From positions 62,001-126,000 of the forward strand of contig NZ_MWQI01000005.1 in assembly GCF_002210345.1 (NCBI RefSeq): DNA of 64,000 nucleotides, given 5' to 3'. Below the pieces are notes generated by a model. That model saw only the letters and a list, made by a program, of their open reading frames with translations, had not been told where the DNA came from and ran no database searches. Below are positions 1-64,000 of the stretch, piece by piece. Source of the DNA: Fibrobacter sp. UWB4. GTDB taxonomy: Bacteria; Fibrobacterota; Fibrobacteria; Fibrobacterales; Fibrobacteraceae. Each line of letters starts with the position of its first letter. Positions within the stretch are counted from its first letter, which is position 1. The position numbers and the translations under genes were made by a program.

Positions 1-141
1 CAGCACGAATGTCGGTGTTGCAAACCACTTGAGTAACTTTTCCTTAACGCGAGCCTTTGCCATCTTCATCATTTGTTCTTTCATCTCGGGGCTGAACTGA
101 TTGAACTGTTGGCTCGCCTTGCTGAAGTCGCTGAAATTCAT
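1..141 (-). CDS. partial hypothetical protein (N-terminal 47 residues)
   Basis: An open frame begins at the ATG at 139-141 and runs off the left edge. The first 47 residues are Met-, Lys- and Gln-rich, with a predicted amphipathic helix and no signal peptide or membrane segment. AAGGA lies 7 nt before the ATG on the minus strand, which supports the start. The gene is divergent from the CotH lipoprotein gene. I do not recognise the family; too little is visible to assign a function. Confidence 0.55.
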   Translation of the reverse strand, partial: MNFSDFSKASQQFNQFSPEMKEQMMKMAKARVKEKLLKWFATPTFVL

Positions 142-353
142 GTAAAATCCTTTTTATGCAACTAAAATTTTTCACAAAAAATAGTAAAACGGAACGCCTT
201 GTTCCGCTTTTTTGCGTGTTGTCAAATGCTCAATCCTTTTACAACGTGAAATTAAAAAAAGAGGCTTTTGCAACGTGCCTAAATATATACTTAACTCAAG
301 GATTGGATTGGTGTGGCGCTCAAAATGAATCGCTCAATTCTAAGGGATCAGAC

Positions 354-3300
354 ATGAAAAAAATCTTTTCTGGTGTAGCGTTATTTGGGATTAGTTTTGG
401 TTTGGTTTTATCCGCTTGCGGTGATTCTAACGATTCTTCGTTTAGTCCTGCAGCTCCGGGAATTGGTGAAATTAGCTCCGATTCCAATGACGGTCAATTG
501 GGCGGTTGGTCCAGTTCGGCTGGCGTCCCGGGACTTTCTTCAGCTGGCATTCCGGGAGGTTCCTCCGCGGGTGTTCCGGGAATGTCGTCTCCTGTTGCGC
601 AGTCATCTTCCTCGGCTTTAGTTCCCTCTTCTAGTGCTCAGGATCCGCCGGCTTCGAGCGCTGCTACTGTTATTCCGCATTTCGAAGGGAATAGCCCGGT
701 GTTCTTCTCGGAAGTTTCTCCGACAAATGCAAATCTCAAGGACAATGACGGTAACGATCCGGGATGGGTCGAATTTTACAACTCGTCCGATGCTCCGGTG
801 AGTTTGAAGGGCTATTCGCTTACGGATGATTTGTCTAATCCTAGTCGTTGGTTTTTTGGTAACGCAACAATTCCAGCCAAGAGCTACATGATCGTTTTCC
901 TTTCGGGCAAGAATTATCCTGACTATGTCTTGCCTTCTGATTCGCTTAATATGATGAGCTCGGATTGCAGTTCTGAATCTGCTGCGGGTGGCATGGGCGG
1001 ATTCAATTTCCCCGGCATGGGTGGTGGCATGGGCGGTGATTGGGGCGGCGGCATGGGTGGCTATCCTGGTGGCGGGTCTTCTGGTAGCAATGTCGATAAT
1101 TTGCAAGGCAAGTCAACGCTCTGCTTTAACGAAAATGGCGCTATTCAGATTGGTGCTGTAATGAAAGTGGCTCAGGGCGGGGATTATTCGCGTGTGGTTG
1201 TCAAAACCAATAATGCATCTAGCCTTAGCAAGGTCAACCAGCTTGTTGTGCGTGGCTTTATCACCAAAAATCATAAAATCCGTGTGAACTTTAAGGAAGG
1301 TGAATCGCTTAGCAATTGGAGCGGCAAGAATCTTCGCGGTACGGGCGATTTGTCATCGGTGTTCTATGTTCGTCTAGACGATAATGCAAAGGATCTCAAA
1401 CGGAACAACGTAACGGCGACAACATTTGCTACTGAAACTCAGGGCAGTGAATCGACGACCATCCAGATTACATCGTATATTGCCCGCAATCGCGGACATG
1501 AACCGCATGCATCGTTCAAGGTGGACAAGGACGGCGGTGCTCTGTACTTTATAAATGCCGAAGGCGCTATGCTTGACTCCGTTCGTTTTGGCGCTGTTCC
1601 GACGACCGCTTCCTGGTCACGTGATGGAGCTGGCAAGTGGGGGCTTGCAACGCCGTCGCCTTACGGTAATACGATCGGTGAGGTCTTTGCCGAACAGGTT
1701 CAAGTTGCTGAAGTGAACATTCCGCCTTCTGGATTCTACACGTCTGCGGTGACGGCTACATTCCCGGCGGGCACACGTTGCGAACAGGGCGGTACTGAAC
1801 CGACAACAAACTCTCCGGTGGTGCAGACTACGGTGACGATTAGTGCTACGACGGTCTTGCGTTGCCGAGCTTATGCCGGCGGCTCCTACCCGAGTGAAGA
1901 AATTATTCGTACTTATGTTTTCGAAAAGCAGCCTTCACTTGCATCGATTTTTGTGACGACAGATCCGCTCTCCATGTTCAGTCCGGATTCCGGCCTTTAT
2001 ATGACGGGTAATGGCGCTGCCATGATGGATCCGAAGAAGGGGGCGAACTTCTGGAGTAACCGTGAACTCCCGGTCTATGTGGAAATGTTTGAACCTGGCA
2101 AACCGCAGGCACCCGCGTTTGGCGTGATGGGCGACTACAAGATTTCTGGACAGTACAGCCGTGCTAAAGAGAAGAAATCGTTTGCCGTGACTTTGCGCGA
2201 AGAATATGGTGAAAAGCGCCTCAAATACACGCTCTTCCCGGATCATCCGGAACTTAAGAAGTTCAAGGCGTTCTCGCTCAGAAACTTTGGTAACAATTCC
2301 GGTGACGATTACGTACGTGATCGCTTGGGAACGTCAATGACGGAAGGACTTGGCGTGGATTACCAGCGTGGCCGTTATGTTATTGTGTATTACAATGGCA
2401 AGTATTATGGCATCCACGATTTGCGCGAACGCAATAATGAATATTATTATGAAACCAAGTATGGATACGACCCGAACGATATCGACCTTCTCGCAACAAC
2501 ATCAAGCGGTACGGATGAAGCGAGTGTAGGTTCTTCTGCCGATTATAAGTCTATGCTGGAATGGCTGCAGAGCAACGACTTGAAATCGGATGCGAACTAC
2601 AAGAAAATTGCAGACCAGGTTGATGTTGACAACTACATGAATTACATGCAAGCTGAAATGTTCTTGAACAATAGCGACTGGCCGCACAACAACATGAAAA
2701 AGTGGCGTGTTGCAAGCCAGAAGACGAAATGGAAATGGTTCTTGTACGATACGGACTTTGGTTTTGGCGTGTCTTACAATACTCAGACTGGAAACGTGTT
2801 CAGTTATGTGACAAACCGCAGTGGAACGAGTGGCATGGGCATGGGTATTGGCTTCGGTGGCGGTATGGGCGGTGGTCAGCAGACTGGCGGCGCTATTTCC
2901 GAACACACGATTCTCATGATTCGCTTGCTCGAAAATGAATCGTTCAAGAATGCGTTTATCAACCGATTCTGCGTACTGTTGTCCATGAACTTCTCGGCGG
3001 ACAGGCTTCTCAAGCGCATCAACGATTTGCAGTCTCAGGTGGAATCTGAAATGGCCCGCGACCAGGAATTCTGGGGCTATAATGCTTCTAGCATGAGCAA
3101 CAACTTGGCGACCGTGAAGAGCTTTGCTCAGTCTCGTCAGGCGACAATTCGTGAACAGATGGAATCGTATTTTACGCTTTCGTCTCCGGCGGAAATGACG
3201 CTTAGCTCGCAGGGATCAGGAACGATTCTCGTGGATGGCCTCCAGCTGGACAAGTCTTCAATGACAGTCTCGTTCTACAGGGATGTTCCTGTCACGCTTA

Positions 3301-3413
3301 CGGCTCAGGCGAATTCTGGAAGTACGTTCACGGGCTGGAGCGATGGCGTTACGGATGCAACCCGCAAGGTGAACCCGGGTGAAGTCACGTCTGTTACTGC
3401 CGTGTTCAGGTAG
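354..3413 (+). CDS. CotH-kinase family surface lipoprotein with lamin-tail domain
   Basis: Predicted 1019-residue outer-surface lipoprotein. The chosen ATG follows AAGGGA and opens a lipoprotein signal ending LSAC (Cys22); the frame is open back to 156 but that extension has no ribosome site. Order: Ser/Gly-rich linker (about 40-105); lamin-tail-like domain (about 116-250) interrupted by a Gly-Met-rich loop (about 205-243); chitobiase-type C-terminal-like beta domain (about 455-530); CotH kinase-like domain (about 560-900) with YYGIHDLRER near 684 and LYDTDFGF near 797; a second Gly-Met-rich insert near 826-846; terminal InlB-type repeat-like domain. CotH proteins are atypical secreted kinases. 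In Fibrobacter such proteins may act in surface adhesion or modification, but that is inference. The family call is firm; the substrate is unknown. Confidence 0.85.
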   Translation: MKKIFSGVALFGISFGLVLSACGDSNDSSFSPAAPGIGEISSDSNDGQLGGWSSSAGVPGLSSAGIPGGSSAGVPGMSSPVAQSSSSALVPSSSAQDPPASSAATVIPHFEGNSPVFFSEVSPTNANLKDNDGNDPGWVEFYNSSDAPVSLKGYSLTDDLSNPSRWFFGNATIPAKSYMIVFLSGKNYPDYVLPSDSLNMMSSDCSSESAAGGMGGFNFPGMGGGMGGDWGGGMGGYPGGGSSGSNVDNLQGKSTLCFNENGAIQIGAVMKVAQGGDYSRVVVKTNNASSLSKVNQLVVRGFITKNHKIRVNFKEGESLSNWSGKNLRGTGDLSSVFYVRLDDNAKDLKRNNVTATTFATETQGSESTTIQITSYIARNRGHEPHASFKVDKDGGALYFINAEGAMLDSVRFGAVPTTASWSRDGAGKWGLATPSPYGNTIGEVFAEQVQVAEVNIPPSGFYTSAVTATFPAGTRCEQGGTEPTTNSPVVQTTVTISATTVLRCRAYAGGSYPSEEIIRTYVFEKQPSLASIFVTTDPLSMFSPDSGLYMTGNGAAMMDPKKGANFWSNRELPVYVEMFEPGKPQAPAFGVMGDYKISGQYSRAKEKKSFAVTLREEYGEKRLKYTLFPDHPELKKFKAFSLRNFGNNSGDDYVRDRLGTSMTEGLGVDYQRGRYVIVYYNGKYYGIHDLRERNNEYYYETKYGYDPNDIDLLATTSSGTDEASVGSSADYKSMLEWLQSNDLKSDANYKKIADQVDVDNYMNYMQAEMFLNNSDWPHNNMKKWRVASQKTKWKWFLYDTDFGFGVSYNTQTGNVFSYVTNRSGTSGMGMGIGFGGGMGGGQQTGGAISEHTILMIRLLENESFKNAFINRFCVLLSMNFSADRLLKRINDLQSQVESEMARDQEFWGYNASSMSNNLATVKSFAQSRQATIREQMESYFTLSSPAEMTLSSQGSGTILVDGLQLDKSSMTVSFYRDVPVTLTAQANSGSTFTGWSDGVTDATRKVNPGEVTSVTAVFR

Positions 3414-3440
3414 TTTTACTCAACTGAAATCCAAAAACAA

Positions 3441-3477
3441 AACAGCTAAACGGGAAACCGTTTAGCTGTTTTTGTTT
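3441..3477. terminator. bidirectional intrinsic terminator
   Basis: A perfect 13-bp stem, AACAGCTAAACGG / CCGTTTAGCTGTT, closes a GAAA tetraloop. An A-run precedes it and a T-rich run follows, so it can end both the CotH gene and the convergent paaK-ACT operon. Confidence 0.85.
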
Positions 3478-3532
3478 GTAAAGTTGCGCGCTGTTTAATC
3501 CGCGCGATTCGCGCATTCCGCGCGTTTGCGTT

Positions 3533-3958
3533 TTAGCCCAGCATTTCTGTGGTGCTGAGAGTCTTGAAGTTCTTTTCTTCCAAGACCTTGAGCGCCTTAT
3601 CCGTATCGCTGAAGCGAAGAATCATGACGTTTGTTGCTGTCGAGCATTCGGACGGGTAGGCGTACATGTAGTCAATCTGCAAGTCGCCGAGAACGTCGAG
3701 AAGGTCTGCAAGACCGCCGACCTTATCTGCAACAGGGCATGCGACAACGTCAGTGACGGTTGCGCTGAGGCCAGCCTTGGCAAGCACATTGACAGCCTTT
3801 TCGGAATCGTTCACAATCAGGCGGATAAGGCCGAATTCGCCGGAATCGGCGAGCGTGAGCGAGAGGAGGTTGATGCCTGCATCAGCGAGCGAGCGGCAAA
3901 CAGCCTGGAGGCGACCCGGGCGGTTCGACACGAAAACTGAAACCTGTGGAATTTTCAT
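3533..3958 (-). CDS. tandem ACT-domain amino-acid-binding protein
   Basis: The 141-residue protein consists of two ACT folds. The first starts at the N-terminus (VSVFVSNRPGRLQAVCRSLA) and the second at about residue 70. ACT pairs bind amino acids and usually act as allosteric sensors. The gene starts 14 nt after the end of the phenylacetate-CoA ligase gene on the same strand, with AAGGAG before its ATG, so the two form an operon. The same pairing of a small ACT protein with a PaaK-type ligase is common in anaerobes that oxidise aromatic 2-oxoacids. The ligand is probably an aromatic or branched amino acid (inference). Confidence 0.8.
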   Translation of the reverse strand: MKIPQVSVFVSNRPGRLQAVCRSLADAGINLLSLTLADSGEFGLIRLIVNDSEKAVNVLAKAGLSATVTDVVACPVADKVGGLADLLDVLGDLQIDYMYAYPSECSTATNVMILRFSDTDKALKVLEEKNFKTLSTTEMLG

Positions 3959-3972
3959 TTTTTTTCTCCTTC

Positions 3973-5310
3973 TTAAATCTTCTTTCTGTTGTCGATGACG
4001 CGCTTGGCCTTGCCTTCGCTACGCGGCAGAGAATCCGGTTCGCAGAGCGTGACAATCACGGAGATGCCGAGAATCTGTTCGATGGAGTGCTTGAACTTCT
4101 TGGAGAGCTGTTCCATATCGCTCATGGAGTCGCTCACCATGTCGCGAGAAACTTCAACCTTGACTTCGAGCGTGTCCATGTTGTTCTTGGTATCGAGTAC
4201 AATCTGGTAGTGCGGCAAAGCCTTTTCGGCGCGGAGGAGAGCCGTTTCGATCTGGCTCGGGAACACGTTCACGCCACGCATGATGATCATGTCGTCGCTG
4301 CGGCGGCCAATGCGGCGGATACGGCGGATAGTACGGCCGCACTTGCACTTGGTCTTTTCGATAGCGGTGATGTCGCGGGTACGGTAGCGGAGGATCGGCA
4401 TAGCGCGCTTGCTGAGCGTACTGATGACGAGTTCGCCTTCTTCGCCGTCCGGAAGCGGTTCGAGCGTTTCCGGGTCCACGATTTCGGGGTAGAAGTGGTC
4501 TTCGAAAATGTGGATGCCGTCGCGGCATTCGCATTCGCAACCCACGCCCGGGCCGACAATTTCAGAAAGACCGTAAATGTCGTAAGCCTTGATGCCCGTC
4601 TTTTCTTCGATGTAGTCGCGCATGCCGTCGCTCCACGGTTCTGCACCGAAGATGCCGCGCTTCACGTTCAACTTGGAAATATCGACGCCCATCTTTTCGG
4701 CAACGTCAATGATGCGGACAAAGTAGCTCGGGGTGCCACCGACTGCGGTCACGCCGAAGTCCTTCATGAGCATCACCTGGCGTTCGGTATTGCCGCCGCT
4801 AATCGGCACGACTGTTGCGCCGAGGGCTTCGAAACCGCCGTGAATGCCAAGGCCGCCAGTGAAGAGGCCGTAGCCGTAGAAGTTCTGCACAATGTCCGTG
4901 CTGCGGAAACCGCAGGCGAGGAGGCCACGCTTCACGACCTGTGCCCAGACTTCCATGTCTTCCTTGGTGTAACCGACAACGATCGGCTTACCGGTGGTGC
5001 CGGAGCTTGCGTGCAGGCGCACGACTTCGCTCATGTCCACGGCAAAGAGACCGTATGGATAGGTATCGCGCAAGTCCTTCTTCATGGAGAACGGAATCTT
5101 TACGATATCCTTTAAAGTCTTGATGTCTTCGGGCTTGACGCCCTTTTCGACCATGCGTTCGTGGAACAGCGGGACCTTCTCGTAGGCGAGCTTCACGGTT
5201 GCACGCAAACGCTGCAACTGCAATTCGCGTAATTTTTCTTCGGGCATAAAATCAAGCGCCATTTCGGGCAAGATTTTGTTTTCTTCGTCGTTCCAGGCTG
5301 TAGATCGCAT
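3973..5310 (-). CDS. paaK: phenylacetate-CoA ligase (AMP-forming)
   Basis: 445-residue member of the adenylate-forming PaaK family, which activates phenylacetate or a related aryl acid with ATP and CoA. The nucleotide-binding motif SSGTTGKP, the YGLSEIVGPG segment and the C-terminal GRSDDMIIMRGVNVFPSQIE hinge are all present, and the length is normal. I chose the ATG at 5308-5310 because AAGGAT lies 5 nt before it; the longer frame from 5322 would use TTG. It is first in an operon with the ACT protein. No indolepyruvate oxidoreductase genes lie nearby, so the aryl-CoA source or use in this organism is not shown here. Confidence 0.9.
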   Translation of the reverse strand: MRSTAWNDEENKILPEMALDFMPEEKLRELQLQRLRATVKLAYEKVPLFHERMVEKGVKPEDIKTLKDIVKIPFSMKKDLRDTYPYGLFAVDMSEVVRLHASSGTTGKPIVVGYTKEDMEVWAQVVKRGLLACGFRSTDIVQNFYGYGLFTGGLGIHGGFEALGATVVPISGGNTERQVMLMKDFGVTAVGGTPSYFVRIIDVAEKMGVDISKLNVKRGIFGAEPWSDGMRDYIEEKTGIKAYDIYGLSEIVGPGVGCECECRDGIHIFEDHFYPEIVDPETLEPLPDGEEGELVISTLSKRAMPILRYRTRDITAIEKTKCKCGRTIRRIRRIGRRSDDMIIMRGVNVFPSQIETALLRAEKALPHYQIVLDTKNNMDTLEVKVEVSRDMVSDSMSDMEQLSKKFKHSIEQILGISVIVTLCEPDSLPRSEGKAKRVIDNRKKI

Positions 5311-5417
5311 AGTATCCTTCAATAGAGGGTGTAGGTTAAAATTTTTCGCCTTAAATATATATAATGCACTTGCGTTGCGTTTAATTTAGGAGCGTTTCTT
5401 TTTCTTTGCGAAAAGCG

Positions 5418-5482
5418 GCGCAATCCCTAGCCCATATATATGGGGTCCCCTTTGCGCATGGCGTAACACTTTCAGAAAGTGT
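5418..5482. other. cluster of palindromes in the paaK-bamA intergenic gap
   Basis: The gap 5311-5631 has no gene. It holds GCGCAA...TTGCGC arms (5418-5457) around a perfect 14-bp palindrome CCCATATATATGGG (5431-5444), an overlapping GGGGTCCCC (5442-5450), and ACACTTTC-A-GAAAGTGT (5466-5482). None is followed by a T-run. They could be operators for the divergent genes or a small folded element; their role is not known. Confidence 0.5.
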
Positions 5483-5631
5483 AAAAATCGGGACTATATA
5501 ACCCTTATTCCTTTATTGCCGTTTATTCGTCGGCTGTAAGCCTGTTTTTAAAAAACTCGTGTGGGCGGGGGAATGTAATTTTTGTATTTTTGGGCAGAAA
5601 ATTTAAATAAACTGCTTATATAGGTAGGTCT

Positions 5632-8418
5632 ATTCTGCGTTCTCGTTCGCTTTTATTTGTTCTTGCTTTGGTTGGTATGTCGAATGCCCAGCTGTTGGAC
5701 ATGTCGCAGATTTCCGACAAGTATATGGTTGAGAATAAGATCAACAAGATTCGTGTCGAAGGAACTCATCACATGGACGATCGTTCGGTTCTCGGGCGTA
5801 TCGGTATCCGCACTGGGCAGAGCTATTCTCCGACGTCGCTTTCTGAGAAAGTTCAGAATTCGGTGAGTACGCTTTACGCTTCTGGGCTTTTTGATGATGT
5901 GACCGCCTGGGTGGATTACGTTGGTGACGATGGATCTTACGTGGACTTGGTGTTCAAGGTCAAGGAACTCCCGGCTCTTGACACTGCCATTTTGGATGGT
6001 TGCGATGAAGTTTCCGAAGACGATCTCCGCCTGAAAATCCACATGGTTACAGGTCAGGTCTATAGCAAGGCGCAGTTGGAACGTACGCGTCAGGCCATGC
6101 TCGACCATTACCGCTCCGAAGGGTTCCTCCTTGCCGAAGTTGGCTACCGCGAAGAACCGGTAGACGAATATCAGAACAAGGTGACCTTTGTGATTCGCGA
6201 AGGCAACAAGGTGCGTATCCGCGGTGTTGAAGTGAAGGGCAATGATCACGTGCCGGTCGAAGAAATCACGGACCACATGCTTTCGAAGGAAAACCAGTGG
6301 TGGGGCGGCGGCGAATTCAAGGAAAACGTCTTTGAAGCCGACCGCGATACCGTGCTTAATGTATTCCGTCATTTCGGTTTCTTGGATGCAGAACTCAATG
6401 ATTACCGTGCCGAATACTTGCCGGATTCAACGTGCCTGTTCTACCTTGGACGCATGGTGCCAGTTGGAGAAAAGTTGGCTCCGCTTTACACGCAGTTGAA
6501 CGAGGCTATGTCCGATTCGACGAACCCGCTTTACAAGATGGCGGGCAAGCCGACGATGGAAGTGACGCACTATTACAGAAACATGCGCAAGGCATCTGAC
6601 AAGTATCCGCTTGCAAGACGCTTGCCTCAAGTCAAGGACGAGGAAGACGCCTGGAAGCTCCTGAATGACATTATCCGTTACGAGAGTGCCCGCAAGGAAT
6701 GGATCGACTTGGTGTCGGACCGCAAGTGGAATAACCCAAAGATTGACTCCCTCCTCAAAATCAAGAAGCGCTCCGCTTACGAAAGCAAGCTCCTCGTGCG
6801 CTACATGATCGAGGACATGATCCCTGCGCTTTATAAGTATGATAACATCAAGACTTCTAGCGATATTATCGTTCACATCGACGTTACTGAAGGCCGTCGC
6901 TACTACATGGGTGGACTCCACTTTACAGGTAACGAAGTCCAGAGCGATATGATGCTCAATTACGTCTTCCGCCTAGATAGCGGAGCAGTGTTCGACCAGT
7001 ATCTTTACGAAGCATCCCGCAAGGCTTTGCTCGATTCTTACCGTGAAGATGGCTACCTCTTTGCACAGTTCGATGAAGAAAGAACTTTTGAAAACGATTC
7101 CATCGTAAACCTCACCTACAAGATGAATGAGGGATTGCCGGCCCAGATCCACAAGGTGCATGTGCGTGGCAATACCAAGACAAACGAAAAGGTGATCCGC
7201 CGCGAAGTGCGCCTGTATCCGGGCGATACGTACCGCCAGTCTGCATTGGAACGCAGCTTCCGCGATATCATGCAGCTCAACTACTTCGACATGGTCGTGC
7301 CTGATATCAAGGTCGTTGGCGAACAGGAAGTGGACCTCGAATTCGCCGTGCAGGAAAAGCAGGCGGGTACTGGTCAGTTCAGCTTGGGCGTTTCTTATAG
7401 CGAAAGCGACGGCTTTGTGGGTACGGCAAGCGTGTCTATCCCGAACTGCTGCATGGGTGATGGCCAGCAGGCTGCTTTGAATCTCGAATACGGTGCTGAC
7501 AAGAAGAGTGCAACAATCAGCTTTACTGAACCGTGGTTCCTCGACAAGCCGATTACGCTTGGTGCAAGCCTCAGCTACACTTGGTGGAACATGGAAAAGT
7601 ATGATGATCCGGATATTACCCGTTACGGTGGTAGCATCTTTGCTGGTAAGCGTCTCAAGTGGCCGGATGACTACTTCTATGGACAAGTAGGGTATAGCTG
7701 GCTCATGAACGATCAGGGACCGAACATCAAGGATAGCTATGTGGTCTATACGGGTAAGGAATCTGCGTTCAACTTCCGCATCCAGCGTGACGACAAGAAC
7801 CTGCCGCAGTTCCCGACGGATGGTTCCCGCTATGTGCTCGACGTGCAGTGGGCAAATGCCGCCTTTGGCAGTGACTTTGAATTCGTGAAGGCCGATCTCT
7901 CCATCAAGTGGTGGTTCCCGCTCTTCCGCGACCGCTTGACGATTGCCCTTACAAACGAATACGGTGTAATCTTTGGCGACAAGTTGCAGCACCGCACTCT
8001 GTATAGAATGGGTGGTGTGCTTGGCTATGATGGCATGCTCCGTGGCTATGGTGCAGGCTCTATCGGTAACAGCCGCCTGGGACGCAGCTACCAGTACGTT
8101 GGTGCTGAACTCCAGCTTGGCCTTGTCCCGCAGACATTCTACCTCTTGCCGTTCTTCTTTGATGCGGGTAACGTGTTCGGTGAACGTATCGATACGAATA
8201 ACCGAATTGATAAGCCAAAGAAAAATCCGTTTAGTGAATGGGATCCGACGAAACTCAAGAAGGACATTGGCTTTGGTTTCCGTGTCGTAGTCCCGATGCT
8301 TGGCATTATCGGCTTCGATTTTGCATGGCCGCTCGATCCGGGTGAAGCTTACGATGGTACGCAGTACTCCAAGGTCGGCGATATGGAATTCAACTTTGTC
8401 ATTGGTCAGGCTTTCTAA
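5632..8418 (+). CDS. bamA: BamA, outer-membrane protein assembly factor (Omp85)
   Basis: Inserts beta-barrel proteins into the outer membrane. Five POTRA-like units precede a C-terminal 16-strand Omp85 barrel. Only TTG at 5668 is a standard start, but it would leave no signal peptide; the in-frame codons from ATT 5632 encode a good one (LRSRSLLFVLALVGMSNA, cleavage before QLLD), so I start there (928 aa). TAGGTAGG lies just upstream. The third POTRA unit carries an unusual insertion of about 145 mostly helical residues (about 264-410). skp follows 18 nt downstream, the classical bamA-skp order. Confidence 0.9.
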   Translation: MLRSRSLLFVLALVGMSNAQLLDMSQISDKYMVENKINKIRVEGTHHMDDRSVLGRIGIRTGQSYSPTSLSEKVQNSVSTLYASGLFDDVTAWVDYVGDDGSYVDLVFKVKELPALDTAILDGCDEVSEDDLRLKIHMVTGQVYSKAQLERTRQAMLDHYRSEGFLLAEVGYREEPVDEYQNKVTFVIREGNKVRIRGVEVKGNDHVPVEEITDHMLSKENQWWGGGEFKENVFEADRDTVLNVFRHFGFLDAELNDYRAEYLPDSTCLFYLGRMVPVGEKLAPLYTQLNEAMSDSTNPLYKMAGKPTMEVTHYYRNMRKASDKYPLARRLPQVKDEEDAWKLLNDIIRYESARKEWIDLVSDRKWNNPKIDSLLKIKKRSAYESKLLVRYMIEDMIPALYKYDNIKTSSDIIVHIDVTEGRRYYMGGLHFTGNEVQSDMMLNYVFRLDSGAVFDQYLYEASRKALLDSYREDGYLFAQFDEERTFENDSIVNLTYKMNEGLPAQIHKVHVRGNTKTNEKVIRREVRLYPGDTYRQSALERSFRDIMQLNYFDMVVPDIKVVGEQEVDLEFAVQEKQAGTGQFSLGVSYSESDGFVGTASVSIPNCCMGDGQQAALNLEYGADKKSATISFTEPWFLDKPITLGASLSYTWWNMEKYDDPDITRYGGSIFAGKRLKWPDDYFYGQVGYSWLMNDQGPNIKDSYVVYTGKESAFNFRIQRDDKNLPQFPTDGSRYVLDVQWANAAFGSDFEFVKADLSIKWWFPLFRDRLTIALTNEYGVIFGDKLQHRTLYRMGGVLGYDGMLRGYGAGSIGNSRLGRSYQYVGAELQLGLVPQTFYLLPFFFDAGNVFGERIDTNNRIDKPKKNPFSEWDPTKLKKDIGFGFRVVVPMLGIIGFDFAWPLDPGEAYDGTQYSKVGDMEFNFVIGQAF

Positions 8419-8436
8419 CCTGATTGGAGGTGCTCT

Positions 8437-8952
8437 ATGATTCGCAAGTTGATCGTTTTGTTTTCGGTAGTCTTTGCATGTGCAAGCTTTGCCGAGGATG
8501 GTCTTCGCATTGCCCATGTGGATTCAAAGATTATCTTTGACGGATACAAGGGCACCAGGAAGGCTCAGGAAGAATATGACCGTCAGGTGGCTAAGTGGGA
8601 ACAGCAAGCGAACCTCTTGCAGAAGGAACTCGCTGCCATCAAGGAAAAGCTCGATAAGCAGGTCCTGATGCTTTCGGACGAAAAGAAACGCGAACTTGAA
8701 GCCGAATACAACAAGAAGGACACGGAACTCAAGTCGTTCATCGACCGCGTCTATGGCCGTAACGGAGAACTCATTACTGAAAACGAAAAGGTGAGTGCCC
8801 CGATTATCCAGCTCATCCGCAAGGCTGTGAACGAAATCGCGCTCCAGGAAGGCTATGACATGGTCATTGACCGTGCCACCGGCGCCGTCCTCTTCTGGAA
8901 AAAGGAAAACGACCTGACGAACAAGGTTCTGAACTACCTGAACAATAGATAG
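8437..8952 (+). CDS. Skp/OmpH family periplasmic chaperone
   Basis: 171 residues with a cleavable signal peptide (cleavage after CASFA) and the OmpH layout: a short N-terminal strand segment with IAHVDSKIIF, a long coiled-coil hairpin (about 40-125), and a C-terminal strand region ending in a VIDRATGAVLFW-like segment. Skp holds unfolded outer-membrane proteins on their way to BamA. The gene follows bamA by 18 nt with GGAGG before the ATG, so they are co-transcribed. Length and domain order are normal for the family. Confidence 0.9.
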   Translation: MIRKLIVLFSVVFACASFAEDGLRIAHVDSKIIFDGYKGTRKAQEEYDRQVAKWEQQANLLQKELAAIKEKLDKQVLMLSDEKKRELEAEYNKKDTELKSFIDRVYGRNGELITENEKVSAPIIQLIRKAVNEIALQEGYDMVIDRATGAVLFWKKENDLTNKVLNYLNNR

Positions 8953-8965
8953 TTGCTGGAAGCGT

Positions 8966-9030
8966 CATCCTGAGCGAATGCATGATGCTCCGTCATCCTG
9001 AGGACTGTAAGGACGAAGGATCTAGTTAAA
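8966..9030. repeat. dispersed GTCATCCTGA-type intergenic repeat
   Basis: Two copies of GTCATCCTGA occur here (near 8966 and 8992), ending in GAAGGATCTAG. A related element lies inverted at 17171-17197 (GGATCC...TTCAGGATGAC). It resembles the small dispersed intergenic repeats common in bacterial genomes; no coding potential. Confidence 0.6.
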
Positions 9031-9044
9031 TTTAATAGTGAATG

Positions 9045-9075
9045 TCCCGCAGTTTAGAATGCTGCGGGATTTTTT
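9045..9075 (+). terminator. intrinsic terminator of bamA-skp
   Basis: Stem TCCCGCAG / CTGCGGGA with a 9-nt loop is followed by six T. It ends the rightward bamA-skp transcript, and its T-run touches the stop codon of the convergent recQ gene. Confidence 0.85.
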
Positions 9076-10936
9076 ATTGCCTCATGTAATCGCAGATGGC
9101 GTCTACGAATTGCTGCCCGAATTTTCGGATTTTCATTTCGCCAAAGCCGAATACGTCTTGCAGCTCGTTTATGGAAATGGGCGCCTTGTAGGCGAGGTCT
9201 TTTAACGTACGGTCAGAAAGTACGACGTAGGCGGGCCAGTTGTTTTCATCGGCGATTTGCCTGCGGACTTTTCGCAGAGCTTCGAATAGGGAATTGTCTT
9301 CGTCGGAGTCTGAAGAGCGCGCGTAGGTTGTGCGTGTACTGCCGGCAGAAGTGCGCGAAAATGCCGCGCGACTGAATGATGTGCGGCTGCTTCTCGGCTT
9401 TGCGTCTTCTTTGGCTTCTATTTTTGCGGCGATGGCTAATTCTGCCGTTTTCTTCCCGAAGAGGACTTCGTTACCGCTCTCGGTGATTTTAAGGTGGTTG
9501 TTCTCGTTGTACGCGATTTCGATGTAGCCGAGTTGCAGCATTTGCAAAAGGTAATCGTGCCAATGCTTTAGCGTTGTCTTGCTGCCGACACCGAAAGTCT
9601 TGAGCTTGTCGTAACCCTTCTGGACAATCTCGTCGCTGAGCGTTCCCTTGAGGATGTCGGCGGTCATTGAAAAGCCGATATGCTCGCCGGTACGTTTTAT
9701 GGCCGAGAGCGCCTTTTGCACGAGAATCGTGCCGTTGAAACGCTGTGGCGGGTGCTTGCAAATGTCGCAATTCCCGCAGTTGCTATTGTTGTTTTCGCCG
9801 AAGTAGTTGAGCAAAATGCGACGACGGCAAACCTGCGATTCGGCGTATTCCTGCATGCGGTCGAGCTTCTCGGAGTTGATGTCACGTTGGCCGCTTTCGT
9901 TTACAAATTTGCGGAGCGTGATGATATCCTGGAAATTGTAGAACAGCACCGTTTCGGAGGGGAGGCCGTCGCGGCCCGCGCGCCCAATCTCTTGATAAAA
10001 ACTCTCGATGCTCTTGGGGAGATTGTAATGGATAACGTAACGGACGTTGCTTTTGTCGATGCCCATGCCAAAAGCGATTGTCGCGCACACGACATCGACA
10101 TTGTCGTTGATGAAATCCTCTTGCACATTGTTGCGTTCTTCGGCGGTTAGCCCCGCATGGTAAGCTTTCGCGTAAACGCCAGCGTTGATGAGATCTTCGG
10201 CGACTTTCTCGGTGCTCTTGCGCGAAAGGCAATAGATGATTCCCGATTCGTGCTTGTGCTTTGAAATGATGGACAAAATGGCTTTCAGCTTTTCGGAAGC
10301 GGAATAACCGCGCCGCACATCGAGACTCAGATTCGGACGGTCGAACGAACTCACGAAAAGTCTAAAGTCGCGCAGGTTCAGCTGCCGGACAATATCTTCT
10401 TTTGTGAGCTTGTCTGCCGTTGCCGTCAGCGCCATAATTGTTGCGCTCGGGAACGCTTGGTGTAGCATGCCGAGCTGCGTGTATTCTGGACGGAAGTCGT
10501 GTCCCCATTGCGAAATGCAGTGCGCCTCGTCAATAGCGAACAGCGAAACGCTCAAGTGCTGTTGCATCCACGGAATTTCTCGCTGCAAACGCTCCGGCGA
10601 GATGTATAGAATCTTGGTTTGGCCCGCTTTACAACGCTGCCGGATGGCCGCGTTTTCACCTTCTTCGTTGTTGCTGTTCAGTGCATCTGCACCAATGCCA
10701 TTTGCATTCAGCGCATCCACCTGGTCTTTCATCAGTGAAATCAACGGCGAAATAACGACCGTGATGCCTTTGAACAGCAAGGCTGGAATCTGGTAGCAAA
10801 TGGACTTTCCGCCGCCAGTCGGCATCAGCACGAGCGCATCTTTCCGCGATACGACATGCTCGATGATTTCCTGTTGCATGGGGCGGAATGCATCGTAGCC
10901 AAAAACTGATTTTAAAATTTCGTGAGCGGTGGGCAT
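9074..10936 (-). CDS. recQ: RecQ family ATP-dependent DNA helicase
   Basis: 620 residues in full RecQ order: superfamily-2 helicase core with Walker A GGGKS (41-45) and DEAHCISQWGHDFRPEY; a RQC zinc-binding region with Cys at CRRRI...CGNCDIC; a low-complexity Ser/Arg stretch; a C-terminal HRDC domain. It unwinds 3'-5' in recombination and fork repair. Its ATG is only 15 nt after the stop of the DUF262-DUF1524 gene, with no clear ribosome site, so it is probably translated from the same message as the upstream accessory module. Its base composition matches the genome core, unlike those genes. Confidence 0.95.
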   Translation of the reverse strand: MPTAHEILKSVFGYDAFRPMQQEIIEHVVSRKDALVLMPTGGGKSICYQIPALLFKGITVVISPLISLMKDQVDALNANGIGADALNSNNEEGENAAIRQRCKAGQTKILYISPERLQREIPWMQQHLSVSLFAIDEAHCISQWGHDFRPEYTQLGMLHQAFPSATIMALTATADKLTKEDIVRQLNLRDFRLFVSSFDRPNLSLDVRRGYSASEKLKAILSIISKHKHESGIIYCLSRKSTEKVAEDLINAGVYAKAYHAGLTAEERNNVQEDFINDNVDVVCATIAFGMGIDKSNVRYVIHYNLPKSIESFYQEIGRAGRDGLPSETVLFYNFQDIITLRKFVNESGQRDINSEKLDRMQEYAESQVCRRRILLNYFGENNNSNCGNCDICKHPPQRFNGTILVQKALSAIKRTGEHIGFSMTADILKGTLSDEIVQKGYDKLKTFGVGSKTTLKHWHDYLLQMLQLGYIEIAYNENNHLKITESGNEVLFGKKTAELAIAAKIEAKEDAKPRSSRTSFSRAAFSRTSAGSTRTTYARSSDSDEDNSLFEALRKVRRQIADENNWPAYVVLSDRTLKDLAYKAPISINELQDVFGFGEMKIRKFGQQFVDAICDYMRQ

Positions 10937-10951
10937 TATTTTGAAATGGGT

Positions 10952-13003
10952 CTAAGAATTGTTTTCTACACGTAATACATTTTTCATTTTTTTATAATGG
11001 TCCTGAATTTCGTTTACTCCATTCTTGTCCATTAACAGTTTGCCTTCGTCCCATTCGGTATAAGCCATCATGATTCGTTGCTTGATACTGTCAAGATTTT
11101 CGCTTTGCTCATAATGTTCTTTTTTGGCGAGAGGCATATAATTGCTCAATCGAGAATTCTTTGAATTGCTGATTAGGCAAAGGTTGCCAAAGCAATCAAG
11201 ATTGTCTTTACTGATTTTGTAATCGTTACCTTCAATGGGGTTTTGCGGATAATAGTGTTCCACAGAACTTCTGAATGTGAATTCAAATGAGGCTATTCTT
11301 GAATCATTTCTTAATTTTTCATTGTCACCGATAACATCAAATGCTGATTTTGTGGTCCTGAAATTTTGCCAAAGCAAATAATCCAGATAGTTGAAAATGA
11401 AGTTTTCTACAGCTGTTCCTGCGTTTAATGCATCTATGTATAATTGATTATTGTCAATGTTTTGAACATTGCAGGAATTTTTATAAATAATTTCAAAGTA
11501 ATCTAGTGGTGATTTTGACAGGAAACGATCTCGTAAGAACGCTTCAGCCATCTTTTCCAAATATTCTTTGTAGGCTTGTGCTGTAATCGGTTCTGACTGT
11601 TCAAAACACCATTTTAAAGCGCCGTTTAGCCAGTGCTTATACACAAGAGTTGGCGTGGAAACGTGGAACATCGAAAGTAACATTATGATTTCGCGATTTT
11701 CTTCGCTTTCAATATCGGGATTTGATGTATCGCTAAATGTTCCGACATATGAATAAGAACGTTTTTTGTCTTCGGAATGAGCTCTTTTTTTGCTTTCGTA
11801 AATACGAACGCGCTTTAAGCTCCATCGATCGCTTCCACCGACAAATTCACGTTTGATAATGTACTTGTCGTAAAGGTATTTCATTTTCAGAAGGTTATAG
11901 CCGAACTCTTTGACAAACTGTTGATTTGCCTCAGGGTTGTCTGATTTTACGTAAGGCTTGAACAAATCGAGCAAACGCTTGTCGTCTAGAGGAATGTCTG
12001 TTTTTGTTTGAATGCGTAAAACATGAAGCAGAAAATTTGAGAAATTGATAACGGTGTTAAAACGGACGTTTGTATCTTCGTTATCTTCTTCTTTTACGCT
12101 GATATTGGCGTCATTTTTTGCAATGGCTTCGAGACTTTCTTCGCTTTCACTTTCTTCATTTGAGTTGTGAAGATTCTCGTAAACATGCTCAGGGTTGTTG
12201 TCTAGAACATCCCATAGGTTTCCGTCTTTTTCATTGCCTCCGAAAATAGCGTTGCGCTCGTTTTTAGAAAAGCCATATTGAATATAGCGTTCCATATTGG
12301 CCGCTGCTTCCCAAATTTTATTGAAGGCTACGCGGTCTTTCACATTGAGGCTTTTTAAACATTGAGCCTTGAGAACTTCGTGCTTTTCAAGCTGTTCTCC
12401 ACGGCTGTTCATGATTTCAAAATAATGGTTCAAGTCAGTATCGCGTGGAACTGGAACTCGTAAAATGTAGACTTGATTTGCTAAGTATTTAACAAAGTCC
12501 TTTTCTTTAAGATTCTTTTCTTTTAGAATTTGCGATAAGGCTTTTTCTGCATCACGATAACCTTGTATGATGTTCATGTTTGGGTTATCGTATGATTGCT
12601 TATCCAAATTAGAAAGAAGCTTTAGCGATTCTGTGGATCTTGGGCGACTTGCAAAAGACAATATATTCCCGCGGAACCAACCTAATTCATTATGGAACCA
12701 ATCTAAATCTTTATTTTTATTGTATAAGAGATTTAGAATGATGCTTAATGTGGTTAGTCTTTGCTGGCCGTCTATTGTTTCATAAATGGTTTCGTAATCG
12801 TCCTTACGTTCGTAAACAATTAGTGTTCCGATGTAATAATTGCAATTACTTTTATCTTTTGCATAGTCCGCAATGTCTAAAATTAGCTGACGGATTTGAG
12901 GCTCTGTCCAAGCATAGTCTCGTTGATAAATTGGAATCTCGTAACGGATTTTTTCTTCTTCAAAAAGGGTCTTGATTGACAATGGTGTGAGATTGTTAGC
13001 CAT
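10952..13003 (-). CDS. DUF262-DUF1524 protein (GmrSD/SspE/BrxU-like NTPase-nuclease)
   Basis: 683 residues. The N-terminal DUF262 ParB-like NTPase domain shows YQRDY (26-30), YIGTL (57-61) and DGQQRLTT (78-85). The C-terminal DUF1524 HNH-type region shows VEHYYPQ (His583) and FGNLCLI followed by the conserved Asn-rich run (about 604-620). The middle is helical, with an acidic stretch. In the known relatives GmrSD, BrxU and SspE these domains use nucleotide hydrolysis to cut modified or foreign DNA. Its ATG overlaps the end of the previous DUF262 gene by 8 nt, implying coupled translation. AT-rich compared with recQ. Role in defence is inferred; the target is unknown. Confidence 0.85.
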   Translation of the reverse strand: MANNLTPLSIKTLFEEEKIRYEIPIYQRDYAWTEPQIRQLILDIADYAKDKSNCNYYIGTLIVYERKDDYETIYETIDGQQRLTTLSIILNLLYNKNKDLDWFHNELGWFRGNILSFASRPRSTESLKLLSNLDKQSYDNPNMNIIQGYRDAEKALSQILKEKNLKEKDFVKYLANQVYILRVPVPRDTDLNHYFEIMNSRGEQLEKHEVLKAQCLKSLNVKDRVAFNKIWEAAANMERYIQYGFSKNERNAIFGGNEKDGNLWDVLDNNPEHVYENLHNSNEESESEESLEAIAKNDANISVKEEDNEDTNVRFNTVINFSNFLLHVLRIQTKTDIPLDDKRLLDLFKPYVKSDNPEANQQFVKEFGYNLLKMKYLYDKYIIKREFVGGSDRWSLKRVRIYESKKRAHSEDKKRSYSYVGTFSDTSNPDIESEENREIIMLLSMFHVSTPTLVYKHWLNGALKWCFEQSEPITAQAYKEYLEKMAEAFLRDRFLSKSPLDYFEIIYKNSCNVQNIDNNQLYIDALNAGTAVENFIFNYLDYLLWQNFRTTKSAFDVIGDNEKLRNDSRIASFEFTFRSSVEHYYPQNPIEGNDYKISKDNLDCFGNLCLISNSKNSRLSNYMPLAKKEHYEQSENLDSIKQRIMMAYTEWDEGKLLMDKNGVNEIQDHYKKMKNVLRVENNS

Positions 13004-14357
13004 TATAATAACCTAATGTTTTAAATTTCGCAATAATTTTTTCTTCTTTGGTTGCTTTGGTATCAGAAAGAGTGCCCAATTCTACATTTAAAATATCCTG
13101 TGGATTGTTTGCGTCTCGGATTATTTTAAACATCGCAATCTGTGAATGTCCCAAATTTAATGCGTAGTTGTCCATTGATTCAATGTCGACACTATGCAAC
13201 TTTAATCGTAGTGTATAAGCCCAAATAAACAGTTTCTCTACAATGCGATCGATGTTTTTTTGACCGAATTTATCGATATAGTCAATTAGGGCGCAATAGA
13301 ATAGATTGCGTACATAACGGTCTCCAGTCCTGTTATATCCATCATAATTATGTATAATGTTTAGAATTTCATGTGATCTGTTGCTTTCTATTTCTTCACG
13401 CATTTGGGCGTAATGGGATACATATTCGAAGAAACGTTTCCCATTGATGATTACCTGATCAATCTGAAATGGAAAATCGAATGATTCATGCAAAATTTTG
13501 GAATGGCAAGATGAATTGAATTCGTCAACGTAATAATGGGCGATTCGATAAAGTTTTGTGTATGGGAAGTCTTCTTCAAGATTTGGGCTGATGCCTTTGA
13601 ATGTGTCTACATCGTCTTTCGTAAAGTACCGCGCTGATAGATCGCGACCCCAGTTTTTGATGCGATAAAGGTATTGTGAGAATAAACTGGACAACTCGCT
13701 GGGTTCCATGTTTTCCCATTTCTTTACGGCATTTAATCGCTCTTGTTCCGTAGAGGAATTGTTCATTTCGCGTAAGTGATAGGCTTTCAACAAATCGTGC
13801 GGTTCCAAATCCTTGCCGCGAGCATTTTGAGAATCGAAAAACTGGAATGCTTCTGAAACGTCGTCAATTACAATTTTCACGAATTGGCATTGATTAAAGA
13901 AGAATTTTAAGAAATCTGCTTTTTCTAAATCAGATTTTCTACGTTCCATAGCCTTGAAATTCTTCTGGATATTTTGCTTAGTAATAACATTGGAAAACTT
14001 AAGCGTTGATTGGGGCTTGAAACTATTGATGGAATCGCCTCGTAAGAATACATGTCTTTGCAGGTCGTTGTTTTCTTCGATAAGAGGTAATATTTTGATA
14101 GCGAGAAGAAATAATGTTATTGTTCTTTGCTGTCCATCGACAATATCAAGTTTTCCTTCTTCCTTGTTATTGTGGATGACGAGTGTTCCGATGCGGTAGG
14201 CGGATTTGTCAAGGTTATCGCGAATGTCGTCAATAAGCTGATTGACATTTTTTTCCGTCCATTTGTACGGACGCTGGTATTCAGGAATCCGCAAATTTGG
14301 AATGGCTAGTAATTGCTTGACTGAAATAATTTCTGGTTTTAAAATAGTTTCACTCAT
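12996..14357 (-). CDS. DUF262 protein without a nuclease domain
   Basis: 453 residues. DUF262 NTPase motifs are present: YQRPY (27-31), IGTL (56-59) and DGQQRTITL (74-82), then a helical C-terminal half. I find no DUF1524 His-Asn nuclease motif, so this looks like a GmrS-like NTPase or sensor subunit that would need a partner. It sits between the Mrr-type nuclease gene (18 nt upstream) and the DUF262-DUF1524 gene (8-nt overlap). It may form a hetero-oligomer with the latter (inference). It could instead be a regulator with a dead domain, but the intact GQQR motif argues against that. Confidence 0.8.
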   Translation of the reverse strand: MSETILKPEIISVKQLLAIPNLRIPEYQRPYKWTEKNVNQLIDDIRDNLDKSAYRIGTLVIHNNKEEGKLDIVDGQQRTITLFLLAIKILPLIEENNDLQRHVFLRGDSINSFKPQSTLKFSNVITKQNIQKNFKAMERRKSDLEKADFLKFFFNQCQFVKIVIDDVSEAFQFFDSQNARGKDLEPHDLLKAYHLREMNNSSTEQERLNAVKKWENMEPSELSSLFSQYLYRIKNWGRDLSARYFTKDDVDTFKGISPNLEEDFPYTKLYRIAHYYVDEFNSSCHSKILHESFDFPFQIDQVIINGKRFFEYVSHYAQMREEIESNRSHEILNIIHNYDGYNRTGDRYVRNLFYCALIDYIDKFGQKNIDRIVEKLFIWAYTLRLKLHSVDIESMDNYALNLGHSQIAMFKIIRDANNPQDILNVELGTLSDTKATKEEKIIAKFKTLGYYNG

Positions 14358-14375
14358 CGGGCGCCTGTATAAAAA

Positions 14376-15632
14376 TCAGTTTTTCGTGTATTTACCGTCT
14401 TCGGTTCTTTGAATTTTTTCAAGATTCCATAGCCAAAGCAGGCGGAAAGAGGCTTGTGCGTTTGTTGTCCAGCCGACATTGTAGTTGTCAACGAAATAGT
14501 TAGATAAGTCTTTGTCTGAAATCGGTTCGCTAGAGTTTTCTATTAAGGACATGGCTTCTTCAATACCGAAAATTCGGTCTTTCATAATTTCAAAAACTTT
14601 TGCCTTAGATGGTGCTTTGAGTAATTCTTCTGCGGTACTTGTTAATTTGAATGATTTGTTTACTAGCTGAGCTAATCCAAGGTTGGCAAAAATATTTCTC
14701 ATGTAGCTCGTTATGGTTTTATCACTGTTTACATTTTCAAAATGGTTTTTAAACCATTTTATTAGAGCTTCCTTTGATAAAGGTTTGTCCTTTAATGCGT
14801 TTAGGATGTCTAATAATGATTCGTAATAATGGTCTATTCCACCAGGCAGAGGCCAAATAGCTTTCTTTTTGGCCGTTTCTATTTGTGTGTCGCCGCTTTC
14901 GAGATTATCAAAATAGTCTTCATCGATAGAAATCAATTCCGTTGTTTTTGTTTTTATGCCGATATGGTATTTGATTAAAAGATCTAGAAGCATTTCTCCA
15001 TTAACAAGAGATATAGGTACTTTGTTTTTTGCTGCGGCTTCTTCTTTTGCGGCCTTTGTGAAATCTGCTGTTGTAATGATTAATCCTCGTTGGTCTGTTT
15101 CTGCTGCTCCACGTAATTCTCTTACTACGCTATCACTAACATTGTTGGCGTAACGTTTTACTTGAACCGCTGTTTTTACATTTGTAAAACCGTAGACTGT
15201 TAGAACCGCTTTGACATCAATGCCCCCGTCTCCGGAGCGTTTTGTGACTTCGACATTTTCGTAGCCGAGTTTTTCAAGTAAATCACCAATCAGATGTTCA
15301 AAAATGAACGGATCTATATTAAGTAGGCGCTCTTGTAGTGCGCCAATTTGAGCTCTGTTATACTCTTGAATAATTTGCTCTGGGGCTTTTTCTTTATTTG
15401 ATGATGTAGCCGCAGTGAAAATGCCTTTGCCTACTTTAACGAAAGGAGATTTGTCTCCATTTTTCTTTATATCTGTATAGATTTGGGCTCCCATTGTTGC
15501 TTCTGGTGTTTCACCAGATGTCTTAATGAGGTTTTGTTCTGTTGCCGCCTTGTAAATTTCAGAGACAGACATTGGATGTCTTGTTTCTTGGAGAATCTTG
15601 AGTGCTGCAGATTTGAAGGAAAGTAATGGCAT
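14376..15632 (-). CDS. HARE-HTH / Mrr-type restriction endonuclease
   Basis: 418 residues. The N-terminal winged-helix domain (1-75) matches the HARE-HTH type, found fused to restriction nucleases and chromatin proteins and predicted to sense modified DNA. Residues about 105-225 form a PD-(D/E)XK nuclease of the Mrr_cat type with GDGGIDV (Asp139) and QVK (Gln157, Lys159). The C-terminal 180 residues look like two further winged-helix segments. It is the first gene of the module; an AGAGA stretch before the ATG may be the ribosome site. Expected role: cutting of modified invading DNA together with the two DUF262 proteins (inference). Confidence 0.85.
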   Translation of the reverse strand: MPLLSFKSAALKILQETRHPMSVSEIYKAATEQNLIKTSGETPEATMGAQIYTDIKKNGDKSPFVKVGKGIFTAATSSNKEKAPEQIIQEYNRAQIGALQERLLNIDPFIFEHLIGDLLEKLGYENVEVTKRSGDGGIDVKAVLTVYGFTNVKTAVQVKRYANNVSDSVVRELRGAAETDQRGLIITTADFTKAAKEEAAAKNKVPISLVNGEMLLDLLIKYHIGIKTKTTELISIDEDYFDNLESGDTQIETAKKKAIWPLPGGIDHYYESLLDILNALKDKPLSKEALIKWFKNHFENVNSDKTITSYMRNIFANLGLAQLVNKSFKLTSTAEELLKAPSKAKVFEIMKDRIFGIEEAMSLIENSSEPISDKDLSNYFVDNYNVGWTTNAQASFRLLWLWNLEKIQRTEDGKYTKN

Positions 15633-15707
15633 ATTTTTCTCTGCTTGATATTTTTTTTCAAATATACATCATGTTGCTGTCATAAAATTTCAAAAATCAA
15701 AAAATCT

Positions 15708-15785
15708 TTACAGCCCCAGTACCTTTCTCCTTTTCGAAATCTGTTTTCCGAGTTTTTCCATAATAATAGCTCCAATATCAACCAT
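15708..15785 (-). pseudogene. remnant of an XRE/HipB-type regulator gene
   Basis: A GGAG site is followed 8 nt later by ATG (15759-15761) and the short frame MEKLGKQISKRRKVLGL, then TAA at 15708-15710. This matches the usual beginning of XRE-family helix-turn-helix proteins, where a TQ-containing recognition region would follow. The frame is open upstream to an in-frame ATG at 15785. The rest of the gene is absent. It lies just upstream of the Mrr-type gene on the same strand and may be what is left of a regulator or antitoxin. It is too short for a firm call. Confidence 0.4.
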
Positions 15786-15903
15786 TAATTCAATACGAAA
15801 TACATTGAAATCTGCAATGTCTACTAAGACTTCTCAATATTCGATACTTAGAGGGGACGTTTTTTGGGGGGGGCATGGAGAATCAAAAGCTCTTTTTCGC
15901 TAT

Positions 15904-15933
15904 ATTGGGTAGTGATTGGGTAGGATTGGGTAG
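15904..15933 (+). repeat. three ATTGGGTAG direct repeats
   Basis: ATTGGGTAG occurs at 15904-15912, 15915-15923 and 15925-15933 (steps of 11 and 10 bp, about one helical turn), 60 bp before the acetyltransferase start. A run of eight G lies at 15866-15873. The rest of the gap 15786-15992 holds no gene. The helical phasing suggests a possible regulator site. Confidence 0.45.
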
Positions 15934-15992
15934 TTTCTTGATCCTCAAAATCAGTTTTAAATTTTTGCTTATATTTGTTAATAGAGGTCCCT

Positions 15993-16637
15993 ATGTCAAA
16001 CATACTCCCTGATCCGATGACGGTCCACCCGATTGCGGGCTACGACAAGGAAATTTACGTGAAGCCGACGCTCAAAAATCCGCAGATTGTCGTGGGTGAT
16101 TTCACTTACATTGCCGATAGCGATTTCGAAAGTCATGTGACGCATCTGTATCCGTGGAATGGTGATAAGTTGATTATCGGAAAGTTCAGCCAGATTGCTG
16201 CAGGCGTGGAGTTCGTGATGAATGGCGCGAACCATCAGATGAACGCGGTTTCGACTTTTCCGTTCTACACATTGCAAGGCTGGAATATGGAGCCTCCTGC
16301 CAAAGAAAATTTGCCGCTCAAGGGCGATACGGTGATTGGAAACGATGTGTGGATTGGGCAGAACGCTGTGATTTTGCCGGGTGTGCATATTGGCGATGGG
16401 GCAATCATCGGCGCGAATGCGGTTGTGGGGAGCGATGTGGATCCTTACACGATTGTGGTGGGGAATCCGGCGCAGTTTATACGAAATCGTTTCGATGAGG
16501 AATTGACGGCGCTTATGCTCGAGTGGAAATGGTGGGATAAGCCTGTCGAAGAGATCAATGCGCTGATTCCGATTCTCTCGAATCCGGACTTGGCTTTTGT
16601 CAAGGCGAAAATCGAGGAATACCTTGCGAATGCTTGA
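15993..16637 (+). CDS. Vat/CatB-type xenobiotic O-acetyltransferase
   Basis: 214 residues of the left-handed beta-helix acetyltransferase family, which moves acetyl from acetyl-CoA to a hydroxyl on streptogramin A or chloramphenicol in known members. The hexapeptide-repeat segment IGNDVWIGQNAVILPGVHIG and the catalytic His in NGANHQM (His81) are intact, as is the C-terminal WWDKP region. The ATG at 15993 follows AGAGG; a TTG at 15975 would add six residues without support. Real substrate unknown; many chromosomal members have no proven resistance role. Confidence 0.85.
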   Translation: MSNILPDPMTVHPIAGYDKEIYVKPTLKNPQIVVGDFTYIADSDFESHVTHLYPWNGDKLIIGKFSQIAAGVEFVMNGANHQMNAVSTFPFYTLQGWNMEPPAKENLPLKGDTVIGNDVWIGQNAVILPGVHIGDGAIIGANAVVGSDVDPYTIVVGNPAQFIRNRFDEELTALMLEWKWWDKPVEEINALIPILSNPDLAFVKAKIEEYLANA

Positions 16638-16688
16638 GTGGCGTTGTAGAGCGTGTGTTGTTGTGATTTATGAAAGGGTGTCTTGAAA

Positions 16689-17126
16689 ATGAATATTTTT
16701 GATAAAGTAAGTGTATTTGATTTGAAAAAAGCAGGCTTAATAAATCTCGCTGTTGGCGGGATAAATGTGCTCATCCATATTTCTGTAATCGCGGGCTTGT
16801 TGCCTTATATGTGGGTGAATGGCGGCCGGACTGAAAGTTATGAAATGGCTTGTTCTATTTCTACTTCAAGTATTGTGGTGACCCTAATTGGCATGATTAT
16901 AACGCTTGTGGGGGCGAAAATTATTCCTGTGAAATTCAATCGCTTTTGGGGAATTGCCTTTACGGTGTTTTTGGTGGCGATGCTGCCGCTTGCTTTTGTG
17001 GGGATTGTTCAGCAGTTTTTGGGAACTTTGTTTGAAAAATGCTTCTGTAGTATCCTTACGATTGCTGGGTTCTTGACATCTTTCCGAATTGCGTTTGAAA
17101 AGCGCTGGCCCCCAAAGAAAGGCTAA
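16689..17126 (+). CDS. four-helix membrane protein of unknown function
   Basis: 145 residues with four predicted membrane helices (about 20-40, 55-78, 90-112, 115-135), a short charged cytoplasmic N-terminus and a Lys/Arg/Pro-rich tail. AAAGGG lies about 10 nt before the ATG, acceptable as a ribosome site. The gene is 51 nt after the acetyltransferase on the same strand, so co-transcription is possible. I do not recognise the family and propose no function. Confidence 0.65.
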   Translation: MNIFDKVSVFDLKKAGLINLAVGGINVLIHISVIAGLLPYMWVNGGRTESYEMACSISTSSIVVTLIGMIITLVGAKIIPVKFNRFWGIAFTVFLVAMLPLAFVGIVQQFLGTLFEKCFCSILTIAGFLTSFRIAFEKRWPPKKG

Positions 17127-17170
17127 AAATATTTCTATATTGAATACAACGAAAAAAAGGAAAAATAACT

Positions 17171-17246
17171 GGATCCTTCACATTCGTTCAGGATGACTTC
17201 GTCCTGAAAAAACTTTTAACCTTATACCTCAATGGACCGAAGGTCC
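17171..17246 (+). repeat. repeat and hairpins in the ettA leader
   Basis: The 130-nt stretch before ettA holds an inverted copy of the GTCATCCTGA-type repeat (17171-17197), a hairpin TTCAGGA / TCCTGAA (17187-17208) followed by an A-run, and a hairpin GGACC-GAA-GGTCC (17234-17246). A TATATT at about 17137 could be the -10. Whether the hairpins regulate ettA cannot be told from sequence. Confidence 0.45.
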
Positions 17247-17275
17247 GCGCATCTTCGAAGCGAAAAGAGTAAAAT

Positions 17276-18970
17276 ATGGCCGAACAAAACAAAGCAGAAA
17301 AATTCGTTTTCTACATGTACAAAATGACCAAGTCCTATCCACCTAACAAAGAGGTGCTGAAGGACATTTCTTTGAGCTTCTACTATGGCGCAAAGATTGG
17401 TATTATCGGCCAGAACGGTGCCGGTAAGTCAACGCTTCTCCGCATCATGGCGGGTATCGACAAGGAATTCCAAGGCGAAGCTTGGATTGAACCGGGCCGC
17501 ACCGCAGGTTACTTGCCGCAGGAACCGCAGCTTGACCCGAACTTGACCGTCAAGGAAAACGTGATGCAGGCTGTTGCTAAAAAGCAGGCCGTGCTCGACC
17601 GCTTCAACGAAATTTCCATGAAGTTTGCTGAACCGATGGAAGACGACGAGATGAACAAGCTCCTCGACGAACAGGCTAAGCTTCAGGACATTATCGACGC
17701 TCAGGATTTGTGGAGCCTCGATCGCAATATTGAAATTGCAATGGATGCTCTCCGTTGCCCGCCGGGTGATTGGCCGGTGACGAACCTTTCCGGTGGTGAA
17801 AAGCGCCGCGTGGCTCTCTGCCGCTTGCTCCTCGAAGAACCGGATTTGTTGCTCCTTGACGAACCGACGAACCACTTGGATGCCGAAACGGTTGCATGGC
17901 TCGAACGCCACCTCCGCGAATACAAGGGTTCCGTGATTCTCGTGACGCATGACCGTTACTTCCTTGACAACGTAACGAACTGGATTTTGGAAATTGACCG
18001 CGGTCGCGGCATTCCTTGGGAAGGCAATTACGCCCAGTGGCTGGACCAGAAGCTTGAACGCATGAAGAACGAAGAAAAGGGTGAATCTGACCGTCAGAAG
18101 CGCCTCGCTCGTGAACAGGAATGGGTCAAGCAGAGTCCGAAGGCTCGCCAGGCAAAGAGCAAGGCTCGTCTCAAGGCTTACGAAGAACTCTTGGCCGAAG
18201 ATTCCAAGGAACAGATCAAGGTGGCTCAAATCCACATTGCAAACGGCAAGCGCTTGGGCGATGTCGTCATTCAGGCGGAACATTTGCAGAAGGCCTTTGG
18301 CGAAAAGGTGCTGTTCGACGATTTGAACTTCAGCTTGCCGCGTTCGGGCATCGTGGGCATTATCGGTCCGAACGGTGCTGGTAAGACAACTTTGTTCAAG
18401 ATGATTATGGGCCAGGAAAAGCCCGATGGCGGTACGCTCAAGATTGGCGAAACTGTCGAAATCATCAGCATGGAACAGGGCCGCGAAAGTTTGGACGATT
18501 CCAAGACGGTTTGTGAATCCATCACGGGTGGCAATGATGAAATCTTGGTGGGCGACCGCAAGATGAACGGACGCGCTTACTGCGGTCTCTTCAACTTCAC
18601 GGGTGCCGCCCAGCAGAAAAAGCTCTCGCAGCTCTCCGGTGGTGAACGTAACCGTGTGCTTATGGCAAAGAACTTGCAGAAGCCGGGCAACCTCTTGTTC
18701 CTAGACGAACCGACGAACGACTTGGATATCGAAACATTGCAGGCTTTGGAACAGGCTATCCTCAAGTTCGCAGGCTGCGCCGTGATCATCTCGCATGACC
18801 GCTGGTTCCTCGACCGTATCGCCACGCACATCCTCGCTTACGAAGGTGATTCGAAGGTCGTGTGGTTCGAAGGCAACTGGAGCGAATACGAAGCTGATCG
18901 TCGCAAGCGCCTCGGCGAAGACGCTGACAATCCGAAGCCGATCAAGTACAAGACACTCAAGCGTGACTAA
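17276..18970 (+). CDS. ettA: EttA, ABC-F translational throttle ATPase
   Basis: 564 residues with two ABC ATPase domains: Walker A GQNGAGKST and GPNGAGKTT, two LSGGE signatures, and the Arm and inter-domain P-site tRNA-interaction linker typical of EttA. ABC-F EttA binds the ribosomal E site and gates entry into elongation according to ATP/ADP. No membrane domain is present, as expected. It is monocistronic, ends at a strong terminator, and its wording is close to the proteobacterial EttA family throughout, so the assignment is firm. The ribosome site is weak (GAAAAGAG). Confidence 0.95.
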   Translation: MAEQNKAEKFVFYMYKMTKSYPPNKEVLKDISLSFYYGAKIGIIGQNGAGKSTLLRIMAGIDKEFQGEAWIEPGRTAGYLPQEPQLDPNLTVKENVMQAVAKKQAVLDRFNEISMKFAEPMEDDEMNKLLDEQAKLQDIIDAQDLWSLDRNIEIAMDALRCPPGDWPVTNLSGGEKRRVALCRLLLEEPDLLLLDEPTNHLDAETVAWLERHLREYKGSVILVTHDRYFLDNVTNWILEIDRGRGIPWEGNYAQWLDQKLERMKNEEKGESDRQKRLAREQEWVKQSPKARQAKSKARLKAYEELLAEDSKEQIKVAQIHIANGKRLGDVVIQAEHLQKAFGEKVLFDDLNFSLPRSGIVGIIGPNGAGKTTLFKMIMGQEKPDGGTLKIGETVEIISMEQGRESLDDSKTVCESITGGNDEILVGDRKMNGRAYCGLFNFTGAAQQKKLSQLSGGERNRVLMAKNLQKPGNLLFLDEPTNDLDIETLQALEQAILKFAGCAVIISHDRWFLDRIATHILAYEGDSKVVWFEGNWSEYEADRRKRLGEDADNPKPIKYKTLKRD

Positions 18971-18975
18971 AAAAC

Positions 18976-18998
18976 GGGACTCGAAAGAGTCCCTTTTT
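18976..18998. terminator. intrinsic terminator after ettA
   Basis: Stem GGGACTC / GAGTCCC with a GAAA loop, T5 on the plus strand and an A-run before it. It ends ettA and can also end the leftward frameshifted gene at 19024-19258. Confidence 0.85.
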
Positions 18999-19023
18999 AA
19001 TTATTTGCTGCTGCGGCTAGAAA

Positions 19024-19258
19024 TTATTTTTGGTTTAAATGATGCCGTTCAAGGACTTGTCTTTTTGCGATGTTCTTTGCTACCTCAAGCATTTTGTCTC
19101 CGGCAAGGTCTAGTGCTGCGGCTTCCTTGAAGTCGAGCTTGACGTTTGCCTTGTTTGCATCGATGACTGTCTGAAACTTGTAAAAGACCTATGCTGATGA
19201 TGGATATGATAATGGCGGTTGCGATAAAAACGACTTTGTTGATGAATTGAACTTCCAC
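19024..19258 (-). pseudogene. frameshifted small membrane protein gene
   Basis: Read leftward from GTG 19258 the frame gives an N-terminal charged start and one membrane helix (FINKVVFIATAIIISIISIG). Near 19187 the reading must shift by one base to continue as VFYKFQTVIDANKANVKLDF and on through KEAAALDLAGDKMLEVAKNIAK to TAA at 19024-19026. The span is 235 nt, one more than a multiple of three. Codon use in both halves fits the genome. Either a decayed gene of about 77 residues or a sequencing slip in a GG pair. Downstream of the radical SAM pair, same strand; function unknown. Confidence 0.55.
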
Positions 19259-19302
19259 AGTTTTATCCGATATAAAGTTACTTCTTTAATATACTTTTAT
19301 AA

Positions 19303-19371
19303 TCATTTGTAATTTGCGGGAACTTCGTATCCGTGTTTGCGTAGCTGTGCTACGTAATCCTTGTTCTGCAA
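19303..19371 (-). CDS. possible 22-residue peptide or gene remnant after the radical SAM gene
   Basis: A frame from TTG 19371 to TGA 19303-19305 encodes LQNKDYVAQLRKHGYEVPANYK. AGGGAA lies about 10 nt before the TTG. It begins 15 nt past the stop of the HemN-like gene on the same strand. The composition looks protein-like, but the frame is too short to prove. It could be a tiny peptide, a leftover C-terminus of a deleted gene, or chance. Confidence 0.25.
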   Translation of the reverse strand: MQNKDYVAQLRKHGYEVPANYK

Positions 19372-19385
19372 GCGAAAACAATTCC

Positions 19386-20639
19386 CTAAAATTCAATCTT
19401 CTCCGGGAACGCTTCTTTCCTCATTATTCCCCACATCTTGTCAATGTAAGAGAGCGTGTAGAACTGCTCGTAGTAATGATAGTAAAAGGCTCCCTTCATG
19501 GTCATGGAATAGACTCCGTTCTCTTTTGTCAGGAATCCGATTTTTTGCGCTAGCCAGAAATCAAAGCCGTACATTTTCTGGAGCGGGACGCCAAAGAAAT
19601 GCTCGAATTTCTTTTCGTCCAGTTGCATGCTGTAAAGCGTCCAGAACAGGTAATACACCATCCTCTGCCTTGGTGTGAAGCGGATGGTCAATGAGGTCGG
19701 CAACTTATCGCTGTCAATCCTCTTGCAGTATTCCTCTACGGAGAAGGTATTTATCTTGAACTGTTTTTGAAGGAGTGTTGTGGCGGAACATCCGAATCCG
19801 AGGAAGCTGTCGCGGGTCATGGATGAATATTTGGCTTCTTTCTTGTTCGAGAAAGTCCAGATGGAACTGCGGTGGTATCCCTTCTCGTTGAAGTAGGCGG
19901 TGATTCGGTCTAGCAGCTCCTTTTTCTGCTTTTTCGGCATCGTTTTCACTTTGCTTTTGGTAAAGGAAAAATCGATGAACGGGTAAATTGCTACATGGTT
20001 TGCGCCGCTTTCGAATGCGGTATCCACGTCCGCTTTGATGTCTTCGTAAGTCTGGTCGGGGAGCGCGAAGATGAAGTCCATGGAAACTGTTTCGAATTCC
20101 ACGGCGCTTAGGGCTTCTTTTAATTTGTTTGCGTCAACTTTCTTTCGCCCGAGAATGTTTTGGTATTTTTCCTGGAACGATTGGATGCCTATGCTGAGTT
20201 TTGTAACGCCCGCATTTTTCAGCCTTTGGAGTGTTTCGACATTCACGTTGTCGGGGTGCAGCTCGACGCCGACGCCTTCGGTTACGATGAAATGTTCCTG
20301 GATCGCTTCTATGATTTCTCCGATTCTATCTGCGATTAGGGCGGGTGTGCCGCCGCCAAAATACAGGCTGGTCGTTTCTTTCTTGTTTTTGTATTGACCG
20401 CCGACTTTATGGATTTCCCTTATCAGCGCGTCAATGTAGCGGTCGCACAGAGCCTTGTTATAGACGGTCTTGCAATAGGGGCAGAATGTGCAGATGCTTT
20501 TGCAGAAAGGGATATGCACGTAGAGGCCGAGATTCTCACATTCCTCGAAGGGGAGAATCTCGTCGTATTCGTTTTTGAATAAAAAAGGCTTAATGGACCG
20601 GGTCAGCCACGCTCTAGTTAAAGTCGTTCTCAAACTCAT
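19386..20639 (-). CDS. HemN/HemW-like radical SAM protein
   Basis: 417 residues. The radical SAM cluster motif CKSICTFC (Cys46, Cys50, Cys53) with a fourth Cys at 56, the YFGGGTP segment, ELHPDNV and GIQSFQEKYQ follow the coproporphyrinogen-dehydrogenase family, and the C-terminal part resembles the HemN C-terminal domain. True HemN/HemW genes normally stand alone; this one starts 19 nt after a second radical SAM gene, so it more likely works with it on some other substrate. Fold call firm, function open. Confidence 0.8.
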   Translation of the reverse strand: MSLRTTLTRAWLTRSIKPFLFKNEYDEILPFEECENLGLYVHIPFCKSICTFCPYCKTVYNKALCDRYIDALIREIHKVGGQYKNKKETTSLYFGGGTPALIADRIGEIIEAIQEHFIVTEGVGVELHPDNVNVETLQRLKNAGVTKLSIGIQSFQEKYQNILGRKKVDANKLKEALSAVEFETVSMDFIFALPDQTYEDIKADVDTAFESGANHVAIYPFIDFSFTKSKVKTMPKKQKKELLDRITAYFNEKGYHRSSIWTFSNKKEAKYSSMTRDSFLGFGCSATTLLQKQFKINTFSVEEYCKRIDSDKLPTSLTIRFTPRQRMVYYLFWTLYSMQLDEKKFEHFFGVPLQKMYGFDFWLAQKIGFLTKENGVYSMTMKGAFYYHYYEQFYTLSYIDKMWGIMRKEAFPEKIEF

Positions 20640-20658
20640 TCAAAAAACTCTCGTTAGC

Positions 20659-21561
20659 TTATACGTACTTGAGGTATGTCCTTACCGCTTCGAAGGCGAT
20701 TTTCAAATTGCCCCTGAAAAGCAGGGTGTATTCCGCAACGAAGAAGTAACCGCATTCTTCGCAAAGTCCCGGAACGTCGATGCACCTTCCGCATACCGAA
20801 ATTTTGCCGTCTTCGATGACCAGGCACTGGTAGCACGGGGTGGGGAAGCTGTTGTTGACGAGGTACGGGAGGGAAGCCTTGAGATTGAATATCGGGTAGC
20901 CTTTGTCCATCATCTGCAAGATGGTATCTGCAATTTTCTGCTTTTCGTCTTTGGACAGGAAAAGGTTTCTCGTGTCGGGATAAGGCGTGTGGAAATTGAA
21001 CGAAACCGCCCGCACGTTTTTCGTGTCCTTCGCGATCTGGCAAACATCCCGCACGGCATCCTTGTTAATCTGGTTGATAGCCATGTAGAAGCAGATGTTG
21101 TCTGCGGTGGCGTTCTTGACATTCTCCATGATGGTATCGAATGTGTTGCCTCTGATGGCGTTATGGCGTTCCCTGTCGCCGTCAAGGCTTAGCAGAAGCA
21201 GGTCCGCTTCGGGCAAGTCGATGGGTTGTGTTCCGTTCGTGACCACGTTGACAATCATGAAGCCCATTCTCTTGGCTTCGATGACCAGATCCCTGACTGT
21301 CAAATCGCCGTCTCTCCACAAGAACGTTTCGCCGCCGCAGAAGAATAGAATCCGCGCGCCCATGTCGTACAATGTCTGCATCTCCTTTTTGATCTGGGTG
21401 TAGGGATGCATGATTGAAGTGATGTTGTTGACGGAACAGTGCTTGCATTTCAGGTTGCAGCGGTCGGTTACGATGACGGTGCCTAAAATCGGATCTTTCT
21501 TTTTGAAAAGGACTGTCTTTAGCCAGAAGTTTGCGAAGTAAAGGAAGGACGAGATTTTCAT
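20659..21561 (-). CDS. radical SAM protein with C-terminal Cys cluster
   Basis: 300 residues. The radical SAM motif CNLKCKHC (Cys35, 39, 42) lies in a TIM-barrel-like domain. Near the C-terminus three CxxC pairs (Cys243/246, 257/260, 267/270) resemble a SPASM-like auxiliary iron-sulfur site. The ATG follows AAAGGA by 8 nt. It is the first gene of a two-gene operon with the HemN-like protein. SPASM-type enzymes often modify peptides, while the hydrophobic N-terminus hints at membrane contact; lipid modification is an equal possibility. No precursor peptide is certain. Confidence 0.8.
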   Translation of the reverse strand: MKISSFLYFANFWLKTVLFKKKDPILGTVIVTDRCNLKCKHCSVNNITSIMHPYTQIKKEMQTLYDMGARILFFCGGETFLWRDGDLTVRDLVIEAKRMGFMIVNVVTNGTQPIDLPEADLLLLSLDGDRERHNAIRGNTFDTIMENVKNATADNICFYMAINQINKDAVRDVCQIAKDTKNVRAVSFNFHTPYPDTRNLFLSKDEKQKIADTILQMMDKGYPIFNLKASLPYLVNNSFPTPCYQCLVIEDGKISVCGRCIDVPGLCEECGYFFVAEYTLLFRGNLKIAFEAVRTYLKYV

Positions 21562-21660
21562 TAAAATTTTCCTTTGACAAAAATTTCTTTATTATTAAAT
21601 CGGTAATGATATTATACAAAAAATATGCCTTTCGGGATTGATTTCATGTTTTTTGAGAAT

Positions 21661-21900
21661 TTTTACGTCAATTTCGGGGAAAAATACGCGTTTTGACGTA
21701 AACTTTTAAACAAAGTAATGAATTTTGCGCTTTAAAAACAAAATTTTATTCTTCACAGCGACATTTATGGGTGAAAAAATGTTTTTGATGAGAAATTTGT
21801 GTGCTGAAAAGTACATTTTGCCTCAAAAAAGAACGTTAAATTACAGACAACGTTGAAAATTTACGTAAAAAAGAGATTTTTTTTCTTGTTTTGACGTAAA
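21661..21900. promoter_or_regulatory. repeated TTGACGTAAA motif upstream of the radical SAM operon
   Basis: The AT-rich gap 21562-22047 has no convincing gene. TTGACGTAAA occurs at 21693-21702 and 21891-21900 on the plus strand, and inverted (TTTTACGTCAA) at 21661-21671; TTACGTAAAA at 21861-21870 and TTTTTGACG near 21926 are partial copies. Repetition at this density suggests binding sites for one regulator of the radical SAM operon. No protein can be named. Confidence 0.45.
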
Positions 21901-22047
21901 AAACGACGTTTTTTCAAAATCAAGCTTTTTGACGCGCCTTTTACATCGTTAATCTCTGCTTTCATGATGATTAAATTATCTTTTGCAAAGTCCTTATATT
22001 TTTTCAATTCCCGACCGCCAACTTCTGACTACCTACTGCCTACTAAT

Positions 22048-22692
22048 ATGCTCCATGTTTTTAAACACGAACTTCGTTTGATTTTCAGGGATCCGCGTTT
22101 CTGGATCCCGTTCATCATCCCGCCGGTAATCCTCGCGGCGAGCCAGGCGATTGCCGTGTCGCGTTACGGTGGCGAGATTATGCAGGGCATGGAAAGCTAC
22201 ATGATGCTTCTGCTCGGTTGCTTGATGGCTCCGATGGGCGCTCCTTTGGCGGGTGACAGTTTTGCGGGCGAGCGCGAACGCAATTCGCTGGAACTTTTGC
22301 AACTTTCGCCGATTGCGCCTGCGAAACTTTTCTGGGGCAAGCTCCTTGCCGTTCTTCCGTTTCCGCTAGTGTTTGCACTTTTGGCGCAGTTGGGCTATTG
22401 GTTTTCGCATTCCGAGATTACAACGCTGGAGGCTGGTGCATCTATGCTTGGTGCGCTCTCGGCGGTGCTCCTCACGACCGCATTTTCGTTGATGGTGTCG
22501 CTTCGTGTAAAAACTGTCCGTGCGGCAACTCATATGACGTTGTTCTTTATAGTTCCTCTTCTTTTGTTAGTGCAAATGGGGCACGAAGTATTTTTGCAGG
22601 GCTTGCTTATACCAGTTGTAATTTTGTTTTTGTCTACTGTAGTTAGCGTTGCTGTGACTGTTGTGGGAATGCGAAAATTTGTAAGTTTATAA
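22048..22692 (+). CDS. orphan ABC-2-type transporter permease
   Basis: 214 residues with six predicted membrane helices and the ABC-2 permease pattern: an N-terminal cytoplasmic helix followed by RDPRFW, and the conserved GERERNSLELLQLSPI segment after helix 2, typical of NatB/Na-export-like and gliding-type permeases. I chose ATG 22048; the longer frame from 21964 reads through a CTACTGCCTACT-type intergenic repeat. No ATPase gene is adjacent, so its partner must lie elsewhere or it is a leftover. Substrate unknown. Confidence 0.7.
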   Translation: MLHVFKHELRLIFRDPRFWIPFIIPPVILAASQAIAVSRYGGEIMQGMESYMMLLLGCLMAPMGAPLAGDSFAGERERNSLELLQLSPIAPAKLFWGKLLAVLPFPLVFALLAQLGYWFSHSEITTLEAGASMLGALSAVLLTTAFSLMVSLRVKTVRAATHMTLFFIVPLLLLVQMGHEVFLQGLLIPVVILFLSTVVSVAVTVVGMRKFVSL

Positions 22693-22723
22693 ATTACGAT
22701 ATAAATAAAAAAGGAGAAATGAA

Positions 22724-23281
22724 ATGAATAAATTATTATTGGCTTTGGGCACGATTGCGTTTGCTCTTGCGTTGACGGCTTGCGATGATTCCGCATCGAG
22801 TGGCGATAGTAATGGTTCCGGTTCAAATACAACGAGCAAAACGACAGGAAGTTTCCCGCCGAATGGGGACGAAGGCTTCTATTGCGATGTTACGGATGGC
22901 ACAAATGCAGATGGCTCGTACTGGAAACAGATTAAGGTGAATATTCCGAAATACAAAGGCCATGTGGAAAAATTTACGTTTGACCAAAACGGCACTGGGA
23001 CTCAGTATTACGAAGACTCCTTTTTTTATACAACGTCTTATGAAAAAACGGCCATGTGCTTGGAGTATGAAGACGGGTTAAAAGAAAACTCACACAAGAG
23101 AAATTATACCGAAACTTATTGTGGAAACGGATTCTATTATTTTGTTATTAGCTTCCAGAACTTACACTTGGAAACGCTTCATTCGCAGGTGGACGATTAC
23201 GAAGATGATTGCAAAGATTACGAAAAGAAGTGGAAAGACGGCGATTACGACGAATTCATAGAAAAAAGGACTTGGAGATAA
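22724..23281 (+). CDS. small secreted lipoprotein, unknown function
   Basis: 185 residues. A lipoprotein signal ends LTAC (Cys20), followed by a Ser/Gly/Thr-rich linker (21-45) and a globular part of about 140 residues with four Cys that could form two disulfides. AAGGAG sits before the ATG. The Tyr/Asp/Lys-rich globular part matches no domain I recognise. It is the last rightward gene before the leftward rnpB. Confidence 0.75.
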   Translation: MNKLLLALGTIAFALALTACDDSASSGDSNGSGSNTTSKTTGSFPPNGDEGFYCDVTDGTNADGSYWKQIKVNIPKYKGHVEKFTFDQNGTGTQYYEDSFFYTTSYEKTAMCLEYEDGLKENSHKRNYTETYCGNGFYYFVISFQNLHLETLHSQVDDYEDDCKDYEKKWKDGDYDEFIEKRTWR

Positions 23282-23291
23282 TCTATAAGGA

Positions 23292-23320
23292 GAATGCCTC
23301 CGCTCTTAGCGGAGGCATTC
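23292..23320 (-). terminator. hairpin downstream of rnpB
   Basis: Perfect 13-bp stem GAATGCCTCCGCT / AGCGGAGGCATTC with a 3-nt loop. It lies right after the RNase P RNA on the minus strand and also after the lipoprotein gene on the plus strand. The T-run is poor on both sides, so it may act as a processing barrier as well as a terminator. Confidence 0.6.
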
Positions 23321-23325
23321 AAATA

Positions 23326-23682
23326 GGGTAACTATAAGCCGGGTTCTGTACTCCTTGCGGAGCGATGACCATCTCTCTGGACGAATCGTTACCGACCGCC
23401 TCAAGCGACCTACCCGGATATCCAGCTGGCGCGGGCCGCACCAGGCTCTTTCGAGCGGAATCCTGCTTGGTCTTGCACCGGATGAGGTTTACCATGCCAC
23501 TCCTGTCACCAGTCGTGCGGTGAGCTCTTACCTCGCCGTTTCACCCTTACTCGCATTGCTGCGGGCGGTCTATTCTCTGCTGCACTTTCTGTCGCGTTTC
23601 CGCGCCTGGACGTTATCCAGCATCTTGCCCTGCGGTGCCCGGACTTTCCTCCAGCTGTGAAGCCGGCGGCCATCCGCTACCC
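23326..23682 (-). ncRNA. rnpB: RNase P RNA, bacterial type A
   Basis: Catalytic RNA that matures tRNA 5' ends. The conserved core is clear on the minus strand: GGAGGAAAGTCCGGGC near the 5' side, and GCCGCACCAGGC-type and AGAACCCGGCTTAT segments toward the 3' end. The P1 helix pairs GGGTAGC (23682-23676) with GTTACCC (23332-23326), which fixes both ends within a few bases. A strong promoter lies directly upstream. Confidence 0.92.
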
Positions 23683-23689
23683 GCCTTCA

Positions 23690-23718
23690 AATGTAGAAAA
23701 AGCAACGGGAACGTGCAA
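23690..23718 (-). promoter_or_regulatory. rnpB promoter
   Basis: On the minus strand TTGCAC (23718-23713) and TACATT (23695-23690) are 17 bp apart. The RNA start inferred from P1 follows 7 nt after the -10. This gives a useful local calibration of promoter geometry. Confidence 0.75.
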
Positions 23719-23786
23719 GTATAGAAATCGGCGAAATCTCTCGTCTCTTGTCTCTCGTCACTCGTCTAAAATTGTATATTCTCCTT

Positions 23787-25511
23787 GTGAAAAATTTGAT
23801 ATTTTATTTGTTGTGCTTTGTTTCGGCGTCTGTTGCAGGCGCGCTGGATTCTAATGCCGTTTTCCGAGTCGATGAAATTCGATATGAAATTGGCGATGCA
23901 TTTGATGATTCTCGTGTGCATACGAAATACGATAAGTGGGCGTACGATATCTTGAATTGGGTGCATATCGAAACACGTGAAGCTACAGTCCGTAAGCTTT
24001 TGCTATTCGATAAAGGCGACTTGGTCAACCTGCATTTTCTTCTGGAATCGGAACGTTTTTTGCGAGACCAGAAATTCCTATCCGATGCTAATATTTCCGT
24101 TGCCGGCGAAAATGGCAAGAATGTCGTGACCGTCCAGACGAGTGATAACTGGACGCTTACGATCCCTGTGACGTTTGGCTTTTCGGGAAGCGAATGGTCT
24201 TACGACAACTTGGTCTGGGGCCTCGGTATTCAGGAAAGCAATTTCCTTGGGCTTGGGCAAAAGCTCGGATTTTACTACGGTCATGACGAATTTCGCAACA
24301 TGTTGCAGGTGGAATATGGCGATCCGCATTTCCTTTTCCGCTATAACCATTTGGATTTGTTGTACAGTTACAATACTGATGGCTATTTGGCTAGCTGGAA
24401 AATGTATGTGCCGTTTCTTAGCCGCAGTACGAACCAGTGGGCCTATACTCTTGAGGGCTTGAAAAACAAACGGAATGCATATGTCTATGGAAGTGGCGAT
24501 CTTCCGCATGGAACAGTTGAAGTAAAGCCTAAGCGCGCTTTGGATTCGCTCCCGCTTTTCAATGGTGAGAAAACTGTTGAACTGATGCAAATCGAAGATT
24601 ATATAAACGATTCACTCAGTTTCCGTTTTAGCCGGTCTTTCGGCGGAAAACAGCGTAAACTGTATTTAGGGGCAACGTATGATTATTTGCGCGAAACCGC
24701 AGATAAGGGTGAAATTTTGCGTTACCAGTTTACGGATGGAAAGAAAGCTTACGCGATTGATTCTGCAAGCGCTGTTAACGAATGGGTGCCGGAACGAAAG
24801 GATTCTCGCTTGGGCTTTTATGTGATGTATTCTAATTTACGTTATGAAAAAATTAAAAATTTCCATAATGTCAAATGGACCGAAGATGTTGACAAGGGCT
24901 TTTCCGTTAAAGCTCAGATTTCTAAAAATTACGAACAAATTGGAGCTGCGAACAATGATATTCGTTTAGATTTCTGGACGAATCTGTATCTTGGACGGGA
25001 ATTTCACCACCTGACGTTAAAGTCTTATATGAACTTTTATCTGGACCATGGCAAGCGTCATGACTTTTTTGGTCGCGTGAATGGTGAATATATTTTCCAT
25101 CCGAGCGATCGCTTTGCAACTGCATTGTCTGGCTTATTGGATGTTTACGATAATGCTAGATATGGCTATCAGTTGACTCTTGGAAAAGCTGATGGCTTTG
25201 TTGGCTTCCCGACTGGTTTTTACGCAGGGCAAGCTCGTGTTTATGCAAATTTGGAACAGCGCTGGTTCCCGGATATTGAAATATTGACGCTTGCGCCTGT
25301 TGTTGTCGCTTTTGGCAGTGTTGGCGAAACGGCTGCTCGTGTGATGGATATCAATCGTAAGGATTTGATTTATGTATTGGGTTGCGGTGTGCGACTGGCA
25401 CAGACAAAGTCTATCACACGATTGATAAACAAAATCGATATAAGTTTCCCGCTGAATGGCGCTCGCAAAGGTAAAGCTCATTTCTCGGTAACGACATCTT
25501 ATTCTTTATAA
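23787..25511 (+). CDS. one-POTRA Omp85/BamA-like outer-membrane protein
   Basis: About 574 residues. A signal peptide ends SASVAGA, then a single POTRA-like domain (about 55-125, with LLESERFLRDQKFLSDANI) and a long predicted beta-barrel end in aromatic-terminated strands. The layout suits TamA/BamA relatives that insert or secrete a partner, but no obvious partner is adjacent. I chose GTG 23787 because the signal peptide begins there; no ribosome site is seen, but TATATT lies 6 nt before it. The frame is open to TTG 23748. Family level only. Confidence 0.75.
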   Translation: MKNLIFYLLCFVSASVAGALDSNAVFRVDEIRYEIGDAFDDSRVHTKYDKWAYDILNWVHIETREATVRKLLLFDKGDLVNLHFLLESERFLRDQKFLSDANISVAGENGKNVVTVQTSDNWTLTIPVTFGFSGSEWSYDNLVWGLGIQESNFLGLGQKLGFYYGHDEFRNMLQVEYGDPHFLFRYNHLDLLYSYNTDGYLASWKMYVPFLSRSTNQWAYTLEGLKNKRNAYVYGSGDLPHGTVEVKPKRALDSLPLFNGEKTVELMQIEDYINDSLSFRFSRSFGGKQRKLYLGATYDYLRETADKGEILRYQFTDGKKAYAIDSASAVNEWVPERKDSRLGFYVMYSNLRYEKIKNFHNVKWTEDVDKGFSVKAQISKNYEQIGAANNDIRLDFWTNLYLGREFHHLTLKSYMNFYLDHGKRHDFFGRVNGEYIFHPSDRFATALSGLLDVYDNARYGYQLTLGKADGFVGFPTGFYAGQARVYANLEQRWFPDIEILTLAPVVVAFGSVGETAARVMDINRKDLIYVLGCGVRLAQTKSITRLINKIDISFPLNGARKGKAHFSVTTSYSL

Positions 25512-25531
25512 ACTTTTAAGGGAGCTTGAAC

Positions 25532-25888
25532 ATGGCGACGGATGAAGAAAAAAATCAAGACGAGGCTGCTCGCGAGAATCGTCGAAAAAGAGCTCGAGAA
25601 GTCAAGCGCGTTTTTATGCGTGTTGAAATTATCATCGGCATTATTGCCATGATCGCAGGTGCGTGGCTTACAATTCTCGTTTGGAATGAAGGGTATTTTG
25701 CGGGTGCCTTGATGCTTGTGATGACGGGTGGTATCAATGTGTTCCTTGCAGCGAAGGAACTCGTCAATCCGACCGACCATATTTTCCACTGGCAGGCGAT
25801 TTTCTTTTTGATCGTACGCCGTGCGATGTTCTTCTTGAATGTTGTCCTGATTGCGCTTGTCGTCGGTACAATGACGCGCTTGCTTTAG
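25532..25888 (+). CDS. small membrane protein, unknown function
   Basis: 118 residues. A highly charged N-terminal 30 residues (DEEKNQDEAARENRRKRARE) is followed by three predicted membrane helices. AAGGGAG precedes the ATG by 8 nt, supporting this start over the TTG two codons earlier. It follows the Omp85-like gene by 20 nt and is probably co-transcribed with it, which may hint at an envelope role. No recognised family. Confidence 0.65.
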   Translation: MATDEEKNQDEAARENRRKRAREVKRVFMRVEIIIGIIAMIAGAWLTILVWNEGYFAGALMLVMTGGINVFLAAKELVNPTDHIFHWQAIFFLIVRRAMFFLNVVLIALVVGTMTRLL

Positions 25889-25891
25889 ATT

Positions 25892-28012
25892 TTAATGGAC
25901 GCCGTCCTCGTTTGCCGAGGGCTTCTCGTTATACCAAGTCTGTATTTTTTCTTTGGCGGTTTCGTTGAATGCGGAACCGTCTTTTAATATGTGCTCCGCG
26001 CGTTCAAGCGTTTGCGAAATGAGTTCCTGGTCGTGAATCCAGTCGAACCAGCGGAAAACCCAGTTGCCGCTTTGTTCGTTGCCTTCGAGGTTTCCGGCGC
26101 CACGGGTTTTCAAGTCAAGTTCTGCGATTTCAAAGCCGTCCTCGGTGGCGGCAAATTGTGAGAGGCGTTCCATGCTCGTTTCGGCGGCTTCGCCTTCGGG
26201 CGTCATCAAAAAGCACCAGGCTTCTTGATTGCCGCGACCCACGCGTCCGCGCAGCTGGTGGAGCTGCGCCAGACCGAATCGGTCTGGCTGGTCGATGACC
26301 ATGAGGTTTGCGGCAGGAACGTTCACGCCGACTTCGATAACCGTTGTGGCGACGAGAATCTGGATTTCGCCTGCGGCAAACTGCTTGATGATTTCGTCTC
26401 TTTGCGAGTCGTCCATTTGACCGTGGACACCTGCAACTTTGAGCTTTGCAATATTTGCATCGGTGTGGCCGATGGCGGCGATGAAGGATCGCATCTCGTT
26501 CACGATGTCATCGACGCTGCGGGCGCTTGAATCGCTTGCGGATGAATTCTCGGAACTGCCCGCAGAATAGTCCGAACTATCGGCGTTCACTCGGCTTGCA
26601 ATCCAGTAACAGAGATTTCCGCCGGCGGCTTCCTTGCAAATAAACTGCTTCATGGATTCGCGTTTCGCGGCGTTCACGAGACGCGTCTTGATGGGCTTGC
26701 GGCCTGCGGGCTTTTCCTTGATGCTGATGACTTTCAAATCGCCATATAGCGTCATCGCGAGGCTTCGCGGAATTGGCGTCGCGCTCATCACGAGCATGTC
26801 GGGGTAGTCGCCTTTGGCGAGCAGCGCTTCGCGCTGGCTCACGCCGAAACGGTGCTGTTCATCGATAATCACGAGTCCGAGCTTTGCAAAGAAAACGTCC
26901 TTGCTAAAGAGCGCATGCGTCCCGATGACGACATTGCAGAGGCCCATTTGCAGTTCTCCGAGAATCACTTTCTTCTCGGCAGCGGGAGTCGCCCCGACAA
27001 GCAGATGAACACGAATGCCAGCTGCATCAAAGAATGGCTTGAGCGACTTGAAATGCTGGCGGGCGAGAATGTCCGTCGGGACCATCAGGGCGCACTGTTC
27101 GCCTGCTCCGCAGACCGCCATGATGGCGAGCATGGCGACGACGGTCTTTCCACAGCCCACGTCGCCCTGCAACAGTGCGTGGAATTGCTTTTTTCCATTG
27201 AGACCGTCAATGATTGTATTCAGCGCCGCGTCCTGACCTGCGGTCAGCTGGAACGGGAGGCGCGCTTTCGCCGCCATCACGTTCCCCAAATCAATCTGGC
27301 GTTCATGCCCGCGAATCTTTTGATTTTCGCGGCGCTTCACCATGCGCAGGCAAAATGGCAAAAGCTCCAGAATCTTAAGCTCGCGCTTCGCTCTGTAAAT
27401 GGAATCAAAATCCTTGGGCATGTGGAGCGCTCGGAGATTGTCCATCACCGGCGCAAAGTGCAAATAGTCCGTGAGCTCGCGCGGGCAAGCGTTCGGGAGC
27501 GTGAGTCCCGGAAAGTTGAAAATCGTCTTGTACAAATTGCGGAAGAACCGCTGTTCCATCTTCGCTTCGCGGCAGATTTCACTAATCGGGTAAACGGGGA
27601 GAATTTGTCCGTTAAACGCTTCGCCTTCGTCGAACGGCTGCATGTCCGGGTGCACTAGTTGCAGTCCGCGATATAATCCGACCGTACCTGATACAAGCCA
27701 GCGAGTGCCTGGTTTCACGCGGCTTGCAATGAATCGTGTGCCACGGAAAAATAAAAGTGAAATCTCGGAAGTGCCATCGGTAAGGACGGCCATAAAGCGC
27801 GACATGCGCCCTTTGACAATCCCTGCGCGCGTGATGATTCCTATCACGACAGCTCGCTCGCCATCGTGCAGGTCTGCAATCTTTGTAACCTTTGTCTGGT
27901 CGAGGTAAGTGCGCGGAATGTTGTATAAAAGATCGGCGACGGTATTTAAACCAGATTTGCTGAGCTTTTCAACCCTTTTAGGGCCAAGTCCGGGCAGGTT
28001 TGATAAATCCAT
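25892..28012 (-). CDS. recG: RecG, ATP-dependent branch-migration helicase
   Basis: 706 residues. N-terminal helix-hairpin-helix-like segment (LPGLGPKRVEKL), wedge OB-fold (about 45-145), and a superfamily-2 helicase core with GDVGCGKT, DEQHRFG and the C-terminal QLRGRVGRG and TRGAGNLEG motifs. It reverses stalled forks and processes Holliday junctions. A Ser-rich insertion (SADSSDYSAGSSENSSASDS) lies in the second RecA-like lobe, longer than usual. Its ATG directly abuts the stop of the MCE gene (TAAATG), implying coupled expression. Confidence 0.95.
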   Translation of the reverse strand: MDLSNLPGLGPKRVEKLSKSGLNTVADLLYNIPRTYLDQTKVTKIADLHDGERAVVIGIITRAGIVKGRMSRFMAVLTDGTSEISLLFFRGTRFIASRVKPGTRWLVSGTVGLYRGLQLVHPDMQPFDEGEAFNGQILPVYPISEICREAKMEQRFFRNLYKTIFNFPGLTLPNACPRELTDYLHFAPVMDNLRALHMPKDFDSIYRAKRELKILELLPFCLRMVKRRENQKIRGHERQIDLGNVMAAKARLPFQLTAGQDAALNTIIDGLNGKKQFHALLQGDVGCGKTVVAMLAIMAVCGAGEQCALMVPTDILARQHFKSLKPFFDAAGIRVHLLVGATPAAEKKVILGELQMGLCNVVIGTHALFSKDVFFAKLGLVIIDEQHRFGVSQREALLAKGDYPDMLVMSATPIPRSLAMTLYGDLKVISIKEKPAGRKPIKTRLVNAAKRESMKQFICKEAAGGNLCYWIASRVNADSSDYSAGSSENSSASDSSARSVDDIVNEMRSFIAAIGHTDANIAKLKVAGVHGQMDDSQRDEIIKQFAAGEIQILVATTVIEVGVNVPAANLMVIDQPDRFGLAQLHQLRGRVGRGNQEAWCFLMTPEGEAAETSMERLSQFAATEDGFEIAELDLKTRGAGNLEGNEQSGNWVFRWFDWIHDQELISQTLERAEHILKDGSAFNETAKEKIQTWYNEKPSANEDGVH

Positions 28013-29029
28013 TTACTTGCCCGCTTTGTTCTGTTCTTGTTTAGCCTTGGCTTCTTCTAAGCGCTTGCGGGCCTTGTCGCGGGCGTTGTCACCGATAATG
28101 TTCATGTTCTTCCATGTAATCAGCTTAATCGGTTTGCCGTCTTTATCCTTGAACCCGAGATTTTTTGTATCAATGGCCTGAACCGCCTTGTTGAGGTTGG
28201 CGATAATATCGTTTATATTTTCAACAAGCTCCTTGGATTGCAAAAGCGTTTCGGAATCGATTCCCTTCTCGATGCTTGTGATGACTTCGTTTGTCTTCTT
28301 TGCGTTTTCGGTAAGCGAAAGAACGACGGAATCCACGAGTGAAATCTTTTCGTTTGCTGTTGCGGTAACCGTCTTGATGGCCGTGTCGGCCTGGAGTGCG
28401 GTCTTGGTCAGCGCGTTGCTCGACGAGTTCACTTGCTTAAAGAGCTTGTTCATTTTCGTGCCGAGAGAGCCGACTGTCTTTTCTGTGTGCGCAAAGATAT
28501 CTTCGATGGAGTGCATTGCCTCTTCGTAGATTTCTGGGGCGGACTTGTGCGAGGAATCTCCCTGGGCGAGCAAAAGAATTGTCTTCTGCACGGCTTCGAG
28601 CTGTTCGTTCACATTCTCGATGAGGCGCAGTGTTTCTGCAATGCCCGGTTCAAAATGCCCTTGGAACACGTGGTTCTCTGGCATGATTTCGCCTGTTTTC
28701 GAAGGAATGATTTCGAGACGGCGCTGTCCCATGAGGGCGTAGTTTATGTTGTTGAATTGAGTGCCCGCGCGGAGCGTTAGAGGTTCCGTAAAATTGATCT
28801 TTACGCGGGATCTGTCTTTCAACCAGGTGACGCTTCCGATTGTGCCGACGCGGTAGCCGCGCAAAACCACGGGATCTTCGGGTTGCAAAGAACCAAGTTC
28901 GTTAAAATCGACAATCGCCGTTTGGCGCACGTTCTGGTGGGCCGCCCACATGCCAAATGAGATACCGCCGAAAATGCAGGCAAATACAATGAAAGAAATG
29001 TAACCAAGCGCTCTGTCCGAAAGTTTCAT
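28013..29029 (-). CDS. MCE/MlaD-family lipid-transport protein
   Basis: 338 residues. An N-terminal membrane anchor (about 8-30) leads into one MCE domain (about 38-120, with VVLRGYRVGTIGSV and GQRRLEI), then a long coiled-coil region with repeated Thr/Lys/Glu heptads and a charged C-terminal tail. MCE proteins form periplasmic rings or tubes that move lipids between membranes, fed by an MlaE/MlaF ABC pair. Those partners are not in the window. It is directly upstream of recG on the same strand. No ribosome site; an AT-rich -10-like TATTTT lies 6 nt before the ATG. Confidence 0.85.
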   Translation of the reverse strand: MKLSDRALGYISFIVFACIFGGISFGMWAAHQNVRQTAIVDFNELGSLQPEDPVVLRGYRVGTIGSVTWLKDRSRVKINFTEPLTLRAGTQFNNINYALMGQRRLEIIPSKTGEIMPENHVFQGHFEPGIAETLRLIENVNEQLEAVQKTILLLAQGDSSHKSAPEIYEEAMHSIEDIFAHTEKTVGSLGTKMNKLFKQVNSSSNALTKTALQADTAIKTVTATANEKISLVDSVVLSLTENAKKTNEVITSIEKGIDSETLLQSKELVENINDIIANLNKAVQAIDTKNLGFKDKDGKPIKLITWKNMNIIGDNARDKARKRLEEAKAKQEQNKAGK

Positions 29030-29067
29030 ATTTTGAAAATAGAAAATTCTGCCAACTATATTGACGA

Positions 29068-29158
29068 TTAACTACCAACAATCATTTAATTGCTATCAAC
29101 TGGTAACTATTAACTAGTAACTAATGACTAATAACTATTAACTAACAACTAATAACTT
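29068..29158. repeat. TAACTA-rich intergenic repeat tract
   Basis: Between the divergent MCE and argG genes lies a run of units such as TAACTATTAACTAGTAACTAA. Similar tracts occur at 39405-39480 and near 48718-48752. No coding potential; probably a dispersed repeat family of the genome. Confidence 0.6.
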
Positions 29159-29208
29159 TTTTTACTACATTTATCACGTCAAAAGTTTTATCTCAAAGGA
29201 CATTCAAA

Positions 29209-30477
29209 ATGGCTAAAACAGAATCCAAGAAGAAAGTCGTCCTCGCTTACAGCGGTGGACTTGACACCTCCATCATCATTCCTTGGCTCAAGGAAACCTA
29301 CGACGTCGAAGTGATTGCATTCGCAGCCGACCTCGGCCAGAATGACTTCCCGAACGCAAAGGCTCTCGAAGAAAAGGCTCTCAAGACCGGTGCTTCCAAG
29401 TGCTACGTTCTCGACCTTAAGAAGGAATTCCTTGAAGAATACGTTTGGCCGACCGTTCGCGCCGGTGCAAAGTACGAAGGCACTTACCTCCTCGGTACGT
29501 CTTTCGCTCGTCCGCTCATCGCTAAGTACCAGGTCAAGATCGCCGAAAAGGAAGGCGCTTACGCTGTTGCTCACGGTGCTACCGGTAAGGGTAACGACCA
29601 GGTCCGTTTCGAACTCACCTACGCAGCACTCAACCCGAAGCTCGAAGTCATCGCTCCGTGGAAGGACCCGCGTTGGACATTCCACAGCCGCGAAGACGCT
29701 ATCGACTACGCCGCTGCACACAAGATTCCGCTCAACGGCATCAGCAAGAAGAAGATCTACTCCGAAGACGGCAACCTCTGGCACCTTTCTCACGAAGGTG
29801 GCGTCTTGGAATTCCCGGAACAGGAACACAAGTACGAATTCCTCAAGCACACCAACACGTATGAAAAGGCTCCGAACAAGGCTGATCACGTGACGATCTC
29901 CTTCGAAAAGGGCAATCCGGTTGCTATCAACGGCAAGAAGATGGGCGCTGTTGAACTTCTCGAATTCTTGAACGAAATCGGTGGCAAGAACGCTTGCGGT
30001 CTTTTGGACATCGTCGAAAACCGCCTCGTCGGCCTCAAGAGCCGCGGTGTTTATGAAACTCCGGGTGGTACGCTCCTTTACAAGGCTCACGAATGCTTGC
30101 AGCAGCTCGTGCTCGACAAGGAAACTTTGTTCGAAGCCCAGAAGATGTCTATGACCTATGCAAACCTTGTCTACAATGGCCAGTGGTTTACTCCGCTCCG
30201 CCAGGCTATGGACGCCTTCTTCAATGAAGTGAACAAGGTTGTGACTGGTGACGTGACCCTCAAGCTCTACAAGGGCAACATCATTCCGGCTGGCATCAAG
30301 AGCCCGTACAGCTTGTACGACATGGGCCTCGGTGGCTTCACGGACGTTGACATGTACGACCAGAAGGACGCTACTGGCTTCATCCGCTGCTACGGCCTCC
30401 CGCTCAAGACTCGCGCTCTCTTGCTCGGCAAGAAGACGAACGTTGACTTCGGTGGCGTTCCGAGCCTCAAGAAGTAA
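29209..30477 (+). CDS. argG: argininosuccinate synthase
   Basis: 422 residues. Joins citrulline and aspartate with ATP, the seventh step of arginine synthesis. The PP-loop SGGLDTS near the N-terminus and the downstream GATGKGNDQVRFE substrate segment are intact. AAAGGA precedes the ATG. Codon use is strongly biased, as in highly expressed genes. It is monocistronic, with its own terminator. argF, which makes its citrulline substrate, is also in this window at 41607-42560 but not linked. Confidence 0.97.
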   Translation: MAKTESKKKVVLAYSGGLDTSIIIPWLKETYDVEVIAFAADLGQNDFPNAKALEEKALKTGASKCYVLDLKKEFLEEYVWPTVRAGAKYEGTYLLGTSFARPLIAKYQVKIAEKEGAYAVAHGATGKGNDQVRFELTYAALNPKLEVIAPWKDPRWTFHSREDAIDYAAAHKIPLNGISKKKIYSEDGNLWHLSHEGGVLEFPEQEHKYEFLKHTNTYEKAPNKADHVTISFEKGNPVAINGKKMGAVELLEFLNEIGGKNACGLLDIVENRLVGLKSRGVYETPGGTLLYKAHECLQQLVLDKETLFEAQKMSMTYANLVYNGQWFTPLRQAMDAFFNEVNKVVTGDVTLKLYKGNIIPAGIKSPYSLYDMGLGGFTDVDMYDQKDATGFIRCYGLPLKTRALLLGKKTNVDFGGVPSLKK

Positions 30478-30500
30478 TTAGTACTTCTCAAAGCTTTCAA

Positions 30501-30533
30501 AAATCCTGACTCATCCGAGCCGGGATTTTTTTA
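30501..30533 (+). terminator. intrinsic terminator of argG
   Basis: AAATCC...CTC / GAG...GGATTT forms an imperfect stem ending in a run of seven T. It lies just before the end of the convergent barrel gene. Confidence 0.65.
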
Positions 30534-30534
30534 T

Positions 30535-31080
30535 TTAGAACTTGTACGCATACCCGACTTGCCAGAGCACAGTCGGTTCGTCGTGCTTCATGAAGTAATG
30601 GACGGGAATCCCGATTTGCGTAAACACGCCATAAATATTTGCACGTACTTCTGCGGAAATATCTAGTGATTCCTTGTAGTTGTACGAACGCACATAACGC
30701 TTGCCGTTAGCCCTGTTCAATGCCTTGTGGATTTCGTTTGGGGCTTTGGCGAAGGCGTATCCGCCGCCAAGTCCGAGGTCTAGCGAAAAAGGTAATTCTC
30801 TGAAGAACTTCCAGGCGACGCTCCCGCGAAAACCTGTCCAGAAATCATCGGGGCCGAAGCGGAACCCGCCTCCCATTGCCCTGAAAAAGACATTCTTATA
30901 ACCAACGCCGCCGTTTATCATGATTGGGGTTGGTCTCCCTACAGACATTCCCGCTTCGAATTGCCAAGTTTTTTTTCCTCTTTGCGGGGTGACAGCGGAG
31001 TCGCTGGAGCCTTCTGATGCAAAAGAGCTTTGGACAAAAAAAACGAGAAATACGGCTGTAACAAGGCGCTTGAATAACAT
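30535..31080 (-). CDS. small beta-barrel outer-membrane protein
   Basis: 181 residues. Signal peptide (cleavage after SSFA), a short Ser-rich spacer and about eight amphipathic strands with Gly-aromatic alternation, ending YAYKF with the C-terminal Phe typical of outer-membrane barrels. No family is recognised. There is no ribosome site; TATTAT lies exactly 7 nt before the ATG, suggesting a leaderless message. Divergent from the next barrel gene and sharing its control region. Confidence 0.65.
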   Translation of the reverse strand: MLFKRLVTAVFLVFFVQSSFASEGSSDSAVTPQRGKKTWQFEAGMSVGRPTPIMINGGVGYKNVFFRAMGGGFRFGPDDFWTGFRGSVAWKFFRELPFSLDLGLGGGYAFAKAPNEIHKALNRANGKRYVRSYNYKESLDISAEVRANIYGVFTQIGIPVHYFMKHDEPTVLWQVGYAYKF

Positions 31081-31199
31081 GTTTGTAATAATAGTAATCG
31101 AAAATGATGTTGAATCCGTTTTTCTATTAAAAAAATGTTATCTTTAAGTACGAACACAAAAGGTCTATGGGAAAGAAGGACCATAAACAAGGAAGAAAC

Positions 31200-32072
31200 A
31201 TGAAAAAATCACTATTCGCAATCGGTTGTGCAGCACTCATTTCTGCATCGACGGCTTTCGCTGAAGGGGGAATGTTTGAAGGCTATCTCCCTGAAAACTG
31301 GACTGCTGATGTGGTCGCTGCAGTAAAGTTCACCCGTATGAATTTTTACAACTGGCATCAGGAAAGCGGAACATCGTCTTCGACATGGCTGGTGACTTAT
31401 GATGCAGATCTTAAGGCTCACTGGAGTGTCGCTGACTGGCGCAACAAGCTGAATCTTGCTCTTGGTCAAACATGGACCGATGGGCTTGGCAAGCGCAAAT
31501 CTGCGGATAAGATTTTCTATGAAACAATGGCTGACTTCAACGCCCTTGAAAAGTTTAAGCCCTATGTTGGCGCCCGTTTCGAATCTCAGTTCATGAAAGG
31601 CTATGAATATAGCGAAGATGAAGAAGGAAACGAAATCAAGACGACGATTTCCAAGTTCATGGATCCGGGCTATGTCACGCAGATGGCTGGTATCGGCTAC
31701 TTCCCGAATGACATGTTCTCTACGCGCCTTGGCTTTGCCAACCGCATGACCATTTCGAACAAGTACCTCTATGCTGATGATCCGGACACGAAGAAAGTTG
31801 AAAAGTTCAAGGATGAACCGGGCCTCGAAAGCATTACTGAATTCAAGTATTCTTTCTCTGACCTTGTCAGCTTCAAGAGCCGCTTGTGGGCTTTCGTGAA
31901 CTTCAAGGGCTTCGATGAAATTGACGGCAAGTGGGAAAACCTCCTCGCTGTGACGCTTTCTCCGCTCTTTGAACTCCAGGTCGGCTACGATGTCGCTTAC
32001 GATAAGGACTTGGACGAAGATTCTCAGCACAAAAACACGATCCTCATCGGTGTGACCTGGCGCTGGTTCTAA
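31200..32072 (+). CDS. DUF3078-like outer-membrane barrel protein
   Basis: 290 residues. Cleaved signal peptide (after STAFA), then predicted barrel strands beginning with NFYNWHQESGTSSSTW, the type of segment seen in DUF3078 proteins, and a terminal TWRWF. The ATG at 31200 has AAGGA 6 nt before it; the frame extends to 31167 but without a signal. The function of the family is unknown. It is monocistronic and ends at a strong terminator. Likely an abundant envelope protein judging from codon choice (inference). Confidence 0.7.
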   Translation: MKKSLFAIGCAALISASTAFAEGGMFEGYLPENWTADVVAAVKFTRMNFYNWHQESGTSSSTWLVTYDADLKAHWSVADWRNKLNLALGQTWTDGLGKRKSADKIFYETMADFNALEKFKPYVGARFESQFMKGYEYSEDEEGNEIKTTISKFMDPGYVTQMAGIGYFPNDMFSTRLGFANRMTISNKYLYADDPDTKKVEKFKDEPGLESITEFKYSFSDLVSFKSRLWAFVNFKGFDEIDGKWENLLAVTLSPLFELQVGYDVAYDKDLDEDSQHKNTILIGVTWRWF

Positions 32073-32100
32073 TTTAGAATCAAATCCAAATTATTTACGG

Positions 32101-32124
32101 GAACCGCTTCGGCGGTTCTTTTTC
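32101..32124 (+). terminator. intrinsic terminator after the DUF3078-like gene
   Basis: GAACCGC-TTCG-GCGGTTC, a stable UUCG tetraloop hairpin, followed by T5. Confidence 0.85.
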
Positions 32125-32157
32125 TATCTTTGTTCCTGTAAAATTAAAGAGGTCATT

Positions 32158-32772
32158 ATGGCGATTACTGTTGTGGATTATAATGCGGGCAATTTGACAT
32201 CGGTGATGAATGCTCTCAAGTACATTGGCGCTGATGCTAAAGTGAGTCGCGATCCGGATGAAATTGCGAAAGCGACGCGCTTGATTTTCCCAGGTGTCGG
32301 TGCCGCAGCCTCTGCTATGGAAACCTTGACCAAGACGGGAATCGGCGAAGCTATCAAGGCTGTCGTAAAAGCTGGTAACCCGGTGCTTGGCATCTGCATC
32401 GGTTGCCAGATCATTCTTGAAGAAAGCGAAGAAGACGGCGGCGTGAAAACGCTTGGGCTTATTCCGGGACGCGCAGTGCGTTTCAAGGATGAACCGGGCC
32501 TCAAGATTCCGCACATGGGCTGGAACCAGGTGAACTTCACTCGCGAACACCCGATCATGAAGGGCATTCGCAGCGGTTGCGACTTCTACTACGTGCACTC
32601 CTACTACCCGCAGGTTCCGGCTGAATATTCCTTTGCCGAGACGACTTACGGCACACAGACCTTTACGGGACTCCTAGGTAAGGATAACTTAATTGCAAGC
32701 CAGTTCCATCAGGAAAAGAGTGGTGAAGTTGGCCTTGCCATGTTGAAAAATTTCTGCGACTGGAAGATTTAA
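32158..32772 (+). CDS. hisH: imidazole glycerol phosphate synthase glutaminase subunit
   Basis: 204 residues. Class I glutaminase of histidine synthesis that channels ammonia to HisF. Nucleophile Cys80 (GICIGCQ) and the His184-Glu186 pair in QFHQEKS are present. AGAGG lies before the ATG. It stands alone between two terminators, so hisF and the other his genes are elsewhere, an unusual split of an obligate pair. The full length and intact triad say it is functional. Confidence 0.95.
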   Translation: MAITVVDYNAGNLTSVMNALKYIGADAKVSRDPDEIAKATRLIFPGVGAAASAMETLTKTGIGEAIKAVVKAGNPVLGICIGCQIILEESEEDGGVKTLGLIPGRAVRFKDEPGLKIPHMGWNQVNFTREHPIMKGIRSGCDFYYVHSYYPQVPAEYSFAETTYGTQTFTGLLGKDNLIASQFHQEKSGEVGLAMLKNFCDWKI

Positions 32773-32775
32773 CGG

Positions 32776-32799
32776 AGCGGGCTTGTCCCGCTTTTTTTT
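32776..32799 (+). terminator. intrinsic terminator of hisH
   Basis: AGCGGG / CCCGCT with a 5-nt loop, followed by seven more T. Confidence 0.8.
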
Positions 32800-32895
32800 G
32801 TAACATTCTAGTATCATGAATTTAATTGATTTTAATTAAGAAATGCAAAGTTTGCGTATTTTGATGTAAAATTGAATGAATAGTATCATGAAATG

Positions 32896-32924
32896 TTGCT
32901 TTGCTTCTTGTTGTATTGTATATT
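32896..32924 (+). promoter_or_regulatory. promoter of the TIGR02147-lipoprotein operon
   Basis: TTGCTT and TATATT are 17 bp apart. The ATG at 32932 follows the -10 by 7 nt with no ribosome site, fitting a leaderless transcript. Confidence 0.5.
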
Positions 32925-32931
32925 TACGGTT

Positions 32932-33771
32932 ATGGCGCCGGTAACGGAATACGAAGACTATCGCATATACATGCAAGACTACTACAATGAACGGAAGCGG
33001 ACAACTTCGTTTTCGTGGCGAGAGTTTACTCGTGCTTCAGGTTTTACGTCTCCGACTTATCTTAAATTGGTTTGTGAAGGGAAAACGCGTCTTTCTCCTC
33101 AAGGGGCCGAAAAGGTTGGCCTTGCGATGGGGCTTGCGGGTTTTGAATTTGAGTATTTCAAGACGATGGTCTCCTATTGTCATGCGAAGACCGATCAGGA
33201 GCGTAAAAATGCCTATGAATCCATGTTGCGGCTTGCATCAAAAAACAAAGTCAAAATTATTGATGGCGATGCGTTTAAGTATTTCCAGTCATGGATAAAT
33301 CCCGTTGTTAGGGAACTTGCTCCGGTAATGCCAGGAGCGACTCCGGGAGAAATCGCAAAGCGCTTTTGTCAAGTCGTTTCTGCTGGAGAAGTCCGCAATT
33401 CGCTAGAATTTATGGTTCGTGCCGGGCTTTTGAAAAAGAACGGCGATGCTTATGAACAGGTGGATAAGCATCTAAAAGGCGTGACGTCGGCAGTGTCTGT
33501 TGCCTTGCGTTATATGCATCGCGAAATGGCGCACTTTGCAGAAGAAGCGATCATCCGGTATGCACCATCGGAAAGAAATTTTACGGGACTCACTATGGGC
33601 ATTTCTGCAGAAGACTATGAAAAAATCTTGCAGGAACTCGATGTCTGCCGAAAGAGAATTGCTCAAATTGCCTTGAACAGCCGTGGTACAGAACGCGTTT
33701 ATAGGTTGAATTTACAGCTATTTCCATTGACATGGAAAGAGGATAAGTCTAATGCAAAAACTGATTCTTAA
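32932..33771 (+). CDS. TIGR02147 family protein
   Basis: 279 residues, no signal peptide. The start VTEYEDYRIYMQDYYNERK and the helix-turn-helix-like region after it (FSWREFTRASGFTSPTYLKL) are the hallmarks of TIGR02147, a large paralogous family best known from Fibrobacter. The C-terminal half is a DUF4423-like helical domain. The frame is open to 32893 but ATG 32932 fits the family start. The stop overlaps the start of a lipoprotein gene by 20 nt, so the pair is co-translated. A DNA-binding or signalling role is likely (inference). Confidence 0.85.
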   Translation: MAPVTEYEDYRIYMQDYYNERKRTTSFSWREFTRASGFTSPTYLKLVCEGKTRLSPQGAEKVGLAMGLAGFEFEYFKTMVSYCHAKTDQERKNAYESMLRLASKNKVKIIDGDAFKYFQSWINPVVRELAPVMPGATPGEIAKRFCQVVSAGEVRNSLEFMVRAGLLKKNGDAYEQVDKHLKGVTSAVSVALRYMHREMAHFAEEAIIRYAPSERNFTGLTMGISAEDYEKILQELDVCRKRIAQIALNSRGTERVYRLNLQLFPLTWKEDKSNAKTDS

Positions 33772-35089
33772 CTTATCTGCTATATTTGCTTTTCTTGGGG
33801 TGGTTGCTTGCTCCAGAGGGATTACCGAAGAAGGTAATTCCATTGCCGAGTTCGATCTGTGGGATGGATCGAATGGCGATTTGCAAGTAAATATGGGCAA
33901 TGGCGTGTCGGGACATTGGTTTAGCGTGAATGACGGAAGTGGAAATGGCTCGTCCTTGATTAAGTTCCCGACCATTGAAAAAGAAAATCTTAATTCTGAC
34001 AACATAAAGTCTATTGTCGCGTATTGTGGTGGTGTTTGTGGAACCGTAGAACTCGGACAAGCGTCTGATCCCAGTGCTGGCGTGGGTATAGCGCTTGCAG
34101 AAAACGATTCTTCCATAGACATTTCTGGATGGGATGGCATTTGCGTCTCGTATGAATCTGAGCTTTCTATGGAAGGCGTACTTAGTTATGAAAATGGCGC
34201 TTCTGATGACATGCCTACGGTTAATTTTGACAAGACGGTCAGTGGAAACGCAGTTGCTCGCTGCGCAAAGTGGACTGATTTTAAACAAAATTCTCCGAAC
34301 AACAATTCTGGTATTGAAGCTTCTAAAAAAGCCTCATCGATTATCTTTAAATTTGTCGGTAAGGCGAAGGAATCAGGATTCTTCAATATCAAGGGCGTGA
34401 GCTCTTATAAGCATGGTGTCGAGAATTTGGATTCTATTGAATATGTAGAACCCACGAAGGCAGATACGGTTTCTTGCATGTGGAACGGAACTTCTGACAA
34501 GCCCAGCTCTTTTGTAAAAAATGACATGGATGAAATGAGCAGAGGACGATGGTTTTCTTATAATGATCGCAGCGATGGTGGTGCTTCTCTGTTGTATTGG
34601 TCTGCGGAGGCCCCGAACTATAAGAACGCTATTGAATGGTTGACTGATGAAAGTCTGTTTGTGGGCGGTCTTTCGGCTAGCGTTTCTTTGGACAAAGGAA
34701 ATGCATCCCAGGCTTATGCTGGCGTTGGCTTTAATATGGTCATTCGTGAATCTGCGGATTCGGCTTATTCTTCGAAAGCGGTGGACATTAGCAATTGGGG
34801 TGGAATTTGTGTGTACTACATGGCCGAAAAGAACATACGCATGGTGCTTGCCTCAGATTCTATTGAAAAAGAATATAATTTGGCCGCCTCTACTGTTTTG
34901 ACTCAGAAGTGCGTCTCTTGGGATGAAATGTCTACTGCTGGTTTAGAAAAATCTGCTAGTGATATCAAGTTCGAAGTCCGTTCGAGTGAAAATGTGTTTA
35001 ACCAAATCCGGTTCAACATTGTTGCTGTTGGAAAATACATAGCTGGTGGTGCTTGCATTATCGACGAATCCAAAGTGAAAGCTTTTTAA
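33752..35089 (+). CDS. lipoprotein with two copies of an unnamed Cys/Trp-rich domain
   Basis: 445 residues. The signal peptide ends VVAC (Cys near 18). Two tandem units of about 190 residues follow, each with a LWDG/MWNG-type start, a G-W-F segment, DIS-x-W-GIC-x-Y, C-x-x-W and a closing FNI...Y. Copy 1 also has YCGGVCG. The same unit recurs in the two loci downstream. It reads like a secreted beta-sandwich and could bind carbohydrate, but no known family is recognised. Its ATG lies inside the end of the TIGR02147 gene. Confidence 0.75.
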   Translation: MQKLILNLSAIFAFLGVVACSRGITEEGNSIAEFDLWDGSNGDLQVNMGNGVSGHWFSVNDGSGNGSSLIKFPTIEKENLNSDNIKSIVAYCGGVCGTVELGQASDPSAGVGIALAENDSSIDISGWDGICVSYESELSMEGVLSYENGASDDMPTVNFDKTVSGNAVARCAKWTDFKQNSPNNNSGIEASKKASSIIFKFVGKAKESGFFNIKGVSSYKHGVENLDSIEYVEPTKADTVSCMWNGTSDKPSSFVKNDMDEMSRGRWFSYNDRSDGGASLLYWSAEAPNYKNAIEWLTDESLFVGGLSASVSLDKGNASQAYAGVGFNMVIRESADSAYSSKAVDISNWGGICVYYMAEKNIRMVLASDSIEKEYNLAASTVLTQKCVSWDEMSTAGLEKSASDIKFEVRSSENVFNQIRFNIVAVGKYIAGGACIIDESKVKAF

Positions 35090-35152
35090 TAAATTGTTGA
35101 CTTTCTGCAATCTATAATTTATATTGGATATGGAGTGTAGGAGGTTACTTTC

Positions 35153-35720
35153 GTGTTCAGAAAGTTATGGAGTATTGCTGTGTTGCCAGCTTTGTTTGGC
35201 GCCTAGGCCTGTTCTGATGACAAAACGAGAGGTGTCTCTGTAGAATCGCCATCGAGCCAAACGCCTATGTCGTTCAAAAATGACCTTTGGGATGGCGCGA
35301 CCGGAGAGCCTAAAGTAAATATCGAAGGTGAAACAGCGGGTTATTGGTTTCATGGTTGCTGATGAAAATAAAACTGCGGATATTTCGTCTTGGGGCGGCA
35401 TTTGTTTAACCTATACATCGGACGCATCTTTCCGAGTCTACCTGGTATCGGAACTTGGCGATGAGTCGGACCACAATACGAAACCTCATGCTTGGTTTGC
35501 AGCTCTACTTGATCCGGAGTCGCCTATGACAAAATGTGTCCAATGGCATGATTTCACTGTCCTAAAAAATGGTTCTAGTGATATTGAACGTTATGGCGAC
35601 GAGGATGCGAAAAAGGCTAAAGTAATTCTCATTAAGTTTGAAGGTTCTTCGGGAGAACAGAAAAATTTCAATATCAAATCCCTTGGTACCTACGATGAAC
35701 GTTTGCTTGGTAGAAGCTAG
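35153..35720 (+). pseudogene. decayed lipoprotein gene of the same domain family
   Basis: AGGAGG lies 8 nt before GTG 35153, which opens a signal peptide, but TAG at 35204-35206 sits one codon before the expected lipobox (A-stop-ACSDD). Reading on, NDLWDGATGEPKVN and GYWF match the domain start; then near 35350 the frame shifts and resumes as GFMVADENKTADISSWGGIC. By comparison with the intact copies about 55-60 codons are missing at the junction. The remaining 3' half is open to 35720. Two separate lesions make this a true pseudogene rather than a single sequencing error. Confidence 0.85.
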
Positions 35721-35766
35721 GATGCAGATAGCTTCTACAGCGAAATTAATATAACGGGAGGATATT

Positions 35767-37383
35767 ATGTTTAATAAAATACTGGTTATTGCGACATCGG
35801 CTCTGTTGTTTAGCCTTGTCGCCTGTTCCGATGATAATCCATCGGGTGGTTCTGTGCCGCCAGTGACTGACGAAAGCAGTTCGTCTGTTACGGGAACGAG
35901 TAGCGACGATGTTGGCGGGAGTGCCGCAAATATCTCGTCGAGTAGCGAGACTGCAAATTCCTCAAGTAGTGCAAAAGTGCCGAAAAATACGGCAGCTTGT
36001 TTGTGGAATGCCAGCAAGGGCGACTATCTGGTGAATACAGGATTTGATCCTGATAGCTTACGTTATGCTGGGCTTTGGTATAATTTTAGCGATGACCCTG
36101 CTGGCGGTGTTACTGAAATTCATATGCCGGATGTGTGCGTTTATGAAGGGCCTGAATATGATTGTATCGTGGCTCTTTTAGAATTCTGTGGAAGTTATTG
36201 CGCTGAATTTCGTTTTAGAAAAGGATTATCAAATGAAATTTTTGCGGGAATGGGATTCGAAGTTGCTGGTTTTGATAATCCCTATGTCTCGAACCCCATC
36301 CGATTGTATGGCGATATCAGTGACTGGGGAGGCATCTGTGTGACTTATGCTGCGGATAGGGATGTGCTTCTGAAACTTTATACTGATAGCGTTACTTTTT
36401 ATAAGACTGATCTTGTTAAATCAAATGAATTTGTAGAAAAATGCATTACTTGGGATGCTTTGAATGCTACAGAGGCTTCAAAACATGCGTCTAGTATTCG
36501 TTTCGTTATGCCGGGCTCAGATAATACTAATGGACACCTTTCTATCGCCGCTATTGGTAAATACGATGCGAATGGAACTTGTGAAGTTGATGGCTATGCT
36601 GAAGTTTTAACAAAGGGTAATGGTAACTTGGAAGGACTCTTTGTTTTGCGCAGTTCCAGTTCTGGGCAAACTATTGTAAGTAGCAGTAGTAGCGCTAGCG
36701 GAGATTGCGAAGTTCCGCAGACGGTTAGCGGGCTTTGGAATCGGTTGTCGAATCCTGGATCGAATGACCGTGTGATGACGGGATTAGATAATGGTACCGA
36801 AACTTCGGGGTATTGGTTCAGCTTTGGCGACGATATGTCCGGTGTTGGTTCTGTAAAATGGCCGCAATCGCTTGGGATTGAATATACGACGGGCGATGAA
36901 ATTTATGATTACTGTATGGGCGTTTGTGGAGAATTAGAATTTGCAAAAGAAGGTTATTTGGGTATAGGTTTTCATGTCGCTGGCGTAGTTGATCCGTCTG
37001 AAGGTGATTCACCGGTGGCTAAGGCGAATATTTCGGAGTGGGGAGGCTTGTGTGTAACGTATGCTTCGGACGCTGACTTGGAAGTTGTTTTGGCATATGC
37101 TCAAGAGAGTGGATTTGGAAAATTCTCTAGAATGCCTAAGATGACATTGCCCAAGTCCGTTAAGCTAAAGACGGTATGTGCCGATTGGAATAAATTTATG
37201 ACGGTGTTTAGTGAAGTCAGTACAACATTTATGACGTCGATTCTCTTTGCCGTGCAAGGTGATGCAAATACTAAGAGCCGATTCAATATAAGGGGCCTTG
37301 GCAAATATTCTGAAAAAACAAACTTCTGCGAGTACGACGATGATCCGTTTGTATCCGGGAAAATGGGCCTCGTTATCAAATAA
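35767..37383 (+). CDS. lipoprotein with Ser-rich linkers and two copies of the same domain
   Basis: 538 residues. Signal peptide ending LVAC (Cys near 20), then a Ser-rich linker of about 50 residues, domain copy 1 (about 75-275, DISDWGGICVTY), a second Ser linker (RSSSSGQTIVSSSSSAS), and domain copy 2 (about 315-525, YCMGVCGE, NISEWGGLCVTY). GGGAGG lies before the ATG. The Ser linkers are typical of Fibrobacter surface proteins. It probably arose by duplication with the two loci upstream. Probably anchored at the outer membrane; role unknown. Confidence 0.8.
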   Translation: MFNKILVIATSALLFSLVACSDDNPSGGSVPPVTDESSSSVTGTSSDDVGGSAANISSSSETANSSSSAKVPKNTAACLWNASKGDYLVNTGFDPDSLRYAGLWYNFSDDPAGGVTEIHMPDVCVYEGPEYDCIVALLEFCGSYCAEFRFRKGLSNEIFAGMGFEVAGFDNPYVSNPIRLYGDISDWGGICVTYAADRDVLLKLYTDSVTFYKTDLVKSNEFVEKCITWDALNATEASKHASSIRFVMPGSDNTNGHLSIAAIGKYDANGTCEVDGYAEVLTKGNGNLEGLFVLRSSSSGQTIVSSSSSASGDCEVPQTVSGLWNRLSNPGSNDRVMTGLDNGTETSGYWFSFGDDMSGVGSVKWPQSLGIEYTTGDEIYDYCMGVCGELEFAKEGYLGIGFHVAGVVDPSEGDSPVAKANISEWGGLCVTYASDADLEVVLAYAQESGFGKFSRMPKMTLPKSVKLKTVCADWNKFMTVFSEVSTTFMTSILFAVQGDANTKSRFNIRGLGKYSEKTNFCEYDDDPFVSGKMGLVIK

Positions 37384-37390
37384 CATGAAA

Positions 37391-37415
37391 CCCGTCGCAA
37401 TCGCGACGGGTGTTC
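37391..37415 (+). terminator. intrinsic terminator of the lipoprotein cluster
   Basis: CCCGTCGC-AATC-GCGACGGG, an 8-bp perfect stem followed by TGTTCT. The T-run is weak. Confidence 0.65.
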
Positions 37416-37435
37416 TCATATCTCGTCTGTTGCCG

Positions 37436-37590
37436 TGTGGTTCGGCAGGCTCACCATCCTGGTTACGTCATGGCGGACTCCTGTGCTGCTTGCACTGAGC
37501 AACGCCGAAGTGAGCAATGTCGAAGCAAGATCCGCCATCTCCTCTCATCTATTGCCGTAGAAATGTCATTCCCGCGAAGGCGGGAATCTC
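37436..37590. repeat. composite dispersed intergenic repeats
   Basis: Holds TTCGGCAGGCTCACC-type and CACTGAGCAACGCCGAAGTGAGCAA-like elements and, at 37568-37587, the hairpin ATTCCCGC-GAAG-GCGGGAAT followed by CTCC. No coding frame is supported. Confidence 0.6.
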
Positions 37591-37599
37591 CTCTCTAAA

Positions 37600-38325
37600 T
37601 TACGGAAGTTCGCCGCCGATGAGTTCCATCTGCTTCTTGTAAATTTCCTTGCAGGCGTTCTCGCCGAGGTCGAGGAGCGTATTGAGCATGGCGCGGTCAA
37701 AGCTGGCGTGTTCGCCCGTGCCTTGCACTTCGATGAAATTCTTCGCGTCTTGCATCACGACGTTCATATCGACGTCGGCGGCAGAATCTTCGACATAGCA
37801 AAGGTCGCAAAGCGGCTTGCCGCTCACGACGCCCACAGAAATGGCGGTGATACCGTGCTTCAGAATCTGCTGCGTGATGCCGAGGCGTTCCTTGATTTTC
37901 TTTACGGCAATCGCGAGGGCGACAAAGCCTCCGATAATGCTGGCTGTTCGCGTACCGCCATCGGCTTCAATTACATCGCAGTCCACGACGATGGCGTTCT
38001 CGCCGAGTGCGGCGAGATCGGCTGCGCCGCGCAGCGAACGGCCCACCAGACGCTGGATTTCCTGCGTACGGCCGCTCGCGCCCTTGCGCTCGCGTTCCAC
38101 GCGCTTGCCCGTGCTTTGCGGGAGCAAGCTGTATTCAGCCGTGATCCAGCCCGTGCCGCGACCGGCAAGCCAGTCCGGAACTTTCGGGAGGAGCGTTGCG
38201 TTGCAGATGACGCGTGTGCGTCCCATTTCAATAAGGACGGAACCGTCGGCGCTCGAGATAAAGCCTGTGGTCATCTTGAGATTGCGAAATTCTTCAGGTT
38301 TGCGATCTGTGCGTGTGTAGGACAT
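37600..38325 (-). CDS. rph: ribonuclease PH
   Basis: 241 residues. Phosphorolytic 3'-5' exoribonuclease that trims tRNA 3' ends. Start RTDRKPEEFRN, the RGTGWITAEYSLLP segment, GRTQEIQRLVGRSLR and the ADGGTRTASI phosphate-binding region are all intact, and the length is normal. AAAGGA precedes the ATG by 7 nt. No rdgB gene adjoins it. The 117-nt gap upstream holds only repeat-like sequence. Confidence 0.96.
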   Translation of the reverse strand: MSYTRTDRKPEEFRNLKMTTGFISSADGSVLIEMGRTRVICNATLLPKVPDWLAGRGTGWITAEYSLLPQSTGKRVERERKGASGRTQEIQRLVGRSLRGAADLAALGENAIVVDCDVIEADGGTRTASIIGGFVALAIAVKKIKERLGITQQILKHGITAISVGVVSGKPLCDLCYVEDSAADVDMNVVMQDAKNFIEVQGTGEHASFDRAMLNTLLDLGENACKEIYKKQMELIGGELP

Positions 38326-38442
38326 AATAATTCCTTTGGGGTGGTGGGGTATGGGGTCGCTTTGCTCTGAGCAATGACATTGTGCTTTAGCTCATAACTC
38401 AAAGCGTAGCGTACTGAAAGCGCTTTAGCGTGTGCCCATAGC

Positions 38443-39315
38443 TTAATAACTCAGTTTCTCCGTTGTTCCTTCGCGGAAGCTTCCGAGGCGGTAAATAAAA
38501 TCGGTGTACTGCTGTAGTTCCTTGAGCGCTTCAACGACGTTCGGGTCCTTCGGATTGCCTTCGAACGAAAGGTGGAAAATGTATTCCCACGGACGGTCCG
38601 GATGCGGGCGGCTCTCGATGCGCGTGAGGTTCAGCTTGCGCTTGGCAAAGCAACCGAGCGCTTCGTACAAAGCGCCGGACTTGCTTGAATCGCTCAACAT
38701 GAACAAAAGCGTCGTCTTGATAGGCGGAGTCGGCTTCTTGCCTGCTTCAAAGTCCGGCAATTCAATGGCCGTTTTTTGAATCGCGTAAAAGCGCGTGAAG
38801 TTCACGCCCGGCAAATTTTCGAGACCCTGCTTCAAAATGTCAAGACCGTAGAACTTGGCGGCGTATGCGCTTGCAATCGCACCGATGTGCTTGTCGCCGC
38901 GCTTCGCGATTTCTTCGGCGCTGCCTGCGGTATCGTAAAAAGCGGTACTCTTGATGTTTGGGTGCTGCCCGAAAAAGCGACTGCACTGGGCGAGTCCCTG
39001 CGGGTGGCTCAGCACTTCGGTAAGGTCTTCGAGCTTTGTGCCCGGCAATGCACAGAGCGTATGTTCAATTTGCAACTTGACTTCGGCGACAATCGGATGG
39101 CGCCACTTGTAAAGCAAGTCGTAGTTGTCGTAAATGGAACCTGCGGTCGAGTTTTCTATAGGGATGGCGCCTCCGTCAACGACTCCTGTTTCAATGCCCT
39201 GGAAAATTTGTTCGAACGTGTCCATCGGCACGACTTCGATATCGTTTCCGAACAGGTGGTAGGCGGCACTTTCGCTATAGGCCCCGCGACGGCCCTGGAA
39301 TGCTATTTTCTTCAT
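38443..39315 (-). CDS. pheA: prephenate dehydratase
   Basis: 290 residues. Converts prephenate to phenylpyruvate for phenylalanine synthesis. The catalytic domain (1-185) carries GAIPIENSTAG and the TRF motif (NFTRFYAI), followed by a regulatory ACT domain with the ESRP Phe-binding motif. There is no chorismate mutase domain, so this is the monofunctional form. No ribosome site; TATATT lies exactly 7 nt before the ATG. A tandem-ACT protein and paaK at 3.5-5.3 kb are not linked to it. Confidence 0.95.
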   Translation of the reverse strand: MKKIAFQGRRGAYSESAAYHLFGNDIEVVPMDTFEQIFQGIETGVVDGGAIPIENSTAGSIYDNYDLLYKWRHPIVAEVKLQIEHTLCALPGTKLEDLTEVLSHPQGLAQCSRFFGQHPNIKSTAFYDTAGSAEEIAKRGDKHIGAIASAYAAKFYGLDILKQGLENLPGVNFTRFYAIQKTAIELPDFEAGKKPTPPIKTTLLFMLSDSSKSGALYEALGCFAKRKLNLTRIESRPHPDRPWEYIFHLSFEGNPKDPNVVEALKELQQYTDFIYRLGSFREGTTEKLSY

Positions 39316-39322
39316 GAGATGA

Positions 39323-39351
39323 AATATAAAAAGTAGGGAGTCGGATGTAGA
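39323..39351 (-). promoter_or_regulatory. pheA promoter
   Basis: On the minus strand TCTACA (39351-39346) and TATATT (39328-39323) are 17 bp apart; the ATG begins 7 nt after the -10, predicting a leaderless mRNA. Confidence 0.5.
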
Positions 39352-39404
39352 ATGTAGGAAGGAAAAATTAGTATGGAATTTGGTTATTGGTCGATAGTCA
39401 ATGG

Positions 39405-39480
39405 TCTTTAGTTGTTGTAACAGCGTCGTCGATGTTTAATTAAAAACTAATGACTAAGAGCTAACGACTAAAAACTAGCT
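39405..39480. repeat. TAACTA-type intergenic repeat tract
   Basis: Units such as ACTAATGACTAAGAGCTAACGACTAA recall the tracts at 29068-29158 and 48718-48752. Non-coding. Confidence 0.5.
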
Positions 39481-39481
39481 G

Positions 39482-40297
39482 TTACTTAAACCGTCTTGCG
39501 CCTTTGTATTTTGACGACCAATAGTTATCGTCCATGGAGGTGATCACCACGCCTTTACTTGTACTGGCATGAATGAATCGGTTCCCCTTTAAGTAAATGC
39601 CGACGTGGCTGATTTTCCAGAAGTTTCCGAAAAATACAAGGTCGCCTTCTTGCAGTTTCGTACGCCTGATGGAATAGCCGCGACCATCGTCATAAATATG
39701 TTGTGCGCTGTGGTCGAGTGGAATCCCGTAAAACCCTTTGTAGACTTGCATCACGTAACCGGAGCAGTCCGTCTTCTTTTTGCCGGCCGCTCCGTAAACA
39801 TACTTTGCCCCGAGCCATTCCTTGGCGTATTTTTCAAGGTTTGTTGGCCTGGCTGTGCGCTTTGCTTGTTTCTTTGCTTTAGAAGCGGCTTCGGTTTTTG
39901 CTGCTACAGCTTTTGTAGCGAGTTCTTTTTTGTTTGCTTCCTTTTTTGCGGAATCGGCTTTTATGGAGCCTTTCTGTACAGTCGCCGAATCACGCTTGCT
40001 TTGTGTTGTAGACAAATGCGCTGTAGAATCTTTGGGGCTTGCATCTTTTTCAACGGTTGCAAGCGAGTCTGCGCTTGTATTTGGGGATGCAGCAAGCCTT
40101 TCTTCTTGTACTAGTTCTTCTTGCTGGTTTACGGTGGTCGAGTCGATTTCTACAGTTTCTTGCTTTGGAACTCTGTACCGCTTGTAAGACCCGCTCTTTC
40201 TGTCGTATCCTGGGCGTACGGGAAAAGCGCAGCTTGAGAGCATTCCCAAACAGCATACAATAACAATTCCCGTAATGACGCGACTTTTGAAAGCCAT
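39482..40297 (-). CDS. NlpC/P60 cell-wall peptidase lipoprotein
   Basis: 271 residues. Lipobox LSSC (Cys23), then a low-complexity Ala/Lys/Ser/Thr-rich linker (about 45-150) and a C-terminal NlpC/P60 domain with Cys178 (DCSGY), His231 (HVGIYL) and His243 (FIHAS). Such enzymes cut gamma-D-Glu-diamino acid bonds in peptidoglycan stem peptides, here from an outer-membrane anchor. The long charged linker could span toward the wall. The ATG at 40297 has no ribosome site. The catalytic triad is complete. Confidence 0.9.
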   Translation of the reverse strand: MAFKSRVITGIVIVCCLGMLSSCAFPVRPGYDRKSGSYKRYRVPKQETVEIDSTTVNQQEELVQEERLAASPNTSADSLATVEKDASPKDSTAHLSTTQSKRDSATVQKGSIKADSAKKEANKKELATKAVAAKTEAASKAKKQAKRTARPTNLEKYAKEWLGAKYVYGAAGKKKTDCSGYVMQVYKGFYGIPLDHSAQHIYDDGRGYSIRRTKLQEGDLVFFGNFWKISHVGIYLKGNRFIHASTSKGVVITSMDDNYWSSKYKGARRFK

Positions 40298-40348
40298 CAA
40301 ATTAAATTTAAATAATTACGGCTCTCAAGAAAAGCTTTATTTGCTGTC

Positions 40349-40374
40349 ATGCCTGCCTCTGAGCAGGCATCTCC
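40349..40374. repeat. covarying mini-hairpin repeat
   Basis: ATGCCTGC-CTCTGA-GCAGGCAT followed by CTCC. Same layout as 37568-37587 and 57220-57241 but with different, still paired, stem bases. It lies downstream of bioB. Confidence 0.55.
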
Positions 40375-40396
40375 ATCTTAGTCTCGTGAATTATTT

Positions 40397-41371
40397 TTAG
40401 CCGATAAATCCGTGTGGCTTGAATCCGAGACCTTTCACAAGCTCAAAATCTTTGCAACTGTTTATGCCTGCGGTGGTGAGCATGTCGTCCGTAATCGCTG
40501 CATTTGCACCGCTCTTGAATGCTCGCTTGCCGTCGTCGCCCAAAACGCCGCGACCGCCTGCAAGACGGATGAATGCCTTCGGGTTGATGAATCGGTAGAT
40601 TGCCACGATGCGGCAGAACTCGTCGTTCGTGAGCTTCGGGAGATTCTCGTACGGTGTTCCGGGAATCGCGTTCAGCACATTTACCGGAGTGGACTTCACG
40701 CCGAGTTTGCGCAAATCCAGGCACATGTCGATTCGGTCTTCCATCGTTTCGCCAAGGCCCATGATGCCTCCGCTGCAAATTTCAAGACCTGCGGCAAGGG
40801 CGTTCTGGAGTGCGCCGATTTTATCGTCGTAGGTGTGTGTTGTGCAAACATCCGGGAAGTGGCGGCGGTACGTTTCCAGATTGTTGTGGAAGCGGGTGAG
40901 GCCTGCTTCCTTGAGCTTGTCGAACTGTTCCCTGTTCAAGAGGCCTGCCGAAAGGCAAATCGAAAGCTTCGTCTCTTTTTTCAGGCGACGGAGCGCTTCG
41001 CTAATCTGTTCCACGTCGCGGTTCGAAAGCGTACGGCCCGAAGTCACGATGGAGTAACGCGGGATGCCTGCCGCTTCTTTCTTCTTTGCGTCGGCGACAA
41101 TCTCGTCGGCACTGAGCAACTTGTATTCAGGAGCGCCGGTGTGGTAGTAGCTGCTTTGGGCGCAGTATTTGCAGTTTTCAGAGCAGCGACCGCTGCGGGC
41201 GTTCACGATGGAACAAAAATCAAAGTCGTCACCGTGGAACTTTTTGCGGATTTCGTCTGCGGCTTTCGTGAGTTCGTCGAGGTCTTCGCTTAAAAGCTTG
41301 ATGGCGTCCTCGCGAGTAATTTCGTAACCATCATTTAAAACTTTATTTTTGAGTTCTTGAACGAAAGACAT
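40397..41371 (-). CDS. bioB: biotin synthase
   Basis: 324 residues. Radical SAM enzyme that inserts sulfur into dethiobiotin. The cluster motif CSENCKYC (Cys63, 67, 70) and the NLETYRRHFP and CSGGIMGLGE segments that hold the second [2Fe-2S] site residues are present. Length is normal. GAGAG precedes the ATG. No other bio genes are adjacent, so the pathway is scattered. Confidence 0.96.
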   Translation of the reverse strand: MSFVQELKNKVLNDGYEITREDAIKLLSEDLDELTKAADEIRKKFHGDDFDFCSIVNARSGRCSENCKYCAQSSYYHTGAPEYKLLSADEIVADAKKKEAAGIPRYSIVTSGRTLSNRDVEQISEALRRLKKETKLSICLSAGLLNREQFDKLKEAGLTRFHNNLETYRRHFPDVCTTHTYDDKIGALQNALAAGLEICSGGIMGLGETMEDRIDMCLDLRKLGVKSTPVNVLNAIPGTPYENLPKLTNDEFCRIVAIYRFINPKAFIRLAGGRGVLGDDGKRAFKSGANAAITDDMLTTAGINSCKDFELVKGLGFKPHGFIG

Positions 41372-41439
41372 TTCTCACTCTCTGTTTTTGAATTTTTTTT
41401 TCGGTGCCAAATATAGCTATTTAGGGAAGGGGTGACAAT

Positions 41440-41465
41440 GAAAAAGCCCGGCGGTGAGGCCGGGC
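41440..41465 (-). terminator. intrinsic terminator of argF
   Basis: On the minus strand GCCCGGC...GCCGGGC is followed by TTTTT. It lies 140 nt past the argF stop. The stretch 41466-41606 between them has another possible stem around CGTAC...GTACG but no gene. Confidence 0.75.
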
Positions 41466-41606
41466 GAATTTCAAATAGCGATAGAATTTCTCAAAATTCG
41501 ATTTTGTCTTAGAGGCGAGTTAGACCAGGCGCGAATCCTCTGTAGCGTACAAATCGTACGTGAGGAGGTGAGCAACGCCGTATAACGAAGCCTATAAGGC
41601 AAAAGA

Positions 41607-42560
41607 TTATGCAAACGGCGTCATGACCTGCCACAAAACTGCTTTGTGTGCATGAAGCCTATTCTCTGCTTCTTCGAAGCTCATGTTCACGTCGAGATTG
41701 TCCATCACAGAGTCCGTGATTTCTTCGCCGCGGTGAGCCGGCAAGCAGTGGCTGACCTTGCAGTGAGACGGAGCGAGCTTCAAGAGTTCGTCGTTGATCT
41801 GGAACGGCAAGAAGTGGCTCTGCTTTGTAGCCTTTTCGCCTTCCTGACCCATAGAAACCCAAACGTCGCTATAGAGAATGTCGGCGTCTTTGACAGCTTC
41901 CTTCGGATCGTGGAATACGCGATACTGGCAACCGTGCTTCTTCAAGCCGGCCTCCGCTTCTTCGACAACCTTAGAGGGCTGTTCAAAACCCTTCGGGCAG
42001 GCGAGCGTGAAGTTCATACCGACTTTAGAGCAAAGGGCAAGGAAGGAGTTCGCGACATTGTTGCCGTCACCGATGAAAGCGACCGTTTTCGGCTTGTTGC
42101 CGTTCTTGAATCCGCCGAGATTTTCTTTGATCATCTGTGCAAATGCGATAGCCTGGCACGGGTGGTAATCGTCGGTCAATGCGTTCACGACCGGGATGGA
42201 ACCGTATTCAGCGAGTTCTTCGACGAGCTGCTGCTTGAAGCAACGGACCACAATGGCGTTCACCCAGCGGCTGAGGCAGCGGGCAACGTCCTTGACGCTT
42301 TCGCGCTTGCCAAGACCGATAGAATCCGGGGAGAGGAGCACGGCGTGGCCGCCGAGCTGGTTCATGCCCACCTGGAAAGTCGTAATAGTTCGCAGCGACG
42401 GTTTTTCGAAGAACATGGCGATGTTCTGGCCGTGGAGTCGGTCAGAGACCTTACCAGCGTGAACTTCAGCCTTGAGACGCGAGGCAATCTCAATGGTTTC
42501 GAGAACTTTTTCTTCACTCCAGTCGGTCAAGCGGAGGAAGTGTTTGTTGCGATCTATCAT
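41607..42560 (-). CDS. argF: ornithine carbamoyltransferase
   Basis: 317 residues. Makes citrulline from ornithine and carbamoyl phosphate. The HPCQAIA, DVWVSMGQE and HCLPAHRGEE motifs identify an ornithine (not aspartate) transferase. The carbamoyl-phosphate loop reads SLRTI at 55-59 where STRTR is usual: Ser55, Arg57 and Thr58 are kept, Thr56 and Arg59 are not. Related N-acylornithine transferases also vary here, so an acylated substrate cannot be fully excluded. AAAGGA precedes the ATG. Confidence 0.92.
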   Translation of the reverse strand: MIDRNKHFLRLTDWSEEKVLETIEIASRLKAEVHAGKVSDRLHGQNIAMFFEKPSLRTITTFQVGMNQLGGHAVLLSPDSIGLGKRESVKDVARCLSRWVNAIVVRCFKQQLVEELAEYGSIPVVNALTDDYHPCQAIAFAQMIKENLGGFKNGNKPKTVAFIGDGNNVANSFLALCSKVGMNFTLACPKGFEQPSKVVEEAEAGLKKHGCQYRVFHDPKEAVKDADILYSDVWVSMGQEGEKATKQSHFLPFQINDELLKLAPSHCKVSHCLPAHRGEEITDSVMDNLDVNMSFEEAENRLHAHKAVLWQVMTPFA

Positions 42561-42654
42561 TTGGTTTCCTTTGGGGTTATCCCTATTTATCGTTTGATTT
42601 ATGAATCAACAGATGTCTTTTTGTCGCTAAAATTGGTCACTTTTCTAAATGAAA

Positions 42655-42683
42655 AACGAAAAAACGGAGCTTTTACACTCCGT
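42655..42683 (-). terminator. terminator of the mS38-like gene
   Basis: On the minus strand ACGGAG...CTCCGT is followed by TTTTTT. It separates the small ribosomal-type gene from argF. Confidence 0.75.
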
Positions 42684-42719
42684 CTTTTACAGGAAATCAC
42701 AAGAAAATGCTAACGGATA

Positions 42720-42815
42720 TTAGCGAAGTTTCTTTTTGTGACGGTCACGACGACGGCGCTTCTTACGCTTGTGAGTCGCAATCTTCCTGCGCTTTCTTTT
42801 CTTTCCGCAAGGCAT
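42720..42815 (-). CDS. AURKAIP1/COX24 (mS38-like) small basic protein, 31 aa
   Basis: MPCGKKRKRRKIATHKRKKR is the start of a 31-residue, almost wholly basic protein that ends HKKKLR. It matches the AURKAIP1/COX24 domain, whose members are small ribosomal-subunit proteins (mitochondrial mS38 and short bacterial counterparts). GGAG lies 7 nt before the ATG and a terminator follows the stop, so it is a complete single-gene unit. Gene finders can miss it because of its size. Confidence 0.85.
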   Translation of the reverse strand: MPCGKKRKRRKIATHKRKKRRRRDRHKKKLR

Positions 42816-42892
42816 GTTGTATCTCCGTTAAAGGTTAAACTTAAAAATACGCCACCAAATAGAGAAAAATTTTATTTGGTTGTCAAGGGGTG

Positions 42893-42923
42893 AGTCTTAA
42901 GTTTTAACACTAAACTTAAGACT
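42893..42923. other. 12-bp hairpin in the gap between mS38-like gene and dusA
   Basis: AGTCTTAAGTTT / AAACTTAAGACT with a 7-nt loop. The gap 42816-43152 has no gene; it also holds TGGCGCAAGCGCCA near 42999 and ACCATACAAGTATGGT near 43031, both palindromic. No T-run follows, so these may be folded repeats rather than terminators. Confidence 0.45.
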
Positions 42924-43152
42924 TTAAAATGCATTGAAAATGTAATAATGTACGTCATGCGGGCGGGGCCCCAGCTCGAAAAAACTTAAACCCATCCTGG
43001 CGCAAGCGCCAACCTTACGGCTCGACCATGACCATACAAGTATGGTCGCGGCACTCGCCTTTTAAGGTTGTGGCCGACGCTTTATTCTCTCAACGTTTTT
43101 TATAAGACTAAAGTTAAGTCATTAGTCTCACTATTAACGATATTTATTTTCT

Positions 43153-44190
43153 CTAGTCTCTTGTCTCACCGACGAGTTCCATCGCCTTCCTGATGAGGGC
43201 GGCGGCGCCTCCGTAAAGGTGGGCGCGCGGACTCTCGTTGCTGAGCGTGGCGCGGAATTTGCGGGCGCCCGGGAGTCCTGCAAAAAGCCCGTAGAGGTGC
43301 TTCACGAGAATCGTTGCGGGGCAACCTTCGGCAGTCTGCTTCTCGACGTAGGGGAGGTAGGCTTCGAGGAGCGCCTTTCGAGTGGCGGGGCGGGCGTTCC
43401 CGGCGATGATTTCTGCCGGGTCATTGCTTTCGGCGCGGATATCCCCGAAGATTCTTTCGTCGGCATCGTGCAGAAACCACGGATTCTCGTACGCTTCACG
43501 ACCGACCATCACGCCGTCCAAATCCTTCAGCTGTTCTTCGACCTGGTCGAGTGTCTTGATGCCGCCGTTGATGCTCAGGTTCAGCTCCGGCATTTCTGCC
43601 TTGAGGCGGTGGACGAACTCGTAATGGAGCGGCGGCACTTCGCGGTTCTCTTTGGGCGAGAGCCCCTTGAGCCAAGCCTTGCGCGCATGCACGATGAAAA
43701 TTTTGCAGCCCGCGTCATGCACGGTCTGGATAAAGTCCGTGAAAAATTCCCAGCTGTCCAGGTCATCGACACCAATGCGGCACTTGATAGAAACTGGAAT
43801 CGAAACAGCGTCCTGCATCGCCTTGAAGCAATCGGCGACGACGTTCTTCTCTTTCATGAGGCATGCGCCGAAGTTCCCGTTCTGCACACGGTCCGAAGGG
43901 CAACCGCAATTCAGGTTGACTTCGCTAAAGCCTGCCGCTTCCACGAGCTTTGATGCGGCGGCGAGATCCGCCGGATTGCTACCGCCAAGCTGCAATACAG
44001 CCGGGTGTTCAAACGGCTCGTGCCCGAGAAACAAGTTCTTGTTCTCGCAATGCAGAAGCCCCGTAGAAACGACCATCTCGCTGTATAGCAGAATATGCTT
44101 GGAAAGCAAACGCAAAAAATAACGTTCGTGGCGGTCCGTGCAGTCAAGCATCGGCGCGATGGAAAGTCTACGGTTGAAGTCGATGTTCAT
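43153..44190 (-). CDS. dusA: tRNA-dihydrouridine synthase, DusA type
   Basis: 345 residues. Flavoenzyme that reduces uridines in the tRNA D-loop. The start RRLSIAPMLDCTDRHERYF and the LYSEMV segment are DusA-like; NLNCGCPS carries the catalytic Cys; INGGIKTL and the GVMVGREAYENPW FMN-binding region are intact. No ribosome site; TATTTT lies 7 nt before the ATG. Stand-alone gene. Confidence 0.93.
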   Translation of the reverse strand: MNIDFNRRLSIAPMLDCTDRHERYFLRLLSKHILLYSEMVVSTGLLHCENKNLFLGHEPFEHPAVLQLGGSNPADLAAASKLVEAAGFSEVNLNCGCPSDRVQNGNFGACLMKEKNVVADCFKAMQDAVSIPVSIKCRIGVDDLDSWEFFTDFIQTVHDAGCKIFIVHARKAWLKGLSPKENREVPPLHYEFVHRLKAEMPELNLSINGGIKTLDQVEEQLKDLDGVMVGREAYENPWFLHDADERIFGDIRAESNDPAEIIAGNARPATRKALLEAYLPYVEKQTAEGCPATILVKHLYGLFAGLPGARKFRATLSNESPRAHLYGGAAALIRKAMELVGETRD

Positions 44191-44222
44191 GAACGCAAAA
44201 ATAGAAATTTTGCGAATCTTAT

Positions 44223-45923
44223 TTATGCAATAGGCTTGTCGGTGCTTTCAACAGCCTTGTCGTCTGTCCAGAGGATGACCTTGTTTCGGCCGTGTTCCTT
44301 GCCTTCGTAAAGTGCCTTGTCAGCGAGCTGAATGCACTTTTCGGCGCCTTGACTGCTATCGAACTGGGCTACGCCAAGCGTAATGGTGACCTTGATTTCG
44401 TATCCGCCAAAGAATATGGTTTGATTTTCGATTTGCTTGCGGAATCGTTCAGCAACGTGCGCAGCATCCTTCAGTTCTGTTTCTGGCAGGAGCGTCAAGA
44501 ATTCCTCACCGCCGTAGCGGGCGAGCACATCGTACTTGCGGAGTAGACTGCGGATAGTGCTTGCGACTGACTTGAGCACGGCATCGCCTGCGGCGTGTCC
44601 ATAAGTGTCGTTCACATCCTTGAAATGGTCGATGTCGATAAAGATGATGCTGAAAGCCTTCCTAAAGCGGTTTGCACGGTCAACTTCCTTTTCGATCGTC
44701 CTGTGCATATCGCGACGGTTCGGCAGTTGCGTGAGTTCATCGGTTCTCGAAATCAAGTCCAGTTTCTTGTTAGCTTGTTCAAGCTCGTAGGTCCGTTCCT
44801 TGACTTCTTTTTCGAGCAATTCCCTGTGGGCGTTCAGTTCCTGAATCTGTCGTTTGATGGTCGCATGCATCTGGTTAAATACTTTAGCCAGTCTGCCAAT
44901 TTCGTCCTGACTGCTCTTCGCCTTGAATTCCTCGATGTTGAGGTTTCCTTCTGTAATTTGCGAAATGTGGTCAATCAAGTTGTTTAGCGGCTTGCAGACA
45001 ATCAGGATCTGCCAGAGGGACACAAGCAAAATGGCGATGATGGAGCTGTATAGAATGATTCGGCTGACGTGCTGAACCGACGATACCATCGTGTCGATTT
45101 CTTTCTTGGGTTGCAGTGCGATAAGACCAAGGTCGTAAGTCGGATTGAATGTCCTGTTGATGAGGTAGGATGTCCCGTTATCAAGAGTAAGGAATCGAAT
45201 GTTTCCATCGTCGTCCTGCTTGAGGTTCATGTCCCCAAGTCCAAGCTCCGAAATCTTGTGGACTCCGTCGAGCCACGTTCTCATGTCTGGGTGGTATAGA
45301 ATTTCGCCTTGACTGTTGCAGGCGATGAGGATGCCGTTCTGCCCGACTTTATAGTCTGTGAAGTATTTCCAGAGGCGACGGATTGAAAAGCTCGAAATCA
45401 GTCGACCGTCTCCTATGGCTCGGTCCGATACGACAACGCCAAACGCGCGCTTGGGTGTGCCGTCTGCATCGCGGTACCATGGTGAAATGGTCGGCCGGTG
45501 GGGTGAAATTCGGTTGAACTCGATGGGGTAGCTGATCTTTGCAGAACCCATCATGGAGTTGTTGCAGATGAGATTGTAATTTCTGTCGAAAAGGGAGATG
45601 GTTTCGCCAGAGATGAACAGCGATGAGATATTGTAGCTCTTGAGGTACCCTGCCGCTGTGAGCTTGTCCATACTCTGTATTTCGGATGTCTTGGCTAAAA
45701 GTGAAAGGCGGCTTGCAAACTGTTCCATTTCGTTGTTTGCGGTGTTTGCTAGTTGCTGAAGCTGAGTTTCGTTTGTGTCGTAGCTCAGTTTCAAGGTCGT
45801 CTTCATTTGCCTCTGAGTAAAGATGTATGTTCCTATCATCACGATGACAAGCATTGAAACTATCAGGAGCAACAGGCTCTTGATAATGATGCTATTCGTG
45901 AGACTGGAAATCTTTAAACTCAT
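44223..45923 (-). CDS. membrane diguanylate cyclase (sensor-HAMP-GGDEF)
   Basis: 566 residues. First membrane helix (about 12-34), periplasmic Cache-like sensor region (about 36-285), second helix (about 288-310), HAMP (about 310-365), coiled coil, then a GGDEF domain with GGEEF at 471-475. The RKYD at 462-465 lies five residues before it, the position of the RxxD inhibitory site. It should make c-di-GMP with product feedback. Its ATG is 43 nt after the membrane-anchored solute-binding protein gene on the same strand, which suggests that protein feeds ligand signals to the sensor (inference). Confidence 0.9.
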   Translation of the reverse strand: MSLKISSLTNSIIIKSLLLLIVSMLVIVMIGTYIFTQRQMKTTLKLSYDTNETQLQQLANTANNEMEQFASRLSLLAKTSEIQSMDKLTAAGYLKSYNISSLFISGETISLFDRNYNLICNNSMMGSAKISYPIEFNRISPHRPTISPWYRDADGTPKRAFGVVVSDRAIGDGRLISSFSIRRLWKYFTDYKVGQNGILIACNSQGEILYHPDMRTWLDGVHKISELGLGDMNLKQDDDGNIRFLTLDNGTSYLINRTFNPTYDLGLIALQPKKEIDTMVSSVQHVSRIILYSSIIAILLVSLWQILIVCKPLNNLIDHISQITEGNLNIEEFKAKSSQDEIGRLAKVFNQMHATIKRQIQELNAHRELLEKEVKERTYELEQANKKLDLISRTDELTQLPNRRDMHRTIEKEVDRANRFRKAFSIIFIDIDHFKDVNDTYGHAAGDAVLKSVASTIRSLLRKYDVLARYGGEEFLTLLPETELKDAAHVAERFRKQIENQTIFFGGYEIKVTITLGVAQFDSSQGAEKCIQLADKALYEGKEHGRNKVILWTDDKAVESTDKPIA

Positions 45924-45966
45924 ACGTATCTTTTATAAGAAATATAACTAATGGATTAACATTCCG

Positions 45967-47517
45967 TTAGCGCTTCTTTCTGCGAGTGAAGGCGAAAATG
46001 AAGCCTATGAGAACCGCAATGGCAAAAATCCAGGGGGTACGGCTAAATCCGGAATCCATTTCTGGGTTTGGCTTAGGTTGTTCGGTGATGTGGCGCGAAT
46101 TGCCGTTGCTGTCCTTGATGCCTAGGGCCTTATGCCATGTGGAGCGGAATTCGGCAAATGTGAGGTTATTTGCGCTTCTGTAATTCAACCGTCTGTTAAT
46201 TTCGTTTGAGTAGTTTGTAAGAATTTCGTAAATTTTTTCTTCAGAATAAAGTGCTGGAATTTCAAGGTGATCCCAGATGGCGCTGAACATGGAAACAAGA
46301 ATTTGTTCGATATCGCCCCATTCCGGGATGGCTGTATACGTTTTCCCGGATTCGAGCATGGTCACGAGCGTCTTGTAGTCATCGTCCTTGGACCAGCTTT
46401 TGAGCACCTTCTTCGAGGCGGGAAGCATACCTATCTGCTTTGTGTAGGAATTCAGGTTCTCGTCATTCGTAAGGAACAGCAAAAGCTCAAGAGCTTCGGG
46501 CCTGTTGTTGCCTACCGGGATGGCGAGATTGCTGCCTCCGATAAAGCTTATGGATCCATCTGTGCCTGTCGGGATGGGGAGTGCCATTACGCTATCCTTG
46601 CCGATTCTCGTATTGATAAGGCCGCCCTTTGCCCCTTCGAAACGGGTCTGCATGATGACTTCGGACGTGTTCACGATAAAGGCGAGTTCGCCTGCGTTAA
46701 AGTGCTGCACGATTTGGGCCGTGTTCATTTGCAAGGCGTCCGTGCTCACAAGCGTATCAAGTACAAAGCTCAGATACTTGGCGATACCGTAAATGGTCTT
46801 GGGGGTAAGGATTGCGGCTTTCCATTTGCCGTTGTTGTCTTTTTCGATGAAGTTGCCGCCGTTGCTCCAAATCCAGGGGGCGAAGTTGTGCGGAATATTC
46901 CAGTCGCTTTTGCCCGGGAATGCGAATGCACGGACCTTGGTGCCGTCATCGAGCACTTCGTGGGCGTTGTTCACTTTGCGGACTGCATTCACGAATCCGT
47001 CGAATGTGGCGACATCTTCAGGCTGGATGTTGTGCTTCTTGAGAATGCGCTTGTTCGCAAGAATTGGGCGGATGTCGATGAACCATGGCACGGAGTAAAT
47101 GATCGTGTCGGAATCGATGCGGGTCGTTTTCCAGCTTACAGGGACGAACCTGCTGGAGTCGATTGATGAAAGCCAGGGGTTTAAAGCCTTGATTTCGCCG
47201 CGGGAGGCAAAATACGGAATCCATGTCGTGCCGAGCTGGAGAATGTCCGGGGCGCCGTTGCCTGTGGCCAGCGTTGTCGAAATGCGGTTCCAGGCTTCAC
47301 CCCAGTCCAAGACGGCGACTCTAGTCTTGATGCCTGTTTTTTTAGTGAAAAGGTTCAGTCTCTGTTCAAGTTTTTCTTGGGGAGATGCCCCGTTAGGCAT
47401 GATCCAGACGGTGAGTGCATCTTGCGTAGGTGCGGGCTTTGCTGGCGCCTTTGCTGCAAAGGTGGCGGATACTGCGATTGACGAGATGATGCATATGAGT
47501 TGAAGAAAACCTTTCAT
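45967..47517 (-). CDS. family 1 solute-binding protein with C-terminal membrane anchor
   Basis: 517 residues. ATG 47517 has GGAG and AAGG before it and opens a signal peptide ending ATFAA; the frame extends to 47811 without support. The body matches family 1 sugar-type extracellular binding proteins (ILQLGTTWIPYF, TFDGFVNAV, ELAFIVNTSE). Unusually it ends with a membrane helix and a basic stop (IFAIAVLIGFIFAFTRRKKR), so it is tethered by its C-terminus. No permease or ATPase genes are next to it; the next gene is the diguanylate cyclase. A sensing rather than transport role is likely (inference). Confidence 0.8.
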   Translation of the reverse strand: MKGFLQLICIISSIAVSATFAAKAPAKPAPTQDALTVWIMPNGASPQEKLEQRLNLFTKKTGIKTRVAVLDWGEAWNRISTTLATGNGAPDILQLGTTWIPYFASRGEIKALNPWLSSIDSSRFVPVSWKTTRIDSDTIIYSVPWFIDIRPILANKRILKKHNIQPEDVATFDGFVNAVRKVNNAHEVLDDGTKVRAFAFPGKSDWNIPHNFAPWIWSNGGNFIEKDNNGKWKAAILTPKTIYGIAKYLSFVLDTLVSTDALQMNTAQIVQHFNAGELAFIVNTSEVIMQTRFEGAKGGLINTRIGKDSVMALPIPTGTDGSISFIGGSNLAIPVGNNRPEALELLLFLTNDENLNSYTKQIGMLPASKKVLKSWSKDDDYKTLVTMLESGKTYTAIPEWGDIEQILVSMFSAIWDHLEIPALYSEEKIYEILTNYSNEINRRLNYRSANNLTFAEFRSTWHKALGIKDSNGNSRHITEQPKPNPEMDSGFSRTPWIFAIAVLIGFIFAFTRRKKR

Positions 47518-47642
47518 AGAACCTTCTCCTTTTTCCAAACCTTTAAAAACTATAACTAATATATATGTTTTTTGTAAATTTGCTAAATAAGATAAAACAA
47601 AATCTGTTGAAAATCTATGATGAAAATCTGAGGAGGGGTAAA

Positions 47643-48023
47643 ATGCTGGCTGTTTGTGGAATTGTTCTGAAAAAGGGGCGAGTCTTGTTGTGCAAAAGAC
47701 CTGTTGGCATGAATTTTCCAGGTTTTTGGGAACCTCCAACAGAAGTGATAGACGAAGGTGAAACTCTCGAAGATTCCTTGGAAAAGGCGATTTTTGAGCG
47801 ATTAACGTCAATTCCGCAAAAAATCCATCATTTGGGAGCTGTAGATTTTGCTTATGGCGAAGGAGGTCGGCTCTTTGCTTGTGAAGTCGAATTACAACGT
47901 AATTTTATCCATATATATGGATATGACGACTTTCGCTGGGTGAAATTGCAAGACTTGAAACGCTTTAGAATGTTAAAACCACATGTGACGATACTCACGG
48001 AACAAAACGGTTCGGAAAAATAA
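47643..48023 (+). CDS. Nudix-fold protein with degenerate Nudix box
   Basis: 126 residues of the MutT-like fold (VCGIVLKKGRVLLCKRP, GFWEPPTEVIDEGE). The usual GG is PT, and the REXXEE helix reads KAIFER (about residues 48-53), so two metal-binding Glu are missing. It is probably not a normal pyrophosphohydrolase and may be a binder, like the MutY C-terminal domain. AGGAGG lies before the ATG. Divergent from the solute-binding protein gene. Confidence 0.75.
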   Translation: MLAVCGIVLKKGRVLLCKRPVGMNFPGFWEPPTEVIDEGETLEDSLEKAIFERLTSIPQKIHHLGAVDFAYGEGGRLFACEVELQRNFIHIYGYDDFRWVKLQDLKRFRMLKPHVTILTEQNGSEK

Positions 48024-48118
48024 TTGGATAATAATTGAACACTACTAGCAAATCCAAATATTCTTTCTTATATTTTTAACGAAACAAAAAAACACTTAAT
48101 TATAAGGAGTATGTAAAC

Positions 48119-48553
48119 ATGAAAAAAGGAATCCTGGCCCTTCTCTGTGCTGGTGCAATTGCGCTGACCGGCTGCTATGGTAGCTACGCCGTATTCAACA
48201 AGGTCCATAAGTGGAATGGAACCTTCGGCAATAAGTGGGCAAATTTCTGCATGCACGTGTTGCTCTGGATCTTGCCGGTCTACGAACTTAGCTTGCTTGG
48301 CGACGCCCTCCTTTTTAACTCCATTGAATTCTGGTCGGGTTCTAATCCGATGGCTTCTGGAGACTCTTACTTCGAAAAGGATGCTCAGGGCAACTCCGTT
48401 GCTGCTGTGAAGAACGAAGACGGCTCCCTCTCTGTGCAGTACACGACATCCAAGGGTGAAACCACGAATCTCACTCTCCAGCGCGATGAAAACGTCGTCC
48501 GTGCTCTCGATGCCAATGGCGACCTCGTTGCTCAGTACGAAATCGAAAAGTAA
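48119..48553 (+). CDS. DUF3332-type lipoprotein
   Basis: 144 residues. Lipobox LTGC (Cys near 19), the segment NKVHKWNGTFGNKWANF and a hydrophobic stretch (about 55-75) typical of DUF3332, then a polar beta-rich tail. AAGGAG sits before the ATG. The family is a small envelope protein group of unknown function, present in Bacteroidota and Fibrobacterota. Ends at a good terminator. Confidence 0.8.
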   Translation: MKKGILALLCAGAIALTGCYGSYAVFNKVHKWNGTFGNKWANFCMHVLLWILPVYELSLLGDALLFNSIEFWSGSNPMASGDSYFEKDAQGNSVAAVKNEDGSLSVQYTTSKGETTNLTLQRDENVVRALDANGDLVAQYEIEK

Positions 48554-48577
48554 TCAATTTATCGATCTAGTCTTTGG

Positions 48578-48610
48578 ACGCTCTCTGGAAATTCCGGAGG
48601 GCGTTTTTTT
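48578..48610 (+). terminator. intrinsic terminator of the DUF3332 gene
   Basis: ACGCTCTCTGG / CCGGAGGGCGT, an 11-bp stem with one wobble pair, followed by T7. Confidence 0.85.
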
Positions 48611-48676
48611 GTCTCCCCTTAATCCCCATAGCCCAAAGGCACGAAGTGCCGTGCTCATACCCCATAGCGAGCATTT

Positions 48677-48755
48677 TACTTCCTACCGCCTACTGTCTAC
48701 TTCCTACTGATAAACAATGCTACTAACTAATAACTAGTAACTAATAACTAAAATT
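48677..48755. repeat. CTACTGCCTACT and TAACTA repeat tracts
   Basis: TTCCTACCGCCTACTGTCTACTTCCTACT is followed by CTAACTAATAACTAGTAACTAATAACTAA. The first part recurs before the ABC permease (about 22018-22046) and the second at 29.1 and 39.4 kb. Non-coding. Confidence 0.55.
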
Positions 48756-48773
48756 TTATATATACTTACTACC

Positions 48774-49496
48774 ATGTTAGGTCGGGTTGTCTATTGCCGG
48801 TTGTTAGGCGCGTTGGAGTTGCTGTTCGCGATGCTTGTCGCGACGGTTCTTTGCGCATGCAACGGGAGCGATCTCGCTCGTGGCGATGAGGCGCTCCGCA
48901 TTGGCGATTACGACCGCGCTGTCGCGAACTTCTCGAAAGTGCTTGATGCTGAACCTGCAAACCGCGATGCCCGCTATGGGCTTGCGATTGCGTATTACGC
49001 CATTGCCGAGGACAAGGAACGCTTGAAGGAACGCACTCTTGCGCTCTGGGAACGTACAGTTCGCGAATTCAAGATTTTGTCTGTAGTCGATTCTAGCGAG
49101 AAGTCGAAGCCTATGTATTCGACATCGCTATTTTACCTAGCCCGTGCGATGCTTGCCGAAAATGCGCAGGCGAAGGTGATGTCGCTTTTGGACCAGTCCA
49201 TTCAGCTGGACCCGGAAAATTACTTTAGCTATAATCTGAAGGCGTTGATTCTTGCCGGACAAGGCGACACCGATGGCGCCAAGAAAATTTATGCGTACAT
49301 CGTGACGAAGGAACCGAAATTTGCATCGGCGTATGTGAATCTCGGAAACCTTTACTGGAATGCGCACGACTATGAATCTGCGTGGGATATCTGGTCGATG
49401 GGGCGTGAGGCGTTGCCTCAAGATGCTGTGCTTGCCAAGTGGACACGCATAGCCGAAGACTCGCTCAAGGCGATGGTTTATTCGGGCAAACTGTGA
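48774..49496 (+). CDS. TPR-repeat lipoprotein
   Basis: 240 residues. N-terminal hydrophobic signal ending VLCAC (Cys near 29), then about five TPR helix pairs (for example GDEALRIGDYDRAVANFSKV and ASAYVNLGNLYWNAHDYESA). TPR proteins hold partner proteins. No ribosome site; TATACT lies 7 nt before the ATG, so a leaderless start is likely. It begins a tight run with the kinase gene 11 nt later and the sigma-54 activator, which suggests a shared signalling role. Confidence 0.85.
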   Translation: MLGRVVYCRLLGALELLFAMLVATVLCACNGSDLARGDEALRIGDYDRAVANFSKVLDAEPANRDARYGLAIAYYAIAEDKERLKERTLALWERTVREFKILSVVDSSEKSKPMYSTSLFYLARAMLAENAQAKVMSLLDQSIQLDPENYFSYNLKALILAGQGDTDGAKKIYAYIVTKEPKFASAYVNLGNLYWNAHDYESAWDIWSMGREALPQDAVLAKWTRIAEDSLKAMVYSGKL

Positions 49497-49507
49497 GCGG
49501 GTAAGCC

Positions 49508-50695
49508 ATGAGAAAATTCGAAAAGACGCTCTTGGACTCCGTGAAAGGAGGCTCCTTGCTGCACCAGGGCGGTGAAGCCTCGATTTACCTGTTGAATGTG
49601 GGCGGCAAGCCTTTTGTGCTCAAGTGGTATAACGACGGATTCTCGTTTGACGAAAGCGTTGTTGAACGCTCGCATAAAGTGCGTGAGCCGGGGTTGTACC
49701 GCATTGAAGAATGGGGCAATCGCGATGGGACGCCTTACCTGATTTATGATTATATAAATGGCGAATCTTCGGAATCGCTTGGTCGGATGCCGGTGGCGGT
49801 CGCGCTTGTGGCGCTTAGGCAGGTGGCGGCTACGCTTGCTGCTTTGCGCAAACAGAATGTGTCGCATGGAGATTTGAGCCCTGCGAATGTGATTTTTGCG
49901 GTAGATGAAAGTGCGCATGCTGCCGGTGAACGTGCGGAAAACACTGGACTTGGACTGCATACGGTCTTGATTGACTGCGGCATTGTCGGGCCGGGCGCGC
50001 TTGCGTATGCGGCTCCGGAGCGCTTTCAGGGCAAGCCTGCCGATGAAAAAAGCGACTTGTTCAGCCTTGGGCTTTTGCTGTATCGCTGGATTGCGGGCGA
50101 GGACTTGATTACTGCGGATGGCTATGAGCGGTTTGCAGAGCAGATGGCAAGTGTGCAGGACCTGAACATCTCGGAAAAGCTTTATGCGACGGGCGCCTTT
50201 GATTCGCCCGAAGGCGCGCAACAGTTTTCGGCACTGGAGCCGCTTTGGTCGGGGCTTCTCTGTGCGGACATCTCGGACCGCGTCGAAGACTTTGACGAAC
50301 TTGATGAAATCCTGGAAATTGCACTTGATAAAGTGTCGCATGGGGAGATTGCGCTTTCGGCTTGCGTTACCCAATATGCCAAGTCCATTAATTGCCCAGA
50401 TGGCAAAAAGAATGCGGTACAAAAGGTTCCAGACACCCTCGAAAAGGGGCTTCCGTTTGTCGTTTGCAAGAAAAATAACTGGCTAAAATGGGCCGTTTTA
50501 GGCGTTTCGGGACTTATATTAGTTCTGATAGTTCTGTTGCTTACGAGTGGAACAATGCGTTTCGGTATCGATGCAACAGGGGACCGGCTGTTAAAGCGGT
50601 CGAGGAACCTTGAGTCATCTGTAGAAAGCGAGAGGGCCCCTGATCTGAAGGTGGATAGCTTGCTCATGGAACTCCCGGTGCCCTCTGCCGAATAG
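49508..50695 (+). CDS. Hanks-type Ser/Thr protein kinase, membrane-anchored
   Basis: 395 residues. Kinase domain with GGEASIYLL loop, Lys39 (FVLKWY), catalytic HGDLSPAN (Asp122, Asn127; HGD in place of HRD), metal-binding DCG (Asp156; in place of DFG) and APE (169-171). A linker leads to one membrane helix (about 325-348) and a short tail of about 45 residues. All catalytic residues are kept, so it should be active. It sits between a TPR lipoprotein and a GAF-type sigma-54 activator; the activator is a natural candidate target (inference). Confidence 0.88.
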   Translation: MRKFEKTLLDSVKGGSLLHQGGEASIYLLNVGGKPFVLKWYNDGFSFDESVVERSHKVREPGLYRIEEWGNRDGTPYLIYDYINGESSESLGRMPVAVALVALRQVAATLAALRKQNVSHGDLSPANVIFAVDESAHAAGERAENTGLGLHTVLIDCGIVGPGALAYAAPERFQGKPADEKSDLFSLGLLLYRWIAGEDLITADGYERFAEQMASVQDLNISEKLYATGAFDSPEGAQQFSALEPLWSGLLCADISDRVEDFDELDEILEIALDKVSHGEIALSACVTQYAKSINCPDGKKNAVQKVPDTLEKGLPFVVCKKNNWLKWAVLGVSGLILVLIVLLLTSGTMRFGIDATGDRLLKRSRNLESSVESERAPDLKVDSLLMELPVPSAE

Positions 50696-50720
50696 CTGCA
50701 TAAACGCAAAAGGGCTTTTT

Positions 50721-52175
50721 ATGAAATCGGAATCCATGCTCGCCACAGAAAAGATGCTTGATGTGGTCAAGACTCTTTTAGATGAGGAACGGCCGGAGGC
50801 TCTTTTCCCGAAAATTCTCGAAGTGGCCAAAGGCGTTTTGCATGCCGATGCCGCCGTGCTAGATATTGGTGGCGAAGAACCTCTCCACTTTTCGAATCCG
50901 GTGAAGGTTTCTATTTCGATTTCGGCGGTTCGACTTGCGAAAAATGAAAAGCGGGCCGTGGTGTGGAACCAGCTCGATGACGAGTCGGCGGATTTGTCTA
51001 AGTCGATTGTGCAGAACCAGCTCACAAGCATTATGGTCTCGCCGTTTAGAACGCCGGATTCCGAGGCGGGTTATCTCTATTTGCAACGCGCTGCCCGCAA
51101 GGAACCGTTCACCGATGAAGATAGCGCCCTGTTTGATTCGTTTGTGGCGGTCTGTGAAAAGTTTGCGTTTGCTGCTTACGATCGCTTGCGCGACAAGGAA
51201 TCGCTCGATACGCTCAAGAATGTTGTCCGCAAGGATGGGATTGTCTATTCTTCTAAGGCGATGGTCGATGTGATTGCGATGGCCGATAAGCTTTCACCGC
51301 TCCCGCTCCCTGTGATTATCCGTGGTGAAACGGGTACGGGCAAGGAAGTGATGGCGCGTTACATCCACAAGCACAGTCCGCGTGCCGATAAGCCGTTTAT
51401 TGCGGTGAACTGCGGCGCCATTCCGGAGCATTTGATGGAATCGCTCATGTTCGGGCATGCCAAGGGTTCGTTCACGGGTGCGATTGAAAACAAGAAGGGC
51501 TTTTTCGAAGAAGCTGATGGCGGTACGATTTTCCTCGATGAAATCGGCGAACTCCCGCTCAACATGCAGGTAAAGCTTTTGCGCGTGTTGCAAGAGAAGC
51601 ACATTACGCGTGTGGGCGACAACCGTGAAATTCCGGTGAACGTGCGCGTGATCAGTGCGACGCATGTGGATTTGGAAGAGGCCGTGCGCGAAAAGCGATT
51701 CCGCGAAGACTTGTATTTCCGCATTCAGGTGTTGCCGCTTGAACTTCCGCCGCTGCGCGATCGCGGTCAGGATGTGGTGCTCTTGGCGGAGAATTTTATC
51801 CAGCGCTATGGCGCTGAATATGGCCGTGGAAAATTCCACCTGAGCCGTAACGCCGAAAAGGCGCTGCTCGGTTACCACTGGCCGGGTAACGTGCGTGAAC
51901 TCGAAAACCGTGTGCAGAAAGGCCTGGTGCAGGCGGTGCATGGTGTCATCCAGCCCAAGGATTTAGGACTCGACGACATGCAGGAACAGGCGAAGGAATC
52001 GCCGCGCACACTCAAGGAAGCCCGCGAAGCGGTCGAACGCGAAGTCATTTCGCGCACCCTCAAGGACACGAATGCGAACCTCACGCTTGCATCGACAATC
52101 CTTGGCATTGACCGCAAGGTGCTGCGTGAAATCATGGAACGCCTTGGCTTGAAAAAAGAAGACTTTAAGGTATAG
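50721..52175 (+). CDS. GAF-type sigma-54-dependent transcriptional activator
   Basis: 484 residues. An N-terminal GAF-like sensor (about 25-155) precedes a AAA+ domain (about 172-395) with Walker A GETGTGKE (202-209), sigma-54 contact loop GSFTGA (249-254; GAFTGA is usual), Walker B FLDEIGE and an R-finger region, then a Fis-type HTH ending the protein. It activates promoters used with sigma-54. There is no receiver domain, so control is by ligand or by the upstream kinase. Starts 25 nt after the kinase gene. Confidence 0.93.
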   Translation: MKSESMLATEKMLDVVKTLLDEERPEALFPKILEVAKGVLHADAAVLDIGGEEPLHFSNPVKVSISISAVRLAKNEKRAVVWNQLDDESADLSKSIVQNQLTSIMVSPFRTPDSEAGYLYLQRAARKEPFTDEDSALFDSFVAVCEKFAFAAYDRLRDKESLDTLKNVVRKDGIVYSSKAMVDVIAMADKLSPLPLPVIIRGETGTGKEVMARYIHKHSPRADKPFIAVNCGAIPEHLMESLMFGHAKGSFTGAIENKKGFFEEADGGTIFLDEIGELPLNMQVKLLRVLQEKHITRVGDNREIPVNVRVISATHVDLEEAVREKRFREDLYFRIQVLPLELPPLRDRGQDVVLLAENFIQRYGAEYGRGKFHLSRNAEKALLGYHWPGNVRELENRVQKGLVQAVHGVIQPKDLGLDDMQEQAKESPRTLKEAREAVEREVISRTLKDTNANLTLASTILGIDRKVLREIMERLGLKKEDFKV

Positions 52176-52219
52176 GGATGTTTTGTAAAATGCTGAAGCT
52201 CAATCTAAGGAGACTCACC

Positions 52220-52738
52220 ATGAAAAAGATTGTAATGGCATCCGCTGTGATGGCGGCGACCGCCATGGCGGGCGATTTTGAATCGCGCCCCGAAGCAAGC
52301 GTCCCGACGCCTGTCGAACGCTCCGAATCTTTAGATAAAGTCCCGAAAATGTCCGAAAAGGAAAACGTGGACTGGCAGAAAATGCGTGAAGAACGCCGCA
52401 TTGCCCGTGAGCAGATTCTCAAGGACTTGAGGAACAATTCGGCAGCGGAAAAGAAAGAGCTTCGCGAAGCGATCGCAAAGCCTGCGGTTTCGGAAATACC
52501 GCCTGTTGCAGAAAAGCCACTTGAAAAAAATGTGGAAAAGCCGAAGGACGAACTCGTCCGTGAAAAGAAAATGGACGAAAAAGAGCCTCTCAATAATCCA
52601 CGTGGTGGTTTTGTTCCGTTTGGCCCCGGCCGCATGGAACCGATGCGCCCGTTTAATCCGCGTCCGATAGAAAAGAGTCCGTGGGGAGAAAAGACGAATC
52701 CTCATAAATGGGGTAAAGAAAATTCTCCGAGAAAGTAG
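52220..52738 (+). CDS. small exported charged protein
   Basis: 172 residues. AAGGAG precedes ATG 52220, which opens a signal peptide ending ATAMA; the frame extends to 52178 but unsupported. The mature part is Glu/Lys-rich with a helical region (about 45-90), then Pro/Lys repeats and a Gly/Pro/Arg tail. Low-complexity throughout, no domain recognised. It follows the sigma-54 activator by 44 nt and directly abuts the next barrel gene. Confidence 0.7.
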   Translation: MKKIVMASAVMAATAMAGDFESRPEASVPTPVERSESLDKVPKMSEKENVDWQKMREERRIAREQILKDLRNNSAAEKKELREAIAKPAVSEIPPVAEKPLEKNVEKPKDELVREKKMDEKEPLNNPRGGFVPFGPGRMEPMRPFNPRPIEKSPWGEKTNPHKWGKENSPRK

Positions 52739-53986
52739 ATGATTCGTTGGTTTGGCTTTATGATGCTTGCGCTTGTGGCTCTGCTTTATGCTGAGACACA
52801 GGAGGACGCATATTATCGTGCGATGAAGTTTGAAGAGGCGGGCGATATAACGGCGGCGCTTCAGGCTTTTGAGGAAGCCGCGGCCTTGCCGGGCGAGTAC
52901 ACTGAGGAAATTCAGGGGATTATTCGAGAGTATAAATCGGCTCTTGGCTTAGCGGATGATGATTCTTCTGGTGCTGCAAATAAAGCGAACCCGTGGGAAT
53001 TTCATGTGGCGGGTGAGCTTGGGCTTTATGGCATGCATTACAAGGAAACGGGTTTGGATACTGCGGAAAAAGGCGGAGACCTATTCATAAATGTGAACCC
53101 GTATTTTGACTATGTTTCTGGAATTTGGTCGCACACGTTTGCTGCTTCTGTGCAGGGCGATTATTTCTTGAATAACGACGAAATGTCGGTTCTCGATACG
53201 AACGACTGGAATCTCGTGCTGGGCTTGGAATACACGTTGATGGGGCGAGGCATGCTCCTGGACTTGGGTTATGATTTCAATATCGAGGGCGATCAACTTT
53301 ATTCGGATTTTTATCTCTGGTTTGAGAAAGATCTGTACAAGTTTGAAAAACAGCGCGTTGGTGTAGTCGCGTGGGCGTATTATCAGACTTCTGGTCCGAT
53401 GTCGTTTGCGGCGTATGCATCATGGCACAGGACTGTTTCGGAGGGCTTGAACGGAACGGTCTATGTGGGGGCGAAATTTGAAGCGGATTCCGCCTTTGAC
53501 TATAAGTCGTTTATGGAATCTTATGCCGAGTACAAGCAGGCTGCTAGCACCTATAATGACTATTGGCAGTATTTGAGTGACCATGGCGCTGAGATGGGTG
53601 ATGCTGAATATGAAGCGTATGTGTCGAATTCTCCTGTTGAACCGTCAGTGGAAAGCGTTGTTTATCGCCAGACGATGGGCAAGTGGTTTGGTCCGGTTTT
53701 CCGTTCTAGAATTTCGTATAAGTTTAAGAACCGTATTTCCGTTGAAGCGAAAATGAATTTGTTCTACGGTTTTGCAATTGGCGGTCCAGATGATGAATTC
53801 AAGAAAATCAAGAAGTTCAATGGCACTTGGGGTGGCATGGTCTCTTGGAAATACAAGATGATGAATTTTTATTTAGGACTAGACCGTAATTATAAACACA
53901 TGGATTTACCCAATTTCTACAAGGGCTTGTACCGCGAAAGTACGGTTCTCACGCAGCTCAAGTTTGGCGTGAAATGGGATATTTAG
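52739..53986 (+). CDS. outer-membrane barrel protein with N-terminal TPR-like segment
   Basis: 415 residues. Signal peptide ending LLYA, a TPR-like helical pair (AYYRAMKFEEAGDITAALQAFEEAA, cited here as positions about 24-48), a short Ser/Ala spacer, then a predicted barrel of 12-16 strands with an internal helical insert (about 260-300). Ends LKFGVKWDI. The ATG directly follows the previous stop (TAGATG), so translation is coupled. Possibly the outer-membrane part of the kinase-activator cluster upstream (inference). No family recognised. Confidence 0.65.
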   Translation: MIRWFGFMMLALVALLYAETQEDAYYRAMKFEEAGDITAALQAFEEAAALPGEYTEEIQGIIREYKSALGLADDDSSGAANKANPWEFHVAGELGLYGMHYKETGLDTAEKGGDLFINVNPYFDYVSGIWSHTFAASVQGDYFLNNDEMSVLDTNDWNLVLGLEYTLMGRGMLLDLGYDFNIEGDQLYSDFYLWFEKDLYKFEKQRVGVVAWAYYQTSGPMSFAAYASWHRTVSEGLNGTVYVGAKFEADSAFDYKSFMESYAEYKQAASTYNDYWQYLSDHGAEMGDAEYEAYVSNSPVEPSVESVVYRQTMGKWFGPVFRSRISYKFKNRISVEAKMNLFYGFAIGGPDDEFKKIKKFNGTWGGMVSWKYKMMNFYLGLDRNYKHMDLPNFYKGLYRESTVLTQLKFGVKWDI

Positions 53987-54008
53987 AGAATTTGGTAATA
54001 TGGAGTAA

Positions 54009-54038
54009 AAAAGAGGCAAGCGGAAGCTTGCCTCTTTT
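54009..54038. terminator. bidirectional intrinsic terminator
   Basis: AAAAGAGGCAAGC-GGAA-GCTTGCCTCTTTT, a 13-bp stem with A- and T-ends. It ends the barrel gene rightward and the tRNA-Ala transcript leftward. Confidence 0.85.
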
Positions 54039-54041
54039 ACG

Positions 54042-54114
54042 TGGAGATAGTGGGAGTCGAACCCATGACCTACAGATTGCGAACCTGTCGCTCTACCAAC
54101 TGAGCTATATCCCC
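54042..54114 (-). tRNA. tRNA-Ala, anticodon CGC
   Basis: A 73-nt cloverleaf. Acceptor GGGGATA / TATCTCC includes the G3-U70 wobble that identifies alanine tRNA, the D-arm is AGCTCAGTTGGTAGAGC, the anticodon loop is TTCGCAA (CGC), and the T-loop is TTCGACT. Discriminator A73; CCA is not encoded. Confidence 0.93.
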
Positions 54115-54209
54115 ATAATTGGATGGTGGGCTGAATATAGCTAAAGTAAAGCGGTTTGGCAAGTGAATGGGCTTGGGATGGGCGGACTTCTACTGGAGGT
54201 GGGTTGCCG

Positions 54210-54797
54210 TTATCGTTTCTTGAATACGACGATTTCGGCATCAGCACCGTTCTTGCCGTATTCGCTCACGAGAATATAGCGTTCGTCGCAGGCGATTCCG
54301 TAGCAGCGGCCTTCGGCACCTTTCTTTTCGACCTGGTTGCCCCAGTAGCAGGCGTTATCGTCCAGGAACTTGATGCTGTTGCCGTTGATTTTGTATTCCT
54401 GATTGATGAACGAACCTTGCAGTACAAAGAGGTTGTCTATGGTCGGCATGTCTTTAATGCCGAGCGCGTTGACTTCTTCAATGAACTTCTGCTTCATGGG
54501 CGAGGTGGCGTGCGGAAGCTGGTCCGCGGGGAGGCGCCAGCGCTTGAGCGTCGGGAAATATTTGCGGAGTTCTGCCTTGTACTCTTCGCGGGTAAGGCGC
54601 TTGCCTGTGTTCTTGTTGAATTCATCGACGAACTGCGAGCAGAATTCGACCATCTGTTCCATGTTGAAGTCACCGGTGAAAGCGCCGTCCTTGTAGCAGT
54701 AGATGCAGTATTCCTCGTTCTTGCTACCGTCGGCGTTGGTGCCGAGGATTTCTGGCGTGAGCGGCATTCCGCAGCTCTGACAAAATTTCATTTCCAT
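54210..54797 (-). CDS. zinc-ribbon domain protein
   Basis: 195 residues. An N-terminal zinc ribbon (FCQSCGMPL ... YCIYCYKDG) of the type fused to small enzymes and regulators, a helical middle region, and a C-terminal beta-rich part. AAGGAG precedes the ATG. Soluble, no signal. It shares a strand with the GyrI-like gene 50 nt upstream. The domain is common in stress and antibiotic-related clusters, but a function cannot be given. Confidence 0.7.
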   Translation of the reverse strand: MEMKFCQSCGMPLTPEILGTNADGSKNEEYCIYCYKDGAFTGDFNMEQMVEFCSQFVDEFNKNTGKRLTREEYKAELRKYFPTLKRWRLPADQLPHATSPMKQKFIEEVNALGIKDMPTIDNLFVLQGSFINQEYKINGNSIKFLDDNACYWGNQVEKKGAEGRCYGIACDERYILVSEYGKNGADAEIVVFKKR

Positions 54798-54847
54798 AAG
54801 TTCTCCTTTTAGATTGTTGTGCCCGTCGGACGGATATCGAATTTGTA

Positions 54848-55480
54848 TTAGATCTTTTTAATTGGGTGGCGGATAACGGTCTTTAACTTTTCTGGGGCGG
54901 CTTTACGTGCGTCAGAAAGGTAAATCTCGTGGTGGCGCCTTGTGTCCGAAATGTCGTTTTCGTAACCGTTGTCGGCGATAAATTTGTCCATTGCAGCGAC
55001 AGTTGCAGGCTCATCGTCGTATGAGCCGGAATGCATGCATTGCACGCAAAGCCCTTCTTCAAGTGTTAAAAATTCCACTTTCGAAAAGTCCATTTTCTTT
55101 TTGCGGGTCGCTTCTTCAGTTGCCCATTCGAAATCGGCTTTGGTGACGAAGTCAGGGAGTCTAATGACGGAAATCCACTGGAAGTTTTCCTTGTGGCTGT
55201 AATCGATTCCGTCAACATTTTCTTGCCACCAGAAACCTTCAAGTGGCGGAACCACGTAATCAAAGTAACCTTCGATTTTATGGTCGCCTTTCTTGCTCAT
55301 CTTGATGGTGTAGGCTATGCCGTACAGAAGTTCAATGGATTTTTTGTATTCGCCCTCTTCTTCATTCGGGTTGCCCTTGCCACGTACTGCGATGTAGTTC
55401 ATCTTCGGAACTGTGACGATCTCGGGTTTGCCTTTCGGCATGTAGAATTCTTTATATTCTTTTTTAAAGTCAAAAGGCAT
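54848..55480 (-). CDS. GyrI-like small-molecule-binding protein
   Basis: 210 residues of the GyrI-like/SHS2 fold: opening FKKEYKEFYMPKGKPEIVTV, the MNYIAVRGKGNPNE segment and a C-terminal HEIYLSDARKAAPEKLKT stretch are typical of this cytosolic group, which binds or hydrolyses small molecules. There is no DNA-binding domain, unlike the AraC/MerR fusions. It heads a short same-strand pair with the zinc-ribbon gene. Function unknown. Confidence 0.8.
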   Translation of the reverse strand: MPFDFKKEYKEFYMPKGKPEIVTVPKMNYIAVRGKGNPNEEEGEYKKSIELLYGIAYTIKMSKKGDHKIEGYFDYVVPPLEGFWWQENVDGIDYSHKENFQWISVIRLPDFVTKADFEWATEEATRKKKMDFSKVEFLTLEEGLCVQCMHSGSYDDEPATVAAMDKFIADNGYENDISDTRRHHEIYLSDARKAAPEKLKTVIRHPIKKI

Positions 55481-55630
55481 GAAATTCCCTTCTTACAATA
55501 CGTGTACAAATGTATACTATTTAGTAATTCTCGTCAAGTCCTATTCGCTCTTTTTTTTCAGAATTTGTTAGTATCGATCTCCATATTCCTTTCGTGCTTC
55601 TGTTATGCGCCACAAGGAAGATTCTGGTAA

Positions 55631-55996
55631 TCACACCACGTCATATCCCGCATCAGACAAGACTTTCAGCGCTTTCTCGAAATTTTCGGCTTTCACAAGG
55701 ATATAATCCGTATTGAAAGTGGATATCGCAAAAATTCCGATACCATTTTCAGCAAGAATAGCCGAGAGTTTCGAAAGGATACCTATAAGAGAAAAATCTA
55801 GTACACCCTGAATACGGAATCCTCGCCATCCATCATCTCGTTCAATAGTATTTTGGGGTACATCATCTGTTTTGCATACGAGGGATATTTCTTCATCGGT
55901 CTTGCCAATGAAATAGAAATCCTTGTCCGTATCAACATCTTTAATGTCCGCTACTTTACAGACGGTTAGTTTATGTTCCAATTTCTTTAGTTTCAT
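55631..55996 (-). CDS. ACT-domain protein (CASTOR/ACT7-like)
   Basis: 121 residues. Two ACT-like halves: the first about 1-60, the second with FSLIGILSKLSAILAENGIGIFAIS (about 70-95) and DYILVKAENFEKAL. This pattern is common in small uncharacterised ACT proteins thought to bind amino acids. It lies 16 nt after the double-flavodoxin gene on the same strand. Confidence 0.75.
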   Translation of the reverse strand: MKLKKLEHKLTVCKVADIKDVDTDKDFYFIGKTDEEISLVCKTDDVPQNTIERDDGWRGFRIQGVLDFSLIGILSKLSAILAENGIGIFAISTFNTDYILVKAENFEKALKVLSDAGYDVV

Positions 55997-56012
55997 TAAG
56001 TTGATCCTTTGT

Positions 56013-57209
56013 TTAATACGGCTTACTGTTTAGCGGTTCTGTGCAACCCCATTCTTGTGCCATTCGCTCGAAGTTCTTCTTGACAATGCGCTTGAAAATG
56101 AGGTTGAAGAGCAGGACTCCTATCTTTGGGTTCTTTTCGGGGCCTGTGAATTTCTTCGCTTCGGATGTCATGAAATTGCCGTTGCGGGCAAATGAGCGTC
56201 CCATGGCTGTGTAAGAGGCGAGCATCTTGTCGGTCATCTTTTTGATGTAGCTGTTTTCGCGGTTGCGGAGCAAGAAGCTGCCGCCTTTCACGAGTACGCC
56301 GCCGCATGTGCAGCCGAGTTGCACTGGGAGCGACTGCAAAAACTTTTCGCCCAAGCGCAGCTGATGTCCTTCGTCAAATCCACCGTGAAGAATGAACGAG
56401 AGCTTTGCCGGTTGCTTGCGTTCCGTGGGAAGTGTGCTTAAAAATTCAAGCAACAGGCTCGGCAGACATTCTACAAAGAGCGGCACAGCAATGATGATGT
56501 TGTCGTTCGTCATGAACGCTTCGCGGGCTTCGTCCCATTCGGCATGGTTCGAGAGTGAATAAAGCTTGTGCGTGAATCCCGCTTGTTCGAGCCCTTCGGC
56601 AAAAGCTTGGATAATCTTATTCGTGTTGCTGTTCTTTTTGACGCGCGGGCTTCCGTTAATTATGATGACGTGTTCGGCAGAAGTGGGCGCGACGCATTTT
56701 GCAGAAGAAACTGCGGCGTTTTCGCAAGCCTCATCCTTGTCTAGCGAGATTACGCCGAGCGAATGCCCTGCCATATTTCTGGCGACTCGCATACTCCACT
56801 CTTCGAGCAGTTCTCGGTTGCCGTTGCCTTTGTAAATGACTCCGAAATTTAGCGGGTGATATCGCAACTGGTGGCGTTCCCAGCCGTCGCGGAATTCGAT
56901 GTACATATTTAGCATTGGGACGACTCGGTCCAAGACTCGCTTGCCACGGTAGTCGATAAAACCAAATTTCGTGTCTGCTACAACCCAAAGATTTTCGGCT
57001 GCGACCAACTTTTTGAGAATGATTTCGTAGTCGTCCTTGATGGCACAAACACCCGGAGTTTTCAGCCAGCAGTTGTTGCAGCCCATGCAATGCATGATTT
57101 TTAAATCTGAGGTGTTGATGATTTCTATTTTTTCGTTTTTGTCCGCAAAAAGTGCTTTAATCTGTTCCGAGATATTGCCTGATTCCAATGTATTCAAAAC
57201 TAAAGTCAT
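56013..57209 (-). CDS. tandem flavodoxin-fold NAD(P)H-dependent oxidoreductase
   Basis: 398 residues. Two flavodoxin-like units: the first (about 1-165) has CMGCNNCWLKTPGVC, the Cys-rich loop of iron-sulfur or multimeric flavodoxins; the second (about 178-330) has a full FMN phosphate loop INGSPRVKKNSNT. The first unit starts without the usual GSPR loop, so it may not bind FMN by itself. No ribosome site; an inverted repeat lies just upstream. Probably a single fused reductase of unknown substrate. Confidence 0.75.
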   Translation of the reverse strand: MTLVLNTLESGNISEQIKALFADKNEKIEIINTSDLKIMHCMGCNNCWLKTPGVCAIKDDYEIILKKLVAAENLWVVADTKFGFIDYRGKRVLDRVVPMLNMYIEFRDGWERHQLRYHPLNFGVIYKGNGNRELLEEWSMRVARNMAGHSLGVISLDKDEACENAAVSSAKCVAPTSAEHVIIINGSPRVKKNSNTNKIIQAFAEGLEQAGFTHKLYSLSNHAEWDEAREAFMTNDNIIIAVPLFVECLPSLLLEFLSTLPTERKQPAKLSFILHGGFDEGHQLRLGEKFLQSLPVQLGCTCGGVLVKGGSFLLRNRENSYIKKMTDKMLASYTAMGRSFARNGNFMTSEAKKFTGPEKNPKIGVLLFNLIFKRIVKKNFERMAQEWGCTEPLNSKPY

Positions 57210-57219
57210 TTTAATGTTG

Positions 57220-57241
57220 TTCTCGCGACGGCGAGAATCTC
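57220..57241. repeat. covarying mini-hairpin repeat
   Basis: TTCTCGC-GACG-GCGAGAA followed by TCTCC, directly before the double-flavodoxin gene. It is a member of the same hairpin set as 37568 and 40349. Confidence 0.55.
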
Positions 57242-57286
57242 CTTTTTATATATAACACTTAAGGTCTTGAAAAGTGTCACTAAATT

Positions 57287-57910
57287 TTATCGCAATTCGT
57301 CGATTGCTTTTTGCAAGTTCGCGAGGAACTTCCCGGCATGAGCCCCGTCCATTTGCGTATGGTGGAATTGGAACGAAACCGGCAATTCATAGCGGAAAAG
57401 ACGTTTCCTGTAACGTCCCCAAATCATAAAGGGGTTGTTAAAAATGCCGGAATTCATGCCGACCGCGCCGTCGATTTCCGTATCGATAATAGCCGATGTT
57501 CCGATGACCATGCTGTTTTCGGACAAGTCCCAATCCCCACAACTTTCCGCCACGATTTTTGTGTACTTGAGGTAATTGCGGTTGAAAGTCGCTAAATCTT
57601 CAGAATACGGGATGTCACAAGAGCTGACTTCGCCTTCATCGTTTTTCACGATTGTATTTACCGCAATCGAATCGTATTGCATGAGCTTGCCGTTTACCGG
57701 GAGCATGTAGAACTCCTTGACGCTTGATGCCGCCTTGCCGATGCAGTAATCCATAAGCATATTAAATTTCAAGCCGCGCTTCTTGCTCACCTTCACGAGT
57801 CTTGTGACGTTCAGCGTTTTGAAAAATGTCACCATCGGATTTGGAGCTTGCATCCAAAACTCAAACGCCTTCGCTCTCGTTGTGCTTTTCGGATTGATTT
57901 CTTTTGCCAT
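57287..57910 (-). CDS. chloramphenicol acetyltransferase (CatA)-like protein
   Basis: 207 residues of the trimeric CAT fold. The active-site motif HHTQMDGAH near the C-terminus matches HHxxxDG, with the catalytic His, and the start RAKAFEFWMQAPNP is family-typical. It is a genomic CAT homologue; many such proteins acetylate other substrates, so resistance cannot be claimed. It is the last gene of the TetR-GNAT-CAT run, 49 nt after the GNAT gene. Confidence 0.85.
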   Translation of the reverse strand: MAKEINPKSTTRAKAFEFWMQAPNPMVTFFKTLNVTRLVKVSKKRGLKFNMLMDYCIGKAASSVKEFYMLPVNGKLMQYDSIAVNTIVKNDEGEVSSCDIPYSEDLATFNRNYLKYTKIVAESCGDWDLSENSMVIGTSAIIDTEIDGAVGMNSGIFNNPFMIWGRYRKRLFRYELPVSFQFHHTQMDGAHAGKFLANLQKAIDELR

Positions 57911-57959
57911 AATGAATTGTTGTTGAAAATTTTTTTTTTGATGTATTTTGTTTGCTGCG

Positions 57960-58490
57960 TTATGTCTTTTGTTCGGCGCGGTTCAGTTTCATCACTTTCA
58001 CGGGGCGCTTGCTGCCGCCATAAAGATTTTCGCAGTAGCGCATTTCGCCGGTTTCACGGAACCCGCATTTTTCCATCACGCGGCCAGAGGCGGGGTTGTC
58101 GATGAAAAAGTCGCTCCAGAGAATGTCAATGTGCTTTTCATTGAAGCAATAGTCTATCATCTGCTTTAACGCTTCAGTACAAATTCCTTTGTTCCAGTAA
58201 GGCTTTGCAATCCAGTAACCGGCTTCAGCTTCGTTCTCGCCGATGTCGATGTTGCTTTCGCCTTTGAGCAGGTAACCGATACAGCCGATGGGTTCTCCCG
58301 TTTCTTTCAGTTCGATAGCCCACATGTGATCACCGCCGAAAATGGTGCGGATGATTTGTAGGCTTTCTTCTACGTTTTTGTGCGGTTCCCAGCCGGCGCG
58401 AGGTCCGACATCTGGGTCACTTGCGTATTTGAACAAAGCTTCGGCATCGCTTTCGCGCCACGGGCGCAGTAAAAATCTATCTGTTTCCAT
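57960..58490 (-). CDS. GNAT acetyltransferase (RimJ/RimL type)
   Basis: 176 residues. Starts METDRFLLRPWRESDAEALF, with the acetyl-CoA loop in YWIAKPYWNKGICTEALKQM and a C-terminal GGSKRPVKVMKL region. Such enzymes acetylate protein N-termini or small amines. The start overlaps the TetR stop by 14 nt, so the two are co-translated. Substrate unknown; the operon layout suggests a detoxification or stress role (inference). Confidence 0.9.
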   Translation of the reverse strand: METDRFLLRPWRESDAEALFKYASDPDVGPRAGWEPHKNVEESLQIIRTIFGGDHMWAIELKETGEPIGCIGYLLKGESNIDIGENEAEAGYWIAKPYWNKGICTEALKQMIDYCFNEKHIDILWSDFFIDNPASGRVMEKCGFRETGEMRYCENLYGGSKRPVKVMKLNRAEQKT

Positions 58491-59070
58491 TTGCGTATGT
58501 CTTGAAAAAATGTTGTAAGTGCTTCTCGATGAATTTGAGTGCTTCTTTTTCGCATTTCGGCTGGCGATCGACTTTAGAAATCCAGAGTGCGACGGGCGCA
58601 GTAATCTCTGTTGCGAGCATTTCTGGGTCGTCCTTGACGATTACGCCTGCGGCCATCAACGTCTCGAGAATCTTCTTGTACATTTGCAGAAGCCCGTCCA
58701 CCTGATGCCTTGTCGTGATTTCGGCGAGGCGCTCGCTGCGGAACTGTTCCTGCACTAAAAAAATGCGCATTTTCTTGATAATCGGGTCGGTCATCGTGAA
58801 ACGCACTTTCTTCATCGTCTCATGGATGAATCCGTCGATATTTTCGGGGATTGTACCGACCTTTTTCGCGGAGCCGAACGATTCCTCGTAACGCGCTTCA
58901 GCGATGTCGATCAGCGAATTCAGAATGTCTTCTTTACCCTTGAAATGCTTGTAAAGCGACGGCGCCTTGATGCCGACATCCTGTGCGATTTGCTCCACGC
59001 TTGTACCGTCGTAACCGTTTTGGGCAAATAGCGTTAATGCGGTTTCTAGAATTTTTTCCTTTGTGGACAT
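58477..59070 (-). CDS. TetR/AcrR family transcriptional repressor
   Basis: 197 residues. N-terminal HTH (ILETALTLFAQNGYDGTSVEQI, about 6-27, then ...KAPSLYKHFKGKEDIL) and an all-helical ligand domain. It opens the operon of GNAT and CAT-like acetyltransferases. Two overlapping palindromes 40-68 nt before its ATG are good operator candidates for autoregulation; the inducer would probably be a substrate of the acetyltransferases (inference). Confidence 0.92.
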   Translation of the reverse strand: MSTKEKILETALTLFAQNGYDGTSVEQIAQDVGIKAPSLYKHFKGKEDILNSLIDIAEARYEESFGSAKKVGTIPENIDGFIHETMKKVRFTMTDPIIKKMRIFLVQEQFRSERLAEITTRHQVDGLLQMYKKILETLMAAGVIVKDDPEMLATEITAPVALWISKVDRQPKCEKEALKFIEKHLQHFFKTYANGNR

Positions 59071-59109
59071 GGCGCCTCTTGTTTCGTAGTTGGCGATCTT
59101 TTATAGATG

Positions 59110-59138
59110 GCTAATGATTGTTAGCTAATGATAGCTAA
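59110..59138. promoter_or_regulatory. palindromic operator candidate of the TetR operon
   Basis: TTAGCTA-ATGA-TAGCTAA (59121-59138) is a perfect 7-bp inverted repeat. It overlaps GCTAA-TGATTG-TTAGC (59110-59125). The position upstream of the TetR gene and the size fit a TetR-dimer operator. Confidence 0.6.
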
Positions 59139-59160
59139 TAATATTTAGCCTGTCAATAAC

Positions 59161-59196
59161 AAAAAATTCCCCGGCAGGATCGCCGAGGAATTTTTT
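59161..59196 (-). terminator. intrinsic terminator of the porin gene
   Basis: On the minus strand AAAAAATTCCTCGGC / GCCGGGGAATTTTTT forms a long stem with one G-T wobble and a 6-nt loop, with the T-run inside its 3' arm. Confidence 0.8.
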
Positions 59197-59214
59197 AAGT
59201 GTCCTTTGGGAGGT

Positions 59215-60459
59215 CTAGAATTTGAACACTGTTTCGACACCGAAGGAGAGGTTTAATTCTTTGCCGTAGTCCTTTGTGCTGACCCATTGTCCGTGGGTTA
59301 AAGATTCCCAATCATCGCCCAAGGGGAGTATTGCCTTTGCGAAACCCTTTATGTCAAGATTGTTGACCGGGGAGAAATAGGCGCGTGGTCCTAATTCCAA
59401 CGTTCCAAGTTCGCGATCGGAGTCAATGGTGTTTGTGTGCCATTCTATGACGCAACCGAGCGTTAAGGCGTCGTTTATGGTAAAGTCGGCTTCACCGTAA
59501 GCGAACTTGTATTCCGGAATTTCATCGCCGTGAATTGTGGCTAATGCAAGGTCGTCATCGAAGATGGCGAAGAAGAAGCCGGTCTTGAGTTGGAACCCGT
59601 CGAGATTTAATGCCGGTTCAATTAAGAATGCGTGCGTTCCGTTCGGATTGGATTTTGTCAGGCGGTCCACATGCAAGCCATAAACAGTGTGGATGTCAAA
59701 CGGTCCTAATGCGAGATTTGCATCCAAGCCTGTGTGGAGTTCATTGGCTTTGTCGTTCTGCCAGCTCTTGTAGTGGATGTACGGACGGAATGTGTGGCCG
59801 TCGATTTCAAATTGGTATGCGGCATGTGCATCGTAGCTTTTGCCGATTTCTTCGGGGCAGTCCGTAAATTTCCCACATGGGGCGTCGTTGTTGTGACGGC
59901 CAAAACCCAAACCGAGCTGGAGTCCGAAGTAGTTAAATTCGAGACCGCGGATGTCGTGTTCCCTCATACCGGCGGCGTTGACTCCCTGGTCATCGAATTT
60001 GTAGAACTTGAATGCACCTTCTGAGAAAGTCAAGTCACCGAACTTAAACGAGGTGTTTTCATTTATAGTGTATTTGACAAAAGCTTTGTTGTAATACACG
60101 GACGGCTTTTCGAGGTCTCCATCGGCTTCGATTTCGACAAATGCAGACCAGCTGTCGTTGAATTTGACGTTCACGTCAACATCGACTGTCGAAGCGTAGC
60201 TGTGCATGAACTTGTTGTTGTCTTCCATGTTGAGGTCGCCGTAAGCATCGAATTCGGCTTTACCAGAAATTTTGAATTCAGGCCCCTTCTTTTCTGCGGT
60301 GACTTCTGTTGCTTGTGGAGGAGCTGGTGGTTGCGGGTTCGGCAATGCTTCAGGTTGCTGTGCTGGCTGAGTTGCAGTTTGGGGCGCTGGAGTAGTCTGA
60401 GCGAAAGCGCCTGCGGCGATAAGTCCGAGCGTCATGGCGGTAAGTTTTATTGAATTCAT
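59215..60459 (-). CDS. porin-like outer-membrane protein
   Basis: 414 residues. Signal peptide (after AAGAFA), a Pro/Gln/Ala-rich linker (about 22-50), and about 16 predicted barrel strands ending VETVFKF. The layout resembles phosphate-selective-porin/OprP-like proteins with a disordered N-terminal linker. AAGGAG precedes the ATG. A palindrome lies about 66-82 nt upstream. The channel substrate cannot be told. Confidence 0.75.
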   Translation of the reverse strand: MNSIKLTAMTLGLIAAGAFAQTTPAPQTATQPAQQPEALPNPQPPAPPQATEVTAEKKGPEFKISGKAEFDAYGDLNMEDNNKFMHSYASTVDVDVNVKFNDSWSAFVEIEADGDLEKPSVYYNKAFVKYTINENTSFKFGDLTFSEGAFKFYKFDDQGVNAAGMREHDIRGLEFNYFGLQLGLGFGRHNNDAPCGKFTDCPEEIGKSYDAHAAYQFEIDGHTFRPYIHYKSWQNDKANELHTGLDANLALGPFDIHTVYGLHVDRLTKSNPNGTHAFLIEPALNLDGFQLKTGFFFAIFDDDLALATIHGDEIPEYKFAYGEADFTINDALTLGCVIEWHTNTIDSDRELGTLELGPRAYFSPVNNLDIKGFAKAILPLGDDWESLTHGQWVSTKDYGKELNLSFGVETVFKF

Positions 60460-60524
60460 AGTTATTTTCTCCTTGTATGTAATAAGAAAATAACTTAAAA
60501 TATGCTAAATAAATAATATATTTG

Positions 60525-60541
60525 TATTCCAAATTGGAATA
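60525..60541. promoter_or_regulatory. palindrome upstream of the porin gene
   Basis: TATTCCAA-A-TTGGAATA, perfect 8-bp arms around one base, about 66-82 nt before the porin ATG and just ahead of AT-rich -10-like sequence. Good size for a dimeric repressor or activator site. Confidence 0.5.
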
Positions 60542-60584
60542 TTTGTACAGAGTAAGTGAAAACAGCGGTTTCTAAAGTTGAAAA

Positions 60585-62309
60585 TTACTTCATCTTGAAC
60601 GCAAGCATCGTGATATCGTCGAACTGCGGGGCGTTCCCGGCGAAATCCTTGACCGCCATGCGGACTTTGCGGCACAGGAGGCGGATGGAGTCGTTTTTGG
60701 ATTCGTTCAGGACGTTCTGGAGGCGTTCCATGCCGAATTCCTCGTCCTTTTCGTTTGTGGCTTCGGGAATGCCGTCGGTATAGGTGAAAATCGTGTCGCC
60801 TGGCTGGAGTTGCACTTCGAATTCTTTGTACTTGTAGCCTTCCATGCCGGCGAGGACGAATCCGCTTTTGAGGGGCGCGACTTCGAAATCTCCGTTCGCA
60901 TGCTTAATGAATGGCTTTTCGTGACCGGCATTGGCGTAGACGAGGTGACCCGTCTTGATGTTCAGTACGCCGCAAAGGCATGTGACAAACATGTCGTGGA
61001 CATTGTGCTCGGCGAGTTCGTCGTTCGCACGGCTGAGCGCTTCGGCGGGCGAGAGGCCTTGTTGCAGGTTGTGCCTCAGCACGATTTTGGAGACCATCAT
61101 AAAGAGCGCTGCAGGTACGCCTTTGCCCGAAACGTCTGCAATCACGAGGGCCAAATGGTCGTCGCCGATCATGAGGTTGTCGTAAAAGTCGCCGCCAACT
61201 TCAAGTGCGGGGCGCATCATAGCGTAGTTGTCGAATCCTTCGACATTGACTGGCTTTGAAAGCGATGCTCGCTGGATTGTCGTTGCGATGGAAAGTTCTG
61301 TATGGACTTTCTGCTGCTTGGCCGTGGCTTCGGTCAAGTGCTTCACGTATTCGTCGAGTTCCGTTGCCATCTCTTCGTACGAACGCGCGAGTTTCCCGAC
61401 TTCAGAGGTGAAATAAATGTACTGGTGGCATTTTTGCAGCGTGTTGTGGATTCTTTCGTAAATATCCGTATTCTGGCCGAAAGTCTTTGCAATTTCGCTC
61501 ATGCTTTCGATGGGCTTTGTGATGGTGCGCTCCATGTAATAGAGGAATCCAAGTGAAACCCAGATGCCGATGTTCAGTAAAGCGCCGATGTAAAAGTAGA
61601 CGTAGTTCCAGAGGTAAAGGTTATTTTCGCCGTATTTAAGAGCTATGCTCGGGTAGCTTGCGGTCCCGATGGCGACCGAGATGATGATGCTTGTGGCGAG
61701 GAAAAACAGAATAAATTTTTCATTGAGTGAAAACGAAAAGATGAACTTGGTAGACTTGTTCTGTTTTTTGCGCATTTTTCGCTGACAAATGAGCGAGGCG
61801 CAAATTAGGTACGGGAACCCCACAATCACCATCGTAATAAACTGGTTGAAGAAAATGTTTGCCGAGAGCATCGAAAGGTACTGTTCGTCGTACTTGAGCT
61901 TGATGACGCTTACGACCATGAATGCAGCGGCAAGCGAATCGAGAATGACAATAATCATGTATTGCACATTCTTGTAAACCTTGTCAAGCTTGAATTTGTT
62001 CTTGTCATTGCGGCGGAGGCGGTTCCAGATCACGGCGGGAACGTAGCCGTAAATAATTTGGACGAAAAATCCTGGGATGAAGATGATCGCATCGTAGCCT
62101 GAAATGATGTCTGCGACGAGGTTGGCGATGGCGCAGCCGAGAACGCCTGCAAATCCAAAAGAAATACCGAACAATAGGGGGAGTGCAGCTACAATGCGGA
62201 CTTCGGTCGTGTCGGAAATCTTGAAAAGCTCTCGGCAGGGGTACCCGAGTACAAAGAAAATCAGCCCGCAAATAATAGCTATGAGTATATACTTATGAAT
62301 TTTCTTCAT
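60585..62309 (-). CDS. membrane RsbU/SpoIIE-type PP2C phosphatase
   Basis: 574 residues. AAGGAG precedes ATG 62309; the frame is open to 62681 but that extension reads through tRNA-Asp. The N-terminal part has six or more membrane helices resembling small-molecule transporter or sensor domains, followed by a coiled-coil linker and a PP2C-like SpoIIE domain (about 345-574) with EVGGDFYD, ADVSGKGVPAALFM, the AGHEKP segment and FDDITMLAFK. Such proteins dephosphorylate anti-sigma-factor antagonists. No partner genes are near. Confidence 0.9.
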   Translation of the reverse strand: MKKIHKYILIAIICGLIFFVLGYPCRELFKISDTTEVRIVAALPLLFGISFGFAGVLGCAIANLVADIISGYDAIIFIPGFFVQIIYGYVPAVIWNRLRRNDKNKFKLDKVYKNVQYMIIVILDSLAAAFMVVSVIKLKYDEQYLSMLSANIFFNQFITMVIVGFPYLICASLICQRKMRKKQNKSTKFIFSFSLNEKFILFFLATSIIISVAIGTASYPSIALKYGENNLYLWNYVYFYIGALLNIGIWVSLGFLYYMERTITKPIESMSEIAKTFGQNTDIYERIHNTLQKCHQYIYFTSEVGKLARSYEEMATELDEYVKHLTEATAKQQKVHTELSIATTIQRASLSKPVNVEGFDNYAMMRPALEVGGDFYDNLMIGDDHLALVIADVSGKGVPAALFMMVSKIVLRHNLQQGLSPAEALSRANDELAEHNVHDMFVTCLCGVLNIKTGHLVYANAGHEKPFIKHANGDFEVAPLKSGFVLAGMEGYKYKEFEVQLQPGDTIFTYTDGIPEATNEKDEEFGMERLQNVLNESKNDSIRLLCRKVRMAVKDFAGNAPQFDDITMLAFKMK

Positions 62310-62365
62310 AAAAACTCCTTCTTGTTTTTTAATATAAACATTTTTGGGAGAAGGAGAAAAACGAA

Positions 62366-62390
62366 AAGCACTTCTCAGAGAGAAGTGCTT
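62366..62390 (-). terminator. terminator after tRNA-Asp
   Basis: AAGCACTTCTC / GAGAAGTGCTT with a 3-nt loop. On the minus strand it is followed by TTCGTTTTT. Confidence 0.75.
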
Positions 62391-62395
62391 TATCG

Positions 62396-62471
62396 CGGGA
62401 TAGACGAGGCTTGAACTCGCAACCTCCGGCGTGACAGGCCGGTGCTCTAACCAAAATTGAGCTACCACCCC
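62396..62471 (-). tRNA. tRNA-Asp, anticodon GTC
   Basis: A 76-nt cloverleaf. Acceptor GGGGTGG / CTATCCC has two G-U pairs, the anticodon stem-loop is CCGGC-CTGTCAC-GCCGG (GTC), the T-loop is TTCAAGC, and discriminator G73 fits aspartate. The D-loop (AATTTTGGTTA) is two bases longer than usual. CCA is not encoded. Confidence 0.9.
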
Positions 62472-62606
62472 AAGTGGTCTGATTGATTTCTCAATCAGTG
62501 AACCATATTTAAAAACTTGTTTTGATTCAGTCAAGTCCTTTGGGCAAAAAAAGTGAAATTTCTTTTTAATATGGGATAGTTTTCTATCCAAATGTTCACT
62601 ATTTTT

Positions 62607-62635
62607 TAGACAATTTGGCGGTCTTTTCCTATATT
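62607..62635 (+). promoter_or_regulatory. uvrA promoter
   Basis: TAGACA and TATATT are 17 bp apart. The ATG of uvrA follows the -10 by 7 nt and no ribosome site exists, so a leaderless transcript is predicted. No SOS (LexA) box was recognised. Confidence 0.65.
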
Positions 62636-62642
62636 TGCGGTC

Positions 62643-64000
62643 ATGACGAAATCTATTGAAATCCGCGATGCTCATGAACATAATTTACGCCATGTCGATT
62701 TGACGATTCCCCGCGACTCGATTGTCGTGGTCACAGGCGTTTCGGGCTCGGGCAAGTCGAGCCTTGCCTTTGATACGGTGTTCCAGGAAGGGCAGCGCCG
62801 CTTTGTGGAATCGCTTTCGGCGTATGCGCGCCAGTTCATCGGGCGTATGAAGCATCCGGATGTGGAAAGCGTTCGCGGGATTTCGCCGACGATTTCGATT
62901 GACCAGAAGACGGTGAACCGTAACCCGCGCAGTACGGTGGGTACGGTGGTCGAGATTTTGGACCATTACCGTTTGATGTTTGCGCGCCTCGGTGTTCCGC
63001 ATTGCCCCAAGTGCGGCAAGGTGATTCAGGCGCAGTCGGTGGATCAGATTGTCGATAACTTGTATGCTAGCGACGAGAACAAAAAGATTTTGGTGATGGC
63101 GCCGATTGTGCAGGAGCGCAAGGGCGAATACCGCAAGGAACTCGCGGAACTCAAGGAAAATGGATTTGTCCGCGTACGCGTGGACGGGACGATTTACAGG
63201 CTCGAAGACGTGCCGCTGTTGGTGCGTTACGAGAAGCACACGATTGAAGTGGTGATTGACCGCTTGACGCTCGAACGCAAGAACATGAGCCGTTTGCGTG
63301 AGGCGATTGAAGGTGCGCTCAAGCTCACGGACGGAAAGCTTGTATCGTTCTTGCTGACATCGCAGGAGGCGGGCGCGGATGGTGCTGCGAAGGAAGAATA
63401 CCGCTTGCAGGGTACGCAGCTTGCTTGCCCGAAGTGCGGAATTTCTATCCCGGAACTTGAACCGCGATTCTTTAGCTTTAACGATCCGAAGGGCCAATGC
63501 CCCGCCTGCAAGGGCCTTGGCGAAAGTTGCAAGTTCGATATCAATTTGATTGTGCCGAATCCGAATTTGTCGTTGAAAGAGGGCTGCCTTGCCCCGCAAA
63601 AGAAGGATGACGGCTGCATCATCTTTAGCGATTTTGGTTGGCGCAATTTGCGCACGATTGCAAACGAAATGCACTTTTCGCTCGATACTCCGTGGAATAA
63701 GCTCAAGACGGCGCAACAGGATGCCGTGCTGTACGGGACTCCGAGCGGGAGCGAACGCGGCGTGGTGACGATTATGCAGGAACTTTGGGACATGTGGCAT
63801 ATTTACCACTTCCGAAAGTACATGCAGATTGGTGTTTGCCCTGAATGTCACGGCACGCGAATCAACCGCATTGCGGCGGCTGTCGATTTCCACGGTCATA
63901 ACATTTGCGAGATGACGGAATGGTCCGTCGAAAAGTCTGTCGAGTTTTTTGACAAGTTAAAGCTCAGTCCAAAGGAACAGCGCATCGGTCGCGAAGTGCT
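62643..64000 (+). CDS. uvrA: UvrA, excinuclease ABC subunit A (partial, 5' part)
   Basis: The frame starts at ATG 62643 and runs past the window end (about 452 residues seen of about 940). Walker A GVSGSGKSS (32-40), the FVESLSAYARQF and RNPRSTVGT segments, and the first zinc-binding CPKCG / CPAC pairs are all typical of UvrA. It detects DNA damage in nucleotide excision repair and loads UvrB. Preceded by a good leaderless promoter. The signature domains further on lie outside the window. Confidence 0.95.
   Translation, partial: MTKSIEIRDAHEHNLRHVDLTIPRDSIVVVTGVSGSGKSSLAFDTVFQEGQRRFVESLSAYARQFIGRMKHPDVESVRGISPTISIDQKTVNRNPRSTVGTVVEILDHYRLMFARLGVPHCPKCGKVIQAQSVDQIVDNLYASDENKKILVMAPIVQERKGEYRKELAELKENGFVRVRVDGTIYRLEDVPLLVRYEKHTIEVVIDRLTLERKNMSRLREAIEGALKLTDGKLVSFLLTSQEAGADGAAKEEYRLQGTQLACPKCGISIPELEPRFFSFNDPKGQCPACKGLGESCKFDINLIVPNPNLSLKEGCLAPQKKDDGCIIFSDFGWRNLRTIANEMHFSLDTPWNKLKTAQQDAVLYGTPSGSERGVVTIMQELWDMWHIYHFRKYMQIGVCPECHGTRINRIAAAVDFHGHNICEMTEWSVEKSVEFFDKLKLSPKEQRIGREV

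What the first reader, a model, noticed from the sequence alone, without database searches (positions are those of the whole stretch)
10952..15632. Three-gene AT-rich module: HARE-HTH/Mrr nuclease + DUF262 protein + DUF262-DUF1524 protein
Seen: one strand, spacing 18 nt and an 8-nt overlap, AT-rich against its neighbours, Mrr nuclease residues Asp139/Gln157/Lys159, two DUF262 proteins each with intact GQQR motifs, HNH motif only in the second. Known: HARE-HTH is predicted to recognise modified DNA, and DUF262/DUF1524 proteins (GmrSD, BrxU, SspE) restrict modified DNA. Inference: a composite modification-dependent restriction system with two different nucleases and two paired NTPases. I am not aware of a named system with this set.
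Basis: partly seen in the sequence, partly recalled or inferred. Interest (0 to 1): 0.72.

Follow-up and report, generated by a model that had tools for sequence, protein, structure and literature searches.

The report
TgvAB restriction pair with Mrr nuclease
This is a copy of a recently described two-protein bacterial defence that destroys chemically modified phage DNA (TgvAB), with a second, optional DNA-cutting enzyme placed in front of it, at a chromosomal site where related bacteria swap such defences in and out; the pair itself is known, the combination is rare.

Summary
The three genes are as described (intact, one strand, 18-nt gap, 8-nt overlap, 37% GC). The two DUF262 genes match the published two-protein restriction system TgvAB (V. 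cholerae VPI-2, 2024): DUF262-only partner first, DUF262-DUF1524 nuclease second, all motifs intact. In 67 of 70 homologous loci from many phyla the pair stays together, and the two proteins co-diverge (r = 0.96). The HARE-HTH/Mrr gene is an add-on. It precedes the pair in 2 of 70 loci, both in this genus. A sister genome has the same pair at the same site without it and keeps the last ~20 nt of its reading frame, so it was deleted while tgvAB stayed intact. Yet the only two full-length HARE-Mrr genes in 168 genomes of the phylum both sit directly 5' of TgvAB pairs that are only 34% identical, so the link is recurrent. The site (ompH | recQ ... | ABC-F) is empty in some relatives and holds TgvAB, single-chain GmrSD or McrBC in others: a type IV restriction hot spot. 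Best reading: two modification-dependent restriction enzymes stacked in one operon; an obligate three-gene system is not supported.

The parts
14376..15632 (-). HARE-HTH + Mrr-type PD-(D/E)XK nuclease, 418 aa; C-terminal 170 aa without Pfam match
   Evidence: Pfam; E112/D139/Q157/K159; 73% homologue in G068 under purifying selection
12996..14357 (-). TgvA-type protein, DUF262 (GmrSD_N) + DUF7834, 453 aa, no nuclease domain found
   Evidence: Pfam; QR (28-29), DGQQR (74-78), FxxxN (174-178) invariant in 22 homologues; AlphaFold model pLDDT 89, fold like SspE/DndI
10952..13003 (-). TgvB-type protein, DUF262 + DUF1524 His-Me nuclease, 683 aa
   Evidence: Pfam; QR (27-28), DGQQR (78-82), FxxxN (195-199), H583/N607/N616 invariant in 21 homologues
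9074..10936 (-). recQ helicase, 15 nt downstream on the same strand; frequent neighbour of the swapped systems at this site
   Evidence: Pfam DEAD, Helicase_C, RecQ_Zn_bind, RQC, HRDC
15633..15974 (.). upstream region; a block of about 75 bp (15652-15726) is kept in sister G044, where it lies upstream of tgvA
8953..15974 (.). variable segment (hot spot) between ompH (ends 8952) and the hexapeptide transferase (starts 15975)/ABC-F (17276-18970)

Best explanation
The locus carries two modification-dependent (type IV) DNA restriction activities stacked in one operon. The core is a TgvAB-type pair. TgvA and TgvB use their DUF262 NTPase domains to sense modified (in the described system, sugar-modified hydroxymethyl-) cytosine in invading DNA, and NTP turnover licenses the His-Me nuclease of TgvB to cut; both proteins are needed. 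The upstream HARE-HTH/Mrr protein is most likely a self-contained type IV nuclease: the HARE-HTH domain reads a modified base and the Mrr domain cuts. It was added in front of tgvA so that it shares the promoter and widens the range of modifications attacked, and it can be lost without loss of TgvAB. Shown here: anatomy, intact motifs, conservation and co-divergence of the pair, optional status of HARE-Mrr, the hot spot. Inferred: substrates, cutting, shared transcription, antiphage function.
For: Domain architecture, gene order and motifs equal those published for TgvAB. 67 of 70 TgvA-like loci have TgvB next to it, often overlapping by a few nt. TgvA and TgvB distance matrices correlate at r = 0.96, 0 of 5000 permutations. 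Relatives are embedded in type I RM operons, as TgvAB is: upstream Methylase_S in 8 of 36, HsdR-type genes downstream, and E. coli copies lie beside type I subunit R. At the same site relatives carry other type IV systems: single-chain GmrSD and McrBC. HARE-Mrr is absent from sister G044 at the same site, with the last ~20 nt of its ORF left as a scar. HARE-Mrr of G000 and G068 differ with pN 0.17 against pS 0.80, so it is under purifying selection.
Against: No activity, substrate or expression data exist for this organism. VC1767/VC1766 themselves were not in the collections, so assignment to TgvAB rests on architecture, order and motifs plus relatives, not on direct alignment. The two full-length HARE-Mrr genes both sit directly 5' of a TgvAB pair, which is more than expected for an unrelated passenger.
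Confidence: 0.75

Rival explanations
1. An integrated three-component system in which HARE-Mrr is a functional accessory of TgvAB, such as an extra modification reader or second-strand cutter, kept in some lineages and dropped in others.
For: In 168 genomes of the phylum only two full-length HARE-Mrr genes exist and both lie directly 5' of tgvA in the same orientation (18-nt gap and 4-nt overlap), although the two TgvAB pairs are only 34% and 33% identical. The gene is under purifying selection.
Against: Absent at 68 of 70 homologous pairs. Deleted in G044 with tgvAB intact, dN/dS about 0.03 to 0.09. Its divergence does not track that of the pair. HARE/Mrr-type nucleases occur elsewhere beside type I RM genes without TgvAB.
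Confidence: 0.18
2. A four-gene unit including recQ, in which RecQ unwinds the cut DNA.
For: recQ lies 15 nt downstream on the same strand here and in G044, and overlaps tgvB by 1 nt in G076. At the same site recQ also follows GmrSD and McrBC, and elsewhere in the genus it follows Wadjet-like and type I RM genes.
Against: TgvAB at the same site in G052 and McrBC in G072 have no recQ next to them. recQ has a different base composition (0.50 against 0.37 GC). Other recQ copies lie beside thioredoxin or GGDEF genes.
Confidence: 0.05
3. A decayed or non-functional island remnant.
For: Low GC, patchy distribution and deletion in the sister strain.
Against: All three ORFs are intact with catalytic motifs. 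dN/dS of tgvA and tgvB between G000 and G044 is about 0.03 and 0.09, and pN is much smaller than pS for HARE-Mrr.
Confidence: 0.02

Closest known systems
[quoted passage not shown] cholerae VPI-2; PMC11411939)
   Same: Two genes, DUF262-only partner first, DUF262-DUF1524 nuclease second; QR, DGQQR, FxxxN and H...N...N motifs; relatives of the window pair lie inside type I RM operons.
   Different: The window copy is not inside a type I RM operon; it has a HARE-Mrr gene upstream and recQ downstream. Direct alignment with VC1767/VC1766 was not possible.
GrwAB (V. cholerae WASA VSP-II; PMC12137116)
   Same: Two DUF262 proteins, one with DUF1524, both required.
   Different: GrwA (nuclease) comes first and GrwB has a long multi-domain C-terminus; the window has the opposite order and a 453-aa partner with DUF7834.
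Single-chain GmrSD / BrxU / SspE / DndI
   Same: DUF262 NTPase controlling a DUF1524 His-Me nuclease; the P0002 model and the profiles match SspE and DndI.
   Different: Here a second DUF262 protein without nuclease is always paired.
HARE-HTH/REase fusions noted beside Dnd and BREX loci (PMC10853773, PMC12839542); PADLOC PDC-S02
   Same: HARE-HTH fused to a PD-(D/E)XK nuclease in defence loci; PDC-S02 match 2.1e-51 over residues 75-247.
   Different: Placed upstream of TgvAB, which I did not find described; extra 170-aa C-terminal region.

Membership tests
TgvAB | Adjacent pair: DUF262 without nuclease, then DUF262 + DUF1524 | tested here: met
   same order in 67 of 70 homologous loci
[quoted passage not shown]
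TgvAB | H...N...N His-Me motif in the second protein | tested here: met
   H583, N607, N616 invariant, (published TgvB H571, N602)
TgvAB | Sequence homology to VC1767/VC1766 | not testable with these tools
   V. cholerae sequences not returned by any collection; only relatives with the same layout
TgvAB | Embedded in a type I RM operon (source of the name) | tested here: not met
   No HSDR_N match on contig C5; met in many relatives, and the paper itself reports most tgvAB homologues outside the five-gene cluster, so it does not define the protein pair
TgvAB | Both proteins needed; acts on phages with sugar-modified cytosine | not testable with these tools
   needs experiment
GrwAB | Nuclease gene first, partner with long multi-domain C-terminus | tested here: not met
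   order and length
Single-chain GmrSD | One protein suffices, no partner gene | tested here: not met
   partner conserved in 67 of 70 loci
HARE-HTH Mrr-type type IV nuclease | HARE-HTH domain joined to Mrr_cat with intact D...QxK | tested here: met
HARE-HTH Mrr-type type IV nuclease | Cuts only modified DNA | not testable with these tools
   needs experiment
   2 of 70 loci, both in one genus; deletion in G044

The most novel reading that the evidence does not exclude
HARE-Mrr is a dedicated, optional third component of some TgvAB systems. It was recruited twice beside very different pairs in this genus because it adds a second modification reader or second cut to the TgvAB reaction.
Probability: 0.18. 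Interest if true: 0.55.

Novelty: new member of a known kind. Interest (0 to 1): 0.33.

Why it matters
It places a TgvAB-type pair outside its described type I RM setting and shows that the pair is a mobile unit. The natural with/without-HARE-Mrr strains (G000 and G044) offer a ready test of whether the second nuclease widens the range. The ompH | ABC-F site, where TgvAB, single-chain GmrSD and McrBC replace one another in close relatives, supports shared function by position and may be useful for finding further type IV systems.

Tried and rejected
Considered a conserved three-gene system: rejected, 2 of 70 loci and a deletion scar in G044. Considered GrwAB and single-chain GmrSD: rejected on order and partner. 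Considered recQ as an obligate part: weak, absent from the site in G052 and G072. AlphaFold of the HARE-Mrr protein from one sequence gave pLDDT 41, unusable for naming the C-terminal domain; its weak C-terminal helix-helix-strand-strand pattern only hints at a winged helix. No PDB relative of HARE-Mrr by sequence. Phage and plasmid records gave only partial Mrr matches. Direct comparison with VC1767/1766 was not possible. Promoter and terminator scans of the region were no better than shuffles. First plain ORF calls took antisense shadows of bamA, ompH and paaK for genes in some loci; corrected.

Full report
Observation. The stretch is 36-37% GC inside a 47-51% GC neighbourhood. Pfam gives HARE-HTH + Mrr_cat for the first protein, GmrSD_N (DUF262) + DUF7834 for the second, and GmrSD_N + GmrSD_C (DUF1524) for the third. 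The Mrr residues E112, D139, Q157 and K159 are present. Across 22 homologues the DUF262 motifs QR, DGQQR and FxxxN of the second protein are invariant; across 21 homologues those of the third protein and its H583, N607 and N616 are invariant. A recQ gene follows 15 nt downstream on the same strand.

What the pair is. A published two-protein system, TgvAB of V. cholerae VPI-2, has the same layout: TgvA with DUF262 only, then TgvB with DUF262 and DUF1524. Both are needed, DGQQR and His-Me mutants are dead, and protection is against T-even phages with sugar-modified cytosine (PMC11411939). T2 mutants that lost glucosylation escape (PMC12409362). The other published pair, GrwAB, has the nuclease gene first and a long partner (PMC12137116). 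The window pair has the TgvAB order and a short partner. I could not align it with VC1767/VC1766 because they were not in the collections.

How widespread the pair is. tblastn of the second protein finds 1,042 plasmid records, 876 with near full-length matches, mostly Klebsiella. Eighty loci were kept from 433 confirmed relatives in genome contigs. Among 70 loci with a TgvA-like gene, 67 have TgvB directly downstream. TgvA and TgvB distances correlate at r = 0.96 over 21 loci, with 0 of 5000 permutations reaching it. Their neighbours are often type I RM genes: Methylase_S upstream in 8 of 36 loci, HsdR-type genes downstream; E. coli copies sit beside type I subunit R. The window's own contig has no HsdR N-terminal match, so here the pair stands outside a type I operon.

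The HARE-Mrr gene. Within 80 genomes of the genus only G000 (the window) and G068 hold a full-length homologue, 73% identical; in 168 genomes of the phylum these are again the only two. In both it lies directly 5' of tgvA in the same orientation. In G068 a type I HsdR gene precedes it. The two TgvAB pairs are only 34% and 33% identical, and the G068 pair groups with those of G076 and G052. So HARE-Mrr and the pairs have not descended together as one unit. The first-stage claim of a conserved composite fails: HARE-Mrr is present at 2 of 70 pairs.

A natural deletion. Sister genome G044 has the same site and a pair 95% identical in DNA, but no HARE-Mrr. Its sequence just before tgvA reads AATACACGAAAAACTGATTTTTATACAGGCGCCCG, which is the end of the HARE-Mrr frame plus the intergenic 18 nt of the window. 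The simplest reading is a deletion across a short AAATA match, leaving tgvAB downstream of the same upstream block. Between G000 and G044 tgvA and tgvB are under purifying selection (dN/dS about 0.03 and 0.09). HARE-Mrr itself is under purifying selection between G000 and G068 (pN 0.17, pS 0.80). It is therefore optional but not decayed.

The site. In relatives bamA-ompH and the ABC-F gene adjoin directly or nearly so (for example G026, G028, G033, G039). In the close clade of 18 genomes (bamA at least 91% identical) the insert between them holds TgvAB in G000, G044, G076 and G052; a DUF262 gene of the single-chain kind in G001 and G046; McrBC in G067, G062, G050, G013 and G072; and only HipA-type or unassigned genes, or a contig end, in others. 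The match for G046 covers the DUF262 domain only, and the G050 McrB-like gene is in two pieces. Eleven of 18 thus carry a type IV restriction system at one position, which supports the same function for the window genes by replacement. Synonymous divergence between G000 and G044 is lower for tgvA (0.16) and recQ (0.23) than for bamA (0.65), consistent with recent exchange of this segment.

Structure. A model of the second protein from 29 sequences is confident (pLDDT 89); its best solved matches are SspE and DndI, with BrxU weaker. The helical DUF7834 part has no clear separate match. The HARE-Mrr model is too poor to use.

Mechanism. Most likely TgvA and TgvB act together: DUF262 domains sense modified cytosine and use NTP, and the His-Me domain of TgvB cuts. 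The HARE-Mrr protein probably acts on its own as a second modification-dependent nuclease. HARE-HTH/REase fusions are proposed to discriminate modified DNA (PMC10853773), and the likely ligand of HARE-HTH is debated between adenine and cytosine marks (PMC11037411). The steps from sensing to cutting are inferred from these families; none was measured here.

Verdict. A TgvAB-type pair, already known in kind, with an optional HARE-Mrr nuclease stacked in front. The combination was not found in the searched literature, which excludes most subscription papers. The recurrence beside two different pairs keeps an accessory role for HARE-Mrr possible.

Noticed in passing
window 8953-15974 and loci L061, L062, L068, L071, L161-L166, L182-L189: Hot spot between ompH and ABC-F in this genus: empty in some genomes, otherwise filled with TgvAB, single-chain GmrSD-type, McrBC or HipA-type genes.
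   Followed up: partly
window 9074-10936; loci L167, L173-L175, L177: recQ recurs as the 3' neighbour of different defence genes in this genus: type IV systems here, HsdR + YgjP-like protease, Wadjet-like SMC/JetD, and YhcG nuclease with HipA elsewhere.
   Followed up: partly
G000:C14:7705 (L003) and G000:C7:112403 (L004): Two further DUF262 proteins (about 750 and 710 aa frames) in the same genome, unlike the window pair.
   Followed up: no
L035 (Aliarcobacter plasmid pACIB) 7681-16350: TgvAB pair flanked by a 775-aa PD-(D/E)XK nuclease gene and a UvrD-helicase gene with short overlaps: another nuclease-TgvAB combination.
   Followed up: no
L210 7965-9059 (viral contig): A double HARE-HTH Mrr nuclease between a type I HsdR-like gene with a metallopeptidase-like gene and a large helicase.
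   Followed up: no
L038 (Picosynechococcus plasmid) 11391-14126: A TgvB-like gene split by an IS1 transposase gene between the DUF262 part and the HNH part.
   Followed up: no
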